Assembly (NCBI GenBank): GCA_902767275.1
Contig: CACXGY010000087.1
Span: 1-33,728 of the forward strand
Length of the DNA: 33,728 nucleotides
DNA from: an uncultured bacterium
GTDB lineage: Bacteria; Cyanobacteriota; Vampirovibrionia; Gastranaerophilales; Gastranaerophilaceae
Direction: 5' to 3'
A program made the translations under genes and the position numbers. Positions 1 through 33,728 of this stretch are shown in pieces. A model generated the notes under the pieces. That model was given only the letters and a program-made list of their open reading frames with translations. It was not told the origin of the DNA and made no database searches. Numbering within the stretch: position 1 is the first letter of the stretch; each line of letters opens with the position of its first letter.

Positions 1-109
1 ATCTCTCTTGTATATATAAAGTATATAACTTTGAAAAAATTGACTTTTTTATAACATTTTTATTACTTATCGTTTACAAAACTTAATTAAAAGGTTAAAA
101 ATAACTGCT

Positions 110-298
110 ATGTTTAAATTTTTTAGAAAAATTTTTGATTATAAAAAGCAAATTAAAGATTTAAAATACAAAACTGAGTCTTTAATTTTTGATTTAAAAC
201 ACTCCCTATCTATATCAGAAAAATATTTTCCCTATATGAAAACAACAGATAAAATCCAATTATTAATTTTAAGGAGAAATTTATGGATAAAGAAATGA
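110..298 (+). CDS. small basic protein of unknown function, first gene of the phage tail-tip module
   Basis: The frame encodes 62 residues, rich in Lys, Phe and Ile, with no recognised domain and no clear membrane segment. It starts MFKFFRKIFDYKKQIKDLK and its middle could form an amphipathic helix. Only a weak AAGG lies about 14 bases before the ATG, so initiation is uncertain. Its last 16 bases overlap the start of the next gene, which has a much better ribosome binding site. The overlap and same-strand packing suggest it belongs to the phage operon that follows. Bases 1-109 upstream are very AT-rich with no gene visible; TTGACT at 40-45 could be a -35 box but lacks a convincing -10. It could be a spurious frame. 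Confidence 0.4.
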   Translation: MFKFFRKIFDYKKQIKDLKYKTESLIFDLKHSLSISEKYFPYMKTTDKIQLLILRRNLWIKK

Positions 299-522
299 TG
301 GCAAAATATGCACCGGTTATATTGATAGTTTTTGTTATGTTCTTTCAATATAATTTATTTGTTACCCCGCAAGAGTTAGAAATACAACATCGTCAAATTT
401 TAGAAACTGTTTCACAGAAATATATGACAAAAGAAGAATCTAGTAATTTAAAAAATCAACTTTCTGATATGCAAAAAAAGGTTGATAAAATTTATGATGC
501 CATTATCGGCGGAAAGGAATAA
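283..522 (+). CDS. phage-type small membrane-anchored coiled-coil protein
   Basis: A 79-residue protein with one hydrophobic segment at about residues 9-27 (YAPVILIVFVMFFQYNLFV), followed by a charged helical region (about 35-75) with heptad-like spacing ending in KKVDKIYDAI. This fits a protein anchored in the inner membrane with a coiled coil outside it, as seen for small holin-, spanin- or tail-associated phage proteins encoded just before tail-fibre genes. AAGGAG 7 bases before the ATG supports the start. Only three bases separate its stop from the tail-collar gene, so they are probably co-transcribed. No specific family can be named; a lysis-accessory role is a guess from position and topology. 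Confidence 0.72.
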   Translation: MDKEMMAKYAPVILIVFVMFFQYNLFVTPQELEIQHRQILETVSQKYMTKEESSNLKNQLSDMQKKVDKIYDAIIGGKE

Positions 523-525
523 TCT

Positions 526-1170
526 ATGAGTTTGATTAGGATTGAATATGGTTCTCTTGCTTCTTCACAAGATATGAATCATAATTTTGAGTATTTAGAA
601 GATATTATATCTTCTCTTTCATCTAATATAACGGATAAAACATCTTCTTTTTCATCTACAGTGCAAACTTTAAACAGAAGCGTTCAAGAGTTGCTTAATT
701 ATAGAGCAAGTTTTGTATCTGTAGGAGTTATTTTGCCTTATGCAGGAGATGTAATACCCGACGGGTATTTATTATGTGACGGCTCTGAAGTATTAGTAGA
801 AGATTTCCCTGAATTACATAATGTCATAGGGTATTTATACGGGAGTTCTGATAGTACATCTTTTTGTTTGCCTGATATGAAAGATAAAACATTATGGGGT
901 GTTGGCGAACACAATTTGGCAGAATATATAACTTCTAAACTTCCAAATATTAAAGGACAATTCAGATTAGTTGGTACGGAAGGATCAAGTGCTGTTTCCG
1001 GTGCGTTTAGTGCAAGTACAAAAGGTGGTAGTTACGGTCAGGGGCATGAACCATCTGCATCTAACCCATTAATGAAATTTGATGCTTCTCGTTCAAATAA
1101 TATATATGACAGTAATTGTTCTATTGTTCAACCACCGTCTATTGCCGTTCAATTTATTATTAAATATTAG
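526..1170 (+). CDS. phage tail collar domain protein (short tail-fibre/receptor-binding tip)
   Basis: A 214-residue protein. Residues 1-60 are a Ser/Asn-rich helical stalk. Residues about 67-120 are a phage tail collar domain, with the pattern GVILPYAGDVIPDGYLLCDG followed by LPDMKDKTLWGVGE, as in phage tail fibres and microcystin-dependent-protein-like proteins. The C-terminal part (about 135-214) is a Gly/Ser-rich tip with FDASRSNNIYDSN and VQPPSIAVQFIIKY. The same pattern occurs in the larger fibre protein at 2045-3703, so the two share a tip module. GGAAAGGA precedes the ATG. It is likely a structural protein at the particle tip that contacts the host surface. The collar assignment is firm; receptor and particle type are unknown. 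Confidence 0.88.
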   Translation: MSLIRIEYGSLASSQDMNHNFEYLEDIISSLSSNITDKTSSFSSTVQTLNRSVQELLNYRASFVSVGVILPYAGDVIPDGYLLCDGSEVLVEDFPELHNVIGYLYGSSDSTSFCLPDMKDKTLWGVGEHNLAEYITSKLPNIKGQFRLVGTEGSSAVSGAFSASTKGGSYGQGHEPSASNPLMKFDASRSNNIYDSNCSIVQPPSIAVQFIIKY

Positions 1171-1184
1171 CAGAAAGGATTTTT

Positions 1185-1676
1185 ATGAAAATTTTTTATT
1201 ATGACAAAAGAACTAAAGAATATATTGGATTTACAAACGCTCAACCGCATCCTTTTAAATCCGGAGAATTTATTTTCCCTCCTAATTCAACAAGGATTTC
1301 TCCCCCTGAACTTAAACAAAATGAAACAACAATTTTTGTTGATAATTGTTGGAATGTAATTCCTGACTTCCGTGGACTGGAGCAAATAAATCTTGATACA
1401 AAAGAGGTTTCGATTATTGAAAAATTCGGAAATCTTGAAAAAGGTTATATGCTTTATTCAAATTATTTATTATCGGATGAGTATAAAAAATATTTGTCTG
1501 ATAAAGAAAAAGAGTACAAATATAATGAAATTCTTTTTAAAATAAAAAATCTTGATAAGAAGCGTATAAGAGCGTTTTGTGAACCATCTGTTAAAGATGA
1601 ATCAACAGGACAGACTTGGTTAGAATTTTACAATGAGCAAATTAAAGAACTTAGAAAAAGTTTGGAGGAAATTTAG
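1185..1676 (+). CDS. tail-fibre-assembly-like protein
   Basis: A 163-residue protein. The N-terminal half has the spaced pattern YYD..TKEYIG, then PHPFKSGEFIFPPNST, then CWNVIPDFRG. This matches the small domain found in phage tail-fibre assembly chaperone-like proteins (proline-rich stretch, then W and a D-x-RG motif). The C-terminal half is a charged helix with KKRIRAFCEPS and TWLEFYNEQIKELRKSL, a tail often seen in fibre-associated proteins of this kind. AGAAAGGA precedes the start. It sits 14 bases after one collar protein and directly before a BppU-like gene, so a role in folding or attaching the fibres is plausible. The similarity is by pattern only; it may instead be a minor structural protein. 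Confidence 0.7.
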   Translation: MKIFYYDKRTKEYIGFTNAQPHPFKSGEFIFPPNSTRISPPELKQNETTIFVDNCWNVIPDFRGLEQINLDTKEVSIIEKFGNLEKGYMLYSNYLLSDEYKKYLSDKEKEYKYNEILFKIKNLDKKRIRAFCEPSVKDESTGQTWLEFYNEQIKELRKSLEEI

Positions 1677-1677
1677 T

Positions 1678-2052
1678 ATGTCATTAACTATTGATGAAAA
1701 CGGGACTATATATATTTATCAAGGAGATAGCGGCGAGATTGTCATTTCAGGTTTAAATCCTCTGAAAAATTACAAGGTATATTTTGCTGTTAAAAATAGT
1801 AACAGAGAAACTATAGGTAATGAGATTTCCGTTAATTCAAATTATAAAACTTCCGTAACGTTTTATTTATCAGGAGAGTTTACGGATTTATTAACTGTTC
1901 CAAAGTCAGATGATTATGCTCAATATTATTACGGTATAAAACTTTGTGATGGTGAAACCATAGAGGACACATTATTTATTGCTAATTCAGATTACGGGCA
2001 ACTAAATTATATTATTGTTTATCCAAAAATAGTGGAGGGTAATGATGAGTGA
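1678..2052 (+). CDS. phage baseplate upper protein (BppU)-like domain protein
   Basis: A 124-residue, mostly beta-strand protein starting MSLTIDENGTIYIYQGDSG. Its pattern of a short strand, QGDSGEI, a turn with NPLKNY, then KVYFAVKNSN, resembles the N-terminal jelly-roll domain of phage BppU-like proteins, which attach receptor-binding proteins to the baseplate. I chose the ATG at 1678, not an in-frame ATG 45 bases upstream, because GGAGG lies just before it and the upstream start would overlap the previous gene. The stop overlaps the start of the following fibre gene, a sign of translational coupling. It plausibly connects that fibre to the baseplate. The family assignment is moderate. Confidence 0.7.
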   Translation: MSLTIDENGTIYIYQGDSGEIVISGLNPLKNYKVYFAVKNSNRETIGNEISVNSNYKTSVTFYLSGEFTDLLTVPKSDDYAQYYYGIKLCDGETIEDTLFIANSDYGQLNYIIVYPKIVEGNDE

Positions 2053-3703
2053 TAATAAAAATATAAAAATATCCGGTAATAATGGACAAAATAGTATTTT
2101 TATATCCGTTGGTTCCTCGAATGATGATATAAGTATACACAGTTATCCTATAAACAGAGCAAACCCTTTAGATAAAAATTCTCACTCGATTGTAAGTATT
2201 ACAAATAATAATGCCAAATATTATCAGGAACAAGCAGAAATGTCTGCATCAGAAGCACAAAAAAGTGCTTCTGATTGTGCTAATTATATGACCTCAATTA
2301 CGAGATTATATAATGAGTGTGAAAATATAAAAAATGAATTAGAAGATAATATATCCAGCAGTATAAATTCACATATTGAAGATTCTGAAAATCCGCATAA
2401 GGTAAATGCTGAACAGGTCAATACATATACCAAAGAAGAATTAGATATCAGATATCAACCTGTTGGAAATTATTTAACCGAACATCAGGATATTTCTCAA
2501 AAAGTTAATTATTCGGATTTATCACAGGTAGCAACCAGTGGGAATTATGATGACTTGACGAACAAACCTGCAATCCCCGAAAGTGCTATTATAGATAATG
2601 CGTTATCTCTTACCAGTACAAATTCTCTGCAAAATTCTGTTATAACATCTGTTTTTAATACAAAACAAGACATTATAACGGATATTGATTTAATTAGAAA
2701 CGGTGCAAACCTTGGCAGCACTGCTGTTCAGCCATCAACATTGTCTAATTATTATAATAAAGAACAATCAGACAGTTTAATCAACACAGTTAAGCGTAAC
2801 ATTGGCGAAGTTGTGACATCAACTATTCCTTTAACCGATGCAGGTTTGCATTTGCTTGACGGTTCTTTAATATCAGGCTCAGGTGTTTATGCGGAGTTTG
2901 TTGAGTATATCGCAAGTATTTATGATGCAAGTGCAAGTTATTTTTGCACCGAATCTGATTGGCAAAACTCTGTCACAACTTACGGTGTTTGTGGAAAGTT
3001 TGTCTATGACAGTGTAAATAATACGGTTAGACTTCCAAAGATAACAGGGTTCACAGAGGGTACAACAGATGTTAATACTCTCGGAGATTTGACAGAAGCA
3101 GGTTTGCCGAATATTGAAGGTCGTATTTACGTTAAAACAAGTTCAGGCGGAACAGCAAGCGGTGCATTTACTTTTTCTAGTGAGAATACTGGTGTAACTC
3201 CTAGCGGTACTAATAAAGATAAGAACGTAGATGCTAACTTTGACGCTTCATTATCTAATACCATATACGGTAATTCAACCACAGTACAACCTCAATCAAT
3301 AAAAGTTCTCTATTATATCGTACTTGCTAATACCACAAAAACTGACATAGAAGTAGATATTGATGAAGTTGTAACAGACTTAAACGGAAAAGCCGATACA
3401 GACCTCTCAAACGTACCTACAACAAAGGGTATATTGACAGAGAGTTATATCAACGGAACATCAGGCTATCGTGTATATGCTGATAATTATTGTGTTCAAT
3501 GGGGCAGATTTTATGGAATATCAGGTACAATTACCTTGTTAAAATCTTATGCCGATACCAATTATTGTGTGGCTATTTCATCAAGTGCTCGTATTTCGTG
3601 GTTTTGTTCCGCATCGGCTGTTAATTCAATGAGTGTAGGTTCAGATAGTGACAATAGTCACAATTGCTATTGGATAACAACAGGATTTATAGGGGGGCAA
3701 TAA
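2045..3703 (+). CDS. large phage tail-fibre protein with collar-like tip and C-terminal beta-sandwich
   Basis: A 552-residue protein. The N-terminal 110 residues include a likely coiled-coil stalk (QEQAEMSASEAQKSASDC). Residues about 115-145 contain the phage-fibre pattern HIEDSENPHKVNAEQVNTYT followed by KEELDIRY. The middle (about 250-430) is a collar-like region with LPNIEGR, FDASLSNTIYGN and TVQPQSIKVLYYIV, matching the tip of the protein at 526-1170. After a linker, the last 95 residues start GYRVYADNYCVQWGRF, the pattern of C-terminal knob domains of phage tail fibres. GGAGGG lies five bases before the ATG at 2045; another ATG at 2042 is too close to it. It is probably the main host-recognition fibre of this module. 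Confidence 0.85.
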   Translation: MSDNKNIKISGNNGQNSIFISVGSSNDDISIHSYPINRANPLDKNSHSIVSITNNNAKYYQEQAEMSASEAQKSASDCANYMTSITRLYNECENIKNELEDNISSSINSHIEDSENPHKVNAEQVNTYTKEELDIRYQPVGNYLTEHQDISQKVNYSDLSQVATSGNYDDLTNKPAIPESAIIDNALSLTSTNSLQNSVITSVFNTKQDIITDIDLIRNGANLGSTAVQPSTLSNYYNKEQSDSLINTVKRNIGEVVTSTIPLTDAGLHLLDGSLISGSGVYAEFVEYIASIYDASASYFCTESDWQNSVTTYGVCGKFVYDSVNNTVRLPKITGFTEGTTDVNTLGDLTEAGLPNIEGRIYVKTSSGGTASGAFTFSSENTGVTPSGTNKDKNVDANFDASLSNTIYGNSTTVQPQSIKVLYYIVLANTTKTDIEVDIDEVVTDLNGKADTDLSNVPTTKGILTESYINGTSGYRVYADNYCVQWGRFYGISGTITLLKSYADTNYCVAISSSARISWFCSASAVNSMSVGSDSDNSHNCYWITTGFIGGQ

Positions 3704-4200
3704 TGGAAATAAAAGAAACATTAAACAAACCATATACAGAACAGGAACGTATAGAGTTTATCGTTGAGAATAACCATAATAACGGCTATGAGATACGAGA
3801 AACGGACACAGAACTGCAAGCGTGGGGTTCTGATAGTAATGAGTTATTTGAACAGGCAAAGACTGAAAAAATCGCTCTTAACGATGAATTGAGAGATACC
3901 GCCTTACTATCAGGTGTAACATATCAAAATGTCCTGTTTGATTCAGACACAGACCAAAAGGTAAACCTTCTTGCTACTGTCAGCAATATGGTTGAAACCG
4001 ACACTATACTTTGGTACGGAATGGATAACAAAGGTCTGTTATGTACTAAGGCTGACTTAATAGCAATAGGCGGACTGATTACAGAACTACACTCTTTCTG
4101 TTGGAATATGAACGCTCATATCAAAGAACAGATTGAAGGTGCTCAAACTATAGAAGAATTAGACAATATAGAGATAAGTTATGATAGAATAAAGGTTTAA
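3703..4200 (+). CDS. DUF4376-type phage tail-fibre-associated protein
   Basis: A 165-residue protein starting MEIKETLNKPYTEQERIEFI. Its C-terminal 110 residues show the DUF4376 pattern found in many phage tail regions: RDTALLSGVTYQNVLFDSD, DQKVNLLATV, then TKADLIAIGGLI and a final IEELDNIEI. Proteins with this domain sit next to tail fibres and may be fibre chaperones or structural components, but the mechanism is unknown. The stop of the upstream gene and this ATG share one base (TAATG), and GGGGGG lies just before, so I prefer this start to an in-frame ATG 39 bases upstream. This is the last gene of the tail-tip module; non-coding DNA follows. Confidence 0.8.
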   Translation: MEIKETLNKPYTEQERIEFIVENNHNNGYEIRETDTELQAWGSDSNELFEQAKTEKIALNDELRDTALLSGVTYQNVLFDSDTDQKVNLLATVSNMVETDTILWYGMDNKGLLCTKADLIAIGGLITELHSFCWNMNAHIKEQIEGAQTIEELDNIEISYDRIKV

Positions 4201-4299
4201 TTATATGTTTTATTAGATATAAAGGTAGGGGTATGTTGTTACATAATAAATATTATGGGTATATGTCTAATTTAATTTTTAAAAAATATTTATGTACTT

Positions 4300-4338
4300 T
4301 TTTCTTTTCTTTATATTGCGACGGTAAAGAAAAGAAAA
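4300..4338 (+). other. A/T-rich hairpin downstream of the tail-tip operon
   Basis: A perfect 14-bp inverted repeat (TTTTCTTTTCTTTA at 4300-4313 and its complement at 4325-4338) surrounds an 11-base loop TATTGCGACGG. It begins 100 bases after the last fibre gene and runs into the structured repeat at 4335. It could end or stabilise the tail-tip transcript, but the stem is pyrimidine/purine tract DNA without a typical GC core or following T-run. A smaller perfect hairpin (CATAATA, AA, TATTATG) lies upstream at 4242-4257. The rest of 4201-4665 apart from the repeat shows no gene. Confidence 0.45.
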
Positions 4339-4471
4339 GTAGGTAAGGTAAACTTTAATCTACCAATACTTATTTATCGGCAACCCTTCCCTAACCCTTC
4401 CCTTGCTAAGGGCAGGGAACACACATCCTTCCCTTGACAAGGGAAGGACAGAGAATGGGTTACCGATGTTT
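4335..4471 (+). repeat. structured dispersed repeat, copy A
   Basis: This non-coding element matches the reverse complement of 8557-8693 without gaps; by hand count 113 of 137 positions agree (about 82%). It can fold into several hairpins. ATCCTTCCCTTGACAAGGGA and the following AGGA contain a perfect 10-bp stem with a GAC loop (4426-4448). CCCTT and AAGGG around GCT form a second (4400-4412). An outer CGGCAACCC pairs with GGGTTACCG (4378-4386 with 4457-4465, one mismatch), giving a three-way junction. A further weak hairpin CCAATA/TATCGG lies at about 4363-4380. It lies in the 3' region of the tail-tip operon, reading in the same direction. No coding frame or transposase is present. Possible identities are a MITE-like or REP-like element, or an RNA. 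Confidence 0.85.
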
Positions 4472-4665
4472 ATATTATTGAACATTTGCAACCTATAAAC
4501 TTTTTTATATTTACCCCTGCGGTCAAAGAAAGTGGACATCCATATCTATCAAAAATAACGTAACTATATTTATTTTTTTATATACCAATAATACTTATTA
4601 TGTACGACATACTTCCACATAATAAATTTAGAAAGAAATTGTAAATAATTTAATAGGAGGTTATT

Positions 4666-4983
4666 ATGGCAAATAAATACACATTTAGAACAGTAGTAGA
4701 ACACTTGATACAGTATATCAAAGTGAATATACAAGAACTTGCAAAAAAAGAACTTGAAAACACAACAAAAAAAGAAAAACTCGATAAAGCAGCGACAACA
4801 TATATTGTTGCACTGTTGGCAGGAGCAAAAGTAAATCTTATAACAAAATGGGTAATTGAACACTATGTAATAAAAAATATCCCTGTGCTTACACAAGCGG
4901 TGTATGACCTTTTGAAAGACAGAGTAATTTATAACGCCAATAATAAAAATAATCAGTCTGACAACATAACTAATGAAGTATAA
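4666..4983 (+). CDS. small phage protein before terminase (holin-like or small-terminase-like)
   Basis: A 105-residue protein, basic and helical, starting MANKYTFRTVVEHLIQYIKV. The central part (KLDKAATTYIVALLAG, then AVYDLLKDRVIY) resembles the C-terminal part of LL-H-type phage holins. I see only one moderately hydrophobic stretch (about 46-72), so a membrane role is uncertain. Its position, with its last 11 bases overlapping the large terminase gene, is where a small terminase subunit is usually encoded, so that is an equal alternative. AGGAGG five bases before the ATG is one of the strongest ribosome binding sites in the window. It starts the second phage gene pair, separated from the tail-tip module by the structured repeat. 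Confidence 0.7.
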   Translation: MANKYTFRTVVEHLIQYIKVNIQELAKKELENTTKKEKLDKAATTYIVALLAGAKVNLITKWVIEHYVIKNIPVLTQAVYDLLKDRVIYNANNKNNQSDNITNEV

Positions 4984-6274
4984 GTTACTTGATAAACAAA
5001 AGGAGTTTATTGAAATTCCGCATAAATGTCTTTTAGATGTGGCAATATATCAAGGCGGTTATGGAAGCGGAAAAACTTGGTGCGGAGCATTATTGGGGAT
5101 ACTGTTGGCAAAAAAATATGCAGGTTCTAGGGGGTTAGTCGGGGCAAAAGAGTATGAACTCGTAAGGAAAACGACTTTAGTTACATATCTGGAACATCTT
5201 GAGAATTTGGGATATAAGGAAAATATTCATTATTCATACAACAAGATTGACAAGATAATCAAATTTAAGAACGGTTCGGAAATTTTGTTCTCGGCTTTCG
5301 AAGATCCTGAACGGTTTAAATCGTTAAATATTCACTGGGCTGAAATAGAAGAAGCATCTCAGATAGATGATGCTTCTTTTAAACAGTTACTCGGACGATT
5401 AAGAAACACTTATAGAGGAAAAGATTGGGAGAACTTTAGATATCGTTTGTTTGGGCATACTAATCCTCAATCTGATAAAGGGTGGATTTGGAAAAGATTT
5501 GTTGAACAACCTCGTGAAAATTACAGACTTATTATTGCTCCGACGACAAACAATATTTATTTGCCGGAACATTTTATACAATCTTTAAAAGAAAATTTTG
5601 ATGAAGATTATTATAATATAAACGTTCTTGGGAATTTCGGCGATTATTCCAGCGGTTTGGTTGTTAAAGGCTTTTCTGATGAAAATCTTAAACATTTTAA
5701 ATACTGTCCTGATTTACCTCTGCATATTTCTTGTGATTTTAATGTTGATCCGATGTGTTGGACTCTTTCATATATTGATGAAGAAAATGTTTATTATTTT
5801 GATGAACTCGTAATTGAAAAAACAACGACAGAACAATGTATTCAGGAATTAATAAGACGTTACCCAAACCACAAATCTCAAATAATTATTAATGGGGATG
5901 CTTCGGGCGATAACCGTACAACTCAAAGTGAGTATACAAATTATGCAATTATTAAAAATGCTTTATATAATCACGGATATGATAGGAAACAAGTAAAGTT
6001 TCATCTCAGAGATTATAATCCTCCTATTTTAAACAGAATAGCCTCCTTTAATGCAAAAGTGCATAATTCAAATGGGGATAGACATCTCTTTATCGATGAG
6101 AGAAGATGTAAATGGTTGTTATACAATATCTATAATTTATCCTTTAAAGAGGGAACAAGCATTGTTGATGTTCCTACCTTTTCTCAAATTAAATCAAATC
6201 GTGATTCAAAATTTCTTGAACATCCTTTTGATGCAGCAAGTTATTTAACAGAATATTATTGGCGTATTAAATAG
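4973..6274 (+). CDS. terL: phage terminase large subunit
   Basis: A 433-residue, apparently full-length terminase: the motor that cuts concatemeric phage DNA and drives it into the capsid. The N-terminal ATPase has a Walker A GGYGSGKT (residues 28-35), a Walker B with catalytic acid in NIHWAEIEE (119-127) and a coupling motif GHTNPQ (161-166). The C-terminal RNase H-like nuclease has its expected acidic residues at D255 (ISCDFNVDP), D309 (IINGDASGDN) and D420 (HPFDAASYL). The order of motifs fits the PBSX/Terminase_3 type. Its start overlaps the preceding small gene by 11 bases, so translation is probably coupled. It is odd that the gene is followed by a terminator and envelope genes rather than portal and capsid genes. 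The frame is intact, which argues for recent or maintained function. Confidence 0.93.
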   Translation: MKYKLLDKQKEFIEIPHKCLLDVAIYQGGYGSGKTWCGALLGILLAKKYAGSRGLVGAKEYELVRKTTLVTYLEHLENLGYKENIHYSYNKIDKIIKFKNGSEILFSAFEDPERFKSLNIHWAEIEEASQIDDASFKQLLGRLRNTYRGKDWENFRYRLFGHTNPQSDKGWIWKRFVEQPRENYRLIIAPTTNNIYLPEHFIQSLKENFDEDYYNINVLGNFGDYSSGLVVKGFSDENLKHFKYCPDLPLHISCDFNVDPMCWTLSYIDEENVYYFDELVIEKTTTEQCIQELIRRYPNHKSQIIINGDASGDNRTTQSEYTNYAIIKNALYNHGYDRKQVKFHLRDYNPPILNRIASFNAKVHNSNGDRHLFIDERRCKWLLYNIYNLSFKEGTSIVDVPTFSQIKSNRDSKFLEHPFDAASYLTEYYWRIK

Positions 6275-6294
6275 TTTTAATGTATATTTTAAGT

Positions 6295-6325
6295 GAGTGA
6301 TTTAGGTTTAAATCACTCTTTTTTT
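6295..6325 (+). terminator. Rho-independent terminator after terL
   Basis: A perfect 10-bp stem (GAGTGATTTA at 6295-6304, TAAATCACTC at 6309-6318) with a GGTT loop is followed directly by seven T residues. It begins 20 bases after the terL stop and closes the phage segment. Confidence 0.9.
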
Positions 6326-6356
6326 GTTTGTTATATATGACCTTTGTTACAAAGTA

Positions 6357-6385
6357 TTGAAGTTTCAGAGATAATTCAGTAGTAT
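6357..6385 (+). promoter_or_regulatory. possible promoter of the GT9 gene
   Basis: TTGAAG (6357-6362) and TAGTAT (6380-6385) are separated by 17 bases and lie 22 bases before the glycosyltransferase start. Each box matches the housekeeping consensus at four of six positions. AAAGGAA between the -10 and the ATG could be the ribosome binding site. The call is weak but the place is right, since a terminator lies just upstream. Confidence 0.35.
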
Positions 6386-6407
6386 AGTAATATAAAGGAA
6401 TTGTGAA

Positions 6408-7439
6408 ATGGCTCAGAAAAGAATACTCATAATTGCGACCGGAAATATAGCAAATACAGTTTATACCTTGCCTCTGGCATGTGTTTTAAAGGGCTATAAC
6501 TATTGTGTCGATTATGTTGTTTCTGAAAAAGGATTCAGCGTAATAAATAAAAACCCAAAAGTCGATAGAATTTTTTTGATGTCAATGGAGCGATGGAGCG
6601 GGAACTGGTTAAAATCCGATACTTGGGAAGCATTTTTTAAACAGGTTAATCGTGTCAAAATGACAGAGTATGATATTGTAATCGATTGTCAACAGGATAT
6701 TCGAAGTCTGTTAACATTTGCTATGTGTAACGGGAAAAGAAAACTTACTTACTCTGATGCAAAAGGGTTTTCTTCTATAGGCGGAAATGAGTTTATTGAT
6801 AAGAATTCTAATATAAAATTAGAGAGTAAAAATATAGTTGAGCGAAATTTGAATTTTTTAAAGTATTTGAAGATGGAGTATAATTCAATAGAGTTTCCAT
6901 TACCAAAGGCGGATTATACTTATGTTATGCGTCATAATCAAACACTTGAAAACCTTGATGAAAACAAGCAGACAATAATAATATCAGCAGGTGCAAGAAA
7001 TGAGAATAAACGCTGGGCAACTGCAAATTGGAGAGCCTTAATAGATAGAATAAAAGATAAATACAATCTTGTTTTTACCGGAAGTATAATAGATAAACCG
7101 TTTGTCAAAGAAATTGGCGGAGATGGATATTTGAATTTATGCGGAGAAACAAGAGTTGAGAGTTTTATTGAGTTGCTGCGGCGGGCGGATATCGTTATAA
7201 CAAGTGATACAGAAACGTCTGCTCTTGCATGGGCAGTTCAAAAACCAAAAATAATCACATTGTTTACTTGCTCGGATCCTGAAAAATACAGTCCGATTGA
7301 TTATAATGATAAAGAAAAATATAAGTCATTATACGGAAATCTTGATTGCCAACCGTGTGCAGCTGAAGCGTGTCTTGATATGGAACCAAAATGCAGAAAA
7401 TTCCCTACCGTCGATGATGTTATTAGAGCAATCGGATAA
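6408..7439 (+). CDS. GT9-family glycosyltransferase (lipopolysaccharide heptosyltransferase-like)
   Basis: A 343-residue cytoplasmic glycosyltransferase with two Rossmann-like halves. The family's C-terminal signature is clear: ISAGARNENKRWATANWRAL (about 191-210), NLCGETRVESFIELLRRADI (about 242-261), ITSDTET, then PKIITLFTCSDPEKYSP and a Cys-rich end. Such enzymes add ADP-heptose or a related sugar to the LPS core at the inner face of the inner membrane. Two oddities: the residue aligned with the catalytic Asp of heptosyltransferase I (GDV..TLP motif) is Asn16 in IANTVYTLP, and the usual DSG..H sugar-nucleotide motif reads DTETSA. It may therefore use another donor or mechanism, or be inactive. 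It is a single-gene unit between a terminator and an AT-rich gap. Confidence 0.82.
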   Translation: MAQKRILIIATGNIANTVYTLPLACVLKGYNYCVDYVVSEKGFSVINKNPKVDRIFLMSMERWSGNWLKSDTWEAFFKQVNRVKMTEYDIVIDCQQDIRSLLTFAMCNGKRKLTYSDAKGFSSIGGNEFIDKNSNIKLESKNIVERNLNFLKYLKMEYNSIEFPLPKADYTYVMRHNQTLENLDENKQTIIISAGARNENKRWATANWRALIDRIKDKYNLVFTGSIIDKPFVKEIGGDGYLNLCGETRVESFIELLRRADIVITSDTETSALAWAVQKPKIITLFTCSDPEKYSPIDYNDKEKYKSLYGNLDCQPCAAEACLDMEPKCRKFPTVDDVIRAIG

Positions 7440-7479
7440 AATGTTAACCGTTTAATATGATAAAAAATAAAAAATTAAA

Positions 7480-7517
7480 AATATCATGAATATTTTCATG
7501 AAAATGTTCATGATATT
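7480..7517. promoter_or_regulatory. 38-bp near-perfect palindrome upstream of the lytic transglycosylase
   Basis: The sequence reads almost the same on both strands from 7480 to 7517, with arms AATATCATGAA and TTCATGATATT and an inner TTTTCATGAAAA. Only one base pair (T7491 against G7506) breaks the symmetry, and this would be a G-U pair in RNA. ATGAA occurs repeatedly within it. It starts 41 bases after the GT9 stop. It could be an operator for a dimeric or tetrameric repressor, or a hairpin protecting or ending the GT9 transcript; there is no T-run right after it. Confidence 0.6.
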
Positions 7518-7563
7518 CATTAAAAAATAGCCCAAACGGACTACAAAAATTTTTAATGAATAT
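7513..7563. promoter_or_regulatory. second inverted repeat overlapping the palindrome
   Basis: A perfect 14-bp inverted repeat, ATATTCATTAAAAA (7513-7526) and TTTTTAATGAATAT (7550-7563), encloses a 23-base loop containing the only GC-rich patch here (GCCCAAACGGAC). Its left arm shares four bases with the right arm of the palindrome at 7480-7517, so in RNA both full stems could not form together. It might be an alternative hairpin pair or stacked operator sites. Bases 7564-7670 show no further gene or clear signal. Confidence 0.55.
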
Positions 7564-7670
7564 TCATTTTCTAAAAAATTACCCCCATTTTAAACATTCT
7601 TAACATTTCTTAATGAGGTTATTATCATTGGGTTTTAGCGATTGTTTTTTTAGCAATTGAAAATTAGGAC

Positions 7671-7701
7671 TTGATTTTTTGCTTTGAATATGTATTATAA
7701 T
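7671..7701 (+). promoter_or_regulatory. probable promoter of the lytic transglycosylase gene
   Basis: A perfect -10 box TATAAT (7696-7701) has TTGATT (7671-7676) upstream, with a spacer of 19 bases, slightly long. Transcription would start near 7708, giving a leader of about 94 bases before the ATG. Confidence 0.5.
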
Positions 7702-7707
7702 TACATA

Positions 7708-7801
7708 ATCAATTTTCCGTTGAATTCAAATTTGATGGAGTAGTTAACCGGATAAGGCGAATTTTTTGCGGAGTGCAATGTACAACATTAAGAGGATTTA
7801 G
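7708..7801 (+). promoter_or_regulatory. structured-looking 5' leader of the lytic transglycosylase mRNA
   Basis: This leader holds a perfect 10-bp palindrome TTGAATTCAA (7720-7729). It also has GGAGTAGTTAACCGGATAAG, then GCGAAT, then TTGCGGAGTGCAATG, and finally AGAGGA as the ribosome binding site before the ATG. The AACCG...GGCGAAT and CGGAG.GCAA elements are vaguely like parts of c-di-AMP (ydaO) riboswitches, which often precede cell-wall hydrolase genes, but the leader is too short and lacks other conserved blocks. It is better treated as an unassigned leader. Confidence 0.3.
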
Positions 7802-8416
7802 ATGATTAGAAAACTAGCAGTATTCACTTTATTAGTGATTATTATGGCTATGCGAGTCGAAGCATCGGAAATACCCGTAAACCAAGTAAAAGACACTATA
7901 GTAAAACACTCAGTTGAAATGGGTGTTGATCCTGCTCTTGCATTATCACTTGCGAAAGCAGAATCAGGTTTTACTCATGAGTCAAAAAGCCAATATGGTG
8001 CGGTAGGGGTATATCAACTCATGCCTGATACGGCAAAAAGATTAGGCGTTAACCCTTATTTATTAGACGGTAATATTCGTGGCGGGTTAATGTACTATAA
8101 GATGTTATACAAGATGTTCGGTTCTACTGAACTTGCATTGGCAGCGTATCACACAGGACCTGCTTATGTTCTTAAGCATAAACAACCGGCACCTTGTTCT
8201 AAAGGTTATGTTTCTTCAATTATGAAAGAGTACTACAGATTAAAAGCGTATACTGATCCTGCAGTAAAAAGACATAACGATAAGATTAAGGCTCAGCAGC
8301 AAGCAGCAGAAAAAGCAAAGAAAGATGCTGCAGAAAAGGCAAAACAGCATCAAGCACAGCAACATGCTCATGTTAAACATGCTGCATCAAATGTTCAAAC
8401 TGACAAGTCAGTTTAA
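7802..8416 (+). CDS. secreted SLT-domain lytic transglycosylase
   Basis: A 204-residue exported protein. A signal peptide spans about residues 1-21, with predicted cleavage after VEA. The SLT (goose-lysozyme-like) domain follows at about 28-140. It has the catalytic Glu54 in LAKAESGF, GAVGVYQLMPDTAKRLG (66-82) and ALAAYHTGPAYV (112-123), the typical E-S, G-x-x-Q-x-M-P and A-Y-N-x-G-P-type motifs, with His in place of Asn. It would cleave peptidoglycan glycan strands in the periplasm, forming 1,6-anhydroMurNAc. The last 60 residues are a low-complexity Ala/Lys/Gln/His tail, perhaps a wall-binding or disordered linker. AGAGGA precedes the ATG. A phage-endolysin origin is possible given the neighbours, but the own promoter, leader, signal peptide and terminator suggest a cellular gene. 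Confidence 0.88.
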   Translation: MIRKLAVFTLLVIIMAMRVEASEIPVNQVKDTIVKHSVEMGVDPALALSLAKAESGFTHESKSQYGAVGVYQLMPDTAKRLGVNPYLLDGNIRGGLMYYKMLYKMFGSTELALAAYHTGPAYVLKHKQPAPCSKGYVSSIMKEYYRLKAYTDPAVKRHNDKIKAQQQAAEKAKKDAAEKAKQHQAQQHAHVKHAASNVQTDKSV

Positions 8417-8430
8417 AATATTAAAAAGAT

Positions 8431-8463
8431 AAAAAAATCCCTGTATTAAAACAGGGATTTTTT
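8431..8463 (+). terminator. Rho-independent terminator after the lytic transglycosylase
   Basis: The stem AAAAAATCCCTGT pairs with ACAGGGATTTTTT around an ATTAAA loop, with A-tract and T-tract on either side. It starts 15 bases after the stop. The flanking tracts would let it act in both directions. Confidence 0.92.
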
Positions 8464-8556
8464 GTTTTATTGTAATCTATAAAAATTATATTTTCTCTTA
8501 TAAAAAGGTAATAAGGTAATATAAACAGTAGTGTGCGATGTTTCGCACCGGATTAA

Positions 8557-8693
8557 TTAAATCAGTAACCAATCCTCCGTCCTTCTCTTGTCAATAAAAG
8601 GATGTGTGTTCCCTGTCCTTTGCAATGGAAGGGTTAGGGCAGAGTTGCCGATAAACAAGTATCGGTAGACTAAAGTCTATTCTACCTGCTTTT
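8557..8693 (-). repeat. structured dispersed repeat, copy B (inverted relative to copy A)
   Basis: Read on the minus strand this matches 4335-4471 without gaps (about 82% by hand count). The best-conserved parts are TATCGGCAAC, CCCTAACCCTTCC, CAGGGAACACACATCCTT and TTGACAAG. It forms a clean hairpin CCGATA/TATCGG that is imperfect in copy A, and TAGAC/GTCTA nearby. In the main stem, one pair changes from C-G in A to U-A here and another from C-G to U-G, so pairing is largely kept, with one mismatch. On the minus strand it begins about 20 bases after the stop of the acetyltransferase gene, again a sense-oriented 3' position. A small separate hairpin (GTGCGA, TGTT, TCGCAC) lies beside it at 8533-8548. 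The rest of 8464-8714 shows no gene. Confidence 0.85.
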
Positions 8694-8714
8694 TGTATTT
8701 TAACTTGTCAGAAG

Positions 8715-9284
8715 TTACTTACAATTATCATTGATAATAGTGTCCTTGAACTTTGAAGAATCTAATATTCTTATAACTCTTGCAGGATTTCCTACAACCA
8801 CAGCATTATCAGGAACATCTTTGGTTACAACCGCCCCTGCTCCAACAACGGCATTTTCTCCGATTGTTACCCCCGGAAGTATTGTTACATTTACCCCTAT
8901 CCACACGTTTTTCTTTATATAAACAGGTTTACAGGTTATTACATATCTGTCATACATATCGTGGTTATTTGTTGCAATGGTACAATTTAATGAAATCATT
9001 GTATTATCTTCAATTGTTAATCCGCCTGCTGACATACATTGAAAATTATTCAAAATAACAACATTTTTACCGATTTTAACCTTATCTGCCAATATCGTAA
9101 ATATTGGCGGGTGTAAAACAGTATTTTCGCCTAAAGAATGGTTAAAAAGTTCATCAATCAATTCTTTACATTCCGGAGTAGTCGGATTAGTATGATTTAT
9201 CCTAAAACACAAATCAGAACTTCTCTTTGCTTCAGCAATCCGTTCCGGCTCTTGATTCCTCACATCAATTCTAATTTCTTCCAT
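8715..9284 (-). CDS. sugar O-acetyltransferase of the maltose/galactoside acetyltransferase type
   Basis: A 189-residue left-handed beta-helix acetyltransferase. The N-terminal helical segment (residues about 5-50) is typical of the Maa/LacA/NodL group. Hexapeptide-repeat coils follow (VKIGKNVVI, LTIEDNTMIS, VTIGENAVVGAGAVVTKDV). The catalytic His is H108 in TNNHDMYDR, and the end has VVVGNPARVIR, the usual C-terminal cap. It would transfer acetyl from acetyl-CoA to a sugar hydroxyl in the cytosol; the acceptor could be an envelope sugar or a detoxified free sugar. Length fits the family. AGAGGT precedes the ATG on the minus strand. It stands alone, with the structured repeat downstream and the broken rubrerythrin gene upstream in the same direction. 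Confidence 0.88.
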   Translation of the reverse strand: MEEIRIDVRNQEPERIAEAKRSSDLCFRINHTNPTTPECKELIDELFNHSLGENTVLHPPIFTILADKVKIGKNVVILNNFQCMSAGGLTIEDNTMISLNCTIATNNHDMYDRYVITCKPVYIKKNVWIGVNVTILPGVTIGENAVVGAGAVVTKDVPDNAVVVGNPARVIRILDSSKFKDTIINDNCK

Positions 9285-9376
9285 AATATACCTCTATAAA
9301 ATTAATGATAGTACAAATTTATTTTACTATGTTATAAAAGATGCAGAACAATAATTTGCTCTACATCTTAGAAAAT

Positions 9377-9934
9377 TTATATCAATTTAAAAACCGCTTT
9401 AGGCATATTACAAACAGGACATTTATAGTCATCAGGTTCGTTGTCTAAATCGCCGACATATTCAAATCCGCATACAGAACATGAATAAACTTTTTGACCT
9501 TCATTATTTACCTCTGCTCCTGCATATTTGTCCAAAATCGCTTTTGTTCTTTCTCCGTGGTGTTTTTCTTGAACAGCGAATTCTCTTACTTGAGCAACTG
9601 CTTCTTCTCCTACACCCAATTCTGCGAGTTTATCTGCCAGTTGATTAATATTATTTTCACCTTTAAATTCTGCTTTTGAAAGCCCTCTTACCATATTCCA
9701 GAAGGTCTTTTCATCAATCGGATATCTTCCGTTCAACATTGCATAAAAAGCACCGTGATTAGTTTCTTGATTTCCCAGTTCAATAAACTCTTTTGCAACA
9801 TCATCAAGTCCAAATTGTTCTTTTGCGACCTTTGCCAATGCATAATACATCGCTCCGCCGGTTGCTTCGCCTACTGATAGTTGGGCAATTTATTTTTCAA
9901 TTGCCGTACCTTTTGTTTTACCATAATAATTCAT
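9377..9934 (-). pseudogene. rbr: rubrerythrin interrupted by an in-frame stop codon
   Basis: From the ATG at 9934, which has an ideal AAGGAG seven bases upstream, the frame reads MNYYGKTKGTAIEK, then TAA (9892-9890), and continues in the same frame as IAQLSVGEATGGAMYYALAK to the end. The remainder is a good rubrerythrin: a ferritin-like di-iron domain with QETNHGAF and QEKHHGER (E-x-x-H ligands), and a C-terminal rubredoxin with two C-x-x-C knuckles (YSCSVCGF, YKCPVCNM). The family reduces hydrogen peroxide in anaerobes. Restarting at the internal ATG (9850, 157 residues) would drop the first helix with its GEA glutamate, normally a metal ligand, and that ATG has a GGAG only two bases away. 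A one-base change (AAA, CAA or GAA to TAA) explains it. A sequencing error or true decay are both possible. Confidence 0.75.
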
Positions 9935-10106
9935 AGGTGTCTCCTTATATTATACAATTAAACAACTTTGTAATATCATATTATAAAAATACTCCTATAA
10001 GAGAATATTTATTATAATACTGTAGCAATATATTTAATATACAAATAAAATTGTTATGGCTATCCGAATTTGTTTGATATAAAATAAAATTGAAGGAGGG
10101 GTTAAT

Positions 10107-10931
10107 ATGTGGAAATATTCAGACAAGGTAATGGATCACTACAGAAACCCTAGAAATGTTGGTAAAATAGATGATGCAGATGTAATAGGCGAAGCAGGTT
10201 CACTTGCTTGCGGGGATTCGCTTAAATTATATTTAAAGATAAAAGATGGTGTAGTAACAGATGCGAAGTTTCAAACCTTCGGATGTGGTTCTGCGGTTGC
10301 AAGTTCAAGTATTTTAACAGAAATGGTTATCGGAAAACCGCTTGAAGAAGTAAGAAAAATCACAAATGCTGATATAGCGAAAGAACTTGACGGACTTCCA
10401 CCTGAAAAAATGCATTGTTCTGTTATGGGACATGAAGCACTGGAAGATGCACTTAAAAAGTACTATGATGAAGAAATTGAATTTGATTTATCAAATACAG
10501 AAAATAAAGAATCAAGAGTGGTCTGTACATGTTTTAATGTAACAGAAGATATCATAAAAGAAGCGATTGAAGTTAACGGACTAAAAACAGTTGAAGATAT
10601 AACAAATTATACAAAAGCAGGTGGTGCATGCGGACGTTGTAAAGGTGATATACAAAAACTTATTGATAAATATGCTAAGAAAGATGAGCCTAAACTATCG
10701 CCTGCTCAGTTAATATTAAAAATTAATAAGGTCATAGAAAATGTAATTGCACCCGAACTTCAAAAAGACGGTGGCGATATTGAATTAATTGATATCAATG
10801 AAAATAAAGTTTATGTCAAATTACAAGGCAGATGTTCTTCGTGTAAAAATTCTGTTTTGACAATTAAATCATTCGTTGAGTCAACATTAAAAGATAAAGT
10901 AAGTAAAGATATAGAGGTTATACAAGTATAA
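10107..10931 (+). CDS. nifU: NifU iron-sulfur cluster assembly scaffold
   Basis: A 274-residue full-length NifU with all three modules. The IscU-like scaffold (1-125) has cluster ligands C35 (LACGDS), C60 (FGCGSA) and C104 (MHCSVM). The Bfd-like [2Fe-2S] domain (about 136-188) has C140, C142, C175 and C178. The Nfu domain (about 200-274) has the C243-x-x-C246 pair. It builds Fe-S clusters in the cytosol from sulfur supplied by NifS and transfers them to apoproteins. GGAGGGG lies six bases before the ATG, and the nifS start overlaps its stop by one base, so the pair is made together. No nitrogenase gene is visible, so this is more likely the general Fe-S system, as in other anaerobes. The 9935-10106 gap is AT-rich and must hold divergent promoters for it and the rubrerythrin. 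Confidence 0.95.
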   Translation: MWKYSDKVMDHYRNPRNVGKIDDADVIGEAGSLACGDSLKLYLKIKDGVVTDAKFQTFGCGSAVASSSILTEMVIGKPLEEVRKITNADIAKELDGLPPEKMHCSVMGHEALEDALKKYYDEEIEFDLSNTENKESRVVCTCFNVTEDIIKEAIEVNGLKTVEDITNYTKAGGACGRCKGDIQKLIDKYAKKDEPKLSPAQLILKINKVIENVIAPELQKDGGDIELIDINENKVYVKLQGRCSSCKNSVLTIKSFVESTLKDKVSKDIEVIQV

Positions 10932-12121
10932 TGGTTATTTATTTAGATAATAACGCAACAACAAAAGTTGATGATAAAGTTTTTGATGAAATGATTCCTT
11001 TTTTAAGAGAAGAATACGCTAATCCTTCCAGTATGTATGAGTTTAGTGTAAAATCGTCTAATGCTATTGCAGATGCAAGAGAAAAGGTAAAAGAATTTCT
11101 CGGTGCTAAGTCTGAAAAGGAAATTATCTTTACTTCTTGCGGCTCCGAAAGTGCTAATACAGCAATAAAAGGTGCTGTCGCTCACAATAAATCAAAAAAA
11201 CATATTATTACTACAAAAGTCGAACATCCTTGTGTGTTAAATACATATAAATCATTAGAAAAACAAGGATATAAAGTCGACTATATCGGGGTAAATGCAA
11301 ACGGAGAGTTAGATTTAGAAGAATTAAAAGAAAAAATTACGGATGATACTGCTTTAGTGTCTGTAATGTGGGCAAATAATGAAACAGGTGTTATTTTCCC
11401 TGTAAAAGAAATCGGAGAAATAATAAAATCAAGAAATCCAAATACACTGTTTTTTGTAGATGCAGTGCAGGCAGCAGGAAAAATAAATATAGATGTAAAA
11501 GATTCAAATATCGATATGCTTGGAGTATCAGGACACAAGTTTCACGCTCCAAAAGGTATAGGTGTTTTATATGTAAAATCAAATGTTATTCTTCCGCCGC
11601 TGATAACTGGCGGACATCAGGAAAGAGGCTACAGAGCAGGTACAGAAAACGTTCCGTATATAGTCGGGCTTGGTAAAGCCGCTGAATTGGCTCAAGAGAA
11701 TTTAGGGTTTGAACTGTCAGAGGTTAAAAGACTGAGAGATAAATTGGAAACCGGTATCTTAAAAAATATTTTTAATGCAAGGTTAAATTCTTCAATATCA
11801 AACAGAGTGCCAAATACTACTAATATTGGGTTTGAATATATTGAGGGAGAATTGATATTGTTACATTTAAGTGATTTGGGGATTTGTGCCAGTTCCGGTA
11901 GTGCTTGCACATCAGGTTCTCTTGAACCAAGTCATGTATTGAGAGCAATGGGTACTCCGTTTACTTCTTTGCACGGTAGTATAAGATTTAGTCTTAGTCG
12001 ATTTACAACAGAAAAAGAAGTAGATTTTGTTCTTGATAAACTGCCTAAAGTTATTGACAGTATAACTAAAATTTCTCCGTATCAAGAGGAGTTAGAACAT
12101 CTTAAAAAAACAAGAAGTTAA
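10931..12121 (+). CDS. nifS: cysteine desulfurase NifS
   Basis: A 396-residue PLP-dependent desulfurase that takes sulfur from cysteine as a persulfide and passes it to NifU. Visible landmarks are the N-terminal YLDNNATTKVD; the PLP-stacking His99 (VEHPCVL); DAVQAAGK (177-184), whose Asp contacts the pyridine nitrogen; the Schiff-base lysine K203 in SGHKFHAPKG; RAGTENV; and the catalytic Cys326 in SSGSACTSGS. The short loop around this Cys fits the NifS/IscS group, not SufS. The ATG shares one base with the nifU stop (TAATG), so translation is coupled. A small open frame follows 18 bases downstream and is probably in the same transcript. Confidence 0.95.
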   Translation: MVIYLDNNATTKVDDKVFDEMIPFLREEYANPSSMYEFSVKSSNAIADAREKVKEFLGAKSEKEIIFTSCGSESANTAIKGAVAHNKSKKHIITTKVEHPCVLNTYKSLEKQGYKVDYIGVNANGELDLEELKEKITDDTALVSVMWANNETGVIFPVKEIGEIIKSRNPNTLFFVDAVQAAGKINIDVKDSNIDMLGVSGHKFHAPKGIGVLYVKSNVILPPLITGGHQERGYRAGTENVPYIVGLGKAAELAQENLGFELSEVKRLRDKLETGILKNIFNARLNSSISNRVPNTTNIGFEYIEGELILLHLSDLGICASSGSACTSGSLEPSHVLRAMGTPFTSLHGSIRFSLSRFTTEKEVDFVLDKLPKVIDSITKISPYQEELEHLKKTRS

Positions 12122-12139
12122 AATCAGAAAGGATTTAAT

Positions 12140-12346
12140 ATGTTTCAAGTTTATACTCAAGAAGGAAATAAAGAATTAACTAAAACTCTCATTGGCGAGT
12201 TCAAAGATTATGATGAAGCAATGGATAAAGCAGAAGCCGTTGTAGAAGGTAAATCAGGTTTAAAATATATTGTTGAAGAAACAAACGGTTGTTTTAACAG
12301 TTATGGCGATTTAGTTGCAACTGTTATTGCTGAAGGTGAAGGTTAA
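12140..12346 (+). CDS. small acidic protein downstream of nifS, unknown function
   Basis: A 68-residue acidic protein starting MFQVYTQEGNKELTKTLIGE, with a likely beta-alpha-beta layout and one Cys in the middle (TNGCFNSYGD). I do not recognise a family. AGAAAGGA before the ATG and the 18-base distance from nifS argue that it is real and co-transcribed with the Fe-S genes. A role in cluster assembly is only suggested by position. Its stop codon overlaps the stop of the opposing gene: TTAA at 12343-12346 serves both strands, so the two 3' ends meet without any terminator between them. Confidence 0.7.
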   Translation: MFQVYTQEGNKELTKTLIGEFKDYDEAMDKAEAVVEGKSGLKYIVEETNGCFNSYGDLVATVIAEGEG

Positions 12347-12735
12347 AAAGTTTTTGTTTGGTTTGTTTCTATATATTTGAAAAGTTTTTGCGGAATTTCT
12401 GATGAGAAATTATAATCTCCGTTAAAAGAGGTTATTTTTAACATTGATTTTGTTGACGATACATATACAATTGAAGCAAGAAATTTTTGATTATTGGTTA
12501 TAAAAACTATGTATCCACCCTTAGACTGAACTTCTTTAATCTGATAATCATATTCATTCATACCTGCAAGTGCTAAATAAAATAATTTTTCATATCCGAT
12601 AGGAAATGTTTTAACGCAGTTGGTTAATTCTGTTTTTGTATTTGCAGTGGCATTTTGAGTGTTAGCCGCATTAACGGGTAACAAAATAATAATACTAAAT
12701 ATAATACAAGTTATTAATTTTATTGTTCTTTCCAT
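12343..12735 (-). CDS. small exported protein of unknown function, coupled to polA
   Basis: A 130-residue protein with a signal peptide at about residues 1-24 (KLITCIIFSIIILLPVNA, cleavage after VNA). The mature part has Thr/Asn-rich beta strands, a YEKLFYLALAGMNEYDYQI segment and a final amphipathic helix (EIPQKLFKYIE). I cannot assign a family; a small periplasmic or outer-membrane-linked protein is likely. Its ATG lies inside the last codons of polA (16-base overlap), with no clear ribosome binding site, so translation probably depends on ribosomes finishing polA. Confidence 0.7.
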   Translation of the reverse strand: MERTIKLITCIIFSIIILLPVNAANTQNATANTKTELTNCVKTFPIGYEKLFYLALAGMNEYDYQIKEVQSKGGYIVFITNNQKFLASIVYVSSTKSMLKITSFNGDYNFSSEIPQKLFKYIETNQTKTF

Positions 12736-15446
12736 GATTCACCATAATTTATATCTACCTCAAGAGGAACTTTGAATGGTTGTCCAAGTTCCATACATTC
12801 AAGAACAATTGATTTTAGTTCTTCCAGTTCTGATTTTTCAACTTCAAATACTAATTCGTCGTGTACTTGCATAACCATTTTTGATTTCATATTATTTTCA
12901 GTTAACTTTTTGTCAACTTCAATCATAGCCATTTTTATTAAATCTGCTGCTGTACCTTGCAGAGGTTGATTGATTGCAGCCCGTTCAGCAAATTCTCTAA
13001 TTTGATAATTTGCACTTGAAAGTTCTGCACCTAAATATCTTTTTCTTCCGTAAAGCGTTTCTACATAACCATGCTCGTGTACAAAATCAATTTTATTAAT
13101 CATATACTGTTGTATTTTTGGATATGATTGGAAATATTTTTCAATAAATTCGCCTGCTTCTTCATTAGAAATATTTAATGATTTAGCAAGTCCGTATTTT
13201 GATTGTCCGTATACAATACCAAAGTTTACTGCTTTTGCTTTACGACGCATATCTTTTGTAACTTCTTCTATAGGAACACCAAATACTTTTGATGCTGTTA
13301 GAGTGTGAACATCAATATTTTTTGTAAACGCTTCTATTAAATGTTCATCTTCTGCAACGTGTGCTAATAACCTTAATTCTATTTGAGAATAATCTGCTGA
13401 TAACATTAAATAGTGTTCTCTGTCTTGCGGACAAAAAGCATTTCTTATTTTGTTTCCTTCTTCTGAGCGAATAGGAATATTTTGCAGATTAGGATTAGAC
13501 GACGACAATCTGCCTGTAACGGTTGTCGCTTGATTATATGTGGTATGTATTCTTCCGTCACGTTTGCTTATTAGCGTTGGCAAAGAATCTGTGTATGTAG
13601 AACGAAGTTTTGAAAATTTTCTGTGTTGAAGAATAAAATCACATATTTCATAATCATTTGCGAGTTCTTCTAATATTTCAGCAGACGTTGAACGTTTTCT
13701 TTTTTTAGTTTTGATTTCAAGTTTGTCATATAAAACTTCTGCAACTTGTTTAGGAGAATTGATATTAAAAGGTCCGCCGGCAAGTTGATATATAAAATCT
13801 TCCAATTCTGCCAGTTTTTCTGTCATAAAATCCGATAGCGATTTAAGATAGCCTGTATCTATTGCTACACCTGTATATTCCATTTTTGCAAGAACAGATG
13901 TTAATGGCAGTTCTATTTCATTTACCAATTTTTGTTCTTGTTCCGATAAATTTTTCCTCCAATAGTTAGCAAGGTTAAATATAGAATATGCTTCGTCACA
14001 TGCATAAAGACATGCCGATGTAAGAAATTCTGAATTAATTTCTTGCTTTTCTCCCATTATGTGATTAAGAAAATCCAATGCCTGCGACTCTATTTGATGG
14101 CTTCTGTTCGGGTCTTTTACATAACTCGCAAGTAAAATATCATATTCAATACCGTCAAGAATAATTCCGTTTTCTCTTAAAATATAATAGTTCTTTTTAG
14201 CATCATAAAATATTTTTTTTATATTTTTATCTTCTAAGAGCGGTTTTAAAAGAGAGAGAGTATTTTCTTTGTTTTTTATAAAATAATTTTTTCCGTAAGA
14301 TACAGAAAATCCGAGAATATCTGATTTGTCCGCATAAGTATTTATTGCAAAACATTCTTGTTCTTTTAATTCTTTAATAAGATTTTTTAAATCATTCTCT
14401 GATTCAATAATAGTACTGTCTAACTCAGAAATGTCCTCTACGGTTTCTTTAATAGCCTGTGTAAATAATCCTAATTGTCCTGTCCCTTCTTGTTGATTAT
14501 TTTTTTGTTCAAGTATAGGGATTTGTTTTTCGGATAAATCCATACTTTTTGCTTTTTCAGGATTAAAAGATGCTAGTATTTTGTTTATATTTTTTATAAA
14601 AGAATAAGATTGCATACTTCTTAAAAATTCACTAACTTTATTGATATCAGGCAGTGCAACTTCGGCTTTATCAAAATCAAAATCAATATCAACATCAAGT
14701 TTGATAGTTGCTAATTGTTGACTTAGTTTTGCAATTTCTTTTCCTGTGCATATTTTTTCTTTTAAAGATTTTTGTTGAATATTTTCGCAGTTTTTAAGAA
14801 CATTATCTAATCTTTGGTATTCTGCAAGTAGTTTTTGAGCGGTTTTTTCTCCGATACCTTTGATACCGGGAATGTTATCGGAAGTATCTCCTCTCAGACC
14901 TTTATAATCAATAACTTGGTTAGGATATACACCCAATTTATCATATACTCGATTCCAGTTGTACTCAACCAATTCGCCCTTAGATGGAATGAGAACTTTG
15001 ATTAATCCCTCTTTATCAACAAGTTGAAAAGAGTCTTGATCTCCTGTCAGAATTAATGTTTTGTGCCCCAGTTTAGCCGCTCTCGTAGAAATAGTACCTA
15101 TAAGGTCATCTGCTTCGAATCCTTGACGTGTGTAGATTGGAATATCAAATGCTTTAAGACCTTGACAAATTAACTCTAATTGAGTGCCTAGTGAATCCGG
15201 CATTGATTCTCTATTTGCCTTATAATCTTCGTACATTTCAGTTCTAAATGTATGATGCGAAACATCAAATGTTACAGCGATTGAGTCAGGATGAATTTTT
15301 CCGAGTAAATCAAAAATAGCCTTAAAAAAACCATATACAGCCCATGTTGGTTGGTTTTCGGAATTTTTCATTGCGGTGCGTTCAAGTGCAAAAAATTGTC
15401 TGAATGCAAGGGCATGCCCGTCAATTAACACTAATGTTTTACTCAC
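12720..15446 (-). CDS. polA: DNA polymerase I
   Basis: A 908-residue polymerase for repair and RNA-primer removal. The N-terminal 5' nuclease (1-290) is intact: LIDGHALAFR, FEADDLIGT, ILTGDQDSF and GLRGDTSDNIPGIKGIGEKT. The middle domain (about 335-500) aligns in position with the 3'-5' exonuclease, but its metal motifs are gone: the DxE site reads CFAINTYADKS, the Exo II site reads FYDAKKNYYIL, and Exo III reads YACDEAYS. It should lack proofreading. The polymerase has motif A DYSQIELRLLAH (near 684), motif B RRKAKAVNFGIVYG (near 740) and motif C QVHDELVFEV (near 865). The start codon is GTG at 15446, with GGGGA seven bases upstream. A small exported protein gene overlaps its end. Confidence 0.95.
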   Translation of the reverse strand: MSKTLVLIDGHALAFRQFFALERTAMKNSENQPTWAVYGFFKAIFDLLGKIHPDSIAVTFDVSHHTFRTEMYEDYKANRESMPDSLGTQLELICQGLKAFDIPIYTRQGFEADDLIGTISTRAAKLGHKTLILTGDQDSFQLVDKEGLIKVLIPSKGELVEYNWNRVYDKLGVYPNQVIDYKGLRGDTSDNIPGIKGIGEKTAQKLLAEYQRLDNVLKNCENIQQKSLKEKICTGKEIAKLSQQLATIKLDVDIDFDFDKAEVALPDINKVSEFLRSMQSYSFIKNINKILASFNPEKAKSMDLSEKQIPILEQKNNQQEGTGQLGLFTQAIKETVEDISELDSTIIESENDLKNLIKELKEQECFAINTYADKSDILGFSVSYGKNYFIKNKENTLSLLKPLLEDKNIKKIFYDAKKNYYILRENGIILDGIEYDILLASYVKDPNRSHQIESQALDFLNHIMGEKQEINSEFLTSACLYACDEAYSIFNLANYWRKNLSEQEQKLVNEIELPLTSVLAKMEYTGVAIDTGYLKSLSDFMTEKLAELEDFIYQLAGGPFNINSPKQVAEVLYDKLEIKTKKRKRSTSAEILEELANDYEICDFILQHRKFSKLRSTYTDSLPTLISKRDGRIHTTYNQATTVTGRLSSSNPNLQNIPIRSEEGNKIRNAFCPQDREHYLMLSADYSQIELRLLAHVAEDEHLIEAFTKNIDVHTLTASKVFGVPIEEVTKDMRRKAKAVNFGIVYGQSKYGLAKSLNISNEEAGEFIEKYFQSYPKIQQYMINKIDFVHEHGYVETLYGRKRYLGAELSSANYQIREFAERAAINQPLQGTAADLIKMAMIEVDKKLTENNMKSKMVMQVHDELVFEVEKSELEELKSIVLECMELGQPFKVPLEVDINYGESWKEQ

Positions 15447-15615
15447 TTCTTATTCCCCAAATCTATCTAACACCTTTATATAATAGCACAATTCCTATAT
15501 TTAATAAAGAGTGGTAAAATAAAAATTCTTTTTTACAATTGCCTGATTGTTTAATAAAATTATGCAATCTTTGTAAATTTATGTAACAGTTTTGATGAAA
15601 ATTAAGTTAAAATTT

Positions 15616-15644
15616 TTGTAAAAAATAAATATCTGTAGTTTAAT
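15616..15644 (+). promoter_or_regulatory. probable promoter of the AAA+ gene cluster
   Basis: TTGTAA (15616-15621), a 17-base spacer and TTTAAT (15639-15644, five of six consensus bases) lie 37 bases before the first ATG of the cluster. The region 15447-15615 lies between divergent genes, is AT-rich and has no gene; it must also carry the polA promoter. Confidence 0.45.
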
Positions 15645-15681
15645 AATAAAAGGGCAAAACGGTTGATTGAAAGTTTAAATC

Positions 15682-16962
15682 ATGGACATAAATACCAACT
15701 ATCAAGGTAGTTTTACTGCGGTCAGTATAAATCCAAGAAATATAAAAAAGAAAACGATTTCAAAGGCAAATGAAATAATAAATGCCGGTGTTGAACAAAT
15801 ATTGCGTATTAGAAATACACGAAAATGTGATACGGTTGAAATATTGAATAATCGTCATGACCAAGTTACGGAAGCAATGAATCAACGTCGTGATTTGATT
15901 AGAAAACAGCCGTGGTGGGTTATAAAATGGAATGATCTTCGCAAAATTAATAAAGAAGAAAGAAAAATCAAGAGTAATATTAACAAAAGTCGTGCAAAAT
16001 CGTATCAAGAACGTGATAAACAAGTTATAAATATAGAAGAAGTTGTGAATAAGGTTGAAGAACAAACCCGTTTAATTGAAGAACGTCAACTTCGAGAAAA
16101 AGAAAGATATGAGCGAAATTATGAGATGGATATGCTGCGTGGCAGATATCAACACTCAAATAACGGTTTTTCATCATTAGCAGGTTATAAAACCGAGAAA
16201 AATGTTTTGGACAAGTATTTTATTACAGAAATATTAAAGGAACAAAAAGGAGAACCCGCAGATGTACCGGGAAGTGTGTTATTCTTTGGTCCTACAGGTA
16301 ACGGGAAATCTACTTTTGCAAAAGCGTTTGCTAAAGAAACGGGGTGTAATATTGTTCCTCTTAGAATTAAAACAGCAACGACGGCTACACGTTATGAGGA
16401 TTTTCTTGAAAATCTTCATCAAAAAGCGGATAAAGCAGAAGAAAATTTTCAAGCAACAGGGAAAAGAACAATATTATTTATAGATGAATTTTCAAAAGTT
16501 GCAGGAGAAAACTCTCCTATTCTTCCTAATTTAGAGGAGTTTTTGACAACTTGTTCCGACAGGTATCATTGTACTGTTTTCGGTGCAACAAATCATCCGC
16601 TCAGTATTAAGTTACCTATGACAGGAGAAAAATCTGTATTTCCTTACAAAGTTTCAGTTGACCCGCCAAATACGGAAAATAAAACTGCAGTATTAAAATA
16701 TTATTTAAAAGAACGACTCCCTAAAGGAACTGATTATAAACCTATAACTCAAGAACTTGAACGAGTTGAAAACGAATCAGAATCAAGGTTTAGTATTTCA
16801 CAAATAAGAAATGAAATTTGTATAAGCGGATTTAAAAAAGAAATGACAACAGATGAGGTCTTAGAGAAAATAAATCAAACAGAACCTGCTATTTCCAAGC
16901 AGGATATGGAAAAATATAATAGAGAAATGATGGTACTAATGGATAATAAAGTTGAGGTGTAG
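15682..16962 (+). CDS. AAA+ ATPase, active member of a three-gene AAA cluster
   Basis: A 426-residue protein. Residues 1-80 start with SFTAVSI, a short motif type recurring at N-termini in such genomes. Residues about 85-150 are strongly charged and probably coiled coil. The AAA+ domain starts at FSSLAGYKTEKNVLDKYF (163-180) and has Walker A GPTGNGKS (203-210), Walker B ILFIDEF (264-270), sensor-1 N304 in FGATNHP, and a helical lid with SRFSISQIRNEI (369-380). The usual arginine-finger text is replaced by LPMTGEKSVFPYKVSVDPP. No protease or other enzyme domain is fused. It probably works as a classic AAA remodelling ATPase, perhaps in a ring with the two related proteins encoded next. The ribosome binding site is weak. 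Substrate and function are unknown. Confidence 0.85.
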   Translation: MDINTNYQGSFTAVSINPRNIKKKTISKANEIINAGVEQILRIRNTRKCDTVEILNNRHDQVTEAMNQRRDLIRKQPWWVIKWNDLRKINKEERKIKSNINKSRAKSYQERDKQVINIEEVVNKVEEQTRLIEERQLREKERYERNYEMDMLRGRYQHSNNGFSSLAGYKTEKNVLDKYFITEILKEQKGEPADVPGSVLFFGPTGNGKSTFAKAFAKETGCNIVPLRIKTATTATRYEDFLENLHQKADKAEENFQATGKRTILFIDEFSKVAGENSPILPNLEEFLTTCSDRYHCTVFGATNHPLSIKLPMTGEKSVFPYKVSVDPPNTENKTAVLKYYLKERLPKGTDYKPITQELERVENESESRFSISQIRNEICISGFKKEMTTDEVLEKINQTEPAISKQDMEKYNREMMVLMDNKVEV

Positions 16963-16964
16963 CA

Positions 16965-17834
16965 TTGGTTGAAAGTGTTTCACAAAAGCAATCAACTTCT
17001 GTAAGTTTTTTGCAAAAAATTAATGGTCAAACAAAACGAAACGGTGTATATGCAGGTGCTGCTGTCGCAGGAGGCATTGTCGGCAGTACAATAGGGTATA
17101 GTGCATATAGTAAAAAAGCCGGTAAATTATCTGAGTTAAAAGACAGTTTTGAAAAAACAAAGCCGACAGAGGAATCTGTTAAATTACGTGAAAATATCAG
17201 TTCTGATTTGTGCGATTTAATCAGACGTACAAATGAAGGAAATACTGTTTCTATGCCAAACAGTATTCTTTTAGTGACAGAAAATAATAACTATGCCAAA
17301 AATGTTTCTGATTGGATAGCAAATAAGAGCAACGCAAATTATATTAAAATTGATACTCAAACAGAAGAACTGTTAGACGCTCTTGAGTTAGCGGAAGATA
17401 ACCATAAAAACGGGAATTGGACAATTATACATGCGGAAAATTTAGATAAATATATTAACAAACAGCAGCAGGATAAAAGTGTTGTTGAGTCAGTAAAAGA
17501 TATTCTGAGTGCAAGTGCTGAGGATTATCATTCAACTATAATATTTTCGACAAAAAATCCTAAAGAATTAGATGAAATAGCACTTCAACCGCATAGAGTA
17601 AAATCAATTTTTTATCTTGATACTGTTCCGGAGAAAGATTTTTTTGCACCGGAAAATATGGCAAAAATGGATAAAGAAATTAAAACTATGGAAAAAAGTT
17701 TATCAAAAACAAAAATATTATCGAAATTTGGGGTTGTTGGTGCTATTATAGGTTTAGCAGGCGGTGTAATTTTAAATCAAATTATCAGGAGTAAAGATGA
17801 TTCCGGCAATACAGACAGTATTACAAAAAAATAA
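16965..17834 (+). CDS. AAA-fold protein without Walker motifs, two membrane segments
   Basis: A 289-residue protein starting at TTG (16965), two bases after the previous stop, with GAGGTG five bases upstream. It has hydrophobic Gly-rich segments at about 28-48 (GVYAGAAVAGGIVGSTIGYS) and 255-273 (FGVVGAIIGLAGGVILNQI), so the central domain would sit on one side of a membrane. The centre matches the AAA layout of the upstream ATPase. MPNSILLVTENNNYAKNV (97-114) lies where Walker A should be but lacks GKT/S. WTIIHAENLD (152-161) lies where Walker B should be but lacks DE. DYHSTIIFSTKNPKELDEIA (187-206) covers the sensor-1 region. It is therefore probably a non-hydrolysing partner or membrane anchor. 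The fold call is by motif order and needs structure prediction. Confidence 0.78.
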   Translation: MVESVSQKQSTSVSFLQKINGQTKRNGVYAGAAVAGGIVGSTIGYSAYSKKAGKLSELKDSFEKTKPTEESVKLRENISSDLCDLIRRTNEGNTVSMPNSILLVTENNNYAKNVSDWIANKSNANYIKIDTQTEELLDALELAEDNHKNGNWTIIHAENLDKYINKQQQDKSVVESVKDILSASAEDYHSTIIFSTKNPKELDEIALQPHRVKSIFYLDTVPEKDFFAPENMAKMDKEIKTMEKSLSKTKILSKFGVVGAIIGLAGGVILNQIIRSKDDSGNTDSITKK

Positions 17835-19050
17835 TATTCCGAAATCGGAAAATAAAACAAATATGAAAACTCAACAAAAAGTAAATGATGTTGGGTTAAG
17901 ACAAGATGTTTTTCAAAAAAATCAACCTTCTTTTAAGGGCATAAAATTACCGTCAGGCGAGTATTCTATAGAAGAAGTAAGATATGCAAAAAAAGTGGTA
18001 GAAAAAGTTGGCGATGCTTGGAAAAAAGAGTTATATAAAAGAGAATATAATCGTCATAAAAATTCTCACGGAGTAATAGTTGCAGAAGGTCAAAACAAAT
18101 TTGCTAAATTTACGGACAGATTAATTGTAGATACTATGACATTAGGATTAGGCGAAATTTTTTATCAAACAAGGAATGCAGTCGATAGTCAAAAGGCAAA
18201 AAATACTGTATCAAGAATGTCAAAAGTTGTCAGCGATGTCAGACACATCAAATATAAAGAAGATACAGCAGCACTTGAGAAGGCTGAATTGAGTGCATTA
18301 AGAAGACTAGAGTATCAAAAAAAACTTATAGAAATAAAGGAAGAACGTATTCAACCGGAAATATTAGATACAATTCAACGTCAAAGAGAAGGTCGTTATG
18401 TTGATTTACCGAATAATATCATGTTTGCAAATAAAGATGAGAAGATAAATGAAGAACTAATCAATTGGACTATAGAAAATGCTAATGCAAATGTAAAGAC
18501 AGTGGATGCAAAAAAAGTTGAATTGTTAGATGTTTTAGATGAGGCAGAAGAACATTTTCAAGAGACCGGAGATTGGAATCTTATTCATGTTAAGAATATG
18601 GATTCTTTGTTAAATAAAGAAAGTGCTGATGAAAGTGTTATAGAATCAATGAAAGACATTATGAGTGCAACTGCAGAAGATTATCATACGACGATATTAT
18701 TTTCTGCTGCTCATCCGGAGAAATTGGACAGTATTGCTTTACAGCCTCATAGAGTCAGACAAATTGATGTTACGGATATCACATCGCCTATAAATATGGA
18801 TATAAAAGATGCAATAAGCAGGGTTCATGATGAAAAAAATATTAAAGAAACTCCTCTCAGTGTCGTTAACGATTTGTTGTTGATTGCTAATAAAGATGAC
18901 AAGTATAAAATGGATTGGCAAAATACTTTTTCTAAAAGCATATATAATGACGTAAGAAATAATTTGAAACAGAAATTCTTACAAGAGGATCACCCTAACG
19001 GGGTAGAATACATGAATATACTTGGCAGAGCAACGAAAAATCTAATATAA
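17797..19050 (+). CDS. second AAA-fold protein without Walker motifs, with helical N-terminal extension
   Basis: A 417-residue protein with AGGAG six bases before the ATG, so the 38-base overlap with the previous gene is probably real. The N-terminal part has PSFKGIKLPSG (44-54) and a long basic helical region (55-200) with one semi-hydrophobic stretch (VIVAEGQNK to MTLGLGEIFY). The domain at 203-325 is clearly related to the preceding protein: LPNNIMFANKDEK, NWTIENANANVKTVDAKKVE, LLDVLDEAEEHF, DWNLIHVKNMDSLL, ATAEDYHTTILFS and SIALQPHRVRQIDV. Walker A and B are missing here too. No membrane segment is obvious, so it could be the soluble dead subunit. It ends the cluster, followed by a terminator. 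Function unknown. Confidence 0.8.
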   Translation: MIPAIQTVLQKNNIPKSENKTNMKTQQKVNDVGLRQDVFQKNQPSFKGIKLPSGEYSIEEVRYAKKVVEKVGDAWKKELYKREYNRHKNSHGVIVAEGQNKFAKFTDRLIVDTMTLGLGEIFYQTRNAVDSQKAKNTVSRMSKVVSDVRHIKYKEDTAALEKAELSALRRLEYQKKLIEIKEERIQPEILDTIQRQREGRYVDLPNNIMFANKDEKINEELINWTIENANANVKTVDAKKVELLDVLDEAEEHFQETGDWNLIHVKNMDSLLNKESADESVIESMKDIMSATAEDYHTTILFSAAHPEKLDSIALQPHRVRQIDVTDITSPINMDIKDAISRVHDEKNIKETPLSVVNDLLLIANKDDKYKMDWQNTFSKSIYNDVRNNLKQKFLQEDHPNGVEYMNILGRATKNLI

Positions 19051-19066
19051 TAAGAATTATTTTTAC

Positions 19067-19110
19067 AAAAAAAAGGATGTTTAGCAGTAGAACTGAAAAC
19101 ATCCTTTTTT
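19067..19110. terminator. bidirectional terminator between converging genes
   Basis: The 14-bp stem AAAAAAGGATGTTT (19069-19082) and AAACATCCTTTTTT (19097-19110) closes a 14-base loop. Its A- and T-tracts suit termination of both the AAA+ cluster on the plus strand and the aminotransferase gene on the minus strand. Confidence 0.9.
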
Positions 19111-19126
19111 GTTATGTATAAATATG

Positions 19127-20245
19127 TTATACAAGTGCTTTAGAGTTTTCTACAAGTTTGATTAAAGTACTTGCAATAGTTTCTTGTTCTTCTCTTGTTA
19201 ATTCAGGGAACATAGGTAAAGACATAACAATTTCTGTATTCTTTTCAGTAATTGGTAACGAGCCTTTTCCTTGACCAAGCCATTCATTTACTTTTTGTAA
19301 ATGAAGCGGAATAGGATAATAAAGCATTGCACCTATGCCTGCATCATGTAATTTTTCAAATATTTCATCTCTGTTAGGAACTTTCACTGTATATTGATGA
19401 TATACGCAATAAGTATTGTCTAACTCAACAGGAGTAATAATATCAGAGCAAGAAGCGAATAATTCGTTATAAATTGCTGCTCTTTCACGTCTTTTTGTAT
19501 TCCATTCATCAATGTATGGTAATTTAACTCTTAAGATTGCTGCTTGAATTTCATCGAGTCTGGAGTTAACACCAATTTCATCATGGTGATAACGTATAGC
19601 CCCACCGTGGTTTCTTAAAGCGATAACTCTGTCTTTTAATGATTCAGAATTAGTAGTTATTAAACCGCCATCGCCCATTGTGCCGAGATTTTTTGTAGGA
19701 TAAAAACTATAACATCCGAAATCTCCGAATGTACCTACTTTTTGACCTTTATAAGATGAACCTATTGCTTGACAGCAGTCCTCAATTACGTGTAAATTGT
19801 GACGTTTTGCAATATTCATTATTCTGTCCATATCACAAGGTTGTCCGTATAAATGAACCGGGATAATTGCTTTTGTATTAGGTGTAATTGCTTCTTCAAT
19901 CTTGCTCGGATCAATGTTGAATGTTTCCGAATCAATATCAACAAAAACAGGTTTAGCACCTACTATTCCTATTGCTTCTGCTGTTGCAACAAATGTAAAT
20001 GCTGTTGTTATAACTTCATCACCATGACCTATATCTAATGCTCTTAATGCCAAATGGAGTGCATCTGTTCCTGAGTTTAAACCGACTGTATATTTTACTC
20101 CGATATAATCAGCAAGTTCTTGTTCTAATGATTTAGCGTTTTGTCCTAAAATATATGAACCTGAACGCATAACTTCGCATACTGCTTTTTCTGCGGCTTC
20201 GCCAATTTGTGCGTATTGACGTTTTGAATCAAATATAGGTATCAT
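19127..20245 (-). CDS. DegT/DnrJ/EryC1-family sugar aminotransferase
   Basis: A 372-residue PLP enzyme that aminates a keto-sugar nucleotide, usually with glutamate as donor, making amino sugars for surface polysaccharide. Landmarks: LNSGTDALHLALRAL (56-70) for phosphate binding; AFTFVATAEAI (82-92); VIEDCCQAIGS (153-163), whose Asp contacts PLP; the Schiff-base lysine K185 in SFYPTKNLGTMGDGG; NSRLDEIQAA; and YYPIPLHLQ. Length fits the family. The sequence is closer to WbpE/DegT-like enzymes than to ArnB, but the exact sugar cannot be read from motifs. AAAGGA precedes the ATG on the minus strand. It is a single-gene unit; other envelope-sugar genes lie elsewhere in the window. Confidence 0.9.
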   Translation of the reverse strand: MIPIFDSKRQYAQIGEAAEKAVCEVMRSGSYILGQNAKSLEQELADYIGVKYTVGLNSGTDALHLALRALDIGHGDEVITTAFTFVATAEAIGIVGAKPVFVDIDSETFNIDPSKIEEAITPNTKAIIPVHLYGQPCDMDRIMNIAKRHNLHVIEDCCQAIGSSYKGQKVGTFGDFGCYSFYPTKNLGTMGDGGLITTNSESLKDRVIALRNHGGAIRYHHDEIGVNSRLDEIQAAILRVKLPYIDEWNTKRRERAAIYNELFASCSDIITPVELDNTYCVYHQYTVKVPNRDEIFEKLHDAGIGAMLYYPIPLHLQKVNEWLGQGKGSLPITEKNTEIVMSLPMFPELTREEQETIASTLIKLVENSKALV

Positions 20246-20388
20246 GTCTTATCCTTTCTTTTTATATCTCCACATTATAAGTGTAACACAGGAATAGAGT
20301 GTCTTTATATAAATTTAATAATCCTTATCGTGTGTGTTTATAATAAATTTAACAGTGTTATTGTGTAGTAAATCATTATTCTTAATTT

Positions 20389-20417
20389 TTAATTTTATAT
20401 GTGTTTTATGATATAAT
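20389..20417 (+). promoter_or_regulatory. extended -10 promoter of ruvB, start point at or near the ATG
   Basis: TGATATAAT (20409-20417) is a perfect extended -10 (TG, one base, TATAAT). TTAATT, 17 bases upstream at 20389-20394, is a weak -35. The -10 ends only six bases before the ruvB ATG, so transcription should begin at or within a base or two of it, giving a leaderless or nearly leaderless mRNA. Confidence 0.65.
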
Positions 20418-20423
20418 ACAGGC

Positions 20424-21494
20424 ATGGCTATTATTTCTGACGATAATTTTAAAAATGAAAAAAGATTGGACTCTAAACAAAAAAATCCTATCATAAAAAC
20501 TGAATCAATTGAGTATGATAAGACTTTTGAAAATAGTATAAGACCAAAAACATTTGAGGATTATATCGGTCAAACCTCTCTGAAAGAAACTCTAAAAATT
20601 TCAATAGAAGCAGCAAAATTAAGAGAAAAACCACTGGATCATTTGTTGTTTTACGGGCCACCCGGACTGGGGAAAACAACTCTTGCAGGTGTAATAGCAG
20701 AACAAATGGGATGCGATATTAAAATTACTTCTGCTCCTTCGCTGGAAAGACCAAGAGATATTATCGGAATATTAATGTCATTAAAAGGCGGAGAAATTCT
20801 TTTTATTGATGAAATTCACAGATTGAATAAGGTTGCTGAGGAGATTTTGTACCCTGCTATGGAAGATTTTTCACTCGATATGACGACAGGAAAATCTCAG
20901 ACTGTTAAAACATTAAGAGTTCCGCTTCCAAAGTTTACCCTTATAGGTGCAACTACAAAAGCAGGAGAATTGTCAGGACCTTTGCGAGATAGATTTGGAA
21001 TTATCTATAGATTACAATTTTATACGATAGATGAGTTATCTCAAGTAATAAAACGAACAGCAAAAATATTGGATATAAATATAACAGAAGACGGTGCAAA
21101 AGCGATTGCGAAACGTTCAAGAGGCACTCCTCGTATAGCAAACAGACTTGTAAAGCGAGTTGCGGATTTTGCTATCATTAAGTATGACGGAGTTATTACT
21201 GCGGAAGTTGCAGATAAGTCATTAGATGTTTTAAATATAGATGAATTTGGTTTGGATACCACTGACAGGGCAATGTTAAACTTGATTATAGAAAAATATG
21301 ACGGAGGACCTGTCGGTATTGAAACAATTGCTGCCGCTTTAAGTGAAGATGTAAGAACATTGGAAGATGTTTGTGAACCTTATCTTCTGCAATCAGGTTT
21401 ATTGCAGCGAACTCCTCGCGGCAGAAAGGTTTCACCGGAAGGTTACAGACATTTGGGAAAAAATATTAATAATTTGCAACAACACTTGTTTTAA
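20424..21494 (+). CDS. ruvB: Holliday junction branch migration helicase RuvB
   Basis: A 356-residue AAA+ motor that drives branch migration with RuvA. Landmarks: [11 protein letters not shown] (40-50), Walker A GPPGLGKT (78-85), [15 protein letters not shown] (101-115), Walker [11 protein letters not shown] (125-134), sensor-1 and Arg-finger region [20 protein letters not shown], sensor-2 region [10 protein letters not shown], and a winged helix ending [20 protein letters not shown]. The 40-residue stretch before RPKTF, starting MAIIS, is the longer N-terminus typical of cyanobacterial RuvB and is good evidence for lineage. There is no proper ribosome binding site, and the -10 box is six bases before the ATG. 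No ruvA or ruvC gene is nearby. The promoter of the next gene lies in its last codons. Confidence 0.96.
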
Positions 21495-21515
21495 TTTTAT
21501 TTTTCATGTTATAAT
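21486..21515 (+). promoter_or_regulatory. extended -10 promoter of the DUF151 nuclease gene
   Basis: TGTTATAAT (21507-21515) is another perfect extended -10, with TTGTTT (21486-21491) 18 bases upstream, inside the 3' end of ruvB. The leader contains a perfect palindrome AAAGTACTTT (21524-21533), which lies just after the expected start point and could be an operator. GACT/AGTC (21537-21550) also flank the GGGAG ribosome-binding sequence. Confidence 0.6.
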
Positions 21516-21560
21516 ACTTGGACAAAGTACTTTAACGACTTACGGGAGTCATTTAAAAAA

Positions 21561-22067
21561 ATGATAGAAATGAAAGTTATGGGCATTGCTCTTGACACAA
21601 GGTCGGGTTCTCCGATTGTTGTTTTGCACGATTTAGACAATAGACGTGCACTTCCTATTTGGATAGGATCTGCCGAAGCCAGTGCTATTATCCGTAAGAT
21701 TGAAAAACTTAGCGTTACCCGTCCAATGACTCATGATTTAATAGTTGATATCGTTAAAAAAACAGGTTATAAAATTAGCAAAGTTGAAATTAACGATGTT
21801 GAAAAAGAAACATACTATGCAACTATTTTCCTATCAAAAGATGAGGATGAAATAGTTATTGATTCCAGACCGTCTGATGCAATTGCAGTTGCTATGAGGG
21901 CAGAAGCACCGATTTTTGTCACGGCTAATGTTCTTATGAACGGTGCTGTTTCTACTGATTCCGCTAAAGATGAGGAAGAAGCGGAAGAATTTAAGGATTT
22001 TATTCAAAGTATAAAACCGTCTGACTTTGAAAAACTTATCAATAAACATAAGGAGTCAGATCAATAA
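21561..22067 (+). CDS. bifunctional nuclease family protein (DUF151)
   Basis: A 168-residue protein with the BFN/DUF151 domain at residues 1-130. Family motifs are clear: MIEMKVMGIALD, SGSPIVVLHD, RRALPIWIGSAEASAI (28-43), RPMTHDLIVDIVKK and DSRPSDAIAVAMRAEAPIFV. Plant and bacterial relatives have been reported with DNase and RNase activity, but the cellular role is poorly defined. A C-terminal acidic and Lys-rich tail (135-168) replaces the UVR domain found in some relatives. The N-terminus is very close to cyanobacterial members. GGGAG lies 12 bases before the ATG, longer than usual, so initiation at the in-frame ATG of codon 4 is possible. It ends just before a shared terminator. Confidence 0.9.
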   Translation: MIEMKVMGIALDTRSGSPIVVLHDLDNRRALPIWIGSAEASAIIRKIEKLSVTRPMTHDLIVDIVKKTGYKISKVEINDVEKETYYATIFLSKDEDEIVIDSRPSDAIAVAMRAEAPIFVTANVLMNGAVSTDSAKDEEEAEEFKDFIQSIKPSDFEKLINKHKESDQ

Positions 22068-22077
22068 AAATTTTTAG

Positions 22078-22150
22078 ATGCCGGACTAAATAATACATAA
22101 CATATATTATCTAATTTCTTAAATTTACCCTTCCGGCATTTATTTTTTTT
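22078..22150. terminator. long-loop bidirectional terminator
   Basis: ATGCCGGA (22078-22085) and TCCGGCAT (22132-22139) form a perfect 8-bp GC-containing stem around a 46-base AT-rich loop, followed by TTATTTTTTTTT. It lies between converging genes, and on the minus strand the stem is followed by CTAAAAATTTTTATT. The loop is much longer than in a standard terminator, so it could also be the end of a small RNA. Confidence 0.6.
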
Positions 22151-22160
22151 TATTTTATTT

Positions 22161-22766
22161 TTAATTCTTTTTTAGTTGAGCAATTTTTTCAATTTGTTTA
22201 GTAAATCGCTTACCAACTAATAAATCAGCAACTTTTTCTCCCGCCATTAATCCTGCAATGCTTGTAGCAGGTATAGGTATAAAGTTTCCAAGTATATATA
22301 AAGAGCCTGAAAGACCAAGTCTAAAGGTTGCTTTAGCGGCTTCTTTTGCACCTTGCATTTTACCGCCTGCTTCTGTTGCTGCTTTAATATCTTTGATTCC
22401 CCCGAGTTCTTTTATTGCATCGGTTATTTCAGGAACTGATTCTTTAAGACCTTGAATGGTTGTCGCAAATTGTGATTGCATTGGGTTTTTCTTTTTTGTT
22501 GCTCGGATTTTCTTTTTTATTGCTTTTGATGCATTTGATACAATTTGCATACTGTCTGATGCATCAATCATTCCGTCAACGACAGGTTTGCATCCGCCTG
22601 ATATGTATGCTCGGCTTTTGGCGATAGAAGTTTCTATTCCGTTTTTATTTTTTATTCTGGCAGCACGACTTGCAATCTCAACTCTTTCTGATGCATTGCG
22701 TGAAACCTCAATGCATTTATTTTTTACCCCTTTTGTTATTGGAGTTAAAATGTTTGTTACTTGCAT
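22161..22766 (-). CDS. basic protein with C-terminal hydrophobic segment, unknown function
   Basis: A 201-residue protein with no family I recognise. Residues 1-100 are very basic and Ser/Ala/Lys-rich (KIKNKNGIETSIAKSRAY, KAIKKKIRATKKKN). Residues about 100-148 are a helical region with Gly-rich GGIKDIKAATEAGGKMQGA. Residues about 148-180 are hydrophobic (LGLSGSLYILGNFIPIPATS, then IAGLMAG), able to form a membrane hairpin, followed by a basic end. There is no signal peptide. It could be a membrane-inserting basic protein or a nucleic-acid-binding protein anchored to the membrane. GAAGGTAG lies before the ATG. It is downstream of the amidase gene on the same strand (88-base gap) and could be read with it. 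Confidence 0.7.
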   Translation of the reverse strand: MQVTNILTPITKGVKNKCIEVSRNASERVEIASRAARIKNKNGIETSIAKSRAYISGGCKPVVDGMIDASDSMQIVSNASKAIKKKIRATKKKNPMQSQFATTIQGLKESVPEITDAIKELGGIKDIKAATEAGGKMQGAKEAAKATFRLGLSGSLYILGNFIPIPATSIAGLMAGEKVADLLVGKRFTKQIEKIAQLKKN

Positions 22767-22854
22767 ACTATTACTACCTTCTGTTTATATAAAGTTTTTA
22801 ATGTTTGTATATTTGCGTGTATTTTGTAAAATCTTAATAAATATATATAATTTA

Positions 22855-24258
22855 TTATAACTCGGAAAAAATGTATTCAACAAGCCCTTGATATAGTGCA
22901 ATGGCTGCGTGTTGTGAAAAGTTTTTAGATTTGTATATTGAAATATCCTGTGGATTTATCATATATGCCAGTTCTGCGAGTACTCCTATATATTCTGTCG
23001 GTCGGATTACTGCAAAACTTGCTTGTACTGCACCTCCGTTTTTAGTTTTTAATTTTTGAGATAATGATTTTGATATACATTTTGCAAGTTCTTCTGATTG
23101 AGGGTTAAAGTAGAATACAACCGAACCTTCATTAAGGTTTGGATTAGAGGATATAGGTACGGCATTCAAGTGAATACTCAGAAAGATAAGTGCATCTTTA
23201 TTTTTTGCAAAATTAATTCTGTCCTCAAGTGAAACATTTTTATCATTTTCTCTTGTCAGATAAACTTTAAAATGAGAATTTTCAAGAATTTTTTTTAGTT
23301 TTAATGCGACTTCAAGATTGATATCTTTTTCTTTATCCCCAAGGCATCCTATTGCTCCGTTTTCTTTGCCTCCATGTCCGGGGTCGATTATAATCTTAAC
23401 CAATTTATTTGAATAGTTTGAATTATTAACAGGGGGATTTTTTATTATTGAATATAAAACCCCGTTTTGCATACAAACTGTATATCTTGGGAATTTGTTC
23501 AGAGGAATTTCTTTGATTAAATATCCGTCATTTGTATCAAGATTATATATTGTAATGCATAATTTATCATTATCAACGATTGCACTATATGGTGCATTTT
23601 CAGAAAGGTTGAACGTGAATGTTGTTTCGGTTGAAGTTTTTATTTCATTTTCTGATAACAAAGAAATATATTTTGGAGTATAGAATTGAACTTGATTTTC
23701 TGAGGTCGGTGCATATTTTATATCGTTTTGAATAAGGTCTTTTGTCTTAATCCAGCCGTAATTTTCTTCTGATAGAATTATTCTGGAAAAATTATTTTGT
23801 TCTCCATCAGAGAGAACTTTTGTGTTTTCAGGTAAATATCCTAATCTGTTCATCCCGGCATCTATGGGAGTTGAGCGAAGTACGGCAATATTATTTTTTA
23901 TAGAATAATATTGTTGTTCTTTAGGTACAAATTTGTTTGATTGAACAGTCGGGTTTAAACGAAGTATGTGATATTTTAGAGTTTTTGTTTTTCCCAATAA
24001 ATCGTGAGATTGGACAGCAAAAATATTTTCTCCGATTTGAAGCGGAAAACTTTTACTGAACGCTCTTTTTTTTTGTGGGATTATGGGTGTTCCGTTTATG
24101 TATATTTTTTCAAATTTTTCTATATTTCCGGAAAAAAATATTCCACTTTCATCCGTTGTCAATGTATCTGTTTGAGGGTGAGTAATTGTTAAACCATAAC
24201 CAGACGGCAGGAAAATTAAGATAAATAAAAAGAGTATTATTATTTTATAAAATTTCAT
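22855..24258 (-). CDS. periplasmic N-acetylmuramoyl-L-alanine amidase (Amidase_3)
   Basis: A 467-residue exported cell-wall amidase. A signal peptide or N-terminal anchor spans residues 5-22 (KIIILFLFILIFLPSGYG). Residues about 30-100 look like a beta-sandwich, and 120-175 like an SH3-type domain (NIAVLRSTPIDAGMNRLG, then YGWIKTKDL). The catalytic domain (286-467) has zinc ligands H295 (DPGHGG), E310 (DKEKDIN) and H363 (LSIHLNAV), and the catalytic Glu429 in LAELAYM. It cuts the bond between MurNAc and the stem peptide and probably acts in cell separation, like AmiA/B/C. A small exported protein gene lies 13 bases upstream on the same strand, so the two form an operon. Confidence 0.93.
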   Translation of the reverse strand: MKFYKIIILFLFILIFLPSGYGLTITHPQTDTLTTDESGIFFSGNIEKFEKIYINGTPIIPQKKRAFSKSFPLQIGENIFAVQSHDLLGKTKTLKYHILRLNPTVQSNKFVPKEQQYYSIKNNIAVLRSTPIDAGMNRLGYLPENTKVLSDGEQNNFSRIILSEENYGWIKTKDLIQNDIKYAPTSENQVQFYTPKYISLLSENEIKTSTETTFTFNLSENAPYSAIVDNDKLCITIYNLDTNDGYLIKEIPLNKFPRYTVCMQNGVLYSIIKNPPVNNSNYSNKLVKIIIDPGHGGKENGAIGCLGDKEKDINLEVALKLKKILENSHFKVYLTRENDKNVSLEDRINFAKNKDALIFLSIHLNAVPISSNPNLNEGSVVFYFNPQSEELAKCISKSLSQKLKTKNGGAVQASFAVIRPTEYIGVLAELAYMINPQDISIYKSKNFSQHAAIALYQGLVEYIFSEL

Positions 24259-24271
24259 AGAGTCAAATATC

Positions 24272-24703
24272 CTAGAATAAAGGTTTTCTGTTTATTTTTA
24301 TTTCCCGACACGTACCTTCGCCTTTTGTAACAAATCTTGCTCTCTGATCATATTTTGAGGAGTATGCATATATTTCGTTCAGAGTTATTTTATGACTGGC
24401 TCTGTTATAAGTTATTCTTGTATCTACTATATCGGAAAAACTAACTGCCCGTTTTGTAAAAGTGATTTGCGTGTCAGTAAATTCGTTAACATCCAACGGG
24501 TAATTATTTGCATCATATACTCCTTGAAGTACTGTATCAACAATGAAATATCTGTTTATTATATATTTCCTCATGGCTTTATTTGTCAGCATATTTACTG
24601 CTTCAATATTTAATTTACAAGCCAAAACATACTGTTCTGCAAAGGAAATTGAAGAATTTGTCAATATCATTATTAACGTGATAAATAAAAGTAATTTTTT
24701 CAT
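24272..24703 (-). CDS. small exported protein upstream of the amidase, unknown function
   Basis: A 143-residue protein with a signal peptide at 1-22 (KKLLLFITLIMILTNSSISF, cleavage after SFA). The mature 120 residues look beta-rich, with two Cys (VLACKLN and GEGTCREI) that may form a disulfide. No family is recognised. It lies 13 bases before the amidase gene and starts the minus-strand operon; a periplasmic partner of the amidase is a reasonable but unproven idea. Confidence 0.75.
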   Translation of the reverse strand: MKKLLLFITLIMILTNSSISFAEQYVLACKLNIEAVNMLTNKAMRKYIINRYFIVDTVLQGVYDANNYPLDVNEFTDTQITFTKRAVSFSDIVDTRITYNRASHKITLNEIYAYSSKYDQRARFVTKGEGTCREIKINRKPLF

Positions 24704-24739
24704 AAAACAGATTCTTTTTTATTATTTAACTATTCTATA

Positions 24740-24773
24740 ATAATACGAAATATATTAAGTTTTTTCGTATTAT
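24740..24773. promoter_or_regulatory. inverted repeat between divergent envelope genes
   Basis: ATAATACGAAA (24740-24750) and TTTCGTATTAT (24763-24773) form a perfect 11-bp inverted repeat with a 12-base AT-rich spacer. It lies 36 bases before the minus-strand exported-protein gene and about 140 bases before the giant surface-protein gene. It may be an operator for one or both, or a hairpin in a leader. No T-run favours a terminator. Confidence 0.5.
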
Positions 24774-24814
24774 AAATTTTTGTAAATGTGTTTACTAAAA
24801 ATTAGTCAAAAATA

Positions 24815-24843
24815 ATGAAAAACATTGAAACATGCTGTATAAT
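24815..24843 (+). promoter_or_regulatory. probable promoter of the giant surface-protein gene
   Basis: TATAAT (24838-24843) is a perfect -10. ATGAAA 17 bases upstream is a four-of-six -35. The start point would be near 24850, giving a leader of about 65 bases. Confidence 0.55.
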
Positions 24844-24886
24844 AATAATATAGATATGAGTATAAATTTATGAGGTTTTTGACAAG

Positions 24887-24902
24887 AATAACTGTAGTTA
24901 TT
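24887..24902 (+). promoter_or_regulatory. hairpin next to the ribosome binding site of the giant gene
   Basis: AATAACT and AGTTATT form a perfect 7-bp inverted repeat around GT, ending two bases before GGAG (24904-24907), which lies seven bases before the ATG. In mRNA it could affect ribosome access; as DNA it could be an operator. Confidence 0.4.
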
Positions 24903-24914
24903 CGGAGTATGTAA

Positions 24915-27900
24915 ATGAGAAAAAAAACTCTATTAAACAGAGTCTTATGTATTATGTTTTCGGCAAGTATATTTTCAGGAATTATTGTCGATAGTTGTGA
25001 TGTTTATGCTCAGGATTTTCTGCACGAAGAAAATATAAAAACAACTCCCGAAGAAAGAGTTTATAATTTTGAGTCTTATTCTGATATATATAATGTTACT
25101 GAAGATACAGGTGTTACGGGCGGAACTTTATTTAGTGTTTTAGGTGTGTTAAATGACGATTATACTCAGAGAACCACCATTGATTATAATAATAAATATG
25201 GTTTTATAGTTGAACAGGGTGTTCGTTTAGAGTTAGAGAATTTAAAGATATTAAATTCTCAAAATTATTCAAAAGGTTCAGTTATAAACAATTTAGGAAC
25301 TGTGTCTGTGATTCAGACAATATTTGATTCTAATAAAATTTCAAATATTTCGTCGGATTCAATGGGCGGTGCTGTGTATAATAACGGAAATATGACAATA
25401 TCAGCCGATTTTCAAAATAACAGTGCTGTATCAAGAAACGGTTATGCCTATGGCGGTGCTATTTATAATGATAAAGATTTAACTGTTTCAGGAAATTTTA
25501 TTGATAATATTGCTCAATCCGAAAGTAGAGAAAGTTACGGCGGGGCTATATATACAACTTCTTCAATGACGCTTTTATCCGACGGAAAAGATTATGTAAT
25601 AAGCGGAAATAAAGTCGTTTCAAACGGGATTGAAAAAAATCAGGCTATATACGTTGGAAATGTTGATGCAAATTTAAAAATAGACGCAAGAAATGGCGGT
25701 TCATGGACAATTGATGATTCTATTTCCGGAGATTATACGTTAACCCCTGTAAAAAATTATACGGTCACTCTTACCGGCGATAGAAACAGTGCGATAAAAT
25801 TAAACAACGTTATTGAGAATGCAAATGTGAATATAGAAAATACAAATGTATATCTTTCACAAAAAGACGGAAATGACACATTTGCCACTGATAAGGTTGT
25901 AATAACAGGAAGTACATTTGTTTCTTTATCAGATAATATTATAGGAAATTCTTCTTTTCTCACTCTTGATACATTGGGAGCGAGCGATGTAAGTTTTGAG
26001 TTTGATATATTAGATTCCTCCAATTACGATACTATTTCCGTCGGAACAAGTTCTAACGGCGGTGCAATCAGAATTGAGAATCTTAATTTTATAAACGGAA
26101 TTGTGGAAGGAGAGTTTAAACTTCTTGATAATAAAGGAAGTAATACCTATTTCGAAGTTTCTTCAAATCAGGGTTCTTATACGGATATTAACAGTACAAT
26201 CAATTGGACCCCTGATGTGGAAGTAAAATCATATCAGTATGATATATCTATAATCGGACAAGATACTGTAAAAGTTTCTAATATTCAAGACGGAGTTATT
26301 CAAGACACTTTAAAAGCATTGAATGCATATAGAACTACTTATGAGCGTAAATTTATATTTAATTCTGATGAAACGTATAGAGCAACTGACAATACAGGAG
26401 ATGCGGCTAATCTGTCAACTTTATATATAACCGGGAAAGACGGATTTTCTACCATTGATTATAATAATCATTCAGGATTTAATATTGGCAGAGGAGCGGA
26501 AATAGAAGTTTCAAATATTATTTTTGAAAACGCAGTTTCTAATGCAAACGGCTCTGTTTTTAATATAACGAGTTCGAATGCGTCGTTAAATTTTGACAAC
26601 GGTAAATTTATCTCAAATTCAACCGCTGAAAATGGCGGTGCTGTATATATGACAGGTAATTCATTTTTAACATTAAAAGATGTAGGCTTTGAACAAAACA
26701 GTGCAAAAAATGGCGGAGCGGTATATGTTGAATCTGACGGTACAACATATTCTGCGATTAATAATATTTCAGGAAGTTTCAGTGAAAATAGTGCAGATGA
26801 AAAGGGTGGTGCTATTGCAAATATATCATCATATTCATCAGGAACCAGGGCTCCTTTGATATCACAGATATCGGCAGTGTTTAGCGGAAATAAAGTAACT
26901 TCCGACGGTAACGGATATGGCGGGGCGTTATATAATACGGGTAATATTCATGATATTGGCGGTATTTTTGAAAATAACAGTGTTGAATCTCAAAGCGGCA
27001 ATGCTTTAGGCGGTGCTATTGCCAATGATTATGTGACAACAAATAGGAAAGGTACTATTTCAAATATTACGTCTTCATTTGTCGGTAATAATGCAGTCGC
27101 TGAAAACGGAATTGCATTAGGCGGGGCAATATATACCGCTAACAGTTTAAATTTTAGTAATTCTGATTCAACAAAAGATTTAATTTTTGAAAACAATTTT
27201 GTTAAAGATAAAAACGGTACACGTTCAAATGCAATTTTTGTTGATACTACCGGAACTACTTCTGCTCAACCTGTCAGATTAACATTTAGTCTTACGAATG
27301 GTGCAAACCTTGTGATAAAAGATGAAATTGATGGCGGGAATTATGACGGAGCAACCGTTACAAGAGGTGGCGATACTGTTTATGCACTTGATATGAGCGG
27401 AACAGTTAACAATAATGGCATAAGAAATGGTGAAAAAGTTGTTTTCGAAGATGTTTATTCATCAGATAGCAATGAAAAAGTCTCAGGAATTGTAAATGCA
27501 AATGTATCTTTATCAATGTTGGAACTTATCTCAGGTACAAATACTTTTGCTGATGAAAACACTTCTTTGAGATTGGAGTCCTCCCTGTTTAATGCTCAGG
27601 ATGAGAATACTCCTTTGTATCAACAATATGTCATTAATAAACTTACCTCTGTTAATTCTGATTATAAAATCGATTTAAGAGCATATATTGATGAAAATAA
27701 TGCAGTTAAGATTTTGTATGATAATTTTGATATAAAAAATGCAGACTCATCAGGAACAATAAAATTAACTGATATAGGGATTAATACTCCGAGTCAGATT
27801 AGTGAATTTATTTCAGCGGCAGACAAAATACGAACTACTTCAGAAAACGGATATGAAATAAAACAGGTTATATTCGGAAATTCTACTGTAGGATTAGAAG

Positions 27901-30900
27901 CGGCATTTGATATAGATAAATTATCCGCACAGAAAACTATAGAAAATGATTACAAAAACGCAGACGGCTCATATTCTATAACTTATTCGGATACAGAGGA
28001 TACTTCTTTTATCGGAAAAGTGGGTTTAAGCCTGGCTAAAACTGAAAATTCTTCAGTGAATAATGCGTTTCGTGTAGGTGTCTTATATAAGGAAGACCCT
28101 CTTGGTGCAATGAACAGATTTGAGAATGCTTCTCAAACTGAAACTGAAAGAGAGTTTGTTTTAAATTCTAATTTTAAAGCAACTGAAGATATCGGTAACA
28201 CTTCTATAGGAAATTTTTCTATTAAAGGAAACGGACATTCAATAGATTTAAACGGTAATGATGGATTTTCCGTGTTAACTCAAGATACATTACTAAGCAT
28301 AGAAGAAACGACCCTGTCAAATTCTCATGCTGCAATAATTTCTAATGTTGCAAATCAAGATAATGTCGAACTAAAAGATTCTGTTCTTTCAAATAATGCT
28401 GTTGCCATTTCTAATATTGCGGGTAACGTGTATTTGAATAATACTGAAATAGCAGAATCCTCCGATAAAAATCAGCAAAACAGAATTCAAAATTCAACGA
28501 ACGGGTATATTTATGCAACAGGTTCAAAATTGTATAGTTCTATTGAAAATGACGGACATATAATATTAGACGGTCAAAATAAAATAGGTAATGATATAAT
28601 TTCAGAAATAACGGGAAAAGGTTATATTGAAACCACTACAAATTCTGAAAATGTTACGGATTTGACCTATGCACAGATAAAGAATTCTGATGGGAATACA
28701 AATACTTTTGCTTTAAAAGGCGGAGTTCTGACCTTTGGAACAGGGACTTTTGCTAATTCTATTCTTGAAGCAACAGGCGGTATTGTTGATTTGTCTGGAA
28801 CAACAAATGGAAAACTTTTAGAAATAGATAATCCTCTCCAAATTGTTGACGGGAAAATTGTTTCTGTAGTTGGAGAACTTGGTACTTGTGAATCTTATAA
28901 TATAGGTACATATAAATCCGGAAATGATGAAAGTATAGCGAAATTTATAATAGATGTTGATTTTGCACATCATAACTCAGATAAGATTACTCTTGACAGT
29001 CCTGATTCTTCAGGAGTAATAAAAATCGAACAAATCAACGGTTTAAAAACTATTGCATCTGATATTCAAGAAGGCGAGATTATTATTTTAAATAACCCAT
29101 ATAATAATGTAACTTTGGATATTAATCTTATCGGCATTGATAATTACGTATTTTATGTTGCTCCTTATATTGAAGAAGAAAAAGAATATAAATTATATGA
29201 TGATTATTTTGTCGGCGAAGTAAATATTACTCCAAAAGAGGAAACAGTCGGAGAAAATACGATAGTAACAGGTTTGGTTATTAGTAAAAATCCGAGATTT
29301 GACGGTATAGTAGAGTTGAATAGTTTCAGACAAGGTCTTGTTGAACACAGAGGCGAGGAATCTTACGAGTTTGATGCAACAAAACCTCGAAGATTTATTT
29401 TATCTGATGCGAGGATAAGTGATAATAATGCGTATAAATTATATGCAAATATAGGTAAAACATATTCGGGGAAATATACAGTTACGGCAGATGAAGGAAT
29501 TACATCAGGCGGTAACAACGTAAAAATAGATTTGGCAAGTTATGGCGGATTTGAAATATCTTCTCAAAATCAGGAAGAAAAGTACGAACTGATTTTAGAT
29601 GGTTTAAAAATTTCAAACGGCGGAACTTCCGGCCGCTATGAGTATGATGAAGATTTTAGTCATGTTATTCCTCAAACTGAAACATACAGAGAAGAAGGCA
29701 GAGGTTCTGTTATATTTATGGATTCTGCCAATTCTCAAAGTTACGCAACTCTTGTTGATACATCTCTAACGAATAATTCATCAAGAGATTTGGGTGGTGC
29801 GATATATACAAAAAATAATTTGACTATTATTGCAGAAAATATTAGTTCTAATTTTACCGGAAATGAACAATATAAAACATCTCCAATGCAGCAAACACAT
29901 AATTATAATGACATATATTTGGCAGGAGAAAATCAGACCCTTAATTTGTTTGCAAAGAACGGAAACTCTATAAATATTCTTTCAGGTCTGGATATGGCTG
30001 ATACCGTAAAATTGACATTGAATATTAATGAGCGTGGTACAGATCAGGGAACTGTTAAGTTGAAACTCCCGTCTGAATTAGGAGCGAAAAATTCTCTTGA
30101 AAAATTATCCATAAACGGCGGGAGTTTGAATATTGCTGATAATCAGTTCACAACTATTTATACAGATAAGTTGGTCATAACAGAAGATACGGATTTTAAA
30201 TTTGATATTGATTTATTCTCTGAAAAATCTGATAAAATATGGACAAACAGGCAACGTGCAAATTCTGACGGACAAAATACTTATAACGGGAAATTAACCC
30301 TTACAAAATCCAGTTTTAATTTTGTCGGTGTAAAACCTTTAATGCCGGTTGATTCTATAAAAATAAAACTTTTAGATATAAGAAGTGCAACAGAAAACTT
30401 TGTTACATTTTTAAGTGAAGAAGGAGATCCTACTAATTATGTTCGCCTTGATATGTTAGAGGATGAATATCATACTCCTATATATGCTAAGTTAGGGTTA
30501 AACGGTGCTATAACCATTGGTTCAAGTCCTGATTGCAGTGATGAAGCAATTGTTCAAGCAGTTTTGAGTACAAAGAATAAGTCAGTAAAACTAAAACAAA
30601 ATACAAGTATTTTTAATTTCGGTTATGAAAATATTACACCTATTCCTTACGGAGAAGTTCAATCTAAAAAATTAACAATAAACGGGGATAACTATATATT
30701 ATCAACACCTAGTGAGATATCAGGTTTTGTTATAAACGGTACACAAAAATTAAAACCGTCAAAACAAAAAATTATTGCTAAGAATTTAACTATGAAAGGT
30801 TTTGATGGGGCATTTATAAACAATGGCGGTAAAATAACACTAAATCAGGTTAATCTTTTAGAGAATGAAACTGATAAAGATGGTGGTGCAATAAGAAACA

Positions 30901-33728
30901 ATTCCGGCAAAACAACATTACAAGGAAAAAAGAAAAAATATGCTCAAGTTTTAAATAATATAGCAACAAATAATGGTGGTGCTATTTATAATAAGGGGAC
31001 ATTTAGTGCAAAATATATTCAGTTTGGTAAAACTTCGGAAAACCCTGCAAATTATGGCAATGAAGCCTTAAGAGGCGGTGCTATATATAATGAAGGTAAG
31101 ACAACTGTAACTAAATCGAACTTTGTTAATAATATTGCAGATGAAGCAGGCGGGGCTGTTTATCTTGCAAATTATTCCAAATTAACATCTGACAATTTTA
31201 ATTCAAATACAGCACCAAACGGCGGTGCTGCATACGTTAATTCAATATTGGGGAAAAATAAAAACGTATCCTTCTCCAAAGATAATTTTTATTCAAACAG
31301 TGCATCAGCCGATGGTGGTGCTATATACGTAGAACAAGGTAAAGTTTCTGTTTCAAAATCTAATTTCGGGTCTGTTTCTTCTGTTGGAAATACTGCTCTC
31401 CGAGGTGGTGCAATATTTAATTCTACGAAAGTTGTTGAACCGTCTTTGGAAAAATATAACCTAACAACAGTATCATCTTCAAAATTTGCACAAAACAGTG
31501 CAAATGAAGGAGGTGCTGTTTATAATGAAGGAAAATTAACTCTTAAAAAGAATACCTTCGGTTTAAAAGATAAGAAAAATGATAAATTCATAAATACAGC
31601 AGAAAATGGTGGTGCAGTTTATAATGCTTCAACAGGGGTATTAACAGATAAATCATCTGTTTTTGCTTATAACCAATCTGAGGAAAATGGCGGTGCAATA
31701 TACAATGAAGGAAATATAACTACATATAACAGAAAAGGTAGTTTAACCGGCGGATTAAATTCTTCCAAAATAAATTATAATACTGCGATTAACGGCGGCG
31801 GGGTATATAATAAAGGTTTGTTAGGTTCTTCAAAATCAACATTTACCGGAAATAAAGCAACCTTCGGCGGCGGGTTATTTAACGATACAGATGGTAATGC
31901 AACATTAATAAAAACAAACTTCTATAGAAATGAAGCAGACAAAGGTGGTGCAATATATAACAAAGGTAATCTTATATTAAACAAATCTAATATTGGGAAA
32001 GCAAAGAAGAATAAAGTTGAATATGCTAACAAGTCAGAAACAGGTTCTGCTATATATAATGAAGGTGTGTTGACTTCATCAGGTTCAACGATTGCTTATA
32101 ATATTTCAACAGGTAACGGTGCTGTGTATAATTATTCTGATGGGGTTATGAACTTTAAATCTTCAACATTAAAATCTAATTCTTCTCTTAATGGTGGTGC
32201 AATTTATAATGACGGGAACTTGACTATTGATAATAAAACAAAGTTTACTTCTAATAAAGCAGGAGAATCAGGAGGTGCGATATATAATACATCATCCGAA
32301 TCAAATACATTAGCAGGCGGAACTTATTCAAAAAACAGTGCAACTGAAACCGGCGGTGCGATTTATAATGATTCAGGTTCAGAATTAAATATTTCAAGAT
32401 ATGATTATACGTACTATAAGAAAAATAAAGAAAAGCATAAATATTATAATGCTTCGTTCAAGTCTAATACATCTAAAGACGGTGGTGCTATATATAACAA
32501 CGGTAATTTAAGTGTTGACTATGCATCTTTCTCTAAAAACAGTGCAATGTTAAAAAATGAAGAAACTATTGTTACTACTGTTCTTGATGGTGGAGAAAAT
32601 TCAAAAGATACATATCATACAGTTATTAGTTATTCAGGAAAAGGTGGTGCGATTTATAATAATAATGCAAAACTTAATATATCAAATGCTAAATTCACAT
32701 CGAATAAAGCGGGAGAATCCGGTGGAGCAATTTATAATGCGGTTACATCGCCTTTGAATATTAAGAATTCGGAATTTAAATCAAATTCATCTTTAAATAA
32801 AATCACAACGAAAGAGTATACAGTTAATACAACAACAGGTAAAAAATCAAAAACAATAACTACTTCTGTTTATGATGAAAACGGAAAAGGCGGAGCAATA
32901 TATTCCAACGGTAATGTATTGATAAATAATGATTTGTTTGAAGATTATAATATAAAACAACGTAAACAAACAAAATTCACATCAAATAGTTCATATAATG
33001 GCGGTGCTATATATGGAGAGCATTTAATTACTGCTGTGAGTACAAATTTCACTTCGAATAAGGCACAGAATAAAGGCGGAGCGATATACGTTGCAGATGA
33101 AGGTAATTTAAAGGTTGTTAATTCTGATTTTAATAAGAATTCAGCGGCCTATGGCGGAGCAATATATGCAGGCAAAAATTCTAAAATAGAAATATTAGAT
33201 ACTAATTTTACGAATAACAAAGCCACAAAACAGGGTGGGGCTATATATGCAGATGAAGGAAGTACTGTAAATGTTATTTCAAATCTTAAGGATATAACAT
33301 TTAGCGGGAATAAAGTCGGCAAAACTTCCAATGCTGTTTATTTGAATAATGCAGATATTAATTTACAAGCCAATGAAGGGAGAAAAATTTCTGTAAAAGA
33401 TTATATTACCGGGGTAGGTAATATAACAACGTATGGAAATGTTATCTTAAAAAATGGTACAAAATTTGATGAAGGTATTACACTTTCTCAAGGCTCGGGA
33501 ACATTGGTTATAGAAAAAGACAGTATTTTTGACGGGCTGAATCTTTCTTTATTTGGCAATTCATTAGTGTCTACTTCAAACAATAGGACAAGTACAATGT
33601 CACTACGTTCATTAACCTTGGCGGATAATACCACAACGGATATGTCAATAGATATGGACTTGAAGAACGGAACATCGGATAAAATAGTTGCAGACAGTGT
33701 TGAAGGAACGGGAACACTGAATGTATCC
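24915..33728 (+). CDS. giant secreted beta-helix surface protein with GGAIYN repeats, 3' end outside the window
   Basis: The frame is open from the ATG at 24915 (GGAG upstream) to the last base: 2,938 codons without a stop. A signal peptide spans about 1-32 (FSASIFSGIIVDSCDVYA, cleavage after VYA). The rest is Asn/Ser/Thr/Gly-rich beta-strand sequence. About 36 GGA[IV]YN-type motifs occur, three near residues 152-209, six at 572-735, one near 1626 and about 26 packed into 1989-2782. FxxN motifs often lie between them (FNSNTA, FYSNSA). This is the pattern of chlamydial Pmp proteins and other right-handed beta-helix autotransporters. The visible end has SDKIVADSVEGTGTLNVS, typical late passenger sequence, so an autotransporter barrel may follow. 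It is probably displayed on the outer surface for adhesion. The export class is inferred; no barrel is seen. Confidence 0.88.
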   Translation, partial: MRKKTLLNRVLCIMFSASIFSGIIVDSCDVYAQDFLHEENIKTTPEERVYNFESYSDIYNVTEDTGVTGGTLFSVLGVLNDDYTQRTTIDYNNKYGFIVEQGVRLELENLKILNSQNYSKGSVINNLGTVSVIQTIFDSNKISNISSDSMGGAVYNNGNMTISADFQNNSAVSRNGYAYGGAIYNDKDLTVSGNFIDNIAQSESRESYGGAIYTTSSMTLLSDGKDYVISGNKVVSNGIEKNQAIYVGNVDANLKIDARNGGSWTIDDSISGDYTLTPVKNYTVTLTGDRNSAIKLNNVIENANVNIENTNVYLSQKDGNDTFATDKVVITGSTFVSLSDNIIGNSSFLTLDTLGASDVSFEFDILDSSNYDTISVGTSSNGGAIRIENLNFINGIVEGEFKLLDNKGSNTYFEVSSNQGSYTDINSTINWTPDVEVKSYQYDISIIGQDTVKVSNIQDGVIQDTLKALNAYRTTYERKFIFNSDETYRATDNTGDAANLSTLYITGKDGFSTIDYNNHSGFNIGRGAEIEVSNIIFENAVSNANGSVFNITSSNASLNFDNGKFISNSTAENGGAVYMTGNSFLTLKDVGFEQNSAKNGGAVYVESDGTTYSAINNISGSFSENSADEKGGAIANISSYSSGTRAPLISQISAVFSGNKVTSDGNGYGGALYNTGNIHDIGGIFENNSVESQSGNALGGAIANDYVTTNRKGTISNITSSFVGNNAVAENGIALGGAIYTANSLNFSNSDSTKDLIFENNFVKDKNGTRSNAIFVDTTGTTSAQPVRLTFSLTNGANLVIKDEIDGGNYDGATVTRGGDTVYALDMSGTVNNNGIRNGEKVVFEDVYSSDSNEKVSGIVNANVSLSMLELISGTNTFADENTSLRLESSLFNAQDENTPLYQQYVINKLTSVNSDYKIDLRAYIDENNAVKILYDNFDIKNADSSGTIKLTDIGINTPSQISEFISAADKIRTTSENGYEIKQVIFGNSTVGLEAAFDIDKLSAQKTIENDYKNADGSYSITYSDTEDTSFIGKVGLSLAKTENSSVNNAFRVGVLYKEDPLGAMNRFENASQTETEREFVLNSNFKATEDIGNTSIGNFSIKGNGHSIDLNGNDGFSVLTQDTLLSIEETTLSNSHAAIISNVANQDNVELKDSVLSNNAVAISNIAGNVYLNNTEIAESSDKNQQNRIQNSTNGYIYATGSKLYSSIENDGHIILDGQNKIGNDIISEITGKGYIETTTNSENVTDLTYAQIKNSDGNTNTFALKGGVLTFGTGTFANSILEATGGIVDLSGTTNGKLLEIDNPLQIVDGKIVSVVGELGTCESYNIGTYKSGNDESIAKFIIDVDFAHHNSDKITLDSPDSSGVIKIEQINGLKTIASDIQEGEIIILNNPYNNVTLDINLIGIDNYVFYVAPYIEEEKEYKLYDDYFVGEVNITPKEETVGENTIVTGLVISKNPRFDGIVELNSFRQGLVEHRGEESYEFDATKPRRFILSDARISDNNAYKLYANIGKTYSGKYTVTADEGITSGGNNVKIDLASYGGFEISSQNQEEKYELILDGLKISNGGTSGRYEYDEDFSHVIPQTETYREEGRGSVIFMDSANSQSYATLVDTSLTNNSSRDLGGAIYTKNNLTIIAENISSNFTGNEQYKTSPMQQTHNYNDIYLAGENQTLNLFAKNGNSINILSGLDMADTVKLTLNINERGTDQGTVKLKLPSELGAKNSLEKLSINGGSLNIADNQFTTIYTDKLVITEDTDFKFDIDLFSEKSDKIWTNRQRANSDGQNTYNGKLTLTKSSFNFVGVKPLMPVDSIKIKLLDIRSATENFVTFLSEEGDPTNYVRLDMLEDEYHTPIYAKLGLNGAITIGSSPDCSDEAIVQAVLSTKNKSVKLKQNTSIFNFGYENITPIPYGEVQSKKLTINGDNYILSTPSEISGFVINGTQKLKPSKQKIIAKNLTMKGFDGAFINNGGKITLNQVNLLENETDKDGGAIRNNSGKTTLQGKKKKYAQVLNNIATNNGGAIYNKGTFSAKYIQFGKTSENPANYGNEALRGGAIYNEGKTTVTKSNFVNNIADEAGGAVYLANYSKLTSDNFNSNTAPNGGAAYVNSILGKNKNVSFSKDNFYSNSASADGGAIYVEQGKVSVSKSNFGSVSSVGNTALRGGAIFNSTKVVEPSLEKYNLTTVSSSKFAQNSANEGGAVYNEGKLTLKKNTFGLKDKKNDKFINTAENGGAVYNASTGVLTDKSSVFAYNQSEENGGAIYNEGNITTYNRKGSLTGGLNSSKINYNTAINGGGVYNKGLLGSSKSTFTGNKATFGGGLFNDTDGNATLIKTNFYRNEADKGGAIYNKGNLILNKSNIGKAKKNKVEYANKSETGSAIYNEGVLTSSGSTIAYNISTGNGAVYNYSDGVMNFKSSTLKSNSSLNGGAIYNDGNLTIDNKTKFTSNKAGESGGAIYNTSSESNTLAGGTYSKNSATETGGAIYNDSGSELNISRYDYTYYKKNKEKHKYYNASFKSNTSKDGGAIYNNGNLSVDYASFSKNSAMLKNEETIVTTVLDGGENSKDTYHTVISYSGKGGAIYNNNAKLNISNAKFTSNKAGESGGAIYNAVTSPLNIKNSEFKSNSSLNKITTKEYTVNTTTGKKSKTITTSVYDENGKGGAIYSNGNVLINNDLFEDYNIKQRKQTKFTSNSSYNGGAIYGEHLITAVSTNFTSNKAQNKGGAIYVADEGNLKVVNSDFNKNSAAYGGAIYAGKNSKIEILDTNFTNNKATKQGGAIYADEGSTVNVISNLKDITFSGNKVGKTSNAVYLNNADINLQANEGRKISVKDYITGVGNITTYGNVILKNGTKFDEGITLSQGSGTLVIEKDSIFDGLNLSLFGNSLVSTSNNRTSTMSLRSLTLADNTTTDMSIDMDLKNGTSDKIVADSVEGTGTLNVS
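30880..33260 (+). repeat. dense GGAIYN repeat block within the giant protein
   Basis: About 26 copies of a unit centred on GGAIYN (variants GGAVYN, GGGVYN, GGAIFN, GSAIYN, GGAIYV) occur about every 93 bases on average. Examples start at 30967, 31075, 31510, 31690, 31945, 32191, 32266, 32344, 32479, 32644 and 33235. The GGTGGTGC/GGCGGTGC codons are similar between copies while the spacer sequence differs, so this is an old, diverged protein repeat, not a recent tandem duplication. Unit length varies from about 70 to 165 bases. Confidence 0.85.

Follow-up and report, generated by a model that had tools for sequence, protein, structure and literature searches.

The three adjacent genes P1, P2 and P3 encode one AAA ATPase that has ATP-site motifs and no arginine finger of its own (the live subunit) and two Walker-less paralogues that keep the finger (the dead subunits). 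The reading we favour, with a probability of about 0.72, is that their products form an obligate hetero-oligomeric AAA+ machine with ATPase sites split between subunits; the assembly, trans-activation, ATPase activity and tethering of this machine are inferred. What is shown is the homology of the subunits, their predicted AAA folds, the loss and retention of catalytic residues, the conservation of the operon and a membrane bias of dead subunits. The initial annotation had proposed a hetero-oligomeric, membrane-tethered machine of one live and two dead proteins. This is supported, with assembly, ATPase activity and membrane location remaining inference, but the annotation overlooked the mechanism, namely that the finger is absent from the live subunit and kept by the dead ones.

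One live and two dead AAA subunits at a single locus

The window (the whole stretch of DNA analysed, 33.7 kb) is a complete contig of a 1.8-Mb draft genome. The trio is flanked by polA and a DegT-type aminotransferase gene, both on the minus strand and identified by reading their translations, with ruvB further out. The features used below are as follows.

15682..16962, + strand: P1, live AAA subunit, 426 aa (N-terminal part helical, followed by the AAA domain and a C-terminal lid)
15709..15720, + strand: P1 SFTA, N-terminal SFxG/A-type motif (SFKA in orthologues)
16288..16311, + strand: P1 Walker A GPTGNGKS, residues 203-210 (G203, G208 and K209 invariant in A2)
16471..16488, + strand: P1 Walker B ILFIDE, residues 264-269 (motif read in the P1 sequence)
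16591..16593, + strand: P1 sensor-1 Asn304 (invariant in A2; present in 99/101 live domains)
16636..16638, + strand: P1 Val319 at the p97 Arg359 (arginine-finger) column, finger missing (alignment; Val in all three orthologues)
16965..17834, + strand: P2, dead AAA subunit, 289 aa, TTG start (membrane segments either side of an AAA-like core)
17046..17105, + strand: P2 first Gly-rich membrane-like segment (marginal hydropathy, predicted helix)
17190..17615, + strand: P2 AAA-like core, residues 76-217 (P2/P3 alignment, Foldseek)
17595..17597, + strand: P2 Arg211 (PHRV), retained arginine finger (alignment to the p97 Arg359 column)
17721..17783, + strand: P2 second membrane segment, residues about 253-273 (hydropathy 1.99, AlphaFold)
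17797..19050, + strand: P3, dead AAA subunit, 417 aa (long helix at the N-terminal side)
17929..17940, + strand: P3 SFKG motif (invariant across four P3 orthologues)
18148..18387, + strand: P3 80-residue helix, residues 118-197 (AlphaFold)
18343..18786, + strand: P3 AAA-like core, residues 183-330 (P2/P3 alignment, AlphaFold, Foldseek)
18751..18753, + strand: P3 Arg319 (PHRV), retained arginine finger (invariant in A1 and A3)
19069..19110, no strand assigned: terminator hairpin with A and T tracts (-17.7 kcal/mol, z -4.2), common to the trio and the convergent DegT-type gene

P1 is a classical AAA ATPase of the Cdc48/p97-like type. It matches Pfam AAA (PF00004) with an E value of 5e-13 and 50 bits against a cut-off of 21.2, and the profile built from its family hits p97/Cdc48 (E 2e-46). 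It thus meets the test for a classical AAA protein, scoring above the PF00004 gathering threshold with Walker A, Walker B and sensor 1 in place. It fails the test for an arginine finger of its own in the second region of homology, where Val319 is Val in all orthologues, and these have no conserved basic residue nearby.

P2 and P3 share 44% identity over 141 aa (E 3e-41). Neither sequence contains a Walker A, Walker B or sensor-1 motif, and neither has a Pfam, NCBIfam, PADLOC or PHROGs match above threshold, single-protein scans returning only sub-threshold noise. P1 and P3 match each other directly across the AAA domain (E 2e-7), and the live-family profile matches the dead-family profile with a probability of 99.5% (E 3e-23). 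AlphaFold models of P2 and P3 have cores above pLDDT 90, for which the best PDB folds in Foldseek are p97, Cdc48, Vps4 and FtsH (probability 1.00). The two proteins are AAA domains that have diverged, the homology being established by profile and the fold predicted by modelling. Both meet the test for an AAA-like activator domain: a predicted AAA fold, no Walker motifs and Arg at the finger position. In the P3 model, helices beyond beta-5 might represent a lid.

Most of what the initial annotation read at this locus holds. The coordinates of all three ORFs, the 2-base gap between P1 and P2 and the 38-base overlap of P2 with P3 are correct, as are the full Walker A, Walker B and sensor-1 motifs of the first gene (GPTGNGKS, ILFIDE, Asn304) and the resemblance of the second and third. 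The claim that these two lack Walker motifs yet are AAA-like is upheld by the profile match and the predicted folds; a non-AAA fold, which would have refuted it, was not realised. The long helical extension in one dead copy is borne out by the P3 model, and the common terminator by the hairpin at 19069-19110. Two Gly-rich membrane segments in the other dead copy are only partly supported, since by the score used only the second segment of P2 is clearly hydrophobic. A common promoter is not demonstrated, because the promoter scan signal is indistinguishable from chance.

Recent gene conversion was considered as a general source of the likeness between P2 and P3 and rejected: at residues common to both, third codon positions mostly agree in only about half of cases, the exception being one locus (L103) with 32/43 identical. 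At L103, L104, L108 and the window, the P2 and P3 cores within a locus have locus-specific residues in common just before the arginine finger, suggesting a partner common to both.

Elsewhere in the window, a phage tail-collar protein and a terminase large subunit near the contig start (526-6274) mark a prophage or a remnant of one. No clean empty site was found in sister genomes. There polA and the DegT-type gene, which flank the trio within 12720-20245 of the window, lie in separate neighbourhoods, and the trio therefore sits at a rearranged junction.

Family distribution and retention of the arginine finger

The exact trio occurs in the same order, at about 30-44% identity, in three further genomes of another genus. 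These copies lie in two other genomic surroundings, and no other gene is conserved beside the window copy, so that a check for conserved neighbourhood returns an identical trio with different flanks. We found the wider family of live and dead AAA proteins in 93 of the 383 genomes sampled from the order Candidatus Gastranaerophilales and in none of seven genomes of the same genus; it has no listed match outside the order in a phylum-wide sample. Named relatives from public genomes are Candidatus Gastranaerophilales MAGs, save one contig labelled uncultured Clostridia (L101), which carries a dead-subunit fragment resembling a Gastranaerophilales locus (L028) and is probably misbinned. Viral contigs and phage records yielded no relatives, and plasmids only distant AAA proteins. 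We found no published account of such a system in the literature searched, consistent with the earlier statement that no named system has this composition.

Our neighbourhood sample comprised 82 loci, the window included. A dead subunit is held by 75 of them, and in 68 of these 75 a live one is also present, as neighbouring genes; the three genes rarely being together, which would have refuted the initial reading, was thus not realised. Sixty of the loci were picked through a dead-profile search, biasing the sample toward the presence of dead subunits, and the search profile contains the Arg column (one column of 357), which could slightly favour Arg-bearing members.

We aligned all domains to p97 D1 and took the p97 Arg359 column as the finger. 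Here 94/101 dead domains have Arg, against 33/101 live ones (Fisher p 4e-20, kinship ignored), and no column of the dead domains is better conserved. The ATP-site residues are distributed the other way, with the Walker-B Glu in 98/101 live versus 4/101 dead domains and the sensor-1 Asn in 99/101 versus 20/101. In 39 of the 68 mixed loci all live subunits lack Arg, and in every one of these 39 a dead partner has it; the window belongs to this class (P1 Val319, P2 Arg211, P3 Arg319). Strict complementarity is not family-wide, as 28 loci have Arg on both live and dead subunits, and some live proteins have Lys at or near the finger position, a possible substitute.

Relatedness within clades inflates these p values, which the tree and clustering correct only in part. 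A second alignment gave identical counts, and the Arg contrast persists after clustering at 90, 60 and 50% identity; clustering at 40% leaves only six live groups. In the tree, 103 of 110 dead domains fall in a single clade (support 0.97), 93 of them with Arg, and there are about seven Arg changes among live lineages. Arg has therefore outlasted the ATP site through most of the history of the family. The dead subunits have thus preserved an Arg that is of no use to them for ATP of their own.

A lid domain is often missing from dead subunits, which also span the membrane more often than live ones. Live proteins have a uniform, lid-sized C-terminal tail of about 107 aa, whereas 31/101 dead proteins end no more than 30 aa past the Arg. 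Hydrophobic membrane segments were counted in 38/108 dead proteins and 7/106 live ones (p 2e-7, kinship ignored). L026:11342-13702 and similar proteins of about 780 aa have live AAA domains with NE in place of DE in Walker B (18/101 live domains) and with a shortened finger loop. These NE-type proteins adjoin a recurrent family found beside family genes in 22 loci.

Proposed mechanism, precedents and rival explanations

In the mechanism we propose, P1 would bind ATP through Walker A, Walker B, sensor 1 and the lid, having no finger of its own, and P2 and P3 would bind no ATP and would instead reach into the ATP site of an adjacent P1 with Arg211 or Arg319. P1 would then hydrolyse ATP only when beside P2 or P3. 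The assembly could be an alternating ring, a partial ring or a filament, held at the membrane by the membrane segments of P2, with the long helix of P3 providing a second specificity or a scaffold. Its task would be to act on some protein at the membrane, although the substrate and cellular role are unidentified. Substrate threading is not assumed, because the live consensus lacks a p97-like pore-loop motif.

The closest precedent in mechanism is TorsinA of the metazoan ER and nuclear envelope, which like P1 is an ATP-binding AAA+ protein without its own arginine finger. Its partners LAP1 and LULL1 are membrane-anchored, have an AAA-like fold without Walker motifs or a C-terminal small domain and supply the finger (R563/R449; PMC4358337, PMC4999309), and so resemble P2 and P3 as Walker-less AAA-like partners with a conserved finger Arg. 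In contrast to TorsinA, P1 matches classical AAA (PF00004, Cdc48-like) and no Torsin model. Pfam searches with P1-P3 gave no Torsin or LAP1/LULL1 match, and the dead profile found no LAP1/LULL1 match by sequence in the PDB. The trio also differs in having two activators in one operon and in that the dead family seems to have common ancestry with the live family. We consider the likeness to be one of mechanism and probably convergent, because there is no sequence membership, with trans-activation by a partner Arg itself inferred. The existence of a ring is disputed even for Torsin, and the trio oligomer might likewise be a ring or a looser form.

Cdc48/p97, Vps4/CdvC and FtsH are the closest relatives in the PDB for live and dead members alike and share the AAA fold, with the Walker A/B, sensor 1 and lid found in P1. 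In these proteins the subunits that make up a site are identical or active, and each has a finger of its own. P1 has a single AAA domain, without the second AAA ring and N-domain of p97/Cdc48, and P1-P3 have no peptidase matches and thus no FtsH-like zinc-protease domain. The chloroplast Ycf2/Orf2971-FtsHi motor, among the Foldseek matches, is likewise a membrane-embedded hetero-oligomeric AAA motor, but its subunits are FtsH-derived. Clamp loaders and Mg-chelatase ChlI/ChlD are AAA+ assemblies with subunits unequal in ATPase capacity. ChlD is described as an allosteric regulator (PMC3789969). They belong to other AAA+ clades whose hallmark domains are absent from the trio, and their dead subunit has no membrane segments. 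PADLOC IetA models match the AAA region of P1 (7e-9), but no IetS-type subtilisin-like protease is adjacent, none of the protease models of PADLOC, Pfam or NCBIfam recognises P2 or P3, and IetAS is not known to include dead paralogues.

The dead subunits might instead be scaffolds or adaptors that bring a P1 homo-oligomer to the membrane or substrate without catalytic input. The variation of flanking domains and membrane segments among dead subunits and the retention of Arg by some live subunits speak for this. We think it unlikely, as it leaves unexplained why the finger column is the best conserved in dead domains and why P1-type live subunits lack a finger. Decay of P2 and P3 towards loss would account for the disappearance of Walker A, Walker B and sensor 1, but is refuted by conservation and all but excluded: the dead clade is old and keeps its Arg in 93 of 103 domains, and orthologues of the trio remain intact at about 30-44% identity.

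The trio might also belong to a mobile anti-phage defence or conflict system that centres on an AAA+ ATPase and comes and goes among close relatives. This would fit the patchy occurrence (0/7 same-genus genomes, 93/383 in the order) and the weak matches of live members to PADLOC IetA and TRIP13 models. Some loci also lie close to recombinases, methyltransferases or phage genes, as read from their sequences and not in all cases confirmed by family searches. However, the trio has no nuclease, protease, HORMA or toxin partner; the initial annotation had noted that no nuclease, protease or toxin is fused. Moreover, the PADLOC matches cover the generic AAA region and extend to no dead subunit, and viral contigs and phage records are without relatives. 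We regard this explanation as very improbable.

The authors of the LAP1 work stated that, as far as they knew, no such alternating live/dead assembly had been described before theirs (PMC4358337). If the split-site reading is true, the trio would provide the first finger-donating dead activators for this kind of bacterial machine, such activators being known so far for Torsin, a human disease protein for which the same activator logic holds as is proposed here. Dozens of natural variants with the live Arg kept or lost would make the rules and evolution of split sites testable in simple proteins. It would also offer an initial way into a variable set of genes, without annotation otherwise, in gut-associated, largely uncultured bacteria related to cyanobacteria. 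A bolder version, which we consider somewhat less likely than not, is that the Gastranaerophilales split-site AAA+ family arose independently of animals, that an ancient ATP-dead lineage serves solely as membrane-anchored finger donor, and that an SFxG tag marks components and clients.

An N-terminal SFKG motif and recurrent neighbours

The motif (I/V)SFK(G/A) lies within the first 60 residues in 42/217 family ORFs and 14/189 adjacent ORFs, compared with 4/222 distant ORFs, 0/90 ORFs of same-genus genomes that lack the system and 0.4% of internal segments. The enrichment spans many loci (L024-L161). The motif may be a docking or targeting tag, a possibility that is inferred. Large neighbours also recur at other family loci (L085:10991-14389, L024:2574-6167 and L160:3152-5347). 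They are an ankyrin-repeat protein and proteins 1132-1197 aa long, one of which contains HEAT repeats; all are possible candidates for clients or scaffolds.
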